Positions 1 to 64,000 of a DNA stretch of 64,000 bases are shown here, piece by piece. The position numbers and the translations under genes were made by a program. The notes under the pieces were generated by a model, which saw only the letters and a list, made by a program, of their open reading frames with translations, was not told the origin of the DNA and made no database searches. How positions within the stretch are numbered: the stretch's first letter is position 1; the number at the start of each line of letters is the position of its first letter. Source of the stretch: Pseudomonadota bacterium (GTDB lineage: Bacteria > Bdellovibrionota > Bacteriovoracia > Bacteriovoracales > Bacteriovoracaceae); assembly GCA_027488375.1 (NCBI GenBank), contig JAIYBW010000004.1:744001-808000 (forward strand). The letters run 5' to 3'.

Positions 1-370
1 CATCAATCCACTTAAATGAGTTTGTAAACTTATCCCAGTTAGCGGGATTGTAATGATGAGCTGATGTCCTTTCATGCATTTCAACATCCCTAACAACCAC
101 ATTGCCGAAACTTGAATCAATATGAAGATCTGTATCGAGGTAATTTGTTCTTGAGAAACCAAAATGAAAGCGAAACTTCCAGCGTTTTCCTTCATCATCA
201 ACCTTTTCAATTATTTTAGAAGGTATTTTTTCACAATCGAGGTCTGGATCTTTTTTTTGAAGTTCTTCTTCGCAGTGCTTGGACATATCAATGTCCATGA
301 CTTTAATATTTTCCTCCGCGCGCAACTGAGTGAAGAATAAAAATAGTGTTGAGAAGATTATTAATTTCAT
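1..370 (-). CDS. Secreted protein of unknown function (partial, C-terminus off the left edge)
   Basis: About 123 N-terminal residues are visible. The first 18 or so (MKLIIFSTLFLFFTQLRA) form a typical signal peptide, so the product is exported. Later residues (KFRFHFGFSRTNYL, then alternating polar and hydrophobic stretches) would suit an outer-membrane beta-barrel, but this is only a guess. Its ATG shares one base with the TAA stop of the upstream gene (TAATG), so the two are probably translationally coupled and envelope-related. I do not recognise the family. Confidence 0.7.
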   Translation of the reverse strand, partial: MKLIIFSTLFLFFTQLRAEENIKVMDIDMSKHCEEELQKKDPDLDCEKIPSKIIEKVDDEGKRWKFRFHFGFSRTNYLDTDLHIDSSFGNVVVRDVEMHERTSAHHYNPANWDKFTNSFKWID

Positions 371-1341
371 TATTTCGTCCTCTTTTGTTTTTTCTTTTTT
401 CCTTCAAAAACTGGTATGGTCACTCCACCCATGACACCCAACTGAAGACTATTGATGCCTGTGTGTTCAATTGTTCCACCATAGTTATCCAAAAAAGGAG
501 CGGCTTCTACTTTGCCATGAACCCCTCTCGCAGTCCCCATGAGGTGTACTCCTATATTGTTTCTTGTTCTGAAGCTAATTCTTAAACGAGCATCAGCATG
601 GAATCCATAACCTGCAATTTTGTAATTATTGTCATTATGTCGGACACTTCCATCTAATCCGTCTGCAATGTAGATATTGGTTTTAGTCACCAGCATACCT
701 AGTCCAGTGCCAACTCCCGCATCAACAGACCAGCGTTTATTGATACTGTTAAAAAGATTTTGGTAGTAGACCACTCCAAGATGAGGATAGTTATAACCAT
801 CCGTGTGCTCTAAATGAATGGGAGGATTGTAACCGGCCTCACGAAGATCCTCTAGAGAATAGCTCTGACCATTGATCCAAAAATCTCTATTATAAGTTCC
901 CGTCACCTCATAGTTTTCAGACATATCCATCACCCATTTCATGTGATCCGTTCCCACCTCAATCGCAATTTTATCTGTGATCATGTAACCAAAATGCAGA
1001 TTATACTGAGGTTGAGTGAACTTAGTGGGGTCGATATAGGACCTTAAACTATTCGAGGGGCGATCAACCCCCAAGACATTATGAATGGTAAACGTTCCAT
1101 CAGGTGTTTTAAAAGTGACGTCGGACCTTGAATGCTGACCTCGGTGATAGCCCCATGTCACATAGACTTTACCTTTTCTCACTGAAGCCGAAAGTGGGAC
1201 CATTTCATCTGCTTTTTCGCCAACAATATCAATGAGATCTGCTTTTGATTGCTCCCGCATATCTTCTAGAAAAGACACAGGTGCTTCTTGTCCAAAGCTG
1301 AGAAGGGGCAAAAATAAAACACAAAACAAAATGAATTTCAT
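370..1341 (-). CDS. Exported protein, probable outer-membrane beta-barrel
   Basis: 323 residues from the chosen ATG, which follows AGGAG and opens a clear signal peptide (MKFILFCVLFLPLLSFGQ). An in-frame start 16 codons upstream is possible but lacks the signal-peptide logic. The mature part has alternating aromatic strands (VYVTWGYHRGQHS, YNLHFGYMITDKIAIEVGTDHMKWVMD, VHLMGTARGVHGK) of the kind seen in lipid-modifying or transport barrels. A basic Lys-rich tail ends the protein. It is coupled by TAATG to the next gene, which also encodes an exported protein. Substrate and partner are unknown. Confidence 0.65.
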   Translation of the reverse strand: MKFILFCVLFLPLLSFGQEAPVSFLEDMREQSKADLIDIVGEKADEMVPLSASVRKGKVYVTWGYHRGQHSRSDVTFKTPDGTFTIHNVLGVDRPSNSLRSYIDPTKFTQPQYNLHFGYMITDKIAIEVGTDHMKWVMDMSENYEVTGTYNRDFWINGQSYSLEDLREAGYNPPIHLEHTDGYNYPHLGVVYYQNLFNSINKRWSVDAGVGTGLGMLVTKTNIYIADGLDGSVRHNDNNYKIAGYGFHADARLRISFRTRNNIGVHLMGTARGVHGKVEAAPFLDNYGGTIEHTGINSLQLGVMGGVTIPVFEGKKKKQKRTK

Positions 1342-1447
1342 TGAGACTCCTGGTTTTATAAACCAAGGATACCTGGAGGAACCACTCAATAGGATTTAAA
1401 AATGTCCACTCTATACAGGCCATTTCTACCGAGAGTATGATTTCTTT

Positions 1448-1753
1448 ATGAATAAACAACAAATCACATTAGTTACACGGAATCCTAAGTATAACCAACT
1501 CGTGAAGACCCGCAGCCGCTTCTCGTGGATCCTCACTCTCCTCATGCTTGTGGTTTATTTTGGCTTTATCACCCTCGTGGCCTTTAATAAGGAATTGCTT
1601 GGCAAGCCTTTAGGTGCAGGTGTCACCACACTCAGTATCCCCATTGGAATAGGCGTGATTCTTTTTACTATCCTCATTACACATTTTTATGTCCGTCGGG
1701 CCAATTCTGAATTCGACCAACTGACTGATGAAATTACCAAGGGTCAAAAATGA
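1448..1753 (+). CDS. yjcH: DUF485 family inner-membrane protein, partner of ActP
   Basis: 101 residues with two membrane segments (about 27-48 and 61-82) separated by a short loop, and polar ends. Size and layout match DUF485/YjcH proteins, which are normally encoded immediately before the acetate symporter actP. Here the stop overlaps the actP start by four bases (ATGA), which supports a coupled pair. The exact role of YjcH in acetate uptake is not established. Confidence 0.85.
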
Positions 1754-3327
1754 GCTCCCCCTCTATCAATTGGACTGCTGTTTCTATGTTCTCGGTTTTT
1801 GTTGTGGCGACTCTTTGGATTACCAAATGGGCAGCAGCAAAAAGTAAATCTGCGGCCGACTTTTATACGGCCGGCGGTGGCATCACAGGTTTTCAAAATG
1901 GACTCGCTATTGCGGGTGACTTCATGTCAGCGGCTTCTTTTTTAGGGATTTCAGCCGCGGTCATGGCCAGTGGCTATGATGGACTTATTTATTCAGTTGG
2001 CTTTCTCGTGGGCTGGCCCATTTTAACTTTTCTCATGGCCGAAAGACTTCGCAATTTAGGAAAGTACACTTTTGCGGACGTGGCCGCTTACCGCTTTCAA
2101 CAAAAACCCATTCGCGTTTTCGCGGCCTCAGGCACTCTGGCCGTTGTGACTTTTTATCTTATCGCTCAGATGGTGGGCGCGGGCCAGCTCATCAAACTTC
2201 TCTTTGGTTTAGACTATAATGTGGCCGTGGTGATAGTGGGCATCATGATGATGATTTATGTTTTATTTGGGGGCATGACGGCCACCACTTGGGTTCAGAT
2301 CATCAAAGCGATTCTCCTCCTTTCAGGCGCTACCTTCATGGCGTTTATGGTTGTTTATCAATACGGCTTTTCGATCGATGCTCTTTTTGCTGATGCCATT
2401 CGCATTAAAGATTCAAGCATTATGATTCCTGGAAAATTTGTGAAGGACCCTGTATCGACTATTTCTTTTGGAATGGCCCTGATGTTTGGAACGGCCGGAC
2501 TTCCTCATATTCTTATGCGTTTTTTCACTGTTCCCGATGCAAAGCAAGCTCGAAAATCAGTTTCATGGGCGACGACTTGGATTGGCTATTTTTATATTCT
2601 CACGTTCATCATTGGGTTTGGGGCCATCGTTCTTGTCTCCACTAATCCTCAGTTCCTCGATGCCGATGGAAACTTAAGAGGTGGAGGAAATATGGCCGCC
2701 ATCCATCTGGCCACTGCTGTGGGCGGAGATTATTTTCTTGGATTTATTTCATCTGTGGCCTTTGCCACAATCCTTGCAGTGGTCTCAGGACTTGCCCTCT
2801 CTGGAGCTTCGGCGGTCTCTCACGATCTCTACTCTATTGTGGTGAAAAAAGGAAAACATGATTCAGCTTCTGAGCTCAAAGTTTTCCGCCTCACCACCAT
2901 TTGTCTTGGAATCATCGCCATCGTTTTAGGGATTATTTTTGAAAAACAAAATATTGCTTTTATGGTGTCTCTTGCCTTCGCTGTGGCCGCCTCAGCAAAT
3001 TTCCCTGTGCTCTTCATGTCTGTGCTGTGGAAAGATTGCACCACCAAGGGTGCCTTCTACGGAGGTTTTGCTGGACTTCTTTCAGCTGTGACCTTAACCG
3101 TGATTTCTCCAGTGGTCTGGGAAGCTACTTTTGGTCATCCTGAAGGTAGTGCGCTTTTTCCTTATTCCTCTCCGGCGATTTTTTCGATGCCGATAGCTTT
3201 CATCACCATTTGGATTGTCTCTCTCTTAGATAAGAGTGAAAATGCACGAAAAGAGCGAGAAGAGTATCTGGCCCAAGAAGTGAGATCAGAGACAGGGATT
3301 GGGGCCGATGGAGTGTCTGGGCACTAG
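1750..3327 (+). CDS. actP: Cation/acetate symporter of the SSS family
   Basis: 525 residues with about 13 hydrophobic segments. Recognisable solute:sodium symporter features are [20 protein letters not shown] near the N-terminus, the [12 protein letters not shown] stretch and [17 protein letters not shown] mid-protein. This signature separates ActP-type monocarboxylate carriers from proline or sugar symporters. Family members take up acetate and short monocarboxylates with a cation. Length is normal for ActP. It overlaps the DUF485 gene and is convergent with the helicase gene 8 bases downstream. Confidence 0.9.
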
Positions 3328-3334
3328 AAGTTTT

Positions 3335-4642
3335 TTAAAACTTAAAAAAGCTTTTAATCCGCTCCAAGAAACCTTTTTTCACTTCAACTTTCTGAACTTC
3401 AGGAATTTTCACAGGCGCTACAGTTGGTGCTGCAGTTCTTGGGTTTGAATGTCTCGGATTTGAGTGGCGTGGGTTTGATTGTCTTGGGCGACGATCCTCA
3501 TGGCGAGGTCTTGGCTCTCTTGGTTGCTCCTTCGAAGGAGTTTGCACACCTCTTAATCTTGAGATGGCCTCAATCGCCTTATCATCTTTTCCTGGAATGG
3601 CAAAAGTCGAAGCATGTCCGGTTTGACCTCTTCGCCCTGTTCGTCCAATTCTGTGAATATAATCGGCCGCTTCTTTTGGCACATCATAATTAATCACGTG
3701 GGCCACATCATCCACATCAATGCCTCGTCCCATCACATCTGTGGCAATAATGATTCTGTACTTTCCACTTTTAAATTCAGCAACGGCCTGTTCTCTATGC
3801 TCTTGCTGTAAATCAGAATGGATATACGTCACATCAGAGATTCCCTTGTTGATTAACAAACGGGCCAGCTGAAATGTTTTTTCTTTCATGTTCACAAACA
3901 CAAAAGCCGTCCCCTTCTCTTTATGGAGGATCCTGATCAACTGAGAAAGCTTTCTTTCCTCAGGGAGCCAGAAAAGTTCCTGCTCAATTTTAGGAGCGGT
4001 TTCTTTAGTTTTTTCAATGATCACATGTTCTGGATTATTCATCGCTTTTCGGGCGAGTTTTTCAACGGCCGGAGCAAAGGTTGCAGACAACATCAAATTT
4101 TGGCGCTCTTTTGGAATTTGTTCTGTGATGAGATCAATTTGTTTGGCAAATCCCATTTCAAGCATGCGATCCGCTTCATCAAAAATTAGGCACTGGATAA
4201 AATCCAGCCACACGTTTCCGCGCTCAAGATGATCACAAAGTCTTCCTGGTGTAGCGACAATGATATGAGGAGACGTAGCGAGTGCTTCCTTCTCATCGTT
4301 CATGTTACTGCCACCAATACAAACCGCCACTTTCATCCCGAAGGGTTTTGAAAAGTTCGCAAAGACCTCACCGGTTTGCTGAGCAATTTCTCTCGTTGGT
4401 GAAAGAACCAGAATATAAGTTCCATTCTTCTCTTTAAATCTCTCGACACTTGGAATCACAAAACTGGCGGTCTTACCGCTTCCCGTTTGGGATGAGACCA
4501 TCACATCTTTTCCGGCCAGGGCCAGAGGAATCGTCAAATGCTGAACGGGAGAAGGATGTTTATAGCCCTGCCCTTCAATGATCTCGAGCATTTTTTCTGA
4601 CAGGCCTAATTCATTCCAACTTACGTTTACATTTGTATCCAT
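3335..4642 (-). CDS. rhlE: DEAD-box ATP-dependent RNA helicase, RhlE-like
   Basis: 435 residues from an ATG preceded by AGGTGG at suitable distance; an in-frame start 11 codons further upstream has no such signal. Helicase motifs appear in order: Q-motif glutamine (SPVQ, residue 34), Walker A QTGSGKT (52-58), PTREIA, TPGRL, IFDEAD, LSATF, then VFVNMKEKT, ATDVMGRGIDV and HRIGRTGRRG. The C-terminal tail is Arg/Pro-rich with three tandem RHSNP-type repeats, an unstructured RNA-binding extension usual in RhlE proteins. Expected role is unwinding structured RNA in ribosome assembly or mRNA decay. Assignment to RhlE rather than another subfamily is moderate. Confidence 0.88.
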   Translation of the reverse strand: MDTNVNVSWNELGLSEKMLEIIEGQGYKHPSPVQHLTIPLALAGKDVMVSSQTGSGKTASFVIPSVERFKEKNGTYILVLSPTREIAQQTGEVFANFSKPFGMKVAVCIGGSNMNDEKEALATSPHIIVATPGRLCDHLERGNVWLDFIQCLIFDEADRMLEMGFAKQIDLITEQIPKERQNLMLSATFAPAVEKLARKAMNNPEHVIIEKTKETAPKIEQELFWLPEERKLSQLIRILHKEKGTAFVFVNMKEKTFQLARLLINKGISDVTYIHSDLQQEHREQAVAEFKSGKYRIIIATDVMGRGIDVDDVAHVINYDVPKEAADYIHRIGRTGRRGQTGHASTFAIPGKDDKAIEAISRLRGVQTPSKEQPREPRPRHEDRRPRQSNPRHSNPRHSNPRTAAPTVAPVKIPEVQKVEVKKGFLERIKSFFKF

Positions 4643-4749
4643 GTGCCACCTAAAGGGTTGTAATCCTGTCATCATACAACATTGACAAGCACTATGGCAT
4701 CTACCATTATGAAAATCAGAGTGAATTAATTTATAAAAAGCGTGGGCCC

Positions 4750-5298
4750 ATGAAGCAATTCCTTCTCTTATTTTTCATCCTCTCAAGTTCTCTTTATGCG
4801 AATGAAAACATCATCATAGGTGACTCTCTTTGCACCTTTATCGATAACGCTTCTAAGAAGGCCAATCGTCTCGCCCCAAAAGGTGACCTGGCCGGCACCC
4901 ACCTCTGGTACGGCGGTACCACACTTACTTGGTTAAAAGAGAAAGTGAATCTCTATCCCGTCACACCGACCGTGAGAAACGTCATCATCAGCACGGGCAC
5001 AAACTCTGCTTACTCCACCAACGACGATATCCCGGGCCTTGTGGACGCCCTGAAAACAAAATTTCCCAACGCCAACCTCATCGTGGTTCCTGGTTCTTGG
5101 TGGATTAAGCAACCGACGAGATGGGTGGTCACTGTTTCGGAAGAAAAAGTCAGAGACTACTACGCCCGCTTTGAAGCCTTAGGCGTGACCCTCACCACTC
5201 CAGTGGGAGACAGCCGCGTTTGTTGTAGTAATGATCCTCACGGCAATTTTGAGATATACAAAACTATTGGAGCGGAAATTGATGCTCTTATTAACTAA
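4750..5298 (+). CDS. Secreted SGNH/GDSL-type hydrolase
   Basis: 182 residues with a signal peptide (about 1-17). The block I motif GDSL lies at residues 24-27 with the nucleophile Ser26. A GTNS stretch mid-protein would supply the Asn of block III, and DPHG near the C-terminus supplies the Asp/His of the triad. These are the marks of the SGNH superfamily (esterases, lipases, acyl hydrolases). Unusually short linkers suggest a minimal domain. Substrate cannot be told from sequence; a cell-wall or glycan ester is possible for an exported enzyme. Confidence 0.75.
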   Translation: MKQFLLLFFILSSSLYANENIIIGDSLCTFIDNASKKANRLAPKGDLAGTHLWYGGTTLTWLKEKVNLYPVTPTVRNVIISTGTNSAYSTNDDIPGLVDALKTKFPNANLIVVPGSWWIKQPTRWVVTVSEEKVRDYYARFEALGVTLTTPVGDSRVCCSNDPHGNFEIYKTIGAEIDALIN

Positions 5299-5411
5299 TC
5301 TCCTCCTCTCTCTCTTTTTCGCTGTCGCCTTTGCTCAAGACATCCTGATCAACCTGGAAAGATTATAAAAATCTCAGGAATGTTGTGGATGAGATGAAGA
5401 AAGGGAATTAA
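5282..5411 (+). pseudogene. Possible frameshifted remnant of a small exported protein
   Basis: An ATG overlapping the end of the SGNH gene opens a 28-codon frame whose peptide looks like a signal peptide (LLLSLFFAVAFAQDILINLE) and stops at TAA. In another frame the sequence then reads coherently as DYKNLRNVVDEMKKGN before TAA at 5409-5411. One frameshift near 5360 would join the two parts into an exported peptide of about 42 residues. It may be a decayed gene, or chance. Confidence 0.3.
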
Positions 5412-5434
5412 GCAAAGCTGAGACCACCATTCAA

Positions 5435-6394
5435 TTAGTATTTCCCTTTACCTGGAATGATATTTCTTATACCTCCAGTAGGATCAGTGACATCGTTTTT
5501 TCTTCTTGGGATTATATGAAAATGGACATGAAAAACTGTCTGCCCTGCCGTTTTACCAACATTAAAACCCAAATTAAATCCTTCAATTGAGTAATCCTCT
5601 TGTTCTAATTTATCAGATATTTTCTTTGATTCATGGAAAATGGAAATCATTTCGATATCTGTTAGCATGAGAGCACTTGTCACATGCCTTTTAGGAAGCA
5701 CTAGAGTATGGCCTTGAGTCACGGGGTACTTATCTTGAATAACAAAGATATACTCATTTTGAAACTCAATTCTATTTTTTTCAATATTACAGAATATGCA
5801 GTCCTCTTGATGATTCTTATAGTCATCATGGGCATCAACTGCAGACTTAATAAGATCATTTCCTTTACCCCGATTACACCGGTGACAAAGGACTTGTAGA
5901 TTGAAAGGTTCATCAGAACCTCCTCTACTTACAGGGATGATATGATCAATATCTAGCATAATTTCTGGGGAAGGTTTTGCTCCACATAAGGCACAATAGG
6001 GATGTTCTGTAATCATCTTGTGTCTAAGATTTCCCCACCCATGGCGGGCAAAATCAGAGAAAGGATTTTTAGTGTAATATTCTTCAGCTTTATTAGAGGC
6101 AATTTTAATTAACTCTAATTTCTCATCATCACTAAATAAAATATCATCTGCAAACTTGTAACAATCTTTTTCAAGATTTGCGATCTCATGATTTTTCAAG
6201 ACTTGTTTAGGATGTACTTTGAGTTTATCTTTGTAATATTGAATCGCCTCGGGGTCTTTGGAGGCTAGTTCTTTAGCAATAATATCGAGAGATGCTTCTC
6301 CATTATTTTCTAAAAGGCATTTAATGATGACTGGCTGATAGGGCCCAGACATTTTCATTTTTGTTGTCAAAAAATCTCGCAGCTTATTTTTCAT
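5435..6394 (-). CDS. HNH endonuclease fused to a HIT-family nucleotide hydrolase domain
   Basis: 319 residues. The start was chosen at the ATG that shares its A with the preceding stop (TAATG) and follows AGGAGC. Residues 1-125 form a helical N-terminal region I do not recognise. Residues 130-180 are a zinc-braced HNH nuclease: CALC (134-137), DIDH (148-151), Asn165, CHRC (170-173). Residues 199-319 are a HIT domain: CIFC (199-202) and the catalytic His triad HVHFH (289-293). HNH domains cut DNA; HIT proteins hydrolyse or transfer nucleotidyl groups. The fusion sits directly behind a WYL regulator, a layout typical of defence loci, so phage defence is inferred but unproven. No methyltransferase or other known defence component is adjacent. 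Confidence 0.85.
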   Translation of the reverse strand: MKNKLRDFLTTKMKMSGPYQPVIIKCLLENNGEASLDIIAKELASKDPEAIQYYKDKLKVHPKQVLKNHEIANLEKDCYKFADDILFSDDEKLELIKIASNKAEEYYTKNPFSDFARHGWGNLRHKMITEHPYCALCGAKPSPEIMLDIDHIIPVSRGGSDEPFNLQVLCHRCNRGKGNDLIKSAVDAHDDYKNHQEDCIFCNIEKNRIEFQNEYIFVIQDKYPVTQGHTLVLPKRHVTSALMLTDIEMISIFHESKKISDKLEQEDYSIEGFNLGFNVGKTAGQTVFHVHFHIIPRRKNDVTDPTGGIRNIIPGKGKY

Positions 6395-7404
6395 TAAGCT
6401 GCTCCTAACCCTTTCTTCCAAATCCCCTTAACTTTCTCATAAACCCCACTCGGCCTAATCTCTCTAATAAACTCCCCATACTGGGAAAGTAATCTCACAA
6501 CATCATCACTATCATTCACAGTGAAAGTGATTTCAAATAATCCATCTTTAAGCAATTCAATCTTCTGTGACGAATGAATCCTCTGTTCTCTAAACTTTAA
6601 GGCCATGGGCTTAGTGCAAACAATCGCATAATCAATCACGGCTTCTGCACCTTTACCGTACCCACCGAAAACATGTTCAAGTTTAATCTCTTTAGCTCTT
6701 TTCTTATCTACCGGAATTTCAGTTCGAACTGGTTTATGAATTCTTGAAATCCTAAGCATCTTAATTTCATGATCTTCGCAGTCATAAACATAAAGATAAG
6801 GTGCTCCCGCAAAGTGAAGCTTGAGCGGCGCAAATGTTCTTTTGCGATTAGAAAACCTTGCTTCATCTGGAGATGAGTAAAAGCACTCAAAAACTTTTCC
6901 TTTCCTTAAACAAGTGAGAACTGTTTCAAATACACCTGTCGCAATCTCTCCACCTTCACCAAGGATAGTTGGAGAGGTATTAGAAAGACTCTTAAGATGC
7001 TCAAATTCTTTAGCAAGGGTCTTTGGAAGTTTACTCACAAGAGTTGTTTCAACATCGCTACAAAGGCTTTTAAGCACCTTAGGGGACATCTGCTTTAAAC
7101 TCTCAAGGGCTAGAATAATAGTTTGAAGCTGGCCCTCATCAAAAGTGAGTTCGAAATCGAGTTTAAATTCCCCATCAAAATAAAAGCGCCGTGGGTTTGA
7201 AGCCGTCTCAGATAGTGGATGATCTAAGGAGATGTCTTCAATGTCTCTTTCAACTGTCTTTCTATTGATCTCAAATCCTTCGCTATTGAGGCGATCAGAG
7301 ATTTCAGTGATGGATAGGGCAGACTCCTCAGAAGTCATCGAGAGGAGGCGTTTTATTTGATTCTGACGTTGAACCTTCCCCTTGTCAGCGCTGTACTTGG
7401 GCAT
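6394..7404 (-). CDS. WYL-domain transcriptional regulator with N-terminal HTH
   Basis: 336 residues from an ATG preceded by GAGG. Residues 11-80 are a winged HTH of the DeoR/YafY kind (LSITEISDRL, then NRKTVERDIEDIS). The middle and C-terminal half resembles a WYL ligand-binding domain (GAPYLYVYDCEDHEIKMLRISRI, residues roughly 195-220) followed by a WCX-like tail. WYL proteins bind nucleic acid or nucleotide ligands and often control phage-defence operons. The stop overlaps the start of the HNH-HIT gene by one base, so regulator and nuclease are co-translated. A matched operator lies 20 bases upstream of the start, pointing to autoregulation. Confidence 0.85.
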   Translation of the reverse strand: MPKYSADKGKVQRQNQIKRLLSMTSEESALSITEISDRLNSEGFEINRKTVERDIEDISLDHPLSETASNPRRFYFDGEFKLDFELTFDEGQLQTIILALESLKQMSPKVLKSLCSDVETTLVSKLPKTLAKEFEHLKSLSNTSPTILGEGGEIATGVFETVLTCLRKGKVFECFYSSPDEARFSNRKRTFAPLKLHFAGAPYLYVYDCEDHEIKMLRISRIHKPVRTEIPVDKKRAKEIKLEHVFGGYGKGAEAVIDYAIVCTKPMALKFREQRIHSSQKIELLKDGLFEITFTVNDSDDVVRLLSQYGEFIREIRPSGVYEKVKGIWKKGLGAA

Positions 7405-7423
7405 CAGGGACCTCATGAAGATT

Positions 7424-7444
7424 GTTAGACATAATATGTCCAAC
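7424..7444. promoter_or_regulatory. 21-bp palindromic operator upstream of the WYL gene
   Basis: The site has the form GTTNGACATA-N-TATGTCNAAC, an inverted repeat whose fixed bases all match their complement. It lies in the 66-bp gap between the truncated regulator and the WYL gene. A second site with the same spacing stands at 7812-7832. Binding by one of the two HTH proteins is inferred. Confidence 0.65.
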
Positions 7445-7470
7445 CTTTTCGGTTTTTTATCTTCAAAAGT

Positions 7471-7791
7471 TTAGACTAAAGCGCGTTTTAGCTTCTGATA
7501 AAGCTCTGAATTTTGGTCCAATAGCTCTATTAATAGTCTTATCTCTTCAACCTTAAGAGCAAGCTCAACCTCTAACGGCTTAATTAGCTGATACCTTGTT
7601 GGAAGACCACTTAAGATACCGAGGTAGCCGTCCTCCACCATATCAATAACATCTCTTTCAATCGTCTTCCGTGAGATTTTCAGATCCAATCTATTCACCA
7701 TGGCTTCATGGATCTCCGAAACTGTAACTCCGCCGGACTGTAATCGAAGAAAATTTCTAATTTTTCTAAGACGCTCAATTCTTTTGTTCAT
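7471..7791 (-). CDS. Short DeoR/YafY-type HTH protein lacking a WYL domain
   Basis: 106 residues. The first 70 match the N-terminal HTH of the neighbouring WYL regulator in layout and wording (VTVSEIHEAM, then SRKTIERDVIDMVEDGY against NRKTVERDIEDIS), while the ligand-binding half is absent. The last 35 residues form a Leu-rich helix (VELALKVEEIRLLIELLDQ) that could dimerise. It could be a dedicated repressor or a modulator competing with the full-length protein for the same operator. No clear Shine-Dalgarno precedes the ATG; a start further in is not obvious. It is the first gene of the three-gene minus-strand unit. Confidence 0.75.
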   Translation of the reverse strand: MNKRIERLRKIRNFLRLQSGGVTVSEIHEAMVNRLDLKISRKTIERDVIDMVEDGYLGILSGLPTRYQLIKPLEVELALKVEEIRLLIELLDQNSELYQKLKRALV

Positions 7792-7811
7792 TAGATGTTT
7801 TTAACAAATGA

Positions 7812-7832
7812 GTTCGACAAAAAATGTCTAAC
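7812..7832. promoter_or_regulatory. Second copy of the 21-bp operator, between divergent genes
   Basis: The form is GTTCGACA-N5-TGTCTAAC, sharing GTTNGACA-N5-TGTCNAAC with the site at 7424-7444. It lies 20 bases from the start of the short HTH gene and 35 bases from the start of the divergent lipoprotein, so one bound dimer could control both. Confidence 0.65.
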
Positions 7833-7867
7833 AAATAGCCTACAATTTAAAACAAATTGGAGGTCTT

Positions 7868-8464
7868 ATGAATAGTTCACAATTAATTGTTATTGGTCTT
7901 TTAATTCTTACTTCCTGCGCTTCAATGTATGAAGACTATCAAGGAAGAACCTTTGTTAGAGAGGATAAACTCAGAGAATACAGGCCAATTGATGCTCAAG
8001 CTTATGGCGTAGAGGATAAAAATCTTAGTATCTCTTATGTCCCAGACATCGTTGATTCCGGCGTAGCCTTTACTTTTAAAAACAAGACTGACAAAGCAAT
8101 TAAAATTATCTGGGATGAAACTGTTTATATTTCCCCCATAGGAAGCTCAGAAGGTGTCTATCATACAGGTGTGACGATAGCCGACAGGTCAAATACTAAG
8201 CCGCCTACAGTAATTCCTCCAAAGGCAACTCACAATGATGAAATTATTGTTAACTCATTAGTTCAGTTTACAGGTGAGTCCTGGGCCTATAGTCCAATAT
8301 GTGGTTCCAGAAGTGTTTATGATCATTCACTAGATGATCAGGGCTGTGTGAATAAAGTATTTGGCTTTTATATTACTTATGAAATTGATGGAAAGAAGAA
8401 CGCTTTAACCGTGAAATATGAATATCTCGGAAGTAAGCCTAAGGTTAAAAAAGAAAAAAAATAG
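7868..8464 (+). CDS. Lipoprotein of unknown function
   Basis: 198 residues, preceded by GGAGG. The N-terminus carries a lipoprotein signal peptide with lipobox LTSC, lipidated Cys17. The mature part includes a beta-rich stretch (VDSGVAFTFKNKTDKAIKIIWDETVYISPIGSS) that resembles an immunoglobulin-like or DUF-type fold, and ends in a Lys-rich tail. It is divergent from the regulator/nuclease unit and shares its operator region, so it may be co-regulated. I do not recognise the family. Confidence 0.7.
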   Translation: MNSSQLIVIGLLILTSCASMYEDYQGRTFVREDKLREYRPIDAQAYGVEDKNLSISYVPDIVDSGVAFTFKNKTDKAIKIIWDETVYISPIGSSEGVYHTGVTIADRSNTKPPTVIPPKATHNDEIIVNSLVQFTGESWAYSPICGSRSVYDHSLDDQGCVNKVFGFYITYEIDGKKNALTVKYEYLGSKPKVKKEKK

Positions 8465-8470
8465 TGAAAA

Positions 8471-8505
8471 TCAACGGGAACAGGATATAAACCTGCTCCC
8501 GTTGA
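8471..8505 (+). terminator. Strong hairpin after the lipoprotein gene, likely terminator
   Basis: Arms TCAACGGGAACAGG and CCTGCTCCCGTTGA pair almost perfectly (one mismatch) around a 7-base loop, 6 bases after the stop. The following TAATAAAAAA lacks a U-run, so it may act as a stabilising or factor-dependent 3' end. The rest of the interval to 8703 shows no gene I can support. Confidence 0.5.
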
Positions 8506-8703
8506 TAATAAAAAATCAATTTTTATCATAATCTAAATTTCTGTCATTAAAACCTGAGCAATAAGAGAAGGGAGGTAGTCTTCGTTGAATTTTGTAGAGT
8601 CAATTATGAAACCCAAATTAGAGTAAGAGGTATTACTAATAAAAATGCCCGACCGTATCCAAGAAAATAAACTGGAGGTTTTGTGAAAAAATAATAATTC
8701 AAA

Positions 8704-9204
8704 CTATTTAAAAAGATATAAGAATTTTCCATATCCTTCAGCTTCCATCTTTGCTTTTGGAATAAATCGCAAAGAGGCAGAATTTATACAAAACCGGCTC
8801 CCCCCTTTATCTTTTGGACCGTCATTAAAAACGTGGCCCAAATGTGAATCTCCATTTTTACTTCTAACTTCTGTTCTAGGATATCCAAGATCTAGATCTA
8901 GCTTGGTTGTGACATTTTTTTCAGAAATACTTTTGGTAAAACTTGGCCATCCCGTACCTGAATCATATTTATCCAAAGAACTAAACAATGCCTCTCCAGA
9001 AACGACATCTACATAAATCCCTTCCTCCTTGTGATTCCAGTATTTATTTTTGAATGGGCGCTCTGTCATGCCTTTTTGTGTAACATCGTATTGTTCACTT
9101 GAAAGTTGTTTTCTAAGGTCTTGATCAACTGGCTTTTTAAAATTCTGGACATCCAAGGCCTGTGCATTTGTTACGATGAAAAAGAAGAAGATAAGGTGTT
9201 TCAT
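8704..9204 (-). CDS. msrB: Exported peptide-methionine (R)-S-oxide reductase
   Basis: 166 residues with a signal peptide ([16 protein letters not shown]). MsrB signatures are DSGTGWPSF (81-89), [11 protein letters not shown] (120-130) and [11 protein letters not shown] with the catalytic Cys139. The two CxxC pairs that hold zinc in many MsrB proteins are replaced here (VVSGEALF and [10 protein letters not shown]), so this is the zinc-free form. Export implies repair of oxidised methionine in periplasmic proteins, with electrons supplied by an unidentified periplasmic thiol partner. Confidence 0.9.
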
Positions 9205-9225
9205 TTAATAGTCCCTCAAATTGGG

Positions 9226-10143
9226 TCAAGGTTGTTGCTTAGAAAAAACCTTACTCGTTACTGAACCCCTCAGCAAATTCTCCAGCACTTCCCTTTGCTT
9301 CTCACTTTTCTTGGTAAACCAGAAGAAATGCGGACTGACTTTCTTTCGATCAAAATATAGGGCCCCGGACTCGATTCTCTTTTTTGATGAGAGAAGCCAC
9401 AAAATAGTATCTGCCCCTTGCAGAGGTGTGCGCAGACGCCCTTCCATGGTTTTTGCAAATCCAGGTATCGCCTCATCCACTCCCGGAGTCGCCGCCCACC
9501 CCGGGTGCATGGCCGTGACTGTTTGATCCGGAAATTCTTTTTTAAAGAAAGGCAAAAGTGTTACCTGGGCCCGCTTCACATTCGCGTAGGTTTCAACCTT
9601 GTCGTATTTATCGTTCTTATAAATAGTCGTAACATCTAGGGGCTTGAGATACATCCCACCACTCGTCACCCAAACGATGCGCGCACCTGGTTTTAATTTC
9701 CCAGCAAGACTTAGTTTATGAGCAAGAATATAGTGACCAAAAAGTTGTGAAGCAAACTGCAACTCCACACCCAAGTCATTTGTGCTAAATTTCTCCGGCA
9801 TGCCACCAGCATTAAGAACTAAATAATCAAGTGGCTCGATGTTATTAATTAAAGAATCAAATTCTGACCAACTGGCCATGTCCGTTTGTTTGAATTTTAT
9901 CTCAGGATGAGTTTTCAAGAGGGACTCTCCCTTACTGGCACTTCGCCCTGTGATCGTGACAACGACTCCGTGTTTGATCATCTCGAGTGTCGCTGCTTTT
10001 CCAATTCCTGAGGTTCCCCCCGTGATCAAAGCGTGAGAGCCTTTTGGGAACTCATAGGTTTCATCGAAATCTTTTTCGTGCCTTAAATATCCTGAAAGAT
10101 CAAAACTCCAAAAGATGCTCGCATCTAAAATTTTATTCAACAT
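9226..10143 (-). CDS. Short-chain dehydrogenase/reductase
   Basis: 305 residues. The Rossmann motif GGTSGIGK follows a 35-residue N-terminal extension. NAGG, then VTSGG with the catalytic Ser, and YANVK with the Tyr-xxx-Lys pair complete the active site. The C-terminal part (FFWFTKKSEKQREVLENLL) resembles retinol-dehydrogenase or protochlorophyllide-reductase-like SDRs such as DHRS12. Substrate unknown. It starts 1 base after the stop of the SOUL gene, so the two form an operon. Confidence 0.85.
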   Translation of the reverse strand: MLNKILDASIFWSFDLSGYLRHEKDFDETYEFPKGSHALITGGTSGIGKAATLEMIKHGVVVTITGRSASKGESLLKTHPEIKFKQTDMASWSEFDSLINNIEPLDYLVLNAGGMPEKFSTNDLGVELQFASQLFGHYILAHKLSLAGKLKPGARIVWVTSGGMYLKPLDVTTIYKNDKYDKVETYANVKRAQVTLLPFFKKEFPDQTVTAMHPGWAATPGVDEAIPGFAKTMEGRLRTPLQGADTILWLLSSKKRIESGALYFDRKKVSPHFFWFTKKSEKQREVLENLLRGSVTSKVFSKQQP

Positions 10144-10144
10144 A

Positions 10145-10726
10145 CTATTTGCGCCTTAGCTCAATGAGTATTTCATTTCGTCTTAAAAAGGGAATTGTCC
10201 ATGGTGGATTGTATCCAGCAAACATGGGTGCAGAGATGACTTCATAATCTTGATGACTTTTAAGCCATTCCTGGAGTTTTTTCGACTCCTCCACATTTCT
10301 GGACTCTCCCCAAAATCCTGAATAAGTGATGGCCGCCACCAAGCGCTCTTTAACGACCTCAAGCTCCACTCGCTCATCATTAGGGACAGGCAGTGTATTC
10401 AGCGTGTACTTTGAAGGCATACTAAAAGACATGGCCCAGGATTTATTTTCAAGGGGACTCATCACCACTGGGGCCGTCATGGAGATGGATTGCTCAGACT
10501 TATTTTTTCCAAAAATATAACCCGCAAGGATTCGAAAACCTTTGCTCTGGGCCTCTTTAAATTGACCGTTGATAGCCGTTTTAGCGATGATGTAGGAGTC
10601 GTACTTTCTTATTTCTTTATTGTCCGCTTTAAGGACCACTTGGTAGGAAGGTCGCTCCTCACTTCCCTTTCCAAATATTGAACAACCAGCTGTGAGTAAT
10701 CCTAATAATAAAAATTTATTTCTCAT
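10145..10726 (-). CDS. SOUL haem-binding family lipoprotein
   Basis: 193 residues with a lipobox (LLTAGC, Cys15). The SOUL fold is recognisable from YQVVLKADNKEIRKYDSYIIAKT, the ILAGYIFGKNKSEQSISMTAPVVMS core with the family motif MTAPV, the YSGFW stretch and the PPWTIPFLRRNEILIEL C-terminus. SOUL proteins bind haem or related tetrapyrroles, and the bacterial ones are poorly understood. It is transcribed together with the SDR gene. Confidence 0.88.
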   Translation of the reverse strand: MRNKFLLLGLLTAGCSIFGKGSEERPSYQVVLKADNKEIRKYDSYIIAKTAINGQFKEAQSKGFRILAGYIFGKNKSEQSISMTAPVVMSPLENKSWAMSFSMPSKYTLNTLPVPNDERVELEVVKERLVAAITYSGFWGESRNVEESKKLQEWLKSHQDYEVISAPMFAGYNPPWTIPFLRRNEILIELRRK

Positions 10727-10827
10727 AACTCCTTTTTATCCCGAATCAGTTAAGGTGAACATTGATTTAATTTTAAATATCAAAGTCTGGACAATACTTT
10801 AACAGTCTTCTTTTTTTGAGCTAAGAA

Positions 10828-11868
10828 ATGCATAATGCACTCATGAAACAACTCATTGAGCGACCAGTCTTGTCAGTCAATCTTGCTAAAACCCTGCTCT
10901 ATACTTTTGAATACAGGGCCATCTATTACCTCTCCCGTAGTTTTGCACCTTTCGTTAAACCACCGCACCGGGAGCGCAGAAAAGAACTCATCGAGCACTT
11001 AAGAAATAAGGTCATCGAAATTCACAAAATAGATGCTGAAAATATCGCCAATGATGTGTACCCGATCGATGTGATTATCCCCAAAGCTTCGGGGGATCAT
11101 GTGAGAAATTTTCCGAAACTTCTTCTCGACTCACTCCGAATCTCACGCCGGCGAAAATTAAATGTTAAAAATGAGATCAATGAAGAGGACTTGGGTGATG
11201 TGCCTGATTATCTCAATCGCAATTACCATTTTCAAACAGATGGATACTTTTCAACAGATTCTGCCAAGCTTTATGAACAACAGGTGGAGATCCTTTTCTC
11301 AGGGACTGCAGCGCCCATGAGACGAAGACTGATTCAAAAAATTAAAGAAGCGAGTAAGTTTTCAAAACCCATTCGAATTCTTGAAGTCGGTGCGGGTGTT
11401 GGAACGGCCAGTTTCGATTTTGCCAAAAGCTTTAAATATTCTTCCTATGTTGTCTCAGATGTCTCTTCCCCATATCTTGAAGTCGCTAAAAATCGCTTAA
11501 AAGGGCGCTTCGAATTTGTCAGGGCCAAAGGTGAAGATCTTCCGTTTAAAGATGGTGAGTTTGATCTTGTGTTCTCTGTTTATCTTTTTCACGAACTCCC
11601 TCGATCTGTACGTGAGAAAGTGATTAAAGAAGCTTATCGTGTGTTGAAAAAAGATGGGATGATGGCCATTTGTGACTCGATTCAAAAAGACGATGATCCC
11701 TTACTCAATGAAGTCCTTGAAGGCTTTCCTTTGGACTACCACGAGCCTTTCTATAAGGATTACACTCTCTGGGATGCAAGCAAATCCATCGATGATGCGG
11801 GCTTTAGAGACATTCAATCAGACCATAAATTATTATCGAAGTACTGGACGGCGAAGAAGAGAGAATAA
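10828..11868 (+). CDS. Class I SAM-dependent methyltransferase
   Basis: 346 residues. An N-terminal region of about 170 residues, basic and unassigned, precedes a UbiE-like Rossmann domain: ILEVGAGVGTASFDFA (motif I, about 188-203), VVSDVSSPYLEVAK, GEDLPFKDGEFDLVFSVYLFHELP and YRVLKKDGMMAICDSI. The YHFQTDGYFSTDSAKLYEQQVEILFSG region is typical of a group of bacterial methyltransferases acting on small molecules or lipids. A second ATG 5 codons later could be the true start. Substrate unknown. Confidence 0.85.
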   Translation: MHNALMKQLIERPVLSVNLAKTLLYTFEYRAIYYLSRSFAPFVKPPHRERRKELIEHLRNKVIEIHKIDAENIANDVYPIDVIIPKASGDHVRNFPKLLLDSLRISRRRKLNVKNEINEEDLGDVPDYLNRNYHFQTDGYFSTDSAKLYEQQVEILFSGTAAPMRRRLIQKIKEASKFSKPIRILEVGAGVGTASFDFAKSFKYSSYVVSDVSSPYLEVAKNRLKGRFEFVRAKGEDLPFKDGEFDLVFSVYLFHELPRSVREKVIKEAYRVLKKDGMMAICDSIQKDDDPLLNEVLEGFPLDYHEPFYKDYTLWDASKSIDDAGFRDIQSDHKLLSKYWTAKKRE

Positions 11869-11879
11869 TGAATTCTCAT

Positions 11880-12530
11880 TTAGATGAGATGCCCCGTCTT
11901 AACCAGAATAAGAGTTTCCTCAGTCACAAATGGATGATGAGCTGAAAGATGAGGGCTTCTGATCCACGTTCCTTTGGGATACTGACCAAGCTCATCTTGA
12001 AAGACTCCACTCAAGACTAAAATTTCTTCTCCACCATAATGACGGTGAGGTAAAAATCTCTCACCTTTTGGCCACCAAACAAGAGCTGTGCCCTCTGTCT
12101 GAAAAGAATGAAGTGGAAAAACTCTTAGTCCACCATGGCCAGGTCTCCAACCTTCGGGATCATTGGTGTTGATGATGATGCGAGAATTATCTTCCGTGTG
12201 AAATTGATTGAGCTTCACAAATAAGAGGCAGCCTTCTTTTGAAAAAGGTGAATGACTTGAGCCTGGTGGATTTCTCAAATAGGTGCCGGCCGGATAATCA
12301 CCTCTCTCATCACTAAAGACTCCTTCCATGACAAAGATCTCCTCACCCATGGGATGCGGATGAGATTGAAAGGAAGCACCAGCTTCGTAACGAACGATGG
12401 ATGAAGCATGCCCTGATTCTGCGGCCGCACGCTCCAGAGGTTTTCTGAAGACACTACCACTGGGTGATGGAACCCATTCGGCTTGTGAAGTCTCAATCAC
12501 AATTCGATGACTAAAGTCCATGTTAAGCAT
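11880..12530 (-). CDS. Tandem ChrR-like cupin protein
   Basis: 216 residues forming two related cupin halves. The first has HPHPMGEEIFVMEGVFSDERGDYPAGTYLRNPPGSSHSPFS, and the second repeats it as PHRHYGGEEILVLSGVFQDELGQYPKGTWIRSPHLSAHHPFV. Conserved His/Glu positions could bind zinc. The pattern is that of the cupin domain of the anti-sigma factor ChrR, but the zinc-binding anti-sigma N-terminus is missing and no ECF sigma gene is nearby, so an enzyme or sensor role is equally likely. A second ATG lies 3 codons downstream. Confidence 0.8.
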   Translation of the reverse strand: MLNMDFSHRIVIETSQAEWVPSPSGSVFRKPLERAAAESGHASSIVRYEAGASFQSHPHPMGEEIFVMEGVFSDERGDYPAGTYLRNPPGSSHSPFSKEGCLLFVKLNQFHTEDNSRIIINTNDPEGWRPGHGGLRVFPLHSFQTEGTALVWWPKGERFLPHRHYGGEEILVLSGVFQDELGQYPKGTWIRSPHLSAHHPFVTEETLILVKTGHLI

Positions 12531-12702
12531 GCTGTGACTATTTCATAGGGAGGTTTATCAGTAAAGATTTGAGATCGACGAACTTGAGAATTCATAGACA
12601 AAAACAGTCGGAGACGTCCTCATTTTAGCTCCTTAACTCCTCTTTTACAGCTTTACTTCAGGTCAAGATTTTCACTCAAAATGTCGATAAATTCAGTGTG
12701 TG

Positions 12703-15192
12703 ATGACGAGAAAAAGCTGGCCTCAATTTAGCCTCTTATGGAACTTGATACTCTTGATGTGTCTTTCGTTTTCTTTTTCTTGCAGTAAAAAAGGTAGCAC
12801 CTCCAGTGGCAGTATTATCAATACCCCCTCTCCAACAGGTGTTTGCTCTTTTGGCACTTTCACCACCAACTCGACGAGTATCAATTTAGGCGGCTCTGCG
12901 ACTCTCAGTTGGTCTCTTCCCAATTGCACCAGCGGTGCTTACATTGATCACGGTGTTGGGGCCCTGTCTCCAGCTTCAAGTGGAACTGTTAGTGCATCTC
13001 CTAATATGAAGACCACCTACACCATCCGCCATCAATCAACGACTCTCAAATCGATGTCTAGCTCGGATGGGACTTTCCCAACAGCAGAGCTCATTCTTTC
13101 AGGTAGTAAGCTTTACGGAACGGCTTCCAACGGTGGGGCCTATACTGTAGGAACAATTTTTTCGTTGAATAGCGACGGGACTAACTTTTCTGTTTTACAT
13201 GAATTTAATAATGACGGATCAGATGGGACTTCTCCTGCGACTTCCCTAACGATCTCGGGATCAACACTGTATGGAGTGACTGCAAGTGGGGGTCAATATT
13301 ATAACGGAACCATTTTTAAAATTAACACGGATGGCACGGGTTATAGTGTCCTTCATCACTTTAATGGCACCAATGGACTAAATCCCAATGGACAGCTCGC
13401 TCTTTCAGGCACGACTCTCTATGGGATCACAACAAATGGTGGTGCTAATTCACTAGGAACATTATTTAGTATTGAAGTCGATGGCAGTGCATTCGCTGTG
13501 CTCAAAGATTTTGATGCCTCTGCCTACAGTCCTATTGGTGCCCTTAGTTTGTCCGGAGGAAAGCTTTACGGAGTGGTCCAGGCCGGAGGAAGTTCAGGTT
13601 ATGGGATGATCTATTCTATCAATCTTGACGGAAGTGGCCTTGATGACATTTATCATTTTCCTACAGGTAATTCCCCTAGCGGCAGACTCCTCATCCACAG
13701 TGGCAAAATTTTCACCACCAATTCCAGTGGAGGCGCAAATTTTTATGGACAAATTTTTTCCCTAAACATTGATGGTTCTGGCCTAACGTCACTGCATGAT
13801 TTTAATAACGAAACGAATGGTGGCCTCTATCCAATTGGCGCTCTTGCCCTCCATGATGGGATTCTCTATGGAGTAAGCAGCTCCGGTGGAACTAATAACA
13901 TGGGAATCATTTATCAGGTTAAGACGGATGGCTCAGGCTATGGCAAGTTATACGATTTTACGGGCACTGTAGATGATGGATCTTATCCTACAAGTGGCCT
14001 AATCCTAGATTCTGGTATTTTGTATGGAGCAACTTATCAAGGGGGGACCAATAATGTTGGTGCTCTTTACGGAGTTTCAACGTCTCATGTTCAACACCAA
14101 GTTACGATCGATGTCACTTCAGATAAAGTCCTTCATACTTTTGCGAACAAACCCGATGGCAATTACCCCACTGGGGATCTTGTCCTATATGAAGGACAAC
14201 TCTACGGAATAACCACCTCCGGTGGAGACGATGACCTCGGCTCCATTTTTAGAATTGATGTGAACGGCGGCAATTACACAATCCTTTATAGTTTTAATAA
14301 TACCTCCTCGCTGGGCACGAATCCATCTGGAGGAATAGTGATTGATCAAGGCTTTATCTATGGAGTCGCGAACTCTGGTGGCTCCGCTAATATGGGAACA
14401 GTCTTCAGAGTCCAGACGGATGGAACTGGCATGACAGTTCTCCATGATTTTATAGGTACTAACGGTGCAAATCCGAATGCCCCATTGACTCTGAATGGTG
14501 GTGTACTCTTTGGATCAACTGGGTCTGACTCCATGAGTGGTGGTGGGACTCTTTTTAGAATTAATACAGATGGATCTCACTTCAGTACGCTCTATTTTTT
14601 TGACCCCTCCAACAATAGACCTTACTATCCAACGGGCCAGCTGGTGTATGAATCAGGAATTATTTACGGCACAACATACCAGGGTGGGGCCAATGGTGGG
14701 GGTACTATCTTCTCCATCTATGCTGATGGACACAACTTCAAACATTTATATGATTTCGGAGTAGGATCTGAAGAGGAGACACTCCCAACTTTACCAGAGG
14801 GAGGACTCACATTAGTTGGAGGGAATAAACTTTTTGGAATGACCTCTCATGGTGGAGCATCCACTCATGGAACAATCTTCAGTTGGGACATTGGGCATCG
14901 GACATTTACCACCATCCACGAGTTTTCAAATACAGAACGACCTAGTACTCGCTTAAAAGTCGATGGGTCAAAGATTTATGGTTTTACCACGGGCTTTAAA
15001 TATACTGCTGGGACAATCTTTTCTATGAATGATGATGGGTCTGGATTCACCAACCACTACACCTTCTCTAAAGGAGTGGATGGCTGGCATCCGAGTGGTG
15101 CTCCAGTCATTAGTAGCGGATATGTGTTTGGTGTTTCAATGGATGGTGGCGCGAACTCATTTGGAACAATCTTTAAAATTCCTGTTCCATAA
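12703..15192 (+). CDS. GloVer-repeat surface lipoprotein
   Basis: 829 residues. A lipoprotein signal peptide ends in the lipobox FSFSC (Cys27). After a short beta domain (about 45-120) the rest is some 14 to 16 repeats of about 45 residues with the pattern LYGxxxxGGxxxxGTIFxIxxDGxxxxxLHxF, the Gloeobacter/Verrucomicrobia (GloVer, TIGR03803) repeat, which probably folds as a beta-propeller. Such proteins are taken to be surface adhesins or scaffolds. The start codon is uncertain; no clear Shine-Dalgarno precedes it. Confidence 0.88.
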   Translation: MTRKSWPQFSLLWNLILLMCLSFSFSCSKKGSTSSGSIINTPSPTGVCSFGTFTTNSTSINLGGSATLSWSLPNCTSGAYIDHGVGALSPASSGTVSASPNMKTTYTIRHQSTTLKSMSSSDGTFPTAELILSGSKLYGTASNGGAYTVGTIFSLNSDGTNFSVLHEFNNDGSDGTSPATSLTISGSTLYGVTASGGQYYNGTIFKINTDGTGYSVLHHFNGTNGLNPNGQLALSGTTLYGITTNGGANSLGTLFSIEVDGSAFAVLKDFDASAYSPIGALSLSGGKLYGVVQAGGSSGYGMIYSINLDGSGLDDIYHFPTGNSPSGRLLIHSGKIFTTNSSGGANFYGQIFSLNIDGSGLTSLHDFNNETNGGLYPIGALALHDGILYGVSSSGGTNNMGIIYQVKTDGSGYGKLYDFTGTVDDGSYPTSGLILDSGILYGATYQGGTNNVGALYGVSTSHVQHQVTIDVTSDKVLHTFANKPDGNYPTGDLVLYEGQLYGITTSGGDDDLGSIFRIDVNGGNYTILYSFNNTSSLGTNPSGGIVIDQGFIYGVANSGGSANMGTVFRVQTDGTGMTVLHDFIGTNGANPNAPLTLNGGVLFGSTGSDSMSGGGTLFRINTDGSHFSTLYFFDPSNNRPYYPTGQLVYESGIIYGTTYQGGANGGGTIFSIYADGHNFKHLYDFGVGSEEETLPTLPEGGLTLVGGNKLFGMTSHGGASTHGTIFSWDIGHRTFTTIHEFSNTERPSTRLKVDGSKIYGFTTGFKYTAGTIFSMNDDGSGFTNHYTFSKGVDGWHPSGAPVISSGYVFGVSMDGGANSFGTIFKIPVP

Positions 15193-15210
15193 AAAAAAAA
15201 CCTCTCAGCC

Positions 15211-16473
15211 TTATTTCTTTTTCTTGGTTTCCATCGAATTAAACTTTTCACAAAAGTTCAGCTCAAATTCATTTTTATTATTTTCACATCGCCCTTGGAG
15301 AACATCCGTAGCCATTTTACGGATCTCTGGAGACGACTCCTTGTGGACATAAAGAATGAGGCAACTTCCAAGATCTTGAGGACAACCTTGGGACACAAGA
15401 TCAAGCTGATACGGCTTATTGAACTCTATGGAGTGCATATGATAGGCCAGGCGGCAGGTAAAATCTTTTCTAAGACCACAGAGTTTTTCCCAGTTGGCCA
15501 TCACAGGAAGAAAGTGAGTCTTTCTCACTTCTCCATCAAAAAATTGTCGAAGTGTTTCTGTGGAAATTAACTGCAAGTTTGGCTGAGAGGCCGTAAACTC
15601 CTCCACAATAACCTTCTCTAAACCAGAAGAGTAAACTCCGAGGAGATTTAGGCTTTCGATTTTATCAAAGACGTGAAGATTTTGAGCTTTCACATCCCGA
15701 GAAGCATACTGATGGATAAAAAAAGAAATCAGCACGAATGAAATTCCGGCCGCGGTAAAAAACTTCTGCTTAGAAAAATAGTATCGAAGAGATTTCAGTG
15801 TGGAATAGAGGGCACCAAACAAGACAGCCGAAATAAAAACGCCCAACTTAAGAAACCAAGGGAAATAAGTTTCTGACTCAACAGTCTCATTCAGCACCAG
15901 AAACCCGAAGATCACCAGTATAGAAGTCCCTACTAACGTTCTCGCCTTCTCAGTGACAGGTTTCTTGACATGATAATTCTGTCTTTGCTGTATGGCCTGA
16001 ACATAATTAGGGAGAATTCCAAAAATAAAAAGCCCAGCCAATCCAAAAACCATGACCCAGGTAAGACACTCAGCCACTGAAGTGCGGTTAAAAAATTGAG
16101 ACCCCTCTTCGCCTGAAAAAAATTCGAAAGACTTTGTCACAATCTTTGGTTCATAAAGAAATAGAAATAAGATCGCTAAGGAATACATCAAAATAATTTT
16201 GAAAATATTCAAAGTCCCATGGGCCAAGACAATCTGTAGCTTCCTCGTTGGTGTGAGAAGAATCCACTCCAAAGACGTAGGCAAGTACATCACATGGTTA
16301 AAATAAGAGACCAGTGGAAAGAATAGAATCATAATAAATATCGTGGACCCGGCTTTAGCTGCTTGATTGACTGGCAGCAAATGGATGGCCCCCACAAGGG
16401 CGAGAGCAAATACAAAAAACTTAGCAATTTCAAAACTCGCTTTCGGTAGAAAAAATTTTAAGAGCTTATTCAT
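15211..16473 (-). CDS. ABC transporter permease-like membrane protein
   Basis: 420 residues from an ATG overlapping the ATPase stop by 8 bases. About six hydrophobic segments lie in the first 270 residues (for example FFVFALALVGAIHLLPV, IILMYSLAILFLFLY, TWVMVFGLAGLFIFGILP), followed by a soluble C-terminal part of about 150 residues with several Cys. It matches no permease family closely; partnership with the preceding ATPase makes it the membrane half of an ABC-2-type exporter or gliding-type system. Substrate unknown. Confidence 0.7.
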   Translation of the reverse strand: MNKLLKFFLPKASFEIAKFFVFALALVGAIHLLPVNQAAKAGSTIFIMILFFPLVSYFNHVMYLPTSLEWILLTPTRKLQIVLAHGTLNIFKIILMYSLAILFLFLYEPKIVTKSFEFFSGEEGSQFFNRTSVAECLTWVMVFGLAGLFIFGILPNYVQAIQQRQNYHVKKPVTEKARTLVGTSILVIFGFLVLNETVESETYFPWFLKLGVFISAVLFGALYSTLKSLRYYFSKQKFFTAAGISFVLISFFIHQYASRDVKAQNLHVFDKIESLNLLGVYSSGLEKVIVEEFTASQPNLQLISTETLRQFFDGEVRKTHFLPVMANWEKLCGLRKDFTCRLAYHMHSIEFNKPYQLDLVSQGCPQDLGSCLILYVHKESSPEIRKMATDVLQGRCENNKNEFELNFCEKFNSMETKKKK

Positions 16474-17335
16474 TTTGATCTCGCTGACTGTAGTAGATAT
16501 AGAGATCCTCAAGTGTCACGGCCCTTCTATCCTCGAGGAGTCCCTGAAGAGATTTTGGATCATAAGAGCCGTTGGGCAAGATATAAGAATGAGATCCATC
16601 GCTATTGATACCAGACCAGATGCACTCGGGACTATTAATTAAAGGATGATCAGTCCCGTGGCTTCTCACTTTTTTAAAGTTAGAAGGAATATCAAGAAGT
16701 GCAGTTTGAAACTTAATACTAGACTTGGATAAAAATAAAACATCCGTGCAGTGGTGCTGAACTTCATTCACAATATTAGTCGTGAGAATAACGGTTCCAC
16801 CTTTTTTGGTATAATCTTTTAAAAGAGATATAAAATAATTTCGCGAGTAAGCATCTAGCACCGAGGTGATCTCATCCACCAAAAGAAGCTCTGGATTTTG
16901 CGCCAGGGCCGCAAGCATCACGATCTGCATTTTCTGGCCGCGAGAATATTCCCCAAACTGCTTATCTAAGTTGATCTTGACGTCAGCTGCCTGTTTGTAG
17001 AACTGATCCAAATTAAAGCGATCAAAGAACTTTCCATAATCCGCGATAAATTTTCTCATGGATAAGGGGTAATCGAAACGGATTCTTTCCGAGACGTGAC
17101 CAATCTTATGCTTAAGATGATCGGGATTACTCTTGAGTGATTCTCCAAAAAGTAAACACTCCCCTGTGTCGAGTGTTTCATGCCCCATTAAGATATTTAG
17201 AATGGTTGATTTCCCAGAACCGTTCTTTCCAAGAAGAGCAGTAAAAGTCCCCTTCTTAATTTCGAAATTCACATTATCTAAAACCGTATTCTGATGAAAC
17301 GATTTAGAAAGCCCCTTCACTTCAACAATCTTCAT
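16466..17335 (-). CDS. ABC transporter ATP-binding protein
   Basis: 289 residues: Walker A GKNGSGKST (36-44), a signature loop written YSRGQKMQ rather than LSGGQ, Walker B LLLVDEITS and the switch region TTNIVNEVQHHCTDVLFLSKSS. The weak signature and the extra 80-residue C-terminus resemble ABC-2 exporters. It is coupled to the permease gene by an 8-base overlap (ATGAATAA). Confidence 0.88.
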   Translation of the reverse strand: MKIVEVKGLSKSFHQNTVLDNVNFEIKKGTFTALLGKNGSGKSTILNILMGHETLDTGECLLFGESLKSNPDHLKHKIGHVSERIRFDYPLSMRKFIADYGKFFDRFNLDQFYKQAADVKINLDKQFGEYSRGQKMQIVMLAALAQNPELLLVDEITSVLDAYSRNYFISLLKDYTKKGGTVILTTNIVNEVQHHCTDVLFLSKSSIKFQTALLDIPSNFKKVRSHGTDHPLINSPECIWSGINSDGSHSYILPNGSYDPKSLQGLLEDRRAVTLEDLYIYYSQRDQNE

Positions 17336-17555
17336 TGAATATATCCACGTTAATTTGGTGAGAAGCCATTATAAGCGATAAGGCCTTACGTCGATGAAGA
17401 TTTATGAGGGATCAATCAAGGTGTTGTTTTTAGGAGAATTGATCCTATGGGAGTGCCAAAAAGGGTTGTCGTTACCGGGGAAGCAATAAATTATTTGATA
17501 GGTAAAGGCTCTTCAATCTTTTTCAAGCGGATCAAGACTCTATCAAGTCATAGAA

Positions 17556-17570
17556 GGACAAAAAATGTCC
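17556..17570. promoter_or_regulatory. Palindrome GGACA-N5-TGTCC before a small lipoprotein gene
   Basis: The 13-bp core GACAAAAAATGTC is identical to the core of the operator at 7812-7832. It lies 23 bases upstream of the lipoprotein start. The outer GTT/AAC positions of the 7.8-kb sites are not conserved, so recognition by the same regulator is possible but uncertain. Confidence 0.4.
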
Positions 17571-17593
17571 AAGAAAAAGATTATGATGGGGAT

Positions 17594-17809
17594 ATGAAAT
17601 TCATCATCCTTCTCCTCCTTATTTCCTGCGGAAAACCAAAAGACGAAGAAAGATGTCGTGGTGGCGAAGAAATGCAGATGATGTGCCAAGTTGAATGGGC
17701 CGAAGAGTTTCGCTCCTTCACCATCCCTTCCTGGGTTAAAAATCAATGTCAGAGTTTTTATCCCACCCCAGGTTGCTATTACGACTCAAGCAAGCGCCAC
17801 TATTGGTGA
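17594..17809 (+). CDS. Small Cys-containing lipoprotein
   Basis: 71 residues. The chosen ATG follows GATGGGG and opens a lipoprotein signal peptide with LLISC (Cys12). The longer frame that begins 49 codons earlier has no coding character before this point. The mature peptide has five further Cys residues and a PGCYYDSSKRHYW end, suggesting a small disulphide-bonded domain. Family unknown. The repeat at 17813 begins 4 bases after the stop. Confidence 0.6.
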   Translation: MKFIILLLLISCGKPKDEERCRGGEEMQMMCQVEWAEEFRSFTIPSWVKNQCQSFYPTPGCYYDSSKRHYW

Positions 17810-17812
17810 TAT

Positions 17813-17836
17813 GTTAAAAAGGTACGTGACACCTTT
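17813..17836. repeat. Palindromic dispersed repeat, copy 1
   Basis: A 24-bp unit: GTTAA, then A-rich lead into GGTACGTGACACC and TTT. Stem AAAGGT/ACCTTT flanks a 7-base loop. It sits between the small lipoprotein stop and the ATPase stop. On the minus strand the hairpin is followed by a T-run, so it could also terminate the ATPase transcript. Identical copies are at 19064 and 19741. Confidence 0.85.
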
Positions 17837-17846
17837 TATAGAAAGA

Positions 17847-18986
17847 TTAAAAAATTTCAGACTCCAAAGGCATTGATAGCAACTCATAAGCCGAAGTCAC
17901 GACAATTTGATCTTTGGTTTGGGGTTTAACCTTGGACTTTATAAGTTGCAGACAATGATCCACTTTTAATCGCTCTTTATAATAATATAAAGACTTACTT
18001 CTTGTAGTCTCATTTAATTTCGCCTCAATAAGACAAACAGGCTTATTATTTTTTAGAATAACAAAGTCAACTTCATGACCATTCTTATCTCTTAAATAAT
18101 TAAGTTCGTATTTATCACCATAAAGATCTTCTAAGAATTGAATCCTCTTATAAAGATGAGTCGCCACTAAATTTTCAAACTTCGCACCTTCGTCTCCATA
18201 GACCTCACCATTGTCATAAAGATAAACCTTTGGTGTTTTCGTGATCGCTTTCGCAATACCTTTACCGTAAGGAGGAACAATAAAAACGGCATAGGTTTTT
18301 TCGAGAATGTTGAGCCATGACTTTGCTGTCTTGGGTGCGATCTCTAAATCCCTCGCTATATTTGAAACGACAATTTCTGATCCAACTCTCTCTGTAATTC
18401 CTTGGTAAAAGAGCTCCAGCAGCGAAATGTCTTTTATGCTTTCTAATTCCTGAATATCCTGCCTAAAAACGAGTTTGAGTTTTTCCTTTCTCCATCTCTT
18501 CGCATAAACTTCCCTGCCTTCAAAAAATGGCTCAGGAAACCCACCCAGTTTAATGAGTTTGTCTAAATTACTTTCATCGTTATTTTTGAAATGATGTTTC
18601 AACTCTGAAAGACATAGAGGATGAACTCGCCAACTGAAGAAGCGGCCGAGCATTGAGTCCTGACCCTTTTTATAAATATCGAGCTTGGCACTTCCTGTTA
18701 TGATAAAGCGGTGCTTATCTTTTTGAGTATCATAAGTTCCCTTCAAAAAGTTTTTCCATCTAGAGTACTTATGAATCTCATCGAGGGCCACGTAAGTCTC
18801 TTCATCGCTCCAATCACGCTTAAGAATTTGCCGACGATGATCTTGGTCATCCCAATTCAAATAAATACCCTGCAAATCTTTAAGCAAATCAAGAACCAAT
18901 GTTGTTTTGCCCGATTGCCTAGGCCCAGTCAGAAAAACCATCTTCTTTTTGCTATCATCAAGAATATATTTAGCCAGATATCTCAT
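17847..18986 (-). CDS. AAA-family ATPase of the AAA_14/DUF4143 type
   Basis: 379 residues. Walker A GPRQSGKTT is at 21-29, Walker B YVALDEIHKY near 68-77, and sensor-like IITGSAKLD. A winged-helix middle section (IVVSNIARDLEIAPKTAKSWLNILEKTYAVFIVPPYG) leads into a C-terminal DUF4143 domain with a PD-(D/E)xK-like core (GHEVDFVILKNNKPVCLIEAK). This family is widespread, often horizontally mobile and of unclear function. Here it stands alone between two copies of a palindromic repeat. Confidence 0.9.
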   Translation of the reverse strand: MRYLAKYILDDSKKKMVFLTGPRQSGKTTLVLDLLKDLQGIYLNWDDQDHRRQILKRDWSDEETYVALDEIHKYSRWKNFLKGTYDTQKDKHRFIITGSAKLDIYKKGQDSMLGRFFSWRVHPLCLSELKHHFKNNDESNLDKLIKLGGFPEPFFEGREVYAKRWRKEKLKLVFRQDIQELESIKDISLLELFYQGITERVGSEIVVSNIARDLEIAPKTAKSWLNILEKTYAVFIVPPYGKGIAKAITKTPKVYLYDNGEVYGDEGAKFENLVATHLYKRIQFLEDLYGDKYELNYLRDKNGHEVDFVILKNNKPVCLIEAKLNETTRSKSLYYYKERLKVDHCLQLIKSKVKPQTKDQIVVTSAYELLSMPLESEIF

Positions 18987-19005
18987 AGGACTATTTTACC
19001 TTGGA

Positions 19006-19051
19006 GGTCAAAAAAGTCCAGTCTAAATTGACCTACAGGTCAAAAAAGACC
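19006..19051. promoter_or_regulatory. Array of GGTCA/TGACC half-sites upstream of the ATPase gene
   Basis: The stretch holds GGTCAAAAAAGTCC (19006-19019), the perfect palindrome TTGACCTACAGGTCAA (19028-19043) and GGTCAAAAAAGACC (19038-19051). Three half-sites in 46 bp lie 20-65 bases ahead of the ATPase ATG, the usual place for an autoregulatory operator. The binding protein is unknown; the ATPase itself contains a winged-helix section. Confidence 0.5.
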
Positions 19052-19063
19052 AATGCTATGGGT

Positions 19064-19087
19064 GTTAAAAAGGTACGTGACACCTTT
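19064..19087. repeat. Palindromic dispersed repeat, copy 2
   Basis: Identical over 24 bp and in the same orientation as the copies at 17813 and 19741. It separates the ATPase promoter region from the downstream secreted-protein gene. Confidence 0.85.
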
Positions 19088-19252
19088 ATTCCTTTCTCTT
19101 TTTTGGTTTTCTAGAGAAATGCCATAAAAAAAAGTCACCTCAAATGGCTTAGACAAAGAAAAAGTCCAATTATTTCGTCGCGTTGCAAATTTTGGCGATT
19201 TATAAAAAAATAGTCATGTTACTATCACTTTAACATTTAACAGGGGAAATTG

Positions 19253-19678
19253 ATGAAATTAAGAAATCTTTTTATGTTTGGTTTAGCTGCAACTTTACTT
19301 TCAATTAATAGCGAACAAGCTTTTGCGCAACAGGGTCCTTCTTGTCTTGGAGAGCCTCAACAGTCTGGTGAAGATAACAGTTTACCTTTTGTTGTAAGCC
19401 CATTGAGCATTAAAGTGAGAAGGAAAGTTGGATTTTATAAGAGCCGTGGCCAAGCTTATAACATACCTCTTGCTAGAAATTGTAATGAAGCTATTCTGGC
19501 CGCAAAATCAACTGTCAGTCTTTTGAATGGTGCCGGAAGAGTCTGTAATGGAGGATATGCCTCTGCAACTTATCAGTGTACTCCAAACTTTATGAACTAC
19601 CCTACGGTTTGTGATACAGGATCAACTGTCAGAGTTGAAGATACTTGGACCATAAGTGTAAATTTTAGCTGTAATTAA
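19253..19678 (+). CDS. Secreted disulphide-rich small protein
   Basis: 141 residues, start at the ATG after AGGGGA. A signal peptide of about 25 residues ends at QAFA. The mature protein has an even number of Cys (six: CLGEP, NCNEA, VCNGG, QCTPN, VCDTG, SCN), consistent with three disulphides. Family not recognised. It lies between copies 2 and 3 of the palindromic repeat and is followed by a perfect hairpin. Confidence 0.7.
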   Translation: MKLRNLFMFGLAATLLSINSEQAFAQQGPSCLGEPQQSGEDNSLPFVVSPLSIKVRRKVGFYKSRGQAYNIPLARNCNEAILAAKSTVSLLNGAGRVCNGGYASATYQCTPNFMNYPTVCDTGSTVRVEDTWTISVNFSCN

Positions 19679-19704
19679 ATTTTAATAAAAAAATTCTTAA
19701 ATCC

Positions 19705-19737
19705 TTTGCATTCTTGATGAAAACTCAAGAATGCAAA
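19705..19737 (+). terminator. Perfect 13-bp hairpin downstream of the secreted-protein gene
   Basis: Arms TTTGCATTCTTGA and TCAAGAATGCAAA are exactly complementary around a 7-base loop. It ends 4 bases before the third palindromic repeat. No U-run follows directly. Confidence 0.55.
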
Positions 19738-19740
19738 CTT

Positions 19741-19764
19741 GTTAAAAAGGTACGTGACACCTTT
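19741..19764. repeat. Palindromic dispersed repeat, copy 3
   Basis: The third identical 24-bp unit in the same orientation. Its last two bases overlap the stop codon of the convergent yaiI gene. On the minus strand it can form a hairpin followed by T-rich sequence. Confidence 0.85.
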
Positions 19765-20215
19765 ATCTTTTGTTTAAAATTTTGTTGATGGAATTGGTGA
19801 ATCGTTCGGCATCCTTAGGCCCAAAAGCTTCCGGGCCGCCAGTCACAACACCATTATCTCGAAGTTCTTTCATGAAATCCCGCATGGAGAGGCGCTCGCG
19901 AACATTTTCTTCCGTATAGATCTCGCCTCGGATATTAAGCCCAATGGCGTTCTTTTCAACGATAAAAGCGGCCAAAGGAAGATCGGCCGTGATCACGATA
20001 TCGTTTTCTTTCACATGCTCAACAATGTAGCTATCGGCCACATCAGCACCAAGACTCACTTTAATAATTTTAATCAGAGGCGACTGGGGGATGAACATAG
20101 ACTTATTGGCCACGAGGATCACTTCTAATTGCAGACGAGCGGAAATCTTATAAAGAATTTCTTTAACAAGCTTGGGGCAAGCGTCGGCATCGATCCAAAT
20201 GGTTGGGCGGTTCAT
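19763..20215 (-). CDS. yaiI: YaiI/YqxD family protein (UPF0178, DUF188)
   Basis: 150 residues. The N-terminal motif IWIDADACP (6-14) and the TADLPLAAFIVEKN stretch are diagnostic of UPF0178. The family has a PIN-like fold and a role in RNA or stress biology has been suggested but not established. Length is normal. Confidence 0.9.
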   Translation of the reverse strand: MNRPTIWIDADACPKLVKEILYKISARLQLEVILVANKSMFIPQSPLIKIIKVSLGADVADSYIVEHVKENDIVITADLPLAAFIVEKNAIGLNIRGEIYTEENVRERLSMRDFMKELRDNGVVTGGPEAFGPKDAERFTNSINKILNKR

Positions 20216-20402
20216 GCTTTTATATGTCTCATCTTGAGAAAGAAATAGCTACCTAAAAATCCTAGTAAGTCCCTAATTTGACATGAGTCCAGTAGAACCA
20301 TGAGTAAGAATAATTTACATAAATTCCGCTCTCAAGATTGTTACTCTTGCCATGACCCCTGTTCTTTGAAAAGAAGGTATGCAAGTAAATAAAAGGATCT
20401 CT

Positions 20403-21101
20403 ATGAAAATCATCATTAAGCTTTTTTTGCTTATACTTTCCCTCCCCGTTTTGGCCCAAGATGATCTGGGCATGCGCTATGGAGTGAACGATCTTTACTC
20501 AAAAATAGTAGATAATCGCGGAAATGGTGAAGAGCGCCTTTATGGCCTTCGCAATGCCAGACTACTCTTTAAAAATATTCTTCGTGGAGGCGCCAACAAT
20601 GCCTACCACAGGACGGCTCCCCGCTCAAACACCAACCCACTGCCTGAAGACGGACTCATGAGTCTTTGTCGTGAAGGGTTTAGCACTGCTATTTATCTTT
20701 ATGAAACAAACTATGAGACGGCCTCTCAAGACATCACATGTGTGAATGATAAGGGACTTCCTCAACGCCTCGTCTATCTCAACCATCCTTATTCAAAAAG
20801 TGAATCAGCAGAAAAAATCCTTCGTCAGATATATGCTCACATCACTGAAGACAAAGGCTCACTGTACTTGCATTGCTGGAATGGTTGGCATGCTTCAGGT
20901 TTTTTCTCGGCCATAGCACTTCGCCAATTTTGTGACTTCTCAGCCGAAGAAGCTGTTACCTACTGGGATAAAAATACAGATGGGGTTAATACAGAACCTG
21001 GGTATGAAACAATCCGTAAAAAGATTAGAGCTTTCATCCCCTATCCAGATTTAAAACTGAACTCGGCCCAGAAATCTGATCTCTGCAGCTACGCCAATTA
21101 A
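20403..21101 (+). CDS. Exported tyrosine-phosphatase-like protein lacking the catalytic arginine
   Basis: 232 residues from an ATG after AAGGA; signal peptide about 1-19. The segment LYLHCWNGWHASGFFSAIALRQFCDFSAEEAVTYW follows the dual-specificity phosphatase pattern HCxxGxxRSG closely: His157 and Cys158 are present, but Ala164 replaces the Arg that binds phosphate. It could be a pseudophosphatase binding a ligand, or an enzyme with altered chemistry. The export signal places it in the periplasm or outside. The rest of the protein matches no family I know. Confidence 0.65.
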   Translation: MKIIIKLFLLILSLPVLAQDDLGMRYGVNDLYSKIVDNRGNGEERLYGLRNARLLFKNILRGGANNAYHRTAPRSNTNPLPEDGLMSLCREGFSTAIYLYETNYETASQDITCVNDKGLPQRLVYLNHPYSKSESAEKILRQIYAHITEDKGSLYLHCWNGWHASGFFSAIALRQFCDFSAEEAVTYWDKNTDGVNTEPGYETIRKKIRAFIPYPDLKLNSAQKSDLCSYAN

Positions 21102-21110
21102 AGTAATAAA

Positions 21111-21317
21111 TTAGTAATGAGGCGGCTTCTCGTCCCGTAAAGACCGATGCCCCTCAACACTCGTCCCATCATTGGCCGTTCTTTTCAGATCCAAAATTTC
21201 TTTTTCTAAACGCTGAATGATGATCCCTTGCTGGGTCACAACTTCATTGAGCTTCATTAAAAAGTCATCCTGATGGGAAAAACGAATCTCAAGATCAATC
21301 AGTCTCTTTTCTGTCAT
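21111..21317 (-). CDS. slyX: SlyX family coiled-coil protein
   Basis: 68 residues from the ATG preceded by GGAG. The body is one coiled coil (LIDLEIRFSHQDDFLMKLNEVVTQQGIIIQRLEKEILDLK) and the protein ends in PPHY, both hallmarks of SlyX. Its function is unknown. Length is normal. Confidence 0.85.
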   Translation of the reverse strand: MTEKRLIDLEIRFSHQDDFLMKLNEVVTQQGIIIQRLEKEILDLKRTANDGTSVEGHRSLRDEKPPHY

Positions 21318-21435
21318 AAAGTCTCCACTCAATTTATTTTAGTCAATTCTGTAAAAGGATGAATATTGATCTTCAACGATTTAAATAGAGTTCTTGAGAT
21401 AGGAGCAAGGCAAGGCCTCACCCCTATTCAACAGG

Positions 21436-24400
21436 TTAATTACCATTTAAAGATCTTGATTTATAATCGCGATTATTCCAGTTCTCCTGCTCAACCTTAG
21501 GCTGGATAACTTGATCGTAGGTTTCGGAGTAATTCATTTTGTCCTCACTTCCACCTCTCCAGCGACGTTCTGACCCAAGAGCTTTGCCTACGTCTTTTGT
21601 ATTTTTCTTGGCATTTTTCCACTCTTTTTTGGCCATTTTTCTCATCTTGCGATTAAGCTTTTTCTCCCAATCCTCAGGGAAGTCCGCCTGTAGTTCTTTC
21701 TTTAAATCTTCATAATCTTTTGGATTTCTTTTTTTGTAATCATCAGTAATTGTCGTCAACATTTTTTCATAATCTTCGCGACACTCTCGTGTAAATGACT
21801 GAACTGTACTCGGACGATTACCATAGCGAACTTCACGTTCTGTAAACACTGGTTCATCTTTCCAGAGATCATCATAAAAAATAGAGCATGATGCCTTAAC
21901 ATCAACTTGTTCAGTTTTATCAGTATTAACCTCTCCACTGGTTGAAGCATTGAGATCAAATATCTTCATGTTATCTAGGATACCTTGTAAAACGGCATGC
22001 TTTGGACTTTTTGGATCCGTCGTATGAAGATCTTTAAGAAAGTTCCCGTAAAGCTCCTTACCCTCATCAGAAAAAAGATCTAGTTGACCCAGATCAATGT
22101 CCGGACGTGACTTGCTGGCAAATTCCTTAAATCCACTATTATCTATAATTTTTTTGGCAAAACCAATTGAGAGATTTGCATTCTTTGACTGCTGAGCGAA
22201 GCTATTGAGCTGGTTCAGCTCTTTTTGCACGTGAGTATCGACCATACAACTATAGATCTCTTTTTGTGTCTTTTTTCCTTTACAGGCTTCATAGCTTGGA
22301 TCACCAGCAATAAATCTATTCATATCAGGTGGCCCAAAGTAAGCAATCGTCTCCGATTGGCTTTTATCTCTCAACGCCTTTTCATCAATTGAAACGCCAC
22401 TCGCTTTAGCAGCTGCAACAACTTGCTTGATATAAAAGTCCTGCATGGATTCAGCACGTTTATTAGATAAGGTTGCATGATTTACATTCGACTTCCCATG
22501 CCCTTCTCGATTGGCAGTCGCAAAAACTTTCGCCTGAAAACTTTCAACTAGTATTTTAGCTTGTTGTTCAAGTGGAATATTTTTATTATCAGTAATTGAT
22601 TTTACAAAGTTCTGGGCATCTTTAGTCACGTTGTCATTCATTTTTAGTAAATTTTGACACTTTTCACCGGTGATAGCGGATATTTTAAAAGTCCCTAAAG
22701 ACTGGTCATGACCGACAGGACGATAATTTAATCCAACTTTACAATCAATTTTAGAGACGTCTGCAATAGGACTGCCATTAGAAGTGAAGTCTTTCATTAA
22801 ATCCAGGCCACCAACAAGTCCAGGAATTTGAGAGGCATAATTCGCGCTATTAGATTCCCATTTGATTGGTGGACATTTGAGTTCCTTCGTCATTTGAACA
22901 GTTACTTCAAATTGCTTTTTATAATTATTATCTCTGATGGATTTCTCATAAGATTCTTTTTCAGCCGGATTTGCACCAGAGAGATTTATTTCCTCATTTG
23001 CCTGTTGGGCACACTTATCTTTAGCAGTTGCCAGAGCGTTAAGTCGATTGGCATCCTTTTGTAATTCTTCACATTCCTCATTCATCACTTGATCTGCACT
23101 TTCTAGGAGTTCAGCAAGAGAATTATTTAATTTAATTCCATCAGTGACACACTCAGAACCACTTTGCCATTTATCTTTATCCACAATGGTTTCATAACAA
23201 GCGGCATCGCAATCACAACCATTCTCAGTCATGATGATTTCTCCACCACGATTACGGCACTGTCTTAATTTATAATCTGAAATCTTATCCTTACATTCTG
23301 GCTCGACGTCATCGCTTCCTTCATATCGATCACAATCACACACGTCTCCACCCGTCCATACGAATTGGACACCACTCTTTTTCTCTTCTTCTCTTTTATT
23401 TTTCTCCTTACACTTTGCTTCTCTTTTCTTATCTCTGTCTGAATTACAGATTCCAACTTCTTTTTCACAAGCTGTTATGTAAGAGTAAGAAGGTTGCTCC
23501 ATGAAGTCATCATTAACACCTTCAATTGTTGTTGTTGTAGTGCTTGGGGTATATCCATCCTTACATTTTGTACAAAAGAAGCGCTTTTCTTTAAAATCAT
23601 CATTTTCAAAACCATTTTTCTTGATCACTAACTTTTCGTACTCATCACAGTGCTTAACATCTTTCTTCGTGCTGCCAATCTGGGAGAGCCAATTCTCAAT
23701 ATTACATGGCCCTTGACGATAAATCGGTTCATTGGCCCAATGAGCTTCACTACCTTTATCACGATTAAAACTCATCTTATCTGATGAGAAGCTACCGACC
23801 ATTTTTCTTTTTTCTTTGTACGAACAAGCTTTTTCTCCTGTCGTCAAATTTCGACACTCACAACCAACCCATTTCCATTTGCGATCTGGTTGTGAATTAC
23901 AATCATTCTTTGCACGATCGTACTCTTCACGATTGGCATATTTCCCATCACAAAACTTTTTCGTTTTTACACACTTACAATCAACAAATTCGTAAGACCC
24001 CTCATTGTCTGTTTTTTCAGAACATTCAGCAGCCTTTTGAATGTATTCATCTGTCCCTTCATTACAATCCCAATTTTTGCGAGGAACAAAGCTAGGATTT
24101 TTGTCCATAATACATTTACATGATTTTTCGTCATATTTGGCGAGGAACTCTAATTTATAGGACTTCTGATTATTATTTTTTGCAAGATAGTCACCACACT
24201 CTTTCTTTTCTCTCTTGACTCTCTCTTCAGAGCACTGTTTATCTTCACACTGACAAGTAATATCATTCCAAGTTTGCCCCTTAGAGCATGAGGTCTTTTT
24301 ACATTGATCAATCTCACCTTTCTCTTTTTCACCACCAAATTTAACTAACTTCTTATCGATTGTAGTATGATCTGCTAAAAAATCATCGCGATCCTTGCCA

Positions 24401-24822
24401 TTACGACCTGTGACCACTTTCCAAGTATCTTGATGTGTGGATTTGTGAATTAAAATTTCCTCTGTCCCCCATTTCTTCTTTTCTGAAGGGCTAGCTTTTT
24501 CAAATTTTATAACTCGAACGGGCTGTCCAGCTATAATGTCTCCTTTTTCATCTGTAGGCATAATAAATTTTTTATTACCATAGACTTCAATTTTGATTTT
24601 TTTATTCGCTTCTAAATCTTTTAATAAATTCCCAAGGCATTTATTCATCAACTGGGGTGATGGATGAAGTAAGCGTATGTAGGCGTTGATTGTCGCATGA
24701 CCTGATCCCCAAGCTGCCCCGGAACCATCAAGTTTTTTCTTAGCGTACTCACATTCATCTTCTGCCAGTGCCGAATGAGTAAAACTGAAAAAAAGAAATA
24801 AAATAAATAATGATCGAATCAT
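21436..24822 (-). CDS. Giant secreted Cys-rich protein with CxC modules and OmpA-like C-terminal segment
   Basis: 1128 residues with a signal peptide (about 1-20). From about 170 to 570 at least six modules end in C-x-C (TCQCE, SCKCI, DCKCV, GCECR, CDCDR, CDCDA) with further Cys between, so this half is probably a chain of disulphide-linked or metal-binding domains. A later stretch, near residue 770, reads HGKSNVNHATLSNKRAESMQDFYIKQ, which resembles the peptidoglycan-contacting part of OmpA C-terminal domains. The whole is very rich in Lys and Glu. No overall family recognised; envelope scaffold or surface role inferred. Confidence 0.65.
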   Translation of the reverse strand: MIRSLFILFLFFSFTHSALAEDECEYAKKKLDGSGAAWGSGHATINAYIRLLHPSPQLMNKCLGNLLKDLEANKKIKIEVYGNKKFIMPTDEKGDIIAGQPVRVIKFEKASPSEKKKWGTEEILIHKSTHQDTWKVVTGRNGKDRDDFLADHTTIDKKLVKFGGEKEKGEIDQCKKTSCSKGQTWNDITCQCEDKQCSEERVKREKKECGDYLAKNNNQKSYKLEFLAKYDEKSCKCIMDKNPSFVPRKNWDCNEGTDEYIQKAAECSEKTDNEGSYEFVDCKCVKTKKFCDGKYANREEYDRAKNDCNSQPDRKWKWVGCECRNLTTGEKACSYKEKRKMVGSFSSDKMSFNRDKGSEAHWANEPIYRQGPCNIENWLSQIGSTKKDVKHCDEYEKLVIKKNGFENDDFKEKRFFCTKCKDGYTPSTTTTTIEGVNDDFMEQPSYSYITACEKEVGICNSDRDKKREAKCKEKNKREEEKKSGVQFVWTGGDVCDCDRYEGSDDVEPECKDKISDYKLRQCRNRGGEIIMTENGCDCDAACYETIVDKDKWQSGSECVTDGIKLNNSLAELLESADQVMNEECEELQKDANRLNALATAKDKCAQQANEEINLSGANPAEKESYEKSIRDNNYKKQFEVTVQMTKELKCPPIKWESNSANYASQIPGLVGGLDLMKDFTSNGSPIADVSKIDCKVGLNYRPVGHDQSLGTFKISAITGEKCQNLLKMNDNVTKDAQNFVKSITDNKNIPLEQQAKILVESFQAKVFATANREGHGKSNVNHATLSNKRAESMQDFYIKQVVAAAKASGVSIDEKALRDKSQSETIAYFGPPDMNRFIAGDPSYEACKGKKTQKEIYSCMVDTHVQKELNQLNSFAQQSKNANLSIGFAKKIIDNSGFKEFASKSRPDIDLGQLDLFSDEGKELYGNFLKDLHTTDPKSPKHAVLQGILDNMKIFDLNASTSGEVNTDKTEQVDVKASCSIFYDDLWKDEPVFTEREVRYGNRPSTVQSFTRECREDYEKMLTTITDDYKKRNPKDYEDLKKELQADFPEDWEKKLNRKMRKMAKKEWKNAKKNTKDVGKALGSERRWRGGSEDKMNYSETYDQVIQPKVEQENWNNRDYKSRSLNGN

Positions 24823-24985
24823 AAAGATTTCCTAATTTAAACCTAGAGCCTAAATTTCTATCGGATAAAATTCATCTAAAATTAACCCCCTCGCTTCCGA
24901 CTCCTTCACTCGGGATTGCCCTGTTTTATTTTTTATGCTTAAGGAGTCATCTCGTTGATTTAACGAGAAAGGATGAGACTTTCCC

Positions 24986-25348
24986 CTATTTGAGCTTAAG
25001 ACGGATAGGTCCCTTAAATGAAGTGGGGTCTACTACTTTACTTGATTGGGTGATCTCAATTTTTCCCTCATGGGCCAGGAGCCTGGCACTCCGTCGGACA
25101 TGCTCCATCATCATCTTATCCTGCTTGAGTTCAGAGGGAAGAACCTCACTAGGACAAATGGTTTTGAGTGGTCCCCTTTCTTGAAGCAAGGTCATGATGG
25201 CCTCTCGATAATCAAACTTATTTTTATTTCGCCGGCACTCATCACTGCAGTACTTGATCTCGGGCCAATTTTTCTCCCACTTCTTGCGAAACTCGATAGT
25301 TCGTCCACAGCTTGAGCAAATTTTTGTGTCTTGATGATGATTTTTCAT
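24986..25348 (-). CDS. DUF2256/DUF3253 fusion protein
   Basis: 120 residues. Residues 10-42 form a zinc-finger-like DUF2256 unit (CSSCGRTIEFRKKWEKNW, then YCSDECRRNK). Residues 45-118 match DUF3253, a winged-helix-like domain (ICPSEVLP, RRSARLLAHEGKIEITQ, GPIRLKL). This fusion is known; the role is not. A zinc-dependent nucleic-acid-binding protein is the simplest reading. Confidence 0.85.
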   Translation of the reverse strand: MKNHHQDTKICSSCGRTIEFRKKWEKNWPEIKYCSDECRRNKNKFDYREAIMTLLQERGPLKTICPSEVLPSELKQDKMMMEHVRRSARLLAHEGKIEITQSSKVVDPTSFKGPIRLKLK

Positions 25349-25357
25349 TAGAAGGTT

Positions 25358-25810
25358 TTATGAGAATGAAAGCTTGAAGCCAGACCAGAGAAAAAAATTC
25401 AGGAGGCGCCAAATTGGTCGAAACCAAGGACGGATGTAGGATTTAAGTTTCAGTTTGAGTTTGGGCCCCTCACGAAAAAACTCCAGCTGCACTGGCCGCA
25501 CGAGTCTGAAGCTCACCACATAAGAGCCATAAAAATAATCAAGGCTGCGATAACTTGAGGTCACTTCACCTATGGCCCCATGAACACTGAGAAATGGCCC
25601 ATGGTGAATATTGAGTTCCCCCGGAGAAAACTCACCTTCCTGGGAAGAGGCCGCAAATTCAACGCGGTAAGGATAAATTTGACCTTGGGTAAAGGTCTCC
25701 CGCCGCTGAAGTTTTTCCCAAATGAGAGGCATTTGCTCTTCTGAGAAAGTGAACTCTCGCTCAAACTCATCAACAATAAATCCTTCTGGAGTGACAAATT
25801 GCTGATTCAT
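25358..25810 (-). CDS. Conserved hypothetical protein, possibly SRPBCC or DUF1990-like
   Basis: 150 residues, no signal peptide, predicted beta-rich (FEREFTFSEEQMPLIWEKLQ, SYRSLDYFYGSYVVSFRLVRPVQLEFF) with a hydrophobic C-terminal helix (WRLLNFFLWSGFKLSF). It resembles SRPBCC-fold lipid or ligand-binding proteins, but no decisive motif is visible. It is 9 bases upstream of the DUF2256/DUF3253 gene and probably co-transcribed. Confidence 0.6.
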   Translation of the reverse strand: MNQQFVTPEGFIVDEFEREFTFSEEQMPLIWEKLQRRETFTQGQIYPYRVEFAASSQEGEFSPGELNIHHGPFLSVHGAIGEVTSSYRSLDYFYGSYVVSFRLVRPVQLEFFREGPKLKLKLKSYIRPWFRPIWRLLNFFLWSGFKLSFS

Positions 25811-25944
25811 ACGAGGTTCTTCCTTGGAAATTCAAAATCCTATTATCTCACTCACCTAGATCAAGTAAACAACTTGCCTAGGTTATATCTAAGATGATTG
25901 GAGGGAGAATTGTGCTATAGCTACCGGGTATAAAGGACTTAATT

Positions 25945-26652
25945 ATGAAAATCACGCTACTTGCACTCTTTCTTGCCACTGCGCTCTCATCAGTTTGCTC
26001 GGCCAAAGACCTTAATTTAATGACCATCGAGGAACTAAAAACTGAACTCATAACAAGAGCTTCAAAATATACAGGTCAGGGTGACCCCGATTATAAAATA
26101 CAAAACGAACTTGAGCCCTATGTGAACAAGATGATTGAACTGAATCCACAAGCACCTGTGAAAGATCGCTTACCACTCCTCTACGGAGTCTGGAAGCAGG
26201 TTTGGGGACCTTACGATTATCAAAACGATAGCCGCAGAGTTGATCCCTCAATTGGAGTGAATGAAATCTATCAAGTCATCGACCCAGATGGTTTTTATTA
26301 CAACGTTTCTCCGAATTACAAAAAAGGCAATCTTAAGAAAGAAAAGATTAATTATCTTAAAGGCCAGTACCGCATAAGCACCACCAATCCGAATGGCCTC
26401 AATGTCAAATTTAGAAAGTTTCCAGGCATGAGTAAAAGACCTGTGAGTAGACCGATTTACGATTATGTTAAAGAGGCGGAAGAAGGAACTCTTCCGAACC
26501 AAATTACAATTGTTCCGACGTTTATTGTCCGCGTCTTTTTTGGCGGCGGCACACTGGTGGAAGTCTACACTGATGAAACAATCAGAATCCTTTATGCCTC
26601 AAACAAAGATGAGTTTAAGAAAAACTACCTCTACGTGATGGTTAGACCGTAA
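25945..26652 (+). CDS. Exported protein, possibly PAP/fibrillin-like
   Basis: 235 residues with a signal peptide ending near SVCSA. The pattern VNKMIELNPQAPVKDRLPLLYGVWKQVWGPYDY followed by beta strands and a closing IRILYASNKDEFKKNYLYVMVRP is reminiscent of plastid-lipid-associated (PAP/fibrillin) domains found in several bacteria. The match is by eye and tentative. Likely periplasmic or outer-membrane associated. Confidence 0.55.
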   Translation: MKITLLALFLATALSSVCSAKDLNLMTIEELKTELITRASKYTGQGDPDYKIQNELEPYVNKMIELNPQAPVKDRLPLLYGVWKQVWGPYDYQNDSRRVDPSIGVNEIYQVIDPDGFYYNVSPNYKKGNLKKEKINYLKGQYRISTTNPNGLNVKFRKFPGMSKRPVSRPIYDYVKEAEEGTLPNQITIVPTFIVRVFFGGGTLVEVYTDETIRILYASNKDEFKKNYLYVMVRP

Positions 26653-26660
26653 ATGAGGTA

Positions 26661-27443
26661 TCAAAGTTCAGCGGAAACTAAGATCATACTATAAGAGATC
26701 TGATACTCCCCACTTCTGACTTCCTCATCAATAAATTGAAGAATCTGAGCGGTTTCAGGGTCATTCATGGCCCTGCCACTCATCCTCGAATAGCACTGCA
26801 CTTCTTGCCTTAAATAAAGAGCAAGATCATTCAAATCGATAGTCTTCATCGAAAAGGGAATATGCTCCACCTTGATATTCTGAAAATCAAGCTTCTGAAG
26901 CAAAGGTACGACATTCTGCCCGCCCTTGGACTCCACTGAAATTTTTGTACAGAAGTCCTTCACAAGCTGAGTGAGCTTATCGAAATCCTTATGGGGAGGG
27001 TGGCAACTAAACTGAGACCAATCCAGATCAATAATCCAAAAGCGAGAGGGTCGTTTGGATTTTAACTTCAATAGATCCAAGATTTTTTGAGCGTTATCCA
27101 CATGAAGGAGAAAGTACCTCATCAAAAAGCCATCAAAACGAGAAAAATCATAGGTGGATTCGCGAGCAAACATATCGACCTGAGAAAACTCAAGATTCTC
27201 TCGCACTCTCTTCTGCCCGCTTTCAATGCATTGTTTGCGCTTATCAATACCCTTAAATTGAATCTGAGGATGATCAAGGGCCAGGCGCGCGACAAATGTG
27301 CCGTTGCCACAGCCCACATCTAAAATCTGTGAACACTCTTTAAATCCATGACGGATGAGAAAATCTAAATGATCAAAATAAGAAATCTTCACTTGAAGAT
27401 CGAGGTGACTTTCCACAAAGGCATCAAGTTCGGATGAGCTCAT
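26661..27443 (-). CDS. SAM-dependent methyltransferase
   Basis: 260 residues. Motif I ILDVGCGNGTFVARLA (about 38-53) and the acidic loop FKGIDKRKQCIESGQKRV are clear; DGFLMRYFLLHVDNAQKILDLLKLKSK covers motif IV/V. Substrate unknown. Confidence 0.85.
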   Translation of the reverse strand: MSSSELDAFVESHLDLQVKISYFDHLDFLIRHGFKECSQILDVGCGNGTFVARLALDHPQIQFKGIDKRKQCIESGQKRVRENLEFSQVDMFARESTYDFSRFDGFLMRYFLLHVDNAQKILDLLKLKSKRPSRFWIIDLDWSQFSCHPPHKDFDKLTQLVKDFCTKISVESKGGQNVVPLLQKLDFQNIKVEHIPFSMKTIDLNDLALYLRQEVQCYSRMSGRAMNDPETAQILQFIDEEVRSGEYQISYSMILVSAEL

Positions 27444-27583
27444 AGGCCCTCATTTTTTATGCGCCCACTCCAAATTGTTGTGGCTTCATATCGAGTTGAT
27501 AGAAGCCTTTGGAATTTAAATAACGAAACAAGCCTTTCAATATAAAAAATATAGATTGAAAAGCAGGGCCGCATGCCAACTTA

Positions 27584-29383
27584 TTATTGAGCAAGAACTC
27601 CCATCGCCTCATGGATTTTATCGTCAGGACTTACATTCTTTGGAAAATCTCCATTGGGAGGTAATTCAAACTGATGACCATTATCCCTTGTTATTGTAGG
27701 CAAGAAACCACTTGGAACTGATGTAGGATGGGAAACATCATTGCCTAAATCTCCTACTTTCATGGAATTTTCGTCATATAGTCCTGAAGCTACAAATTCA
27801 GTTAAGTTATTTAAATCCTCATCTGATAGTTTGAGTGGAAATTGCGCTGTATCTGTTCCAAAATCAAGGTAATTATAAGGGACAAGCTGATCTCTTTGGA
27901 AAAAGAAATCATAAAATTGAGAACCATAATTAGCTGTATTAAATAATCTTTCGTTGATTGGTCCTCTTAGATGGTATTTTATTGCATTATTCAATGCTAG
28001 CCGTGCTCTCTCCTTAAAATTTGCAGCTTTTCGAGATTGCGCCTTCTCCGTTCCATGATGAAAATACGGAAAGGTTTCAACGACATTTCTCAAAGTTGGC
28101 GTTCTAAATTTGAAACAATCAACTTCTTCGAAGGTCGCATTAGAACGACCGATATCAGGTGCATAATTGGCTTCGGTTTGTATGTTATTGCCAGGGACAT
28201 GGCACTTCGGAACTGTGCCTCGTTGAGCTCTCTGCCCATGAAAAAAACCACTCCTGATGTTACCAGTAAAAGATGGTCTAGAAAGTGAGCTTGAAACATC
28301 GCTCACAACTCCTAGAGCGTGAAACTGATTGTCAGTAAATTGAGGAGGGGCGTGACAATTAATACAACCGGCACCAACGTGTTCTTTTCCATTAAGTACA
28401 AATTTCTCTCCCGGCTTAGTCACAAAAATACTGAGACCGATTAACTGTTCTTTCGATAAACTACTTTCGCCTTTAACAAATCGATCATAAGGGGTATTTT
28501 TGCTCACGTGGGTTACAATAAAGGCACTTAATGCAACTCCAATAAATTTATCGGTAATTTTATCGATACCGTAAACTTCTTTAAATAGATTTCTATACTC
28601 TTTGACACTATTCAGTTTCGCAACAGTAAGAGCAACACATTCATTTCTGTTCGGAACTGATAACTCTCCGCTCGGTCTTAATCTTGGAACACCACTCACC
28701 AACACATCTTGTGCATTAAACTGCTGAGTGTCCTTGCCTGAGTATGGATTCACAAAATTAGTATGACCAAGCAACACTGGCTCAGAAAAAAGAGGGCCAC
28801 CTTGCCTAAAAATATTTTCTCCATCAATAGTTAATGGGTTACCTCCGCAAAGCTCCTCTGGCGTGTGTAAAGGAAGTAAAGTTTGAAAAAAAAGATCACC
28901 AAAACGACCGTCCCACAAAAGACCTGAATCAGTTTCTTTATTAAGTCTATATCCTACATTGACAGTCGAAAGTGTATTTCTAAACATTTTAAGCTTTGAT
29001 CGAAATCCAAAGCCATCATCACCGACTTCACGATTAGTCGCTATAGTTCCCGTGGCAAATTCCTTACCTACATTATCTCCAGTAGGCCCACCAATACCGA
29101 GTGCACCCACACTGAGACCTATACCATCCGCAAAGCCATGATTTGTGAGATGGCAAGTGGCACAACTCACATCATTATTTCGAGACAAAATAGGGTCGTT
29201 AAATATTTTTCTACCTAGCTCTAGCTCAAGCTGACTTGGCTTGCGACCAAAAATACTCATGTAATTAATTTCGGGCATCTCAACGAGATGATCTTTAAAC
29301 TTATGACGAACTTCTTTTTCAAGAATTATTAAATCTTGGTTACAACTCACGAGAAGCAACAAAATAAATAGTTTAGAGACCAA
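27584..29383 (-). CDS. Di-haem cytochrome c peroxidase/MauG-like lipoprotein
   Basis: 599 residues from a TTG start backed by GGAGG six bases upstream. A lipobox LLVSC (Cys14) anchors it in a membrane. Two haem c sites are present: CATCH at 74-78 and CINCH at 340-344. Surrounding sequence (GRKIFNDPILSRNNDVSCATCH, NTPYDRFVKGESSLS) is characteristic of the CCP/MauG superfamily. At 599 residues it is much longer than the usual 350, with an insertion between the haems and a long C-terminal part. It overlaps the preceding pilin-like gene by 11 bases and is the last gene of that operon, so it may oxidatively modify or serve the pilus-like structure (inference). Confidence 0.9.
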   Translation of the reverse strand: MVSKLFILLLLVSCNQDLIILEKEVRHKFKDHLVEMPEINYMSIFGRKPSQLELELGRKIFNDPILSRNNDVSCATCHLTNHGFADGIGLSVGALGIGGPTGDNVGKEFATGTIATNREVGDDGFGFRSKLKMFRNTLSTVNVGYRLNKETDSGLLWDGRFGDLFFQTLLPLHTPEELCGGNPLTIDGENIFRQGGPLFSEPVLLGHTNFVNPYSGKDTQQFNAQDVLVSGVPRLRPSGELSVPNRNECVALTVAKLNSVKEYRNLFKEVYGIDKITDKFIGVALSAFIVTHVSKNTPYDRFVKGESSLSKEQLIGLSIFVTKPGEKFVLNGKEHVGAGCINCHAPPQFTDNQFHALGVVSDVSSSLSRPSFTGNIRSGFFHGQRAQRGTVPKCHVPGNNIQTEANYAPDIGRSNATFEEVDCFKFRTPTLRNVVETFPYFHHGTEKAQSRKAANFKERARLALNNAIKYHLRGPINERLFNTANYGSQFYDFFFQRDQLVPYNYLDFGTDTAQFPLKLSDEDLNNLTEFVASGLYDENSMKVGDLGNDVSHPTSVPSGFLPTITRDNGHQFELPPNGDFPKNVSPDDKIHEAMGVLAQ

Positions 29384-30272
29384 TGGATCCTCCCATGCTA
29401 TTTACACCTTCTACGGCGTAATCAAAATCTTCAGTTAATTGGACAGAACGAACAGAAAGAAAGTCTTGGCAGCCTTGCTTAGCAGTTCCAGTTACAATAC
29501 GCTGGCTAATGCACTCATTATAAAATGTGAACACTCGTGCAGATAAAATATTTTCATTTGATTGGTTTGAAAAAATAAAATATCCGATACTTGATACAGA
29601 TTCAAAATCACGTTTTGTAAGAATGGATCTGATTGAGTTATCTTTTGGATCAAATCTGAAAATTTGAACACCATAATTAGAGTTTTTATTGAACACCGGA
29701 TTTGTGCACATTGGATTAGATCGAAGACAGCAATGAACACTATAACCATTCGTCGTGCTTCTTATAAAGGGCCAGAGGTTATTTTTTTGAAGAGTATTAT
29801 AATTCAAGGAATTAGTATTCAACATATTAGATAAAGGTAAGCATGTCGAAATGTAAGTGAGATACCTATCGCCTAATTTCCTCCTCACTAAAAAACTTGT
29901 GAGATAAGGTCCAACAGAAGTAGGAAGTGGAGCTATGGGATTAGTGATATGACTTAAAAGTGCTTGTCCATTTAATTGAGTAGAATTTCTGCTCAATGTA
30001 TTTCCATTACCAAGCTTATAAAAAAGGTTCAAATCAAATTGATTTTTTTTCAATCCCTTGAGCTGCAATTTAAGGAGCTTCACTCCTTTAACTTGCATTT
30101 GGAATTGAGCTTCCTTGCGCGCAGAAGCTTTTGAATTTAATTGGATCATATCAAGAATTTTAGCCGCTATTAAACCAACCCCAGAGAGAAGTCCTAAGGC
30201 AACAAGCACCTCTAAAAGACTAAAGCCACGAGAGTTCAGGCGATTCTTATTGCGCAACTTGAATGATACCAA
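29373..30272 (-). CDS. Prepilin-like protein with class III-type N-terminus (PilV/GspI-like)
   Basis: 299 residues from a TTG start placed after GGAGGGG. The prepilin peptidase site RG|FSLLEVLVALGLLSGVGLIAAKIL begins at Gly16/Phe17 with Glu at +5, so it is cleaved, methylated and inserted into a type IV pilus or type II secretion pseudopilus. The C-terminal globular part has several Cys (STCLPL, HCCLRSNPMCTNP, CISQRIV, KQGCQDFLS). It overlaps the flanking genes on both sides. Confidence 0.85.
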   Translation of the reverse strand: MVSFKLRNKNRLNSRGFSLLEVLVALGLLSGVGLIAAKILDMIQLNSKASARKEAQFQMQVKGVKLLKLQLKGLKKNQFDLNLFYKLGNGNTLSRNSTQLNGQALLSHITNPIAPLPTSVGPYLTSFLVRRKLGDRYLTYISTCLPLSNMLNTNSLNYNTLQKNNLWPFIRSTTNGYSVHCCLRSNPMCTNPVFNKNSNYGVQIFRFDPKDNSIRSILTKRDFESVSSIGYFIFSNQSNENILSARVFTFYNECISQRIVTGTAKQGCQDFLSVRSVQLTEDFDYAVEGVNSMGGSIGL

Positions 30273-33171
30273 CTTCCCCTCCGCTCCAATTGGCCAATGC
30301 CATCTTCATCATGAATCTAAAATAGAAATTTGAAGTATTTTTTGCTTTAGAAATTTCATCTACTGTAGGCAATCTCTCGCTACTCGCACAAGAACTTCGA
30401 ATAACAATTTCGCCCTTTGACTGGTTAAAGCAAGCTTTCACAGCATTAGCAGGCTCCTCACTAAGAGCTAAAAATTTACCTTCAAAATTAATATATTTTG
30501 TCTGATCCTGATTAAACATTTCTCCTACATCCATACCTGTATCTGATTTCACATTCACCCACACAGGATTTAACTCTGACTCTGCCCAAGCAGTAGGGAA
30601 AGGATGTTTAGGATGATTAGGATTCACTAATTGATACGCCACCTCCCAACCAGAGGTTGTGAGCGGAGGTAAAAAAGCTCCATTGCTATTTTTACAAATA
30701 TTACCAGCCTCATCAAACTTGTTTGTTTTCTGGCTAGAAATATAGATCTTATGTGGGAAATTTTTCTCACGACATAAAACACGTAAATTTTCGTTACTAG
30801 ATTGACCGTAAGGTTTATTTTTCTGAACAAACTTTACGCCTTTAAAGCGCGGAGTGTGAAAAAGTAAACCATAGTTTTTTGAATCACTCGAACTGTTGAG
30901 GTAAAGACTTTCTGAAATTTTTTTAACAACAGTCTCACCCTTGCCATCAAAATGAATCCCCCACTTTACGTTCGGATCCAAAGCATCTGTAGGAATCTCA
31001 GGAGCTGGAGCATAGACATATCCCGCATTATCAACTTTGAGACCGACCCAAAACTTTTGACTTAAAAGTGTTGGCTTGTCTCCGCTTTTGTCAGCATAAT
31101 CTCTAAGACTAGTTTCTTGGTTAAGACCGACTGGAGAGAAAAAGCTTCCTTGAGTTATAAAATTCATGACCACCATTGTGGCATCTGGTGAGATGTCGTC
31201 GCTGGCAGCACTGATACCGAGAATTTCTAATCCACTAGCGTCTAAGTTACCATCCTGTGTTAACAAAGTCTTGAATGGAGCCTTTTTAATATCCTCTCTC
31301 CCAAGGCGGAAACATATTTCATTAGCAGCATCATAGTTTCCATTCACTAAAGCTTCTGACCCAGCAGGGGCAGAGCTCGTTGGCCTCAAGACTTCCCGAG
31401 CAAGCATGTGCTTACCAAAGGCAAAACAAAGCACAGGTAATTGAGTACTACAGGATTCGGAGATAAACTCAAGACCATTGTTATCACCATTCTTCAATTT
31501 AGCAGAAAGGCAAGAGCTTGCATAAACCTCACTTGGGGTTGGGTATAATTCATAAAAATTCGATACATGATTTTCATATTGAACACACTCAGGAACTCCA
31601 ACATCTAAAGGCTCAGTTGGTTGGTTATGCATGACTCCAAAAGTCCCAAGTCCGAACTGATCACAGTTTTTCATATAGCAAGCCGTACATCCTACAGGCC
31701 CAGTGGAAATGCTAAAAGTATCCACGGTACCTGGAGGAAGAGCTCCTGCATTAACTTTATAACTAAATGTGGAGGTGTAGTGATTGGTAGGATTACTATT
31801 ATAATTGGAACTCGCCACACATATATTTCGGCATATACTGTTAGCAGAAAGATTATCATTAACATCACTTAACTTCGCGGTGATCGTTTGTTCTGCACCT
31901 ATGATCATAGGGACTTTAATAGGACCAAACCATGTATAATACCAATTATCGTTAGGACCTTTTCTGTAAGTTCTTCCACCCAAATCAAAAGACTGTGCAA
32001 AAGTCACAGGGAGCTCGACTTCGCTCTTGTTTTTAAATATGACTTTAGGAGCAATCTGAATAGTGTTACCGGAATTAACAAGAACGTTTGGTGCGACATA
32101 AGCTGCTCGAATCAAATTTTCTATTTCTTGATACTCCCTTTCCGCTCCTAATTTCTGGATACAACGAAAACTTCTCTCATTACAAGCGGAGTAGACAGGC
32201 CCAGAGTCAGGGTTCGTATTAGATACCTGATCTTGAGATTGCAAGAACTGTGATCCTAAAGTTCCACCAATCACACCTGAGCGGATTTGCGAATTTGTAG
32301 GAGTTAAATCAAGCGGAGGATTAGTGTTAGAACTTAGTGAATCACTACGAAATCCTGCTTGATTAAAGACCGTATTATTATCAGGATCCCCGAAGGCATT
32401 TGCGGTGAGTGAAATTCTTTTACTCGTTGTAGGATCATCACAAACACCTAAATCTCCGGCCCATATAAATCCTCTAATAAAGCCTCTCCCGAGACTTGAA
32501 CTAGAGGTGTCGGCACCACTTTTGTAAGTTGTTTTAATCGTGTATTCGAATCCAATTGCTTTCAGATCATATTTTGCTAATCCATTAGGCTCTGGATTTA
32601 TTTCTCCAAACGAAATGTCTGATGCAGGGTTTGTAACAATTGGCTTAATATTGATTTCAAAAACAGGATCCAGTTTTGTCATCATGACTTTTGAAAGACC
32701 GATTCCGCTATTAGCGTTCATATCAAGCTTAAAGCATTTTCCATATTTTGATGATAACTGACAGCTCTGTCCCTGGGCGACTGGCAAGAAACCACCAAAT
32801 TTTGCTGACCACATAGCTGGCGGAAATAATTCATCTGTACTGGGTCTTGGCAATTGAATGTAGACGTTAGAAAGCTGAGAGGCGAGGGAAGAGACGCTAA
32901 TTTTCGAGCACAAGCCCGAAGTGAGCTTAGGAATTGCTGAATTGGCCACTACCGTCTTTGTATCTAAAAAGACAGATTTCAATTTTTTCTCAACGGTCGA
33001 TGTTAAAGAGATCGCATCAACTTTTCTGATGGCCGAATCCTCACCTTTTTTTGACATCTTTGACAAATTTATTGCGGCAACAAGACCGACACCAAGTACA
33101 GCAATTGAGCCAATGACACTTACAATACTTAAGCCATCTTGATTTTTAAAAAACTTATTCATTTTTTTCAT
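30247..33171 (-). CDS. Very large pilin-like protein with C-type-lectin-like segments
   Basis: 974 residues, start preceded by AAAGG. The N-terminus KNQDG|LSIVSVIGSIAVLGVGLVAAINL resembles a prepilin but has Ser instead of Glu at +5, typical of tip-located minor pilins. The C-terminal 400 residues contain two stretches like degenerate C-type-lectin domains (YDAANEICFRLGRED then FWVGLKVD; KFDEAGNICKNSNGAFLPPL then PVWVNVKS). A tip adhesin is the likely role. The Cys content is high, implying disulphides. Confidence 0.75.
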   Translation of the reverse strand: MKKMNKFFKNQDGLSIVSVIGSIAVLGVGLVAAINLSKMSKKGEDSAIRKVDAISLTSTVEKKLKSVFLDTKTVVANSAIPKLTSGLCSKISVSSLASQLSNVYIQLPRPSTDELFPPAMWSAKFGGFLPVAQGQSCQLSSKYGKCFKLDMNANSGIGLSKVMMTKLDPVFEINIKPIVTNPASDISFGEINPEPNGLAKYDLKAIGFEYTIKTTYKSGADTSSSSLGRGFIRGFIWAGDLGVCDDPTTSKRISLTANAFGDPDNNTVFNQAGFRSDSLSSNTNPPLDLTPTNSQIRSGVIGGTLGSQFLQSQDQVSNTNPDSGPVYSACNERSFRCIQKLGAEREYQEIENLIRAAYVAPNVLVNSGNTIQIAPKVIFKNKSEVELPVTFAQSFDLGGRTYRKGPNDNWYYTWFGPIKVPMIIGAEQTITAKLSDVNDNLSANSICRNICVASSNYNSNPTNHYTSTFSYKVNAGALPPGTVDTFSISTGPVGCTACYMKNCDQFGLGTFGVMHNQPTEPLDVGVPECVQYENHVSNFYELYPTPSEVYASSCLSAKLKNGDNNGLEFISESCSTQLPVLCFAFGKHMLAREVLRPTSSAPAGSEALVNGNYDAANEICFRLGREDIKKAPFKTLLTQDGNLDASGLEILGISAASDDISPDATMVVMNFITQGSFFSPVGLNQETSLRDYADKSGDKPTLLSQKFWVGLKVDNAGYVYAPAPEIPTDALDPNVKWGIHFDGKGETVVKKISESLYLNSSSDSKNYGLLFHTPRFKGVKFVQKNKPYGQSSNENLRVLCREKNFPHKIYISSQKTNKFDEAGNICKNSNGAFLPPLTTSGWEVAYQLVNPNHPKHPFPTAWAESELNPVWVNVKSDTGMDVGEMFNQDQTKYINFEGKFLALSEEPANAVKACFNQSKGEIVIRSSCASSERLPTVDEISKAKNTSNFYFRFMMKMALANWSGGEVGIIQVAQ

Positions 33172-33197
33172 ATAAACCTTTTACCCAATTTATTTTT

Positions 33198-34544
33198 TTA
33201 GTGCGTTGGAATTTCTTGAATTTCAGTGGTGGTCTCAAGTTTCGTTTGAAAGCTTGAATCTTCAACGATTAATCTCACCGACCTTGCTGGTTCCATTTTC
33301 GATAGAGAAGTATTTTTATAATTTGCGGGGATAACATAACTCATTGAAATTTTATCAGAGCCATTTGATGACATGAATGAAGCAATAAATTGCTCAACCT
33401 GATCAAGCTTGATCGGCGAAACATCAATGTTATAAGTGATGGTCCCAGAATTAACAAAATGCTGATTTTCTTGAGAGTCTTCAGCGTCACACTTTTCAAC
33501 ACTCCAGCTTGACTGAGGTTCATCTGACCACCAGCACTTGCCTGTGGCCTGAGACACCATCAATTGTCTTTTAACGGTTTCATTTCTTGAGTAGCAGGTG
33601 ACCGTATCTGTCCATGTCACTTTCTCCATCGGCATGAGGTAATCTTTTCCAGGCATTGCATTGACTACGGAAGGAGCTGGGAATACACCAGGAAACAAAG
33701 TTTGATCTAATTTGATATCCTTTTGTACTTGCATCTCATACAGAACGCCGGGTCCCAAATTCACAGTTGTCGCAGAAACAGGAACAGATGGAGTATAGGT
33801 GTAATTCTGATCTCCCCTACAGGCCGGATTATCGTTCTTGCCAACTGAAACCTCACATGATCTTTTGCAATTGGCAACATTCACTGTCACTTTCGGAATA
33901 GCAATCGGTCTTCGTGTCGAAAAATACTCGATAATTTCCTTATTCTTATTTTCAGCAGACCCAGCTGATGTGTTTTGAACTTCAACAATTACTTTTATCA
34001 GAACAAATGCTCTATCGTTATCGGATTTTAAAACTTTGAGTGGTATTTTCCCAAGGGACTCTGACAGTTGAAGTGAATCTGTAAAGGCATCATAAAGCTT
34101 TAGACCGATTTTTCCTTTAAACTTTGTAGCTTGCGCCCCATTAGAGTCACTGTCATTAATAATTGAACTATCTACATTAAATACAAGAAATCCCTGTTCA
34201 TCAAATGATCCCTCATCTAGGCCAAGTTTTTGAGGTAAAATTGTCTGAAGCGTTCCATTAATCAACTGTAGACCAGTCCAGCGGCAACGATAAGTATCAG
34301 TCGATCCAGTAAAAGCTCCTTGCTTACAAATAACCATGTTTGAACTAATTAAGTAGTTCGCAATAGTTCTCATTTTGTCGATACCAATTAAAGAATCTTT
34401 TTGAGAATTAAGAACTCGGATACTCTTTTGCATATTATCTTGCGTTGACATGTAAAAAGTAATTCCGACACCTACAGCTGCAGCGACAATCAGGGCAAAT
34501 ATGAGAGCAGATCCACGTTGATTGCCTCTTAAAAAGTAATACAT
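33198..34544 (-). CDS. PilX-like minor pilin protein
   Basis: 448 residues from the ATG after GGGAG (an upstream in-frame ATG lacks a good signal). The N-terminus RGNQRG|SALIFALIVAAAVGVGITFYMS is a prepilin-type hydrophobic helix without Glu at +5, as in PilX/GspK proteins. The rest is soluble with a Cys-rich centre (CKRSCEVSVG, CYSRN). It opens an operon with the giant pilin-like protein, a PilV-like protein and the di-haem peroxidase. No pilus motor or secretin genes are nearby, so they must be elsewhere. Confidence 0.78.
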   Translation of the reverse strand: MYYFLRGNQRGSALIFALIVAAAVGVGITFYMSTQDNMQKSIRVLNSQKDSLIGIDKMRTIANYLISSNMVICKQGAFTGSTDTYRCRWTGLQLINGTLQTILPQKLGLDEGSFDEQGFLVFNVDSSIINDSDSNGAQATKFKGKIGLKLYDAFTDSLQLSESLGKIPLKVLKSDNDRAFVLIKVIVEVQNTSAGSAENKNKEIIEYFSTRRPIAIPKVTVNVANCKRSCEVSVGKNDNPACRGDQNYTYTPSVPVSATTVNLGPGVLYEMQVQKDIKLDQTLFPGVFPAPSVVNAMPGKDYLMPMEKVTWTDTVTCYSRNETVKRQLMVSQATGKCWWSDEPQSSWSVEKCDAEDSQENQHFVNSGTITYNIDVSPIKLDQVEQFIASFMSSNGSDKISMSYVIPANYKNTSLSKMEPARSVRLIVEDSSFQTKLETTTEIQEIPTH

Positions 34545-34758
34545 GTAGACTCCCTTCATTTAGACGGTAGCTTTCCTCTAAAATCTTCTCATGATCTGAC
34601 AAAAGCCTTATAAATATATGAGATTTATTGAATCATTTTTAATATATGAAGTACAGAAGCAATACATTACGAGAACATGCCTAGTTATTCTGTAAAATCT
34701 ATATTTTAATAGTGATAGAATAACCGACAAGAAAACTTGGCAAAAAACTGATGATCTC

Positions 34759-40190
<5,432 letters not shown>

Positions 40191-40429
40191 GAGAAAGCCT
40201 CTATTTCGTTTTTCAGAGGACTTATCGGCATCCCTCGCTAAAAAGTAAGGATCTATAAATACTAAGAAGGATCATCAAGGTGAGGGAAAAAATTAATCAT
40301 TTCAAGGCCTTTCAGGTGCATAAAATGCCCTCACTACATTCACTGTCTATTTTTTAAACATCTTAGAACTTAGAGCGAAAAGTTTACTAGAAACACTTCT
40401 CTCAACAACTTCTTTGATAATATTTGTCC

Positions 40430-41062
40430 ATGAAAAAAATATTTATAACGGCTTTAGTCTTAATCTCCACTTCCTCTTTTGCAGGCTTTGATAAGGGCGT
40501 ACGGAAAGCCACTTTAAGTCGAAATAAGTCTTTTGATATGCGAACCCTAGATCAGGTTGGCAGTACTATTGAAAATAAGAGAACTAGTGAAATTTTACGA
40601 AACCATTGCGAAAAAAGAGAAAAGTCTGGAGAATGTGAGGAAATCATTCACATCCTCAGCACTGATAATAAGGATCTCATCCTTCATGATCGTAAACATC
40701 AAACAATCAAACAGAGTGTCGGTTTTATCAAATTCCGTCTCGATATGAGTTTCAGAGAATCTACATTAAACTTTAGTGATTTTGATTCAAATTACCGTCG
40801 TAGTGCAGGTGATTTCACAGGCTATTTAGGAATGAACTGTATTTATGAACCAAAAACTTGTGCCCTCCTTGTTTTATTGCCAGTGACAATTGCGGCAGAC
40901 CTTGTCATGCTTCCGATTGATATCACCATCAACGAATCTCAAAGAATTAATGTGAGAAAGAGGGCCAAACTTTTTATCAAAAATCTTGAAAGCGATGAAG
41001 AGAAAATTGAACTAAGCAATAGAGCTTTCAACTCAATGCTCAAAGGATTGTCTCAGTTTTAA
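40430..41062 (+). CDS. Exported protein with a central hydrophobic segment
   Basis: 210 residues from the ATG that opens a signal peptide (MKKIFITALVLISTSSFA); a TTG two codons upstream is less likely. The segment CIYEPKTCALLVLLPVTIAADLVMLPIDITI resembles the membrane-embedded motif of YceK/YidQ-like small proteins. Function unknown. Confidence 0.6.
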   Translation: MKKIFITALVLISTSSFAGFDKGVRKATLSRNKSFDMRTLDQVGSTIENKRTSEILRNHCEKREKSGECEEIIHILSTDNKDLILHDRKHQTIKQSVGFIKFRLDMSFRESTLNFSDFDSNYRRSAGDFTGYLGMNCIYEPKTCALLVLLPVTIAADLVMLPIDITINESQRINVRKRAKLFIKNLESDEEKIELSNRAFNSMLKGLSQF

Positions 41063-41208
41063 CTCATCGATCATGTGGCGTTAGTCTCATTTAAGCGTCG
41101 TAGAATTTCAATCATGCTCGATAAGATATTCTGGAATTCCCCAGGACTGCTTTCGTGACATGATGATTAAATTTGATAACTTCACTACCGTCTTTACTTG
41201 GATTATTT

Positions 41209-42078
41209 TTATTTAAATATCAAATTGTCATGGGTGCTGTTCTTGCTTTTAAAGGCTTCTGACAAAGCGAAGTCTACTTCCGAACGATAAAAATCATTTT
41301 TAATTTTTCCCTCTGTATCTCTTAACCGAATATCCCTAGGCTGCCAGTAGTACATGGGTGTTTCAATTAAAAAACAATCTTCGACATCTGAACCCATCGA
41401 ATTTTCGGTCATCTTTTTAACTTCTTTGCAGTTAACTTTGGTTTTAATGAACTGGTCCGTCCACTCTTTTAAGGGCATGGGATAGGTGGTGTAGCGGCGA
41501 TCTAAAATAACACGAGAGGACTTATTTAAATCCTTAACATACACAGTTGGCGTCACATGAAACCACCAAGGGAAATGATGGGCCCGGATGTATTTTAATG
41601 TGAAGAACATAAAAAGCTTCATTGAACGGAGAGCGATGCGCTTATTTTCCTCATAGGCCCAAACGTGTGCCATATTATAGCACTGCCCACCATTCTCCTT
41701 GTAATTGTCTCTCATCGATTGAAATATTTTGTACGCCATTTCAATATTGGGAAGGAGTGACGGCGAATAAGCATTAGAGGGAGAGGAGGAAAGATTCTTC
41801 TCCAAAGGGAAATTGACCTTCAAGCTTCTGAGTGAGAGGACGTTTTGCGCTTTATCGATCTCAAACTCAAAAAAATGAGAGGCCATAAAACCTGTTGTGA
41901 TGGATTTAAAAAGTTCATGCTCCGTGGTCGATAAGAAAAGTACAAGACCATTTTCTAACAAAAGAAGATGGGGATCTTCATATTGACCTAAGTCTACTGC
42001 CTCAATCTTTGCTCTTATTGTTGTTACTGAAAAGCATGGGAACGAAAATAAAAAAAGTAGCAGAAGAATTACTTTCAT
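41209..42078 (-). CDS. Secreted protein-glutaminase-like cysteine hydrolase (tentative)
   Basis: 289 residues with a signal peptide ending near CFS. Three segments match the layout of protein-glutaminase enzymes: GGQCYNMAHVW with candidate nucleophile Cys133, WWFHVTPTVYV with His174, and SRVILDRRY with Asp193. In that family these form a Cys-His-Asp triad that deamidates protein glutamines. Overall similarity beyond the triad cannot be judged by eye, so the call is a hypothesis. Confidence 0.5.
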   Translation of the reverse strand: MKVILLLLFLFSFPCFSVTTIRAKIEAVDLGQYEDPHLLLLENGLVLFLSTTEHELFKSITTGFMASHFFEFEIDKAQNVLSLRSLKVNFPLEKNLSSSPSNAYSPSLLPNIEMAYKIFQSMRDNYKENGGQCYNMAHVWAYEENKRIALRSMKLFMFFTLKYIRAHHFPWWFHVTPTVYVKDLNKSSRVILDRRYTTYPMPLKEWTDQFIKTKVNCKEVKKMTENSMGSDVEDCFLIETPMYYWQPRDIRLRDTEGKIKNDFYRSEVDFALSEAFKSKNSTHDNLIFK

Positions 42079-42133
42079 ATCGTTTCCTGAATTAATGGGA
42101 AAAGGGCCCCTGCCAAAAGCAGGGGCCTCTCAA

Positions 42134-42955
42134 TCAAAGATTTTTTGTCTCGTTATCGCAATGTGGAACGATAGTCAGACCTTGATTAAAGTTATCAAGA
42201 GTGGCTGCTGCATTCACCATCGACTGGCCAAGAGCACTTGAAGAAGTGACGACATCGGTTCCAGGGACTAAGTTCCCTATCAGTGAATCGGCCAGAGCGA
42301 TATAAAATGCAATCTGCGTGTCATCTGCACCATTAAGCACATTTAACTTAGCAGCAATTAACTGATGGGCAAGATTAATGAGTGCATTACCACCTGAAGT
42401 TGGCAGACCAAAAATGGTATCAAGCTCTGAGGCAGTATAGGTAGGTGTCCCAAGGGCCATTTCTGATGAACCTAAAAGGACTACAACCACGGCTTCATGG
42501 TTCTTCCAATAACCTTGAGTAAGAGTACAACCAAGATCTTGTTCATCAGGCTCATGCCAGTTACCAAATTTGACGATTGCATCAGGCACTTTACCTTTCA
42601 AAATGACTTGAATACATAGACTAGGATTATTAGCAGGTGTCGTAGGTATCCAAGGAGGTACGACTACCGGGAGTTGTTCACAAACGATATACGTACCCAA
42701 TGGAAGTCCCTCGAAGGAAAATGCACCATTCGCATCTGTTACAGTTTGACCTGTGTAAGTCGTTGTAGTGGCCTGTATTGTGATTGTAAAACCTGGAAGT
42801 CGAGGTTCACTATTATCCACACCATTTCCATTGAGATCATTAAACTTATAACCAGTAATACTTCCTGTTACGGCCGATGCTGAGATGGCAAAAGTCGCTA
42901 CAAGTAACGTCATTAATAAAAAAAACCATTTTTTGTTTTTTGACATTTTCAGCAT
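42134..42955 (-). CDS. Exported SdrD B-like/Cna-B domain protein with TQGYWKNH motif
   Basis: 273 residues; ATG after AAGGAGGA. A signal peptide (about 1-29) is followed by an SdrD B-like domain (GSITGYKFNDLNGNGVDNSEPRLPGFTI, then DANGAFSFEGLPLGTYIVCE), a beta sandwich common in surface adhesins. The C-terminal half begins CTLTQGYWKNHEA near 145, a motif shared by a set of bacterial surface proteins of unknown function. Confidence 0.8.
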   Translation of the reverse strand: MLKMSKNKKWFFLLMTLLVATFAISASAVTGSITGYKFNDLNGNGVDNSEPRLPGFTITIQATTTTYTGQTVTDANGAFSFEGLPLGTYIVCEQLPVVVPPWIPTTPANNPSLCIQVILKGKVPDAIVKFGNWHEPDEQDLGCTLTQGYWKNHEAVVVVLLGSSEMALGTPTYTASELDTIFGLPTSGGNALINLAHQLIAAKLNVLNGADDTQIAFYIALADSLIGNLVPGTDVVTSSSALGQSMVNAAATLDNFNQGLTIVPHCDNETKNL

Positions 42956-43073
42956 AAGTAATCCTCCTTATAGATTTAGACTCGAGGTATTTAATAGTTC
43001 ACCGGAGGAAAAAAACACAAAATTTGAACTTAAGATTTTATTGCAAAGGGTAAATTAAGATTTGTTATAGAAA

Positions 43074-43098
43074 TAAAAAAGCCATCTTGCGATGGCTT
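43074..43098 (-). terminator. Rho-independent terminator facing the minus strand
   Basis: Stem AAGCCATC/GATGGCTT with a 4-base loop, followed on the minus strand by TTTTTT. It lies between the plus-strand recombinase-like gene and the minus-strand SdrD gene. No minus-strand gene ends just before it; the nearest is the NmrA-like gene 690 bases away, so it may terminate a long 3' UTR or an antisense RNA. Confidence 0.7.
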
Positions 43099-43102
43099 AA
43101 TT

Positions 43103-43615
43103 ATGTTTTCCGATGGTGGAGCTGAAGTATCAACAGACGAACCGTTCTATCAACACGATTTCATAGAACTTTTACCTCGCACACCCTCTAGAATTTACGA
43201 AAAATGCGCCCCACTTTACGAGAGTGGACTCTCGATTCGCGATATCGAAGAGCGAACAGGAATTCCTAAAACAACTGTTCGTGAAACTTTGAAAAAGAGA
43301 GGAATGGCACTACGTAATCCTCAGGGTGGCAATGCCTCGAAGATTGATAGAACAAAAAACAAGCGCGGCGGTCACACGCCATACGGCTACGCTTACCTTG
43401 ATGGGCAGCTTCTTATTGACCCAAAAGAGCAGATCATTGTCAGAAAAATCCTAAAACTTCACCAGTCAGGGCTATCGGGAAATGCCATTGCGAGAGAATT
43501 GAATAACCAAAAGATTCCAAGTCGGAATGGCAAATCATGGTGTCCGTCAGTTGTGAGAGAAATCATCAAAAGAAACAAATCCAAGCAAACGAAGTCTGGA
43601 GGATCGAATGAATAA
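43103..43615 (+). CDS. Recombinase-domain DNA-binding protein without a catalytic domain
   Basis: 170 residues. An HTH (GLSIRDIEERTGIPKTTVRETLKKRGMALR) precedes a segment like the recombinase domain of large serine recombinases (GGHTPYGYAYLDGQLLIDPKEQIIVRKILKLHQSGLSGNAIARELNNQKIPSRNGKSW). The N-terminal resolvase domain with the catalytic Ser is absent, so it cannot cut DNA by the usual route. It may be a regulator derived from a recombinase or a fragment. No good Shine-Dalgarno precedes the ATG. The last 8 bases overlap the next small gene. Confidence 0.75.
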   Translation: MFSDGGAEVSTDEPFYQHDFIELLPRTPSRIYEKCAPLYESGLSIRDIEERTGIPKTTVRETLKKRGMALRNPQGGNASKIDRTKNKRGGHTPYGYAYLDGQLLIDPKEQIIVRKILKLHQSGLSGNAIARELNNQKIPSRNGKSWCPSVVREIIKRNKSKQTKSGGSNE

Positions 43616-43769
43616 TCTTATCAAAATTGCAACTTTATTGGCCTTTGCAGCCGTTGCCAGTGGCAATCTCCCCAAAATCCTACTGCATGTTAAAAAAGCA
43701 CAGATGCGGCTAATTCAAGACTCAAAGGCATCAACGTGGCGAAAGGCCATGACACTGCCGAGTAGATAA
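43608..43769 (+). CDS. 53-residue protein co-translated with the recombinase-like gene
   Basis: The ATG follows GGAGG and lies inside the 3' end of the recombinase-like gene (overlap ATGAATAA). The peptide begins with a hydrophobic helix (LIKIATLLAFAAVASGNL), then a basic tail (HVKKAQMRLIQDSKASTWRKAM). It could be a small membrane peptide or a partner of the DNA-binding protein. Unknown family. Confidence 0.55.
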   Translation: MNNLIKIATLLAFAAVASGNLPKILLHVKKAQMRLIQDSKASTWRKAMTLPSR

Positions 43770-43790
43770 TTCATGTTTGTTAAGTCAATT

Positions 43791-44633
43791 TTAAAAACTA
43801 TTAATCACATCGAAAATGCTGCGAACGCCTCTGATCGTAATTCCTCTATTGGGCTCTACCTGTATTAGATTTTTTTGAATCGCACCATAAAGACCAACTA
43901 GCTCTCGCGCATAGGATTCAGACAGTCCGTATTTTTGAAACTCTGTGATCCAGGTCTCTTTTGGCGGAGTCACAAGATGCACTTGCTTAGAGAATTTTTT
44001 TTCAAAAGCAGTTTTTACATCCAAGGCACTATATGGATTTGGTCCTAGGACATGAATGATTTGCTCATTGAATTCGCCTTGTAAAGCCCGAGCTGCAACA
44101 TGAGCAATATCAACCACAGAGACTTGATGGAAAGCCTGCGCTTCTGGCAGGTGAAAATTAGGCAGAACTCCCTCGTACTGCACAGGTGGAATAGAGTGTT
44201 TCCAATTCTCCATAAACTCTCCTGGACGAATGAAAGTAACCTTGAATGGATTGTGAGAGAGTTTCTTCTCCAAAATGCGAGCCATGTGAAACATTCCTAT
44301 CTGCTCGTTGCTGTGGGCCCCAAGAGAAGAGAGTGCCACAACGTGTTTGAGATTGATTTTTTCGGCAACTCTCAGAAAAACATTGATTGATTCTTCTATT
44401 TTTAAATAAAAATCAGGCCAGGAAGGCTGGAGTGGAATCAGATAAAAAACAGAATCACACCCCCTGAGTGCTTTCAGAAGAGATTCTTCATCCCATAGAT
44501 CACATTTTCTCCAGTTGATTTCTTTAGACTCTTGATCTCTTGATGAAAGAGCTACAATATCAACAGACTTTGCTTTGAGTTCAGAAACAAGATGAACTCC
44601 GATGTTGCCAGTTGCACCAATAATTCCAATCAT
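43791..44633 (-). CDS. NmrA-like NAD(P)-binding protein
   Basis: 280 residues. The Rossmann start GIIGATGNIG and the atypical short-chain arrangement with VALSSLGAHS and FIRPGEFMENW are characteristic of NmrA/HSCARG-like proteins: redox sensors or quinone reductases that bind NADP(H). Divergent from the AraC-family gene, which may control it. Confidence 0.85.
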   Translation of the reverse strand: MIGIIGATGNIGVHLVSELKAKSVDIVALSSRDQESKEINWRKCDLWDEESLLKALRGCDSVFYLIPLQPSWPDFYLKIEESINVFLRVAEKINLKHVVALSSLGAHSNEQIGMFHMARILEKKLSHNPFKVTFIRPGEFMENWKHSIPPVQYEGVLPNFHLPEAQAFHQVSVVDIAHVAARALQGEFNEQIIHVLGPNPYSALDVKTAFEKKFSKQVHLVTPPKETWITEFQKYGLSESYARELVGLYGAIQKNLIQVEPNRGITIRGVRSIFDVINSF

Positions 44634-44725
44634 GACTTCTCCCGTTTTACTTTTTTAATTAGAATAACCGTGTTTCTGCTTGATTTTAATTGTGTAGAAT
44701 CCATTTTTACTGATAAATTAGACCA

Positions 44726-45646
44726 ATGGACATCCTTTCTGAGATTTTGCAGTCAATTAACTTTTCTGGAATGCTTTTCTCTCAACCTCGGCTCAAGCAC
44801 CCTTGGGCCATTAAGGAAGACTCAATAAACGGGTTTCTTTTTCACTACGCTGTAAAGGGAGACCTCCACTTCAAGCTTTCGGGCGAAAAAAAATGGGAGT
44901 TTCTTAAACCCGGAGACTTTGTACTCATCCTTTCCGGTCAAGGTAACACCATCGCATCAACTCCAAATGCCCGAGAGACCCACATCAATGATGTACTCCC
45001 TAAGCTAGCCAAGAATTCAAAATACTCTGTCGGTGGAACAGGACCAGAGTCTCAGGTTTTATGTGGTTGTTTCGTTGGTGAAAGTAATCTCTTAAAGCTG
45101 TTTCAGAATCCCTCTTATCCATACTTCGTAATCCGAGAATCAACCATCAAAACTCTTGGACTAAGCTTATATTTGGATGATCTCATCGCTCACCACTCCC
45201 TTACCGGAAACGGAGCACAGATCATGATCGATAGCCTGTTGAAGATTGTGTTTCTCAAGGTCTTTCAAAACCTGATTGCCGAAGATAAAATCTCTGGCCC
45301 GATCCCAGGCGTTCATAAAAGTCCCATCGTGCTGAAAGTGACGGAAGTTTTTGAGTCTGATCTTTCGAAGAAGTGGAGCGTGGAAGAGCTTGTGGCAAGA
45401 GTAGGGTGCTCTCGAAACACTCTTATCACTCATTGTAAAAATTCTGTCGGCATGGGACCCATTGAGTATTCGAACTTTCTAAGAATACTCAAGGCCCAGC
45501 TGATTTTAGTATCCAGGCCGGATATACGTGTAAAGAATCTAGCTGAGATGCTCGGATATCAGTCAGATGAAAACTTTCTTTTCAATTTCAAGAAATTCAC
45601 GCAAATGACACCACGGGAGTTTAAAGATCTAAGAGCGAAAGCATAG
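44726..45646 (+). CDS. AraC family transcriptional regulator with N-terminal cupin
   Basis: 306 residues. The N-terminal half is a cupin_6-type ligand domain (FHYAVKGDLHFKLSGEKKWEFLKPGDFVLILSGQGN). The C-terminal 100 residues hold two HTH units (WSVEELVARVGCSRNTLITHCKN and VKNLAEMLGYQSDENFLFNFKKFTQMTPREFKDL), the diagnostic AraC end. It is divergent from the NmrA-like gene; such pairs often respond to a redox or aldehyde signal. Confidence 0.88.
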   Translation: MDILSEILQSINFSGMLFSQPRLKHPWAIKEDSINGFLFHYAVKGDLHFKLSGEKKWEFLKPGDFVLILSGQGNTIASTPNARETHINDVLPKLAKNSKYSVGGTGPESQVLCGCFVGESNLLKLFQNPSYPYFVIRESTIKTLGLSLYLDDLIAHHSLTGNGAQIMIDSLLKIVFLKVFQNLIAEDKISGPIPGVHKSPIVLKVTEVFESDLSKKWSVEELVARVGCSRNTLITHCKNSVGMGPIEYSNFLRILKAQLILVSRPDIRVKNLAEMLGYQSDENFLFNFKKFTQMTPREFKDLRAKA

Positions 45647-45729
45647 ATTCTTAAAGTCTCGGTTGCTTTCTACGACAATTTGCGACATGCATTTATCCAA
45701 AAGAATTGACTAAGATTAAGTTATAAATT

Positions 45730-45753
45730 AGATTACCAACTGGTAGGTAATCT
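45730..45753. promoter_or_regulatory. Inverted-repeat operator abutting the TetR start codon
   Basis: AGATTACC, 8 bases, GGTAATCT form an 8-bp perfect inverted repeat ending exactly at the ATG of the TetR gene; an inner ACCA/TGGT pair adds symmetry. The site also contains the AGG used as Shine-Dalgarno, so repressor binding would block initiation. Autoregulation is inferred from position. Confidence 0.65.
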
Positions 45754-46311
45754 ATGGGTTTAAAACCAACAGATGCTAAAGAAAGAATCATTAATGCCAT
45801 GATATCAATCTGCGCTCAGGAAGGCGTTGAGGCACTCACACTTGAAAAAGTCTCTAAAGCATCCAGACTCACAAAACCAGGTGTCCTCTACTACTTTAAG
45901 AACAAAGAGGAGCTTCTGATTGGTCTTACTGAGTATGTAATCGAAAAATGGCTTGGAGACATCGAGGAAAAATCAAAAAAAGACAAGAACAAGGTTGGTA
46001 ACTTTTGTCGTGCCTATCTTGAAACGCAACTTGAAGATGATTTGAACAAGGCTTGGCAGTCAGCATTTCGATACCTTCTGACGAAAGTCCCACGTCCTGA
46101 CGTTATTCAGAAACAACAGGAAAAACTATATTCTTTCATCTATAAAAGACTACTCAGTGACGGGATACCTCCCGAAAATGCATTAACAATTTTTCTTTGC
46201 TCAGACGCTCTCTGCTTTAATGAGGTTTTTGGATTGCCTAAGCCTCCAAAGGAGGCCATGAGCAAAATGCTTAAAAAACTTCTTCAATTAACAAAAGAGA
46301 GATCATTATGA
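45754..46311 (+). CDS. TetR family transcriptional regulator
   Basis: 185 residues. N-terminal HTH: AKERIINAMISICAQEGVEALTLEKVSKASRLTKPGVLYYFKNKEELLIGL, the classic TetR pattern. The C-terminal effector region is unassigned. Its stop overlaps the SDR start by four bases (ATGA), so the pair forms an operon under the abutting operator. Confidence 0.9.
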   Translation: MGLKPTDAKERIINAMISICAQEGVEALTLEKVSKASRLTKPGVLYYFKNKEELLIGLTEYVIEKWLGDIEEKSKKDKNKVGNFCRAYLETQLEDDLNKAWQSAFRYLLTKVPRPDVIQKQQEKLYSFIYKRLLSDGIPPENALTIFLCSDALCFNEVFGLPKPPKEAMSKMLKKLLQLTKERSL

Positions 46312-47000
46312 AAACTTATCTGATCGTCGGCGGTTCGAGAGGCATTGGACAAGAGGTCGCCAGAGCTTTTTCAGCTCGAAATAATATTGAGCTATTCACA
46401 GTAAGTAGAACGAAATCTCAGTTCGGAAAATGGATTGAATCCGACATTTCAACAAATGCTGGCATACAAAAGATTAGTAAACATTTCGAAAACAAGCGAC
46501 TTGATGCCCTCCTCTATCTCGGTGGGACCTGGGAGAAGAATGCTTTTACAAAAGAGTATGAATTCGAGACTTCGTCTTTTGAAGAAATTGATAACGTTAT
46601 AAGTGTAAATTTAATCGCTCCACTAAAACTTACAAAATCCTTACTCTCCTCGCTAAAATTATCACAAAGCCCAAAAGTAATTTTCATGGGGGCACTCTCG
46701 GGGCTTTCGAACCGTGGCACGAAAGAAGTTGCAAACACTGCGTCCAAATATGGTCTCCAAGGAATGTCGGAAGCACTTAGCCTATCACTCCGTAAATATG
46801 CTATTGGTTTCACCGTTATCAATCCTGGGAATATTGCTACGGAAGAGGTTCTTAACGATATAAAAACGAATCAGTTCAGGCAGCAAATACCTATCCCTAT
46901 GAATGACCTTGTTTCAACAATTGATCTATGCCTATCTCTTTCAAGGAATTCTTACCCGGAGCAAATCAACCTCACACAAACCTATAATTCAGTTGAATGA
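46308..47000 (+). CDS. SDR family protein with an altered active site
   Basis: 230 residues. The cofactor motif GGSRGIGQ is intact and IFMGALSGLSN provides the active-site Ser. The usual Tyr-xxx-Lys is written NTASK, so Asn stands where the catalytic Tyr should be. Activity may be altered or lost. It is co-transcribed with the TetR gene. Confidence 0.82.
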   Translation: MKTYLIVGGSRGIGQEVARAFSARNNIELFTVSRTKSQFGKWIESDISTNAGIQKISKHFENKRLDALLYLGGTWEKNAFTKEYEFETSSFEEIDNVISVNLIAPLKLTKSLLSSLKLSQSPKVIFMGALSGLSNRGTKEVANTASKYGLQGMSEALSLSLRKYAIGFTVINPGNIATEEVLNDIKTNQFRQQIPIPMNDLVSTIDLCLSLSRNSYPEQINLTQTYNSVE

Positions 47001-47145
47001 GTTTCAAATGTAACAACTCCTTCGGATTATTAATGGATGTTACTACAAATTTCTTTTTTTGATTCAATCCCCGCCACCAAACGGGTGACGAAACAACAGA
47101 CGAACCAAATTCAGAATTAAAAATGATTTGTGAATTTAGGGCTTT

Positions 47146-47172
47146 GCGAACCACCGCTGGACGGTGGTTCGC
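47146..47172 (-). terminator. 11-bp perfect hairpin just past the tmRNA 3' end
   Basis: Arms GCGAACCACCG and CGGTGGTTCGC flank a 5-base loop. On the minus strand it begins 10 bases after the encoded CCA of tmRNA. No U-run follows, so it may protect or process the 3' end as well as terminate. Confidence 0.55.
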
Positions 47173-47182
47173 TTACGATAAA

Positions 47183-47548
47183 TGGTGGAGGTGGCGGGAA
47201 TCGAACCCGCGTCCGAAAAACCTTCCAGTAGAGAGTCCCACGTGCGTCTCTGGTAAGTTAGTACCAATACTATTTTTGATTTTTACTGAACCAACAAACA
47301 GTCGTTGCTTTTAAAGAGTAACAACACCTGATCTCTTCGCGGTTTATATTTCGAACGTTCCGCCAACGTTTTTACCAGCTTTTTGTTATCGGTGCTGGCC
47401 CCTCAGGTGTCAATTAGACGTAGTCTAATTAAGCAGCCATTGCGTAATCGTTGCCGATTAACATGTGATCGACTTTTGAAGTGGCCTGTCGATCAACCAC
47501 TGCACGCACTCAATCCTTCTAGTTCCCCGTCGAAACCTGGGCACCCCC
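47183..47548 (-). ncRNA. ssrA: tmRNA (transfer-messenger RNA)
   Basis: 366 nt. The 5' end GGGGGTGCCCAGG pairs with the 3' acceptor strand CACCTCC ahead of the encoded ACCA, and the T-arm GGTTCGATTCCC is present. The tag frame reads GNDYAMAA and ends in TAA (47429-47455), with the stop inside the helix AATTAGAC/GTCTAATT. tmRNA with SmpB rescues stalled ribosomes and tags the product for proteolysis. The apparent protein frame reading across the 3' end on the other strand is an artefact. Confidence 0.95.
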
Positions 47549-47562
47549 GGATAAGTGAAATC

Positions 47563-47591
47563 ATCATAGCAGAAAAAGAGTTCTTGGACAA
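47563..47591 (-). promoter_or_regulatory. Sigma-70-type promoter of tmRNA
   Basis: Minus-strand -35 TTGTCC and -10 TATGAT are separated by exactly 17 bases. The -10 box is 14 bases before the mature 5' end, which leaves a short leader to be trimmed by RNase P. Confidence 0.75.
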
Positions 47592-47597
47592 CGAGGC

Positions 47598-49118
47598 TTA
47601 GTAGATATGGATATAGTGCTCATGCACCACACCCTTAAACATATCTTTATACTCTTTAATGACTGGATTTTTTGAACGTAAGCGCTTCAGGGCCTTTCTA
47701 GAAACATAGACAGTTGAGTCATCACCACGTTCAGCGTTGTAAAGGATGTACGCAAACTTGAGCTTATTGATATCTTCTGACAAAATTAATTTTTCAAGGA
47801 GAGGTTCTTTTTCTAAGTAACTGCCCTGTGATCCTAAATCCCATGTGTTCAATCCATGGTTAAGGATTTTACCAAAAACTTCATGGGCCCCGGCTTCGGC
47901 CATCATCTCAAGAAATGACTTTTTAGTTTTAGGATTAATAACAACAGCACCCTGGCCAATAAGTTTCATATGCTCCACAAATTGAGCAATTAATTCATCA
48001 CGCTTTTTCTCATCACTCTCCGCTAAAATTTTCTCCATTAAGTCAAAGGACTGATGATTCATGACATCGAGTATTCCTTTTTCAAGACTTTGAAGATTAT
48101 TTAAACTTCCTCCAACTGGAGCATCACAAAACTCCGGCGAAAGCTCCGGATGCAAATTTAAATAATCCGGCAGCTTCCCTAGCCTACCTTTTTGCGCAAT
48201 TAATTTATTAGACTTTGATCCATCATCTAACATTTTAAGATAAATATCTTTTGTCATCTCAGCACAAGAACTTGTCGCCTTCATGGTGGCGAGCTGATTA
48301 AAGTAAACTGGCATTTGACCTGCAGGAAAGTCCCCTGAATTCACAAGATCCAAGGCGAGATCGCATTTATTATTTTTTATAAGACAAAGAGGAATATCTT
48401 TGTGAACGGATGTAAACATCTCAGGATACTTGGCCTTGTATTGATTGAGTTCATCCAGAGTTTTTGACTGGCAAACCTCATCAGGAATCTTGGCAAAAGG
48501 CTTAAGTCTTTCAAGAATAACAAGGTACTGGTGTTTTTCCTTTTCACGGTAATCATCTTTAAAAAAATCTTGAGTCCGTTCAATCTCTCGAATCAGCCCC
48601 TCTACTTCAGATACATACCCGGCCAGAAATTTCTGATCATCCCACGGGAGCCCCCATCGCTCTGAGGTCAGCTTGAGATCCTCATTCCCCTCAGCGGGAA
48701 AAAGAAGATTTAAATTCTCTACATGAACTTCAGCTTCAATCGTATTAGGATTTTCAATCATCACTTGAAAAATATTTTTTCCTCTAAAAAGTGTCCCCTT
48801 TGGTAGATCTCTCAACACTCTCTCTTTAAGAAGAGGATTTGGTATCACATGATTTCGTAAAACATTTTCTGCAACTGACTCAGTTCTTTCATTTGGTGAA
48901 TAAAGATAACCTTCAATTCCGTATTTTTTATTATAGGTTTTAAGAAAATTTTTGTATTTGATGCTAAAACTATCTGTTTTTCCATTGGCAAAAAAAATCG
49001 CAGTTCGAAGTTCACTAAAGCATTCTGGATTTTTAAAATCTGTTTTACAGGGATCCGCCGCCAAAGCCAGAGTTGACGCCCAAACATAAAAGAAGAAGTA
49101 AAAGGTCTTTTTCATCAT
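47598..49118 (-). CDS. Secreted protein with possible ankyrin-like C-terminus
   Basis: 506 residues from the second of several candidate ATGs, chosen because it opens a signal peptide (MMKKTFYFFFYVWASTLALA). No strong Shine-Dalgarno marks any candidate. The C-terminal half has repeated helix pairs (KSFLEMMAEAGAHEVFGKILNHGLN, then KEPLLEKLILSEDINKLKFAYILYN) like degenerate ankyrin repeats. An early Cys pair (CKTDFKNPEC) follows the cleavage site. Function unknown. Confidence 0.6.
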   Translation of the reverse strand: MMKKTFYFFFYVWASTLALAADPCKTDFKNPECFSELRTAIFFANGKTDSFSIKYKNFLKTYNKKYGIEGYLYSPNERTESVAENVLRNHVIPNPLLKERVLRDLPKGTLFRGKNIFQVMIENPNTIEAEVHVENLNLLFPAEGNEDLKLTSERWGLPWDDQKFLAGYVSEVEGLIREIERTQDFFKDDYREKEKHQYLVILERLKPFAKIPDEVCQSKTLDELNQYKAKYPEMFTSVHKDIPLCLIKNNKCDLALDLVNSGDFPAGQMPVYFNQLATMKATSSCAEMTKDIYLKMLDDGSKSNKLIAQKGRLGKLPDYLNLHPELSPEFCDAPVGGSLNNLQSLEKGILDVMNHQSFDLMEKILAESDEKKRDELIAQFVEHMKLIGQGAVVINPKTKKSFLEMMAEAGAHEVFGKILNHGLNTWDLGSQGSYLEKEPLLEKLILSEDINKLKFAYILYNAERGDDSTVYVSRKALKRLRSKNPVIKEYKDMFKGVVHEHYIHIY

Positions 49119-49225
49119 TAGGTTTATCGGCATTTCAGCTAAAAAACTGACTTTATCCATATCCCGACTATCACACTCTGGCTTATTCCCCTGCCCACCC
49201 TATGAAAGCTGATTTAAACTAAGTC

Positions 49226-50029
49226 ATGGCCAAAATACTTAAACTCTCCTCCCTTCTAAAATCTTTACCCACCAATTCTTTCTCTGAGGCGCAAAAGAAT
49301 GCCATGGAAGAGGAGACAAAAGAGTTACAACTCCATATGCTGCGGATACAGCAGGGCGTTTTTCATAAAAAAGATCGAGTGGTCATTATTTTAGAAGGCT
49401 TCGATGCGGCCGGAAAAGGTGGAGCGATTCGAAAGATCACTGAAAATCTCGATCCAAGAAGTGTGAAAGTTGTTCCCATTGGGGCGCCTCATCCAGAGGA
49501 TCAAGGTAAGCACTGGCTCTATCGCTTCTGGCGCGAACTTCCAGCTGAAGGTCACATAACCATCTTTGATCGAAGTTGGTATGGGCGAGTCTTAGTGGAA
49601 AAAGTGGAGAAGCTCACTGACGCTGAAAAACTTAAACGGGCCCATCAAGAAATTAATGAATTTGAAGCTCAACTTCAAAATGATGGCATTGTGCTCATTA
49701 AAATATTTCTCGCTATCAGCGAGGATGAGCAACTCGAGCGCTTCAAGGCAAGAATCAATGACCCCTATAAGCAATGGAAAATTTCAATGGATGATATTCG
49801 GGCCCGCAAAAAGTGGGATGAATACGTTGAAGCCGTGGATGAGCTCTTTAAAAAGACCCACCTTCCCTCATCACCTTGGCATCTCATACCGGCCAACTCA
49901 AAACGCTTTACCCGTCTCGAAGTTTTAAAAATCCTCACTAAAAAACTTAAAACTCACTCCGACTGGATGGAGAAGGCCGCTCAGAAGTATGATCAGCAAA
50001 AACTACTAAAACTTCTTAAAAAGATTTAA
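49226..50029 (+). CDS. ppk2: Polyphosphate kinase 2
   Basis: 267 residues. Walker A EGFDAAGKGGAIR (57-69), the substrate block HPEDQGKHWLYRFWRELP and Walker B IFDRSWYGRVLVE identify the PPK2 family. These enzymes transfer phosphate between polyphosphate and nucleotides, usually regenerating NTPs from polyphosphate. The size fits a single-domain PPK2; the subclass (I, II or III) cannot be fixed by eye. Confidence 0.92.
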   Translation: MAKILKLSSLLKSLPTNSFSEAQKNAMEEETKELQLHMLRIQQGVFHKKDRVVIILEGFDAAGKGGAIRKITENLDPRSVKVVPIGAPHPEDQGKHWLYRFWRELPAEGHITIFDRSWYGRVLVEKVEKLTDAEKLKRAHQEINEFEAQLQNDGIVLIKIFLAISEDEQLERFKARINDPYKQWKISMDDIRARKKWDEYVEAVDELFKKTHLPSSPWHLIPANSKRFTRLEVLKILTKKLKTHSDWMEKAAQKYDQQKLLKLLKKI

Positions 50030-50128
50030 TTCTCTACGTTGAATCAACGAGTTAGGCTAGTTTAGGGATTAGATAAAATATTCAGGCCCCCTTAAAGGTG
50101 GTCATCTTTTCTGTTAAAACCCTTTCCC

Positions 50129-50599
50129 ATGAAAATACTATTATCCCTTTTAGTTCTCCAAGTCTCATTGGCCTTCGCTGCGGAAAGCTTTCCGAGTGGG
50201 CCTCATCCAGAACTCACTCCTGGAGAACTTTGCACCCGACCTGATACATACAGGTACCCGGAGAGAATTGCTTACTGTGAGCGAGATGTATCTTCAGAAA
50301 CTAAAGATGATGTCTTCTTATCTTATCGTCGAATCGGCTACACTATGCCTTCAGATCGCCGCTCAAGTTATAAGATTGACCACTATATTCCTCTCTGTGC
50401 AGGAGGATCAAATGGTGTGGATAACCTCTGGCCTCAACACCTCACTATTGGCCGACAGACAGATTTTATTGAAGATCTTGGATGTCAAATGCTTGCCAAA
50501 GGTAAGATCACTCAAGCTGAACTTATTGGTTTAATTAAAAGAGCGAAGAATGATCTTTCAGAGGCTTCAAATGTTTTAAGGATCCTTAGAAATCTTTAA
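50129..50599 (+). CDS. Secreted HNH-like nuclease
   Basis: 156 residues with a signal peptide (about 1-17). The block YKIDHYIPLCAGGSNGVDNLWPQHL is the DHxIPL-GG-NLWPQ pattern of secreted HNH nucleases. Four Cys, two of them before the nuclease block, could form disulphides. Likely a DNase acting outside the cell or in the periplasm, possibly in nutrient scavenging. Confidence 0.8.
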   Translation: MKILLSLLVLQVSLAFAAESFPSGPHPELTPGELCTRPDTYRYPERIAYCERDVSSETKDDVFLSYRRIGYTMPSDRRSSYKIDHYIPLCAGGSNGVDNLWPQHLTIGRQTDFIEDLGCQMLAKGKITQAELIGLIKRAKNDLSEASNVLRILRNL

Positions 50600-51069
50600 G
50601 ACTTTTTTGTGAACTCAGCTTCAATCACATCAGAATCTTGAATCGAATTCGCTGGACGAACTTGTTCGTCTCGCGGTGAAGCTCCAAAAGGTCCAGCTCG
50701 GTAAGTGTGAACACGAAACCGACCGCGTCCAAGGCCCCATTTTTCAAAAACTTCTCCACCAAGAGCAATCAACCAACTTAGAGTGACGAGCACCGGATTT
50801 GTATGAAAGTAGGCCACTGTGGCCAGAGTCGCGACTAAAATTCTAGGGCAGAAAAAAAAGCCCAACCACCAAATGAATCCACCGAAAACAACTGATGAAA
50901 AAAGCAACGTAAGGCGCGGGAAGATGGCGATAGAGATAAGAAAAAAAAGTCCATGCTTATCCCAGAAATTAACTGTTCCAAACTGCAACTTAAAAATATC
51001 AATCATAAGTGTGGTGGCCACAAGCAAAACACTAAAAACAGCAAGACCACGCCAAAACAAGTTTTTCAT
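50596..51069 (-). CDS. Inner-membrane protein of unknown function
   Basis: 157 residues. Three or four hydrophobic segments (LAVFSVLLVATTLMID, GLFFLISIAIFPRLTLLFSSVVFGGFIWWLGFF, VTLSWLIALGG) precede a soluble tail (GRGRFRVHTYRAGPFGASPRDEQ). Its stop overlaps the end of the nuclease gene by four bases on the opposite strand. No family recognised. Confidence 0.65.
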   Translation of the reverse strand: MKNLFWRGLAVFSVLLVATTLMIDIFKLQFGTVNFWDKHGLFFLISIAIFPRLTLLFSSVVFGGFIWWLGFFFCPRILVATLATVAYFHTNPVLVTLSWLIALGGEVFEKWGLGRGRFRVHTYRAGPFGASPRDEQVRPANSIQDSDVIEAEFTKKS

Positions 51070-51171
51070 GGCCCTATCCTAGTAAAATTTCATAACTTTG
51101 GCCCTATAATTTTCACCCAGGTCCATGGACAAGATTGGACGAAGAAAAGTCAAAGATGTATTTAAAATGGC

Positions 51172-52365
51172 ATGAAATTAATCTTATTTTTTATCGCTTT
51201 TATTATAATGCTTCCCGTCTTCGCCATGGATTATGGAATCGATCGTCTCCAAGAGATTGAGGTTGCTGAAAAACTTAAAGATAAAAACCTGGCCGTTCTC
51301 ACCCACGCTGCTGGTCGATCCAAGCTAGGTCACCACCTGATTGATGAACTTCACCAAAATTACACCTTAAAAAAAATCTTTGCACCTGAACATGGCTTAA
51401 GAACAATGGCCGATGACTGGGTCGAAGATGGTCAAGATGAGGCCACTAGACTCCCGGTCGTTTCGCTTTATAAACGCGGATCAAAAGCACCTAAGCCTGA
51501 AGATCTCAAAGGCATTGAGGCCATCGTGATTGACCTCCAGGATGTGGGTGTTCGCTACTACACTTATTTTTCCACCATCGCTGAGGTGATGAAAGCAGCG
51601 GCCCCTCTAAATATTGAAGTGATTATTCTTGATCGACCTAATTTATTAGGTGGCGATGTGATGGAAGGAAAAGTTCTCGACAAGGAACTGGCCGGAAATT
51701 TTACCGCTTATCATACTATTCCTACGAGACATGGTATGACTCTCGGTGAGCTTGCATTGATGATCAATAAAGAAAATAAGCTAGGCACTAAATTAACAGT
51801 GATTCCTGTTCAAGGTTGGAAGAGAGAATATCTCCTGACGGAGCTCGATCGTCCCTGGCTTGCTCCTTCCCCGGCCCTCGTCAGTCTAGATCAGGTTGGG
51901 CTCTATGCCTTATGGGGTAGTTTAGAAAATTTTAATTTATCTGTGGGACGTGGCCAGACGAATGAAGAAGCTTTTCGAATTTTAGGCGCTCCATGGATCA
52001 GCAGTGCAGAGTCTCAAGAACTCGCTCTAGAGCTGAACCAACTTAATTTTCCAGGTCTTCAATTTAAACCCATCCAATGGAAAGTCACTCGATCCATCTT
52101 TGTAGGTCAAGAGGCCTTAGGAGTGAGAATTGAAGGTGACTTTAGTCAAGTTCGGACTGACGAATTTACTTTTAAAGTCGCTTCGCTTCTTGTGGCCAAA
52201 TTTAAAGACCGCCTTAACATGAATCAAATGTCACCTCAGACCTATGGATCCCATAAAATAGTTGAAGCGATTAGAAGACAAGAGAAGTGGGAAAAGATCA
52301 AATCAAAGATTGATCAAGAGCTTGAAGATTTTGCTCAGAGACGACAACCTTTTCTGCTTTATTAA
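51172..52365 (+). CDS. namZ: DUF1343/NamZ-like exo-beta-N-acetylmuramidase
   Basis: 397 residues with a signal peptide (about 1-18). DUF1343 is recognisable from APEHGLR, IVIDLQDVGVRYYTYFSTIAEVMKA, ILDRPNLLGGDVMEG, IPTRHGMTLGELA and FNLSVGRGQTNEEAFRILGAPWI. NamZ removes terminal N-acetylmuramic acid from peptidoglycan fragments in recycling. An exported version suits degradation of own or foreign wall material. Confidence 0.88.
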   Translation: MKLILFFIAFIIMLPVFAMDYGIDRLQEIEVAEKLKDKNLAVLTHAAGRSKLGHHLIDELHQNYTLKKIFAPEHGLRTMADDWVEDGQDEATRLPVVSLYKRGSKAPKPEDLKGIEAIVIDLQDVGVRYYTYFSTIAEVMKAAAPLNIEVIILDRPNLLGGDVMEGKVLDKELAGNFTAYHTIPTRHGMTLGELALMINKENKLGTKLTVIPVQGWKREYLLTELDRPWLAPSPALVSLDQVGLYALWGSLENFNLSVGRGQTNEEAFRILGAPWISSAESQELALELNQLNFPGLQFKPIQWKVTRSIFVGQEALGVRIEGDFSQVRTDEFTFKVASLLVAKFKDRLNMNQMSPQTYGSHKIVEAIRRQEKWEKIKSKIDQELEDFAQRRQPFLLY

Positions 52366-52402
52366 TCTTTTTATTTCGACAGGCCTAGGGTAGCATTTTC
52401 TT

Positions 52403-53206
52403 ATGTTGAGCCTCCTTCTGTTCATAAGTTCCCTCTTTGTCCAAGCAACCGAGATTAGAAATCTTAGGGAGAAAACCTACACTCGTGATAACACTTATTG
52501 CAAAATTGGTTCTCAGCGGATTCAAATTCAAATCAGATCACTCAGTGCAAAAACAGAGCAAGATGAGAAGAAATATGGAGAATATGTTTTTTACTATCTT
52601 AATAATACGGCCGAGCTTCTCCCACTCAACCAGGATAACTTAAGTAATTTTCAATTATTTCACGGCAAGAGTGATTTATGTTCCAAATCCCTAGGCTATA
52701 AAATTTCACCCGACAAGATGGCCGTGCTGTTTTTAAAAGAAAATGGAGTTGACCCGGATAAACTCACTATTCAACTCTTTAACTTAAAGGACTCTCGTCC
52801 AACTGAAGTGATTGAAACAGAATATATTACAAATGATGCAAAAGACTTTGAAGGTGGATTTGTTTTTCAAACTTTCACACCAAGGCGATCAATTGAGCTG
52901 GGACAGATAAAAATTGCTGATATGAACTATACCTACCAGGATCGAAATTTTTATTACTGGGTGTCTTATACAAAAAAAGGTTTTGAAATTAGCCTTGAGA
53001 AAACGTTTGAAGAATCCGATATGAAAGATTTTTTTAAAAACAGTCTCGAATTTGGAAAAGCGATTGGATGGGATGACAAGAATAAGTCCATTAAAAAGTC
53101 TCTCCTCTATCTCGCCGTTAATCACAAAGAAAAGAAACAATGTGTTCTCTTGGCAGAATCAGCTCAGAAAATAACTGGTTCTGAGACTGATTGGATTTGT
53201 CGCTAA
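52403..53206 (+). CDS. Exported protein of unknown function
   Basis: 267 residues with a signal peptide (MLSLLLFISSLFVQA). The mature part is mixed alpha/beta with few Cys (for example YCKIGS, DLCSKSLG and a final DWICR). It follows the muramidase gene by 38 bases and may be co-transcribed. Its stop overlaps that of the next, convergent gene by four bases. No family recognised. Confidence 0.6.
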   Translation: MLSLLLFISSLFVQATEIRNLREKTYTRDNTYCKIGSQRIQIQIRSLSAKTEQDEKKYGEYVFYYLNNTAELLPLNQDNLSNFQLFHGKSDLCSKSLGYKISPDKMAVLFLKENGVDPDKLTIQLFNLKDSRPTEVIETEYITNDAKDFEGGFVFQTFTPRRSIELGQIKIADMNYTYQDRNFYYWVSYTKKGFEISLEKTFEESDMKDFFKNSLEFGKAIGWDDKNKSIKKSLLYLAVNHKEKKQCVLLAESAQKITGSETDWICR

Positions 53207-54000
53207 TTTTCGTAAGCTGTGTAGATTGAGAAGAACTCCTCTAGCTTCCCTTCATACTTTAAATCAAGCCACGGATGATGATCAGCTATAATTCTCTTGG
53301 TAAATTTTCCCCGCACAACAAGTTTGATGGGGCGTTTTCTAGAAATTTTTTGGATTTGTTTGAGATTGTAGTCAATGTGTTCAACTTGCCCATAATCATA
53401 AATAAAATAAATATCGGCCTCAGGCATTTCAAAACCACGGTCATAGAGATCTTGCTCAATCAACTGACAGCGGCCCAACTCTAGCTCTCTATAAACTCTG
53501 TTCCCTTCATCAACTCTTGCCTTAACGAATTCATAACCGGTAAAAGAATTTTTGATAAAAAGACCACCAACAACCAGTCCCATGCGCCCGTAGGCAGCAC
53601 CCAGGTCAACAACATGTTGATAGGGTTTAATTTTTAGTAATTGAAAGATACGAAGAATTTCAGAATAAGGTGTTTGCAAAGTCTGCAGATCTAACCCAAC
53701 CCAAGTTTGGACTCCTCCATGAAGAGAAGGTCCCCAACTTTCATGTGAGCCCTCTGGATCAAATCCCTTGGCTTCGGCCACTAACATTTCTTCGATATAT
53801 TTAAGTCGTAGACCTAAAATTTTATCAAGATGTTGAGCATGCTGATGGCGAATAACATCATTGGCCTTTGGTGTTTGAAAAAAATCTATATGGGAAATGA
53901 GTTTCTTTTTATCACTGAGAGATAAGGGTACATTCTCTAGACGTTGAAAGTCTAAGAGAGACTTGAATTCCATCCTTGGAAAAAGCTCTAACTGTAACAA
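53203..54000 (-). CDS. SAM-dependent methyltransferase-like protein
   Basis: 265 residues. A TTG start with AAGGA five bases upstream is preferred over an ATG 9 codons later. HVVDLGAAYGRMGLVVGGLFIKNSFTGYEFVKARVDEGNRV matches a SAM-binding motif I and the acidic loop. Substrate unknown. Confidence 0.75.
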   Translation of the reverse strand: MLQLELFPRMEFKSLLDFQRLENVPLSLSDKKKLISHIDFFQTPKANDVIRHQHAQHLDKILGLRLKYIEEMLVAEAKGFDPEGSHESWGPSLHGGVQTWVGLDLQTLQTPYSEILRIFQLLKIKPYQHVVDLGAAYGRMGLVVGGLFIKNSFTGYEFVKARVDEGNRVYRELELGRCQLIEQDLYDRGFEMPEADIYFIYDYGQVEHIDYNLKQIQKISRKRPIKLVVRGKFTKRIIADHHPWLDLKYEGKLEEFFSIYTAYEN

Positions 54001-54023
54001 AATAATCCTTATTCAAGCTACCT

Positions 54024-54299
54024 TTAGTGTAGCGTATCTTTCTCAACATTATTTTTTTGAGACTTATATTCAACTTGATCTAGGAAAAGCCTTAAGCGTT
54101 GAACTCCAACAATCAGGGCCTCTTCTGAACTTTGTTGATGATAAATAATATCCACATGCTTAAAAATCTTGTGGGATTCCCGATGAATAATGTCCACTTC
54201 TGCGTGAAAAAGATCTTTCACTTGATGAATCGTTACCCGACCAAGAAGATAAGGATTATTTTCTAAATCAATGTATTTTTCTAATGGAAAATCATTCAT
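54024..54299 (-). CDS. Small cytoplasmic protein, possibly HPF-like
   Basis: 91 residues without a signal peptide: a beta-alpha-beta-like pattern (YLLGRVTIHQVKDLFHAEVDIIHRESHKIFKHVDIIYHQQSSEEALIVGVQRLRLFLDQ) that resembles the ribosome-hibernation fold only loosely. No decisive motif. It ends 23 bases before the methyltransferase gene begins. Confidence 0.55.
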   Translation of the reverse strand: MNDFPLEKYIDLENNPYLLGRVTIHQVKDLFHAEVDIIHRESHKIFKHVDIIYHQQSSEEALIVGVQRLRLFLDQVEYKSQKNNVEKDTLH

Positions 54300-54372
54300 T
54301 ACCTATTATGGAATCATTTTCGTTGCCGAAAAGTCAATGAGCTAACTTAATTTCACCCACCAAGGAGATCAT

Positions 54373-54687
54373 ATGAAGATTTTACTAGTTGCCCTGGCCG
54401 TTGTGTACGCTATGGGAAATGCCATCGCTGACCATCACGAAGAAAAAGATAAGAAAGTAAAGCATGATAAAGAACACCATCATGTAGAAGCTGAAGGTGA
54501 TCACGAGCATGATGATGAACATCATAAAGACCACGACCATAAAAAACATCATCCAAAACATGATGAAGAAGTAAAAGGCCATGGACATGATAAAGACCAC
54601 AAACATGTCGAGGGTGGCAAAGATCATGACCATTCTGATGAGCACCACGGAAAAGAGCAGAAAAAAGAAGTCAAAAAGAAAAAGTAA
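54373..54687 (+). CDS. Exported His/Asp/Lys-rich metal-binding protein
   Basis: 104 residues: a signal peptide of about 19 residues, then a low-complexity tail in which His, Asp, Glu and Lys make up most positions (HHEEKDKK, EHDDEHHKDHDHKKHH, HDHSDEHHG). This composition binds zinc, nickel or copper in other exported proteins. The role (metal storage or buffering) is inferred from composition. AAGGAGA precedes the ATG and a strong terminator follows. Confidence 0.8.
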   Translation: MKILLVALAVVYAMGNAIADHHEEKDKKVKHDKEHHHVEAEGDHEHDDEHHKDHDHKKHHPKHDEEVKGHGHDKDHKHVEGGKDHDHSDEHHGKEQKKEVKKKK

Positions 54688-54696
54688 TTTTTCTAT

Positions 54697-54722
54697 AAAG
54701 GGCCCGAGAGGGCCCTTTTTTA
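54697..54722 (+). terminator. Rho-independent terminator after the His-rich gene
   Basis: A perfect stem AAAGGGCCC/GGGCCCTTT with a GAGA loop, followed by a T-run. Confidence 0.92.
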
Positions 54723-54735
54723 ATTTAGGTTCAGC

Positions 54736-55302
54736 ATGAATGCTTTTTATGAATTTCAGGCCGCTCTAGAAGACACATTTCCTAGCTTAGGACAATTTTC
54801 AGATTTAAATTGGGACACTATCACCCAAGAATATATATCTGTGCATGAATCAAGGCCGAAAGATATTAGTGATTTTGTTTTTGGCTTTCCGGAGTTTCTT
54901 CAAGATAAGGCCCAGAGAAATGAATGTCCTCCTTATCTTTATGAGCTCGCTTATCTGGAATTACTAGAAATGAATTTATTTCATTCAGAGATCGTTCTGC
55001 CTCAATCCCAGGGCTATCACTTAAATCCCACTTTAAGTTTTTTAAATCTTGAATTTGATATTTCTCAAATGAGAGAGGAAGCTTCTGAGGGCAAAATCAA
55101 CATCATAGAACGCCCGCATGTCCTCTGTCTTTTCCATCATCCTGAAGAGGGAATCCATCAAGTCGATCTTGAAACCCATCACTTAGAACTTCTCCAAAGT
55201 CTAGAGGATCGAGTGATTCCACTCAATGAGTCTATTGCTGATCAAGATAAGGACTGTTTTCATGAGCTCGTGGATTTAGGGCTGATTTTAAAGATAACTT
55301 AA
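54736..55302 (+). CDS. DUF2063-like putative DNA-binding protein (tentative)
   Basis: 188 residues. The order FYEFQAALEDTFPSLGQFSDLNWDTITQEYISVHESRPKDISDFVFGFPEFLQ then PPYLYELAYLELLEM matches the layout of the DUF2063 N-terminal domain. Members often accompany DUF692 (BufB) genes in copper-related clusters, but none is adjacent. The C-terminal half is unassigned. Confidence 0.55.
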   Translation: MNAFYEFQAALEDTFPSLGQFSDLNWDTITQEYISVHESRPKDISDFVFGFPEFLQDKAQRNECPPYLYELAYLELLEMNLFHSEIVLPQSQGYHLNPTLSFLNLEFDISQMREEASEGKINIIERPHVLCLFHHPEEGIHQVDLETHHLELLQSLEDRVIPLNESIADQDKDCFHELVDLGLILKIT

Positions 55303-55420
55303 ATAATAATCATCAAGCTCGCTCCTCATCCTCGGGGCTTACCCATATACCCGTTCTACAAGAGCTAGACGGAAGTGAATAGACCTTCAAATCCTCGATA
55401 CTTTCTGAGAGAATGACTCA

Positions 55421-56803
55421 ATGAGAAATCTATGCTGGATACGACGCGATTTGCGCCTTCATGATCATTTTGCCTTATCACAGGCCCTCAAGTCCGGACC
55501 AACACTTGTCACTTTTATTTTTGATGAAGAAATACTTTCAAAGCTTAAAAATAAATCTGATAAACGAATAACATTTATTTATGACTCCCTCATCGAGATT
55601 GAAAATGAACTTCAAAAAAAAGGCTCTTCTCTTCTTGTTCGTTATGGATCTCCTATGGAAGAAATTCCTAAGATCTGTGAGGAATTTAAAATCACTAAAA
55701 TCTTCTTCAACCGCGACTACGAACCCTACGCCAAAAAAAGAGATGAAGCCGTCACCAAAAAACTCAAAACACTTGGAATAGAAGCTGAAAATTTTAAAGA
55801 TGGTGTTTTTTTTGAAAAACAGGAAATCTTAACTGGCTCCGGTTCTCTTTATAAAGTTTTCACTCCTTATAAAAATAAATGGCTGGAAAAATTTGATTCC
55901 CTTGAAAAATTCATCCCAGATTATTCATGCAACCTTAAAAATCTTTATCCTTATACCAACAAAAAAAATATCCTCGCCACGAATTGGTACGACATCATTG
56001 GCTTCAAAGAAACCTCGGCCCCTCTTCATGGTGGGACCAAATCAGCTCTTAAACTTCTTGAGAAATTTGGCACTCACATTCAAAAATATAAGGCCGAAAG
56101 AGATTTTCCCGCCATCCAAGGAACTTCAAATTTATCTGTTCATATCCGCTTTGGAACAATTTCTCTTCGCGATATGCTCCGACAAGGTTTCAGTGAAAAA
56201 AATGAGGGTTCCTCGACATGGATATCAGAACTTGTTTGGCGTGATTTTTATCAAATGATTCTTGATACTCATCCCTATATTGAAAAAGAATCCTTCAAGC
56301 GTGAGTATGACCAGATTAAGTGGTTAGGAAAAGATGATCACTTTAAGGCCTGGTGTGAAGGCCAAACGGGATTTCCGATTGTCGATGCGGCCATGCGTTG
56401 CCTAAATGAAACAGGCATGATGCACAACCGTCTGCGCATGATCGTGGCTTCATTTTTGTGCAAAATTCTCCTCGTTGAATGGCGAAAGGGAGAGCGCTAT
56501 TTTGCAGAAAAACTTTTGGACTTTGACCTCGCGGCCAATAATGGAGGCTGGCAGTGGTCATCTAGTTCTGGTTGTGATGCCCAGCCCTACTTTCGCATTT
56601 TTAATCCCTATACCCAGAGTGAAAAATTTGATGAAAATGGGGAATTTATTAAAAAATGGGTCCCAGAATTGGCAGCCGCCTCAAAAAAAGAAATCCATCG
56701 CCCCTCGGGCCTTCTCTTTAGTCAGTATCCCCAACCTATCGTGAGTTATGAGGCCAATCGAGTTAAGTGTTTAGAGATGTACTCCATCATAAAAAAAGCT
56801 TAA
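55421..56803 (+). CDS. phr: Deoxyribodipyrimidine photolyase
   Basis: 460 residues, normal for a class I CPD photolyase. The N-terminal antenna domain starts LCWIRRDLRLHDHFAL; the FAD domain has TWISELVWRDFYQMIL, GFPIVDAAMRCLNETGMMHNRLRMIVASFL, and NNGGWQWSSSSGCDAQPYFRIFNP. The enzyme splits UV-induced pyrimidine dimers using blue light. The Trp-rich block fits DNA repair rather than a cryptochrome role. Confidence 0.92.
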   Translation: MRNLCWIRRDLRLHDHFALSQALKSGPTLVTFIFDEEILSKLKNKSDKRITFIYDSLIEIENELQKKGSSLLVRYGSPMEEIPKICEEFKITKIFFNRDYEPYAKKRDEAVTKKLKTLGIEAENFKDGVFFEKQEILTGSGSLYKVFTPYKNKWLEKFDSLEKFIPDYSCNLKNLYPYTNKKNILATNWYDIIGFKETSAPLHGGTKSALKLLEKFGTHIQKYKAERDFPAIQGTSNLSVHIRFGTISLRDMLRQGFSEKNEGSSTWISELVWRDFYQMILDTHPYIEKESFKREYDQIKWLGKDDHFKAWCEGQTGFPIVDAAMRCLNETGMMHNRLRMIVASFLCKILLVEWRKGERYFAEKLLDFDLAANNGGWQWSSSSGCDAQPYFRIFNPYTQSEKFDENGEFIKKWVPELAAASKKEIHRPSGLLFSQYPQPIVSYEANRVKCLEMYSIIKKA

Positions 56804-56922
56804 ACAAACGCATGGCGTCTAACCATTTTTACACTGACTTATAGTGCAAATCTGCTACTCTTTAAAGGCTATTATTTCTAAGACTTAAATCCTATTTCTG
56901 AACTTCAAGGGAGTACTTTTCT

Positions 56923-57597
56923 ATGGTGACATCTGCTATGAATCACTACTGTAAATCCTCCATTGGTAGAAAACAACTGATCGCCGTAACTGGTCTCTTG
57001 TTGTGTGGATTTCTCGTGGGACACCTCACAGGAAATTTTCTACTTTTGGTTGGACCTGATGCTTTTAACATTTACGCTCATAAGCTTGCTTCACTTGGGG
57101 CCGTGCTTTATTTAATCGAAGCTGGATTGGCAGCACTTTTCCTTGGTCACCTTGGACTGGCGATTAAACTCAATATGGAAAACATGAAGGCCAAAGGAAA
57201 GTATCAACAAAAAACAAGAACTGGTCGTGGGACAACAATTGCTTCTCAGACTATGCCTATCACAGGTCTCGTTCTTTTTATTTTTCTCATCCTCCATCTT
57301 TGCAGTATTAAATTTGGCTCACACTATGAAACAACTGTTGATGGTGTTTTGATGAGAGATCTCTACCGCACAACTCTTGAGTACTTCCGAAGCACTGGTG
57401 CAACAGCATGGTATGTCTTTGCGATGATCTGTGCAGCTGTTCACACTTCCCATGGTTTTGCTTCTGCCTTCCAAACAATGGGCTGGAATCATGGTAAGTA
57501 TTTTAAAAATGTAAAACGTCTTGGACTCATTTACGCCATTTTAGTTGGTGGAGGTTTTGCCTTCATTTCTATTTGGTGTCACATGAAGGGAGTGTAA
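56923..57597 (+). CDS. sdhC: Succinate dehydrogenase/fumarate reductase cytochrome b subunit
   Basis: 224 residues with five hydrophobic segments (for example [66 protein letters not shown]). His residues in these helices (GHLTGN, LGHLGL, LHLCS, VHTSHG) can ligate haem b. The single large subunit is the type B complex II, as in Bacteroidetes and delta-like groups; there is no sdhD. The sdhA start is two bases past its stop. Confidence 0.92.
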
Positions 57598-57598
57598 T

Positions 57599-59518
57599 AT
57601 GGCCATTAATCTTGATCCCAAAACACCATCAGGTGATTTAAAAGACAAATGGAGCAAACATAAGTTTGAATCTAAACTTGTTAACCCGGCCAATAAAAGA
57701 AAATTCACGGTTATCGTAGTTGGAACTGGTCTTGCTGGTGGCTCTGCTGCTGCAACTCTAGCTGAACTTGGTTATAATGTTCTTTCATTCTGTATCCAAG
57801 ATTCTGCTCGCCGCGCTCACTCGATTGCTGCTCAAGGTGGTATCAACGCAGCTAAGAACTATCCCAATGATGGTGACTCAGTTAAGCGTCTTTTCTACGA
57901 TACAATTAAAGGTGGAGATTACCGCTCACGTGAAGCCAACGTTTATCGATTGGCGGAAGTTTCGACCAACATCATTGACCAAATGGTTTCTCAAGGTGTT
58001 CCTTTTGCCCGTGAGTACGGTGGCTACCTTGATAACCGCTCTTTCGGTGGTGCTCAGGTGTCACGTACCTTTTATGCTCGCGGACAGACAGGTCAGCAGC
58101 TTCTTTTAGGTTGTTACTCTGGCATGATGAAGATGGTTTCTAAAGGTAAGATCAAAATGTTCAATCGTCGTGAGATGATGGACCTTGTGACAATCAACGG
58201 GAAGGCCCGTGGGATTATCGTAAGAAATCTTATCACTGGTGAGCTCGAAAGATATGCAGCTGATGCTGTTCTTCTTTGTACTGGTGGTTACGGTAACGTG
58301 TTCTATCTTTCAACGAATGCTATGGCTTCGAATGCTTCGGCCGCTTGGAGATGTTATAAGCGTGGAGCCGCGTTTGCTAACCCATGTTTTACTCAAATTC
58401 ACCCAACATGTATTCCTGTTCATGGGGACTATCAGTCTAAGTTAACTCTTATGTCTGAATCTCTTCGTAACGATGGTCGCGTTTGGGTTCCAAAAAAACC
58501 TAATGATACTCGCAAACCGGCAGAGATCCCTGATGATGAAAGAGATTACTACCTTGAGCGCGTTTACCCTTCATTTGGTAACCTTGCTCCACGTGATATT
58601 TCTTCTCGTCAGGCCAAATACCGCTATGATGAAGGTAAAGGTGTAGGCCCAACGAAACAGGCCGTTTATCTTGATTTCCGCGACGCCATCGCTCGTGACG
58701 GAAAAGAAGTGATCGCCGGCAGATACGGTAACCTTTTTGAAATGTATGAGCGTATTACTGGTGATGATCCTTACAAAACACCGATGATGATTTATCCAGC
58801 TGTTCACTACACGATGGGTGGTCTCTGGGTTGATTATAATCTTCAATCAACAGTTCCTGGTCTTCACGTTCTTGGTGAGGCGAACTTCTCAGATCACGGG
58901 GCCAACCGTCTTGGAGCTTCGGCCCTTATGCAAGGTCTAGCTGATGGATACTTTGTTATCCCAAGCACTATCAGTCACTACCTTGCCTCCACTCCGCTTG
59001 AAAAAGTAACGACAGAGGCTAAAGAATTTAAAGACGCTGAAGAAGCGGTGAGAATTCAAACATCAAAACTTCTCGGCATTAAAGGTAAGCAGACTGTAGA
59101 CACCTTCCATAAAAAACTTGGTCACTATATGTGGGACTATGTGGGGATGAGCCGAAATGAAGCTGGTCTTAAGAAGGCCATCGATGGCATCAGAAAGCTT
59201 CGTGAAGAATTTTGGCAGGACGTGAATGTTCCTGGAGATACAGGAAACTTTAACCTTGAGCTTCATAAAGCAACTCGCGTGGCAGACTTTCTTGAACTTG
59301 GTGAGCTTATGGCCCTCGATGCTCTTGAAAGAAATGAATCATGTGGAGGTCACTTCCGCGAGGAATACCAAACTCCAGATGGTGAAGCCCAAAGAGATGA
59401 TGCTAACTTTGCTCATGCCGCTGTTTGGGAATATACAGGCCCGAACTCCAGCCCTATCCGTCACAAGGAAGAGCTGAAGTTTGAATATGTTCAACTTGCT
59501 ACCCGTTCTTATAAATAA
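57599..59518 (+). CDS. sdhA: Succinate dehydrogenase flavoprotein subunit
   Basis: 639 residues. FAD motif [22 protein letters not shown], the flavin-linked histidine in [14 protein letters not shown], active-site stretches [20 protein letters not shown] and [17 protein letters not shown]. It is the catalytic subunit of complex II oxidising succinate. At 58056-58073 its coding sequence contains an 18-base string identical to the core of the palindromic repeat found at 17.8-19.7 kb. Confidence 0.95.
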
Positions 59519-59529
59519 GGAGAGACCAG

Positions 59530-60318
59530 ATGAGCTCTGAAACAATGACTTTAAATTTAAAAATCTGGCGCCAAAAAAATGCCCAAACTGAAGGGAAACT
59601 TGTCGACTATCGTGTGGATCATGTTTCTCCAGATATGTCTTTTCTTGAGATGATTGATGTTCTCAATGAACAACTTGTTCGCAAGGGTGAAGATCCAATC
59701 GCATTTGATCACGATTGCCGCGAAGGAATTTGTGGTATGTGCTCGATGATGATTGATGGTAAGGCCCATGGTGGTTACAAAAATACCACGACTTGCCAAG
59801 TTCACATGCGCCTCTACAAAAATGGCGACACGATCGTGATTGAACCTTTCCGCGCTCAAGCTTTCCCTCTTATCAAAGATCTTGCGGTTGACCGTGGGGC
59901 CATTGATAAAGTGATGATGGCCGGCGGATATATTACGGCCAACACAGGAAATGCTCCTGATGCCAATGCCATGCTTATTCCAAAGCCTGTTGCTGATGAG
60001 GCCATGGATGCAGCGGCTTGTATCGGTTGCGGAGCTTGTGTAGCAAGCTGCCCGAACGGTTCAGGAATGCTTTTCATGGGAGCGAAGATTTCTCAACTTG
60101 CAGTCCTTCCTCAAGGTGAGCCGGAAGCTCCAAGACGAGCACTTAATATGGTTCATACTCATGACGGTCTTGGTTTTGGTAACTGTACCAACCATGCTGA
60201 ATGTGAAGCCACTTGTCCGAAAGGAATTTCTATCGAGCATATTGCTCGCATGAATCGTGAGTACTTGAAAGCTGCTTTCACTTATCATGAAAAAACTCGC
60301 TCCGAAGGTGGAGCTTAG
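59530..60318 (+). CDS. sdhB: Succinate dehydrogenase iron-sulphur subunit
   Basis: 262 residues. The 2Fe-2S site CREGICGMC lies in the N-terminal half; CIGCGACVASC plus CEATCPKG carry the other two clusters in the C-terminal half. It moves electrons from SdhA to the haem subunit. It follows GGAGAG closely after sdhA and is terminated by a strong hairpin. Confidence 0.95.
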   Translation: MSSETMTLNLKIWRQKNAQTEGKLVDYRVDHVSPDMSFLEMIDVLNEQLVRKGEDPIAFDHDCREGICGMCSMMIDGKAHGGYKNTTTCQVHMRLYKNGDTIVIEPFRAQAFPLIKDLAVDRGAIDKVMMAGGYITANTGNAPDANAMLIPKPVADEAMDAAACIGCGACVASCPNGSGMLFMGAKISQLAVLPQGEPEAPRRALNMVHTHDGLGFGNCTNHAECEATCPKGISIEHIARMNREYLKAAFTYHEKTRSEGGA

Positions 60319-60335
60319 TAAAAAGCCGAATTTAT

Positions 60336-60369
60336 AAAAAAGCCTCCGTTTTTAAGCGGAGGCTTTTTT
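60336..60369 (+). terminator. Rho-independent terminator of the sdhCAB operon
   Basis: A perfect stem AAAAAAGCCTCCG/CGGAGGCTTTTTT with an 8-base loop and a T-run at the base. It is symmetrical enough to work from both sides. Confidence 0.93.
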
Positions 60370-60432
60370 ATAATCCAAGTCATTGCTCACAAATGCGAAA
60401 GCTATGTGAGCAATAACTAACCTTAAATTCTC

Positions 60433-60903
60433 CTACTCCATCTTCTTTCTATAATGTCCTCTGATTGCTCCAATTTGATTTTCACTCATCTCAGACAAAT
60501 AGGTTTTGAGAATAAAGAAGCGGTAGAGGATTTCTGCGGAAATTAATCGGGCCTTCGGAGTGTTTATGTAAAGTAGTAAGAGTGCCAGGCCAAACTCGGT
60601 GATGTCGTATTTTAGATTTTGCCTCTCTTTACCTTTGGCTCCGCCTAAGTACCTGTTTTCTATGATATTTTTATTCAGCTCAAATTTGAGCTGAATGCCT
60701 AATTCCTTCTCACATTTCTTAATGGCACGTAACACATTCCTGTGCTCCATCTCAAATTTCTCAGCAATTTTTAGTGAATCTGTCACTGGCCCAAATGGAG
60801 TATCCCTTACCCAGACATCACCCATCACATGGTTGTTAATGAGATCTTTCAAGCGAGGTGGTCTGGTTTCAAAGGGAACATCAATTCTAAAGTCATCAGT
60901 CAT
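60433..60903 (-). CDS. Rha family phage-type regulatory protein
   Basis: 156 residues from the ATG after AGGAG; an upstream in-frame start is inside the inverted repeat and unlikely. The Rha (phage_pRha) pattern is clear: VTDSLKIAEKFEMEHRNVLRAIKKCEKELG, then RYLGGAKGKERQNLKYDITEFGLALLLLYINTPKARLISAEILYRFF. These proteins are phage regulators or IHF-related lysogeny factors. No other prophage gene surrounds it, so it is a stray phage-derived regulator. Confidence 0.8.
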   Translation of the reverse strand: MTDDFRIDVPFETRPPRLKDLINNHVMGDVWVRDTPFGPVTDSLKIAEKFEMEHRNVLRAIKKCEKELGIQLKFELNKNIIENRYLGGAKGKERQNLKYDITEFGLALLLLYINTPKARLISAEILYRFFILKTYLSEMSENQIGAIRGHYRKKME

Positions 60904-60935
60904 ATTTTCTCCTGTGTAAGTCACAGGAGAAAATA
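60903..60935 (-). promoter_or_regulatory. Perfect 14-bp inverted repeat over the Rha Shine-Dalgarno
   Basis: TATTTTCTCCTGTG, a 5-base loop and CACAGGAGAAAATA match without error and end at the first base of the Rha ATG. In the minus-strand transcript the right arm holds AGGAG and the left arm holds its complement, so folding would hide the ribosome site. The same sequence could be a DNA operator for autoregulation. Confidence 0.75.
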
Positions 60936-61051
60936 GTTATTATGTAACTAATCTTCAAATTGATATTTAAAGCCACCTACAAGAAGTTCATAGATGAAAC
61001 TCTAATCATCAACCCAAGTCCTTGCCAGAAAAGCTAAGAATTAATAATTAA

Positions 61052-61249
61052 AAAAAGGGTGATGAGAGTCACGCCCTATTTCGCTCGACTTGGCGACTTC
61101 TCTATCTCAATCAGCGAAAATTTGACTATTGGATTGAACAAGACAAGCTCTCAATCCAAGAAAAAAGACTGCTGAATGCTTTTAAACAGCATAAAAAAAA
61201 TAAAAAAGAAGAAGCTCTTGAACTTCTGAAAGATCAATTTTTTTTTTAG
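61052..61249 (+). pseudogene. Start-less coding remnant in a 379-bp gene-free interval
   Basis: An open frame with no usable start codon reads SHALFRSTWRLLYLNQRK and continues to KEEALELLKDQFFF before TAG. Protein-like composition (helical, Lys/Glu-rich) suggests the 3' end of a decayed gene. It lies in the 60936-61314 interval, where I see nothing else apart from AT-rich DNA. Origin unknown. Confidence 0.4.
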
Positions 61250-61314
61250 CATCGATTGACGGGCCTTCTCTAATCTTTTAACCTAATCAAATACTCATTC
61301 ATTAAAAGGTTATC

Positions 61315-61386
61315 ATGAGGATTTCACTTTTAGCTTTGGCCATGCTGGCCCTTTCAACTCTTTTAAAAATCGCTGACATCATTTAA
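61315..61386 (+). CDS. 23-residue hydrophobic peptide coupled to the EamA gene
   Basis: ATG after AAAAGG; the peptide is almost one membrane helix (LLALAMLALSTLLKIADII). Its TAA shares one base with the EamA ATG (TAATG). It may be a leader peptide coupling translation, or a small membrane subunit of the transporter. Confidence 0.5.
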   Translation: MRISLLALAMLALSTLLKIADII

Positions 61387-62228
61387 TGTTCTCTGCTTTC
61401 CTTATCCTCGTTGTGGCCATGTTCTCAATCCAGGCCGGAGCAGGTTTTGCCAAAACTCTCTTCCCCATCGTTGGACCTTTTGGTGCCACCAACTTAAGAC
61501 TCTTTTTTGCCTCAGTCATCCTGATTATTTTATGGCGTCCCTGGAGAAAGATTCCCCAGAAAGAAGAATTTCTTCCCTTAGCACTTTATGGTGGGTCTCT
61601 GGGACTTATGAATCTCTGCTTCTATCTTGCTCTTGAAAAAATACCACTGGGTCTCGCTGTGACTTTGGAATTTTGTGGACCCCTCTGTCTCTCACTTATC
61701 CTTTCTAAAAAATTATCAGACATTTTATGGGCTTCACTGGCCACATTGGGAGTCATCCTGATTTATCCTGAGAACTCACAGATCAACTCTACCGACACTG
61801 TGGGGATTTTCTTTGCACTGGCCGCAGGCTTCTTTTGGGCCCTCTATATATATTTCGGCCAAAAAACACCAAAAGATATGTCTCATACTCTTGTTACTTG
61901 TTGGGGTATGATCTTTGCTTTTCTCATCTCCTTTCCTTTTGGAGTCGGCCACTTCAATATTCAGTCACTCAATTTCGAAATTATTCCCTTTGCCATAGGA
62001 GTGGCGATCCTCTCAAGTGCTTTACCCTACTCCCTCGAAATGATCGCCTTACGTAAAATTCCTGCTAAAACATTTGGAATCCTAGTGAGCCTAGAACCAG
62101 CGTTTGCAACTTTATTTGGGTGGATCATTTTAAATGAAATGATGTCAGGGGTTCAAATGATGGCCATGATGATGATTATGATGGCTTCAATGGGAAGCGC
62201 CCTTGGTTTCAAGAAGATCAATTTTTAG
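61386..62228 (+). CDS. EamA/DMT family transporter (RhtA-like)
   Basis: 280 residues with about ten membrane helices in two EamA repeats (first repeat FGATNLRLFFASVILIILW and YLALEKIPLGLAVTLEFCGPL; second repeat GILVSLEPAFATLFGWIILNEMMSG). RhtA-type members export amino acids such as threonine; substrate here is unproven. It ends overlapping the convergent PilZ gene by 11 bases. Confidence 0.85.
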   Translation: MFSAFLILVVAMFSIQAGAGFAKTLFPIVGPFGATNLRLFFASVILIILWRPWRKIPQKEEFLPLALYGGSLGLMNLCFYLALEKIPLGLAVTLEFCGPLCLSLILSKKLSDILWASLATLGVILIYPENSQINSTDTVGIFFALAAGFFWALYIYFGQKTPKDMSHTLVTCWGMIFAFLISFPFGVGHFNIQSLNFEIIPFAIGVAILSSALPYSLEMIALRKIPAKTFGILVSLEPAFATLFGWIILNEMMSGVQMMAMMMIMMASMGSALGFKKINF

Positions 62229-62892
62229 CGAGGATTTGCTTTTCTGCTTCTTGCTGAATCATTCTCATCAGGGTTTCACTTAAAAAAACATCTGCCGACA
62301 TACCAACCTTCACAAAATTTCTATCGTCTTTTAAAGTGATATGACAGACAGTGAACTTGGCCACCTCGGAGTGAGCAATTCCGCCAACCTTGATAATTTT
62401 AAAAACAGAGTTTCGCTGAAAGAAGTCTTTGTTAATATTGGCGACTTGAATACCTAGACCCATCAAGGAAACATCTAAGATTCGAACATCAACATCGATC
62501 GCCGTTTTTTCAGAAACTGGTCTTAGAGTTAAAGTCACTTGAGTTCCTTCAGGCATCGCTGTTCTTTCATAGCGTCTCGACTCTATCGCTTTGGCCTCAC
62601 GAGGAAAATTACAGACGAGCTGATTTCCATGAGTTTTATAATCTTCAGGATTCAGTTTAAAAATAAGATTTCGATGATTAACTTTCACATAGACAGGAAA
62701 GCCAATATCAAACTCAAAAGAAATGGATGTCGTAAAAACAAAAGCATTCGTAAGAACTTCGAGTCTTTTGATTTTATAAATTTCTCGACGATTGGGAATC
62801 GTTTGCCAAATCTCCCCAAGTTCCGCTGTAGGAGCCTTCCTGGCCAGTTCGGCCATCTCTGCCTGAATTTCAATTAAGCGGTATTTTTCCAT
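62218..62892 (-). CDS. PilZ domain c-di-GMP-binding protein
   Basis: 224 residues from an ATG chosen over an upstream TTG. The C-terminal half has the PilZ signature: ESRRYERTAMP (RxxxR) followed by ILDVSLMGLGIQ (D/NxSxxG). An N-terminal region with a coiled-coil start resembles the YcgR N-domain. Expected to bind cyclic di-GMP and adjust motility or surface behaviour. Confidence 0.82.
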   Translation of the reverse strand: MEKYRLIEIQAEMAELARKAPTAELGEIWQTIPNRREIYKIKRLEVLTNAFVFTTSISFEFDIGFPVYVKVNHRNLIFKLNPEDYKTHGNQLVCNFPREAKAIESRRYERTAMPEGTQVTLTLRPVSEKTAIDVDVRILDVSLMGLGIQVANINKDFFQRNSVFKIIKVGGIAHSEVAKFTVCHITLKDDRNFVKVGMSADVFLSETLMRMIQQEAEKQILAKN

Positions 62893-62994
62893 TGAATTCA
62901 ATTATACAGCAAAAGGCGAAGGGGAGAAAAAAAACAAAAAAGATCAACTAAATGGAAGAGATGGGACACCTTAAGGCTCCCATCTCTAGATAAG

Positions 62995-64000
62995 TTAGTT
63001 AAAAAGATTTAGAAGATAGTCTCTCGTAAGAGGTGCTCTCGGAGCATTCAGGACTTCACCTTTGAGCGAAATTGAAGAAACAACTTTAAGATTAATATCA
63101 TTTCTCTTTGCAAGTCTATGATCCATGAGGCCAGAAAGATTAAAAATCATCATCCCATTTTCAACTTTAACCCTTGAAGAAGGAAAAGAATTCTTTAGCT
63201 CAACAACTTTCTTATCACTGCCAAATTTTGGTCGCGAATGAATCACTAATTCAATTTGTCCTTCTTGCGAAAGCCTTCCATTCATTTTCACGGTTAAAAT
63301 TTCACTCTCTTCATCAAAGCGAGCTTCATTCATGTTTTCAGGAAAAATTGGCTCAACTAATTGGGCCTCGAAGACTTCAATAACTAGTTCACCTGAGATT
63401 ATGATTTCTTTATCAAGCTCAGTGGCCTGAATATTTTTCTCTTTCACAACAACCACTGAGCGTGGAGAAGTTAAAAGTTTGGCATTCAAGCTAAAGTTTT
63501 CAAACTTTGAATTAAGCGCCTGAACTTTTACTAAAAGTGGAAATTCTTCAAAGACACCATTAGTGATGAATATCACGTCAATTGATCCTGAAATCGTCTT
63601 AGCAAAAACTTCATCTCGGTATTCAGTCTTCGTACAAGCATATGGCTCACTACGGTAGCGAGTTTCATAACCACAAACTTGCTCTTGATAAGGAGTATTC
63701 TCGCAATGATTACGCCCTGGGATTTGCTGACATTGCTGGCGAGGATAGTTACTACACTCTTGATCTGTATAAGTCACATTACGACATATTGATTGGCCAG
63801 GTCGAGTATCACACTGACGTCCGCCACCAGTTCGATGACAGATACGGCCACTAGGAGCACTTCTACACACTCTTTGTCCTCGAGGGTCAGTATGACAAAC
63901 TTGTTGAGGGGGTTTTTGTTCACAAATTTCTCTTGGAGGAATTTCATGACAGACTTGTTGAGGAGGACCTTGATGGCATTCCTGACGAGTTCTAGTCACT
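62995..64000 (-). CDS. Cys-rich protein (N-terminus off the right edge)
   Basis: At least 335 residues. The visible N-terminal 125 residues are a Cys-rich chain with Pro/Gln-rich spacers (PPQQVCHEIPPREICEQKPPQQVCH, then several C-x5-15-C turns). The rest is beta-rich without Cys (SGSIDVIFITNGVFEEFPLLVKV and so on). A GTG two bases inside the edge is in frame but no signal peptide follows, so the gene probably starts outside the window. Family unknown; surface location suspected from the composition. Confidence 0.65.
   Translation of the reverse strand, partial: VTRTRQECHQGPPQQVCHEIPPREICEQKPPQQVCHTDPRGQRVCRSAPSGRICHRTGGGRQCDTRPGQSICRNVTYTDQECSNYPRQQCQQIPGRNHCENTPYQEQVCGYETRYRSEPYACTKTEYRDEVFAKTISGSIDVIFITNGVFEEFPLLVKVQALNSKFENFSLNAKLLTSPRSVVVVKEKNIQATELDKEIIISGELVIEVFEAQLVEPIFPENMNEARFDEESEILTVKMNGRLSQEGQIELVIHSRPKFGSDKKVVELKNSFPSSRVKVENGMMIFNLSGLMDHRLAKRNDINLKVVSSISLKGEVLNAPRAPLTRDYLLNLFN

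What the first reader, a model, noticed from the sequence alone, without database searches (positions are those of the whole stretch)
27584..34544. Pilin-like operon ending in a di-haem peroxidase
A PilX-like protein, a 974-residue pilin-like protein with lectin-like segments, a PilV-like protein and a lipoprotein with two CxxCH haem sites follow each other with short gaps or overlaps. Placing a MauG/CCP protein in a pilus operon suggests redox maturation of the structure, for example Trp or Tyr modification of a large tip adhesin. This role is inferred.
Basis: partly seen in the sequence, partly recalled or inferred. Interest (0 to 1): 0.62.

Follow-up and report, generated by a model that had tools for sequence, protein, structure and literature searches.

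The report
Pilin operon with coupled haem peroxidase
A predatory-type bacterium makes three unusual pilin-like proteins together with a two-haem peroxidase, and across its phylum this enzyme is found only in genomes that have those pilins and is matched by a histidine at the very end of one of them, so the enzyme most likely acts on or with the pilus tip.

Summary
On the minus strand, four genes (PilX-like, 974-aa pilin-like, PilV-like, diheme CCP/MauG lipoprotein) lie 26 bp apart or overlapping. It directly follows the PilV-like gene in all nine positive genomes of the window's family. It is convergent or unlinked in some distant genomes but still co-retained.

Peroxide-activating residues are invariant, but the MauG-defining axial Tyr294 is replaced by an invariant His. 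That change abolishes the bis-Fe(IV) signature in MauG and BthA. The relay Trp199 is absent. No Trp or Tyr in the pilins tracks the enzyme.

What does track it is new: the PilX-like pilin has an internal His and ends exactly in His in 12/12 peroxidase-positive genomes and 0/9 negative ones. I therefore propose a dedicated H2O2-dependent accessory enzyme of the minor-pilin (tip) complex, with the PilX-like tail as substrate or docking site. Coupling is shown. Chemistry is inferred. The closest functional precedent is TfcP of Myxococcus. "Lectin-like segments" could not be confirmed.

The parts
33198..34544 (-). PilX-like minor pilin (448 aa from the ATG at 34544; the 453-aa frame from 34559 is used for residue numbers)
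33201..33203 (-). codon of the C-terminal His453 of the PilX-like pilin (present in 12/12 peroxidase-positive, 0/9 negative genomes)
33459..33461 (-). codon of His367 of the PilX-like pilin (same distribution)
30247..33171 (-). 974-aa Cys-rich pilin-like protein (large modular minor pilin, putative tip adhesin)
29373..30272 (-). PilV-like minor pilin (canonical GFSLLE prepilin motif), TTG start
27584..29383 (-). diheme CCP/MauG-superfamily lipoprotein, 599 aa, TTG start behind GGGAGG, overlaps the pilV-like gene by 11 nt
29342..29353 (-). lipobox LVSC of the peroxidase
29150..29164 (-). haem motif 1, C74ATCH (peroxidatic haem by alignment to MauG C31-H35)
28853..28885 (-). distal pocket Q167/P171/E177 = MauG Q103/P107/E113, invariant in the family
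28352..28366 (-). haem motif 2, C340INCH
27971..27973 (-). codon of His471, at the place of MauG axial Tyr294, invariant in the family

Best explanation
This is an operon for three minor pilins that probably form a pilus-tip complex, plus a dedicated membrane-anchored periplasmic diheme peroxidase of the CCP/MauG superfamily that works on or with that complex. Shown by computation: gene order, strict co-occurrence, an intact peroxide-activating haem site, loss of the MauG/bCCP sixth-ligand residue in favour of His, and matching conservation of two histidines (one C-terminal) in the PilX-like pilin. Inferred: the PilX-like pilin is the direct partner. Its His-ended tail docks at, or is oxidised by, the enzyme in the periplasm before assembly, using H2O2 at haem 1 with haem 2 (predicted His344/His471) as electron reservoir. 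This finishes, stabilises or activates the tip complex. It is a quality or maturation step that some relatives have dispensed with.
For: Order PilX-like/large/PilV-like/peroxidase in the window, G025, G035 and L060, L062, L067 and L071 of other genera, with L059, L068 and L070 showing the same order as far as their contigs reach. Enzyme in 13/369 genomes, all within the 24 with the large pilin, Fisher p 8e-18 uncorrected for phylogeny. Co-retained in G273 and G274 although unlinked, and in G272 convergent. Pairwise identities of enzyme and large pilin correlate, Mantel r 0.80, p 1e-4. Q/P/E pocket and both CxxCH invariant in 10/10. PilX-like H367 and C-terminal H in 12/12 positives vs 0/9 negatives, including an out-of-sample check on G090 (+) and G275 (-). 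Clade-structured random labellings give one perfect PilX column in only 5/1500 and never two. Three independent contrasts all agree. The genome also has a canonical-length 343-aa CCP, so general H2O2 defence is covered. Precedent for a haem protein needed by a minor-pilin complex: TfcP (PMC8833165).
Against: No experiment. The AF2 models of enzyme and large pilin are poor (pLDDT 48 and 53), so neither docking nor haem ligation is seen. The His471 ligand assignment rests on a motif alignment across an insertion. Only three to four independent phylogenetic contrasts exist, so the sign test cannot reach significance (p 0.25). The cassette is kept without the enzyme in at least G004 and G150. Tip location is inferred from minor-pilin analogy.
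Confidence: 0.5

Rival explanations
1. MauG-like maturase: long-range radical oxidation of Trp/Tyr in the large pilin.
For: Same superfamily; best named model is the MauG-like TIGR03981; functional coupling to pilins shown. Y499 of the large pilin is Tyr/His in 12/12 positives but 3/11 negatives, a weak lead.
Against: Axial Tyr294 replaced by invariant His471; the same change abolishes the near-infrared bis-Fe(IV) signature in MauG and BthA, and BthA Y463H still reduces H2O2 with a donor (PMC6405878). Trp199 absent (GxGC); Trp93 position is W/H/L. Invariant Trp residues of the large pilin are about equally conserved without the enzyme.
Confidence: 0.12
2. TfcP-like non-catalytic role: the haem protein is a periplasmic chaperone or stabiliser of a minor pilin or the tip adhesin.
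For: TfcP, a cytochrome c encoded in a Myxococcus minor-pilin/PilY1 cluster, stabilises PilY1 and is not thought to do electron transport (PMC8833165). Lost in some lineages that keep the pilins, as expected of an accessory stabiliser.
Against: Both haems and the peroxide-activating Gln/Pro/Glu are invariant over about 45-50% identity, which argues for selection on catalysis.
Confidence: 0.2
3. Co-transcribed H2O2 scavenger that protects the pilus or the cell during prey attack, with no protein substrate of its own.
For: Peroxidase site intact; His at the sixth-ligand position is compatible with donor-dependent H2O2 reduction (PMC6405878).
Against: Strict dependence on this pilin cassette even when unlinked; matching histidines in the PilX-like pilin; a separate canonical-length CCP in the genome; Met ligand of bCCPs absent.
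Confidence: 0.12
4. Neighbourhood accident: unrelated gene hitch-hiking in the operon.
For: Absent from two relatives with the pilin cassette (G004, G150).
Against: 13/13 co-occurrence and adjacency in all nine positive genomes of the family.
Confidence: 0.02

Closest known systems
MauG (TTQ biosynthesis; TIGR03791, PDB 3L4M)
   Same: Diheme fold family, both CxxCH sites, distal Gln103/Pro107/Glu113 conserved
   Different: 96.9 bits against a cut-off of 443.9; Tyr294 is His; Trp199 missing; 599 aa with large insertions; pilin genes instead of mau genes
His-Xaa-Ser system MauG-like protein (TIGR03981)
   Same: Best-scoring named family (124.8 bits), all 11 members hit it
   Different: Far below its cut-off of 340; association with Hxs genes not tested
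MbnH / MXAN_0977 di-heme enzymes (TIGR04039; PDB 6E1C is a MauG-like copper-associated protein)
   Same: Superfamily; partner-protein logic
   Different: 93.9 bits against 362.9; partner is a pilin
Bacterial cytochrome c peroxidases (e.g. 1IQC, 2C1V)
   Same: Best PDB matches by sequence and by fold; peroxidatic pocket
   Different: Sixth-ligand Met replaced by His; extra N- and C-terminal segments and four further invariant Cys; genomic tie to pilins
BthA (Burkholderia diheme enzyme)
   Same: Variation of the MauG plan; conserved pocket
   Different: BthA keeps Tyr-His ligation; its Y463H mutant mimics the residue found here (PMC6405878)
TfcP of Myxococcus xanthus
   Same: A c-type haem protein in a minor-pilin operon, accessory, periplasmic
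   Different: Single haem, His/Cys, non-catalytic, PilY1 as client (PMC8833165)
Modular minor pilins (S. sanguinis PilB/PilC)
   Same: Large pilins with extra modules, proposed at the tip (PMC9934059)
   Different: No sequence relation found; lectin module not demonstrated here

Membership tests
CCP_MauG superfamily (PF03150) | Pfam score over the gathering cut-off | tested here: met
   117.9 bits vs 25.6
CCP_MauG superfamily (PF03150) | two CxxCH haem sites and distal Gln/Pro/Glu | tested here: met
   invariant in 10/10
Bacterial cytochrome c peroxidase (bCCP) | Met as sixth ligand of the electron-transfer haem | tested here: not met
   His471 invariant at the ligand position; alignment-based
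MauG (TIGR03791) | model score over cut-off | tested here: not met
   96.9 vs 443.85
MauG (TIGR03791) | axial Tyr294 and surface Trp199 | tested here: not met
   His471; GxGC without Trp
MauG (TIGR03791) | forms bis-Fe(IV) and oxidises protein Trp | not testable with these tools
   needs spectroscopy and mass spectrometry
His-Xaa-Ser MauG-like (TIGR03981) | model score over cut-off | tested here: not met
   124.8 vs 340
His-Xaa-Ser MauG-like (TIGR03981) | hxs genes nearby | not tested
   no Hxs model was searched
MbnH family (TIGR04039) | model score over cut-off | tested here: not met
   93.9 vs 362.85
TfcP | single CxxCH with Cys as second ligand | tested here: not met
   two CxxCH
TfcP | PilY1 in the same system | tested here: inconclusive
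   no PF05567 hit in the genome, but the control rang nowhere
Type IV minor pilins | prepilin peptidase leader and hydrophobic N-helix | tested here: met
   PilV-like over cut-off; PilX-like and large protein by sequence and by homologues; window copies of these two lack Glu5
Type IV minor pilins | incorporation in a pilus | not testable with these tools
   a PilB-like ATPase exists in the genome, 666 bits, just under the cut-off
C-type or other lectin module in the 974-aa protein | lectin family or fold match | tested here: not met
   none in Pfam or PDB profile search; Foldseek on a poor model uninformative

The most novel reading that the evidence does not exclude
A new H2O2-dependent post-translational modification of type IV minor pilins: a diheme enzyme with His/His-ligated second haem oxidises (or crosslinks) the C-terminal histidine and/or the internal histidine of a PilX-like pilin, possibly building a metal or redox site at the pilus tip used in prey recognition.
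Probability: 0.22. Interest if true: 0.85.

Novelty: new variant of a known kind. Interest (0 to 1): 0.62.

Why it matters
Haem enzymes that modify proteins are few (MauG, MbnH), and how predatory bacteria ready their pili for prey contact is poorly known. Here an enzyme, its probable client and two candidate residues are named from comparative data alone. Both the 'what does this MauG relative act on' question and the 'what does the PilX-like tail do' question become directly testable by deletion and mass spectrometry. It would also make a second case, after TfcP, of a c-type haem protein serving a minor-pilin complex, this time with catalysis apparently retained.

Tried and rejected
1) Trp/Tyr columns of the large and PilV-like pilins that track the enzyme: none perfect; Y499 and the TFG motif were followed and dropped, because G156, G159 and G252 (no enzyme found) also carry TFG. 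2) Lectin identity of the 974-aa protein: Pfam on 11 family members, PDB profile, AF2+Foldseek, all negative. 3) AF2 of the peroxidase: haem regions unmodelled, pLDDT 47.7; only confirms the CCP fold weakly. 4) MAFFT placement of Tyr294 was wrong because of an insertion (scattered residues); replaced by motif comparison with about 15 other CCP/MauG proteins of relatives. 5) In a wider alignment the C-terminal His fell out of one column because of long tails in negatives, so 'last residue is His' was scored without alignment. 6) Own promoter for the peroxidase: promoter-like sites do not exceed shuffles (17 vs 20.8); transcription cannot be judged. 8) PilY1 search uninformative. 9) Papers: nothing relevant found on MauG-like proteins with pilins; 'Bacteriovorax, pilin, lectin' and 'Bdellovibrio, C-type lectin, pilin' give 0.
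Full report
WHAT IS THERE. On the minus strand of the window, four ORFs follow each other: a PilX-like protein (33198-34544, or 34559), a 974-aa pilin-like protein (30247-33171), a PilV-like protein (29373-30272) and a 599-aa lipoprotein with two CxxCH motifs (27584-29383). They are 26 bp apart, or overlap by 26 and 11 bp. The two TTG starts sit behind GGAGGGGAAG and GGGAGGATCCA inside the upstream genes, so the peroxidase looks translationally coupled to the PilV-like gene. Upstream is a divergent gene at 34759 and downstream a methyltransferase. The window lies in contig C7 of a 3.2-Mb genome; named homologues are Bacteriovoracaceae and other Bdellovibrionota, apart from one MAG labelled Thioalkalivibrio and two weak gammaproteobacterial matches at 25-28% identity.

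FAMILIES. The lipoprotein is a CCP_MauG protein (E 7.7e-34), but it is far below the cut-offs of every named subfamily: TIGR03981 124.8/340, MauG 96.9/444, MbnH 93.9/363. The PilV-like protein carries a canonical prepilin motif over cut-off. The other two have a prepilin-like N-terminus without Glu5. Six of 11 members of the large-pilin family hit N_methyl, and its profile matches the geopilin helix. The 'lectin-like' segments could not be confirmed.

CONSERVATION. True orthologues of the peroxidase (over 400 bits) are in only 9 of 129 genomes of the family and 13 of 369 of the phylum. All 13 also have the large pilin, which 24 genomes have in all (hits covering only the N-terminal helix, all under 45 bits in those other genomes, were not counted). 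Fisher p is 8e-18 without correction for phylogeny. Within the family the enzyme is directly downstream of the PilV-like gene in all nine carriers. In family f11 it follows the same order in L068 (a record labelled Thioalkalivibrio that matches G283), is convergent in G272, and lies on other contigs in G273 and G274, yet is kept with the pilins. G004 and G150 have the three pilins and no enzyme. G019 is undecided because its contig ends in the PilV-like gene. The enzyme is much better conserved than the pilins (54% against 22-29% between G000 and G035). Distances of enzyme and large pilin correlate (Mantel r 0.80), which fits vertical co-inheritance with several losses (5 changes on the large-pilin tree).

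ACTIVE SITE. Aligned to it, both CxxCH and Gln103/Pro107/Glu113 are invariant in the family (Q167, P171, E177). These are the residues that PMC6405878 describes as conserved across bCCPs, MauG and BthA for peroxide activation. Trp93 is W, H or L. The helix that carries the sixth ligand reads AILFYN in MauG and, for example, VIEHYD in some 15 other CCP/MauG proteins of relatives, but AIxYHLRGP or close variants here, which places invariant His471 at Tyr294. In BthA the Tyr-to-His mutant, like MauG Y294H, loses the near-infrared bis-Fe(IV) feature, and the BthA mutant still reduces H2O2 with a donor (PMC6405878). Trp199 of MauG, next to the second haem motif, is missing; that it serves long-range transfer in MauG is my own knowledge. 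The enzyme should therefore activate H2O2, but not by MauG's signature state.

THE PARTNER. I compared the columns of the three pilins between peroxidase-positive and negative genomes. The large pilin and the PilV-like pilin have no separating column. The PilX-like pilin has two, and both are His: H367, and the very last residue. Positive proteins end in ...IPTH, SPPH, NPPH, EPPH, HTH, VVPH, LSPH, IPPH. Negative ones end in ...SPN, VVSN or long tails. The rule was then tested on genomes not used to find it: G090 (positive) ends in SSPH, and G275 (negative) ends in DIIP. Total 12/12 against 0/9. Random labellings with similar clade structure give one perfect PilX column in 5 of 1500 and never two. 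In that wider alignment the terminal His no longer fell in one column, so it is scored there as an alignment-free trait. The caveat is that only three to four contrasts are independent, all concordant. The cleanest is inside the genus: G004 lacks the enzyme and both His (R and N instead), while G000, G025 and G019 keep both His.

READING. Shown: the enzyme is tied to this minor-pilin set by order, co-occurrence and matching residues, and probably to its PilX-like member. Inferred: minor pilins prime the pilus and sit at the tip, so the enzyme, anchored in the periplasm by a lipid or (in f11) an N-terminal helix, acts on the complex before assembly. With an intact peroxide site and a His-ended client tail I favour oxidation or crosslinking at the tail, or a tail that docks to feed electrons. 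A TfcP-like chaperone role (PMC8833165) is the main rival. A plain scavenger is unlikely given the strict partner tie and the separate canonical-length CCP at C8:352868.

VERDICT. Observation confirmed; interpretation partly supported, with the Trp/Tyr and large-adhesin parts replaced by a PilX-like/histidine hypothesis. It is a new variant within the CCP/MauG superfamily and, to the extent of the library searched, undescribed.

Noticed in passing
L045:12927-18914 (G004): Directly convergent to the peroxidase-less pilin cassette lies a second, unrelated-looking set of large pilin-like genes (989, 163, 361 aa) plus a 494-aa secreted protein.
   Followed up: no
window 21436-24822 and 37578-40190: Two long secreted Cys-rich proteins (1128 and 870 aa) on the same strand flank the region; the first has a weak OmpA/Pal-like match (residues 743-817), the second matches nothing.
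   Followed up: partly
L052/L058 (G131): Two different but similar peroxidase copies in one assembly (one contig-end fragment behind the pilins, one near a contig start): paralogue, strain mixture or contamination.
   Followed up: no
L068: Record labelled Thioalkalivibrio carries the Bdellovibrionota cassette with gene starts nearly identical to G283 (same sampling series): probably a mis-binned contig.
   Followed up: partly
window 30247-33171, residues 495-512: A strongly conserved stretch of the large pilin is C(T/S)xCxxKxC...GLxTFG; residue 499 is Tyr/His in all peroxidase-positive genomes but Trp/Phe/Ser/Asn in most negatives.
   Followed up: partly
L046, L048 and L060: In G019, G035 and BSW11_IV the cassette lies next to what look like the same phosphoglycerate mutase and phosphofructokinase genes, whereas in the window it sits next to truA/tgt-like genes: the cassette has changed place within the family.
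   Followed up: no
window 47183-47548: tmRNA gene with tag GNDYAMAA.
   Followed up: no
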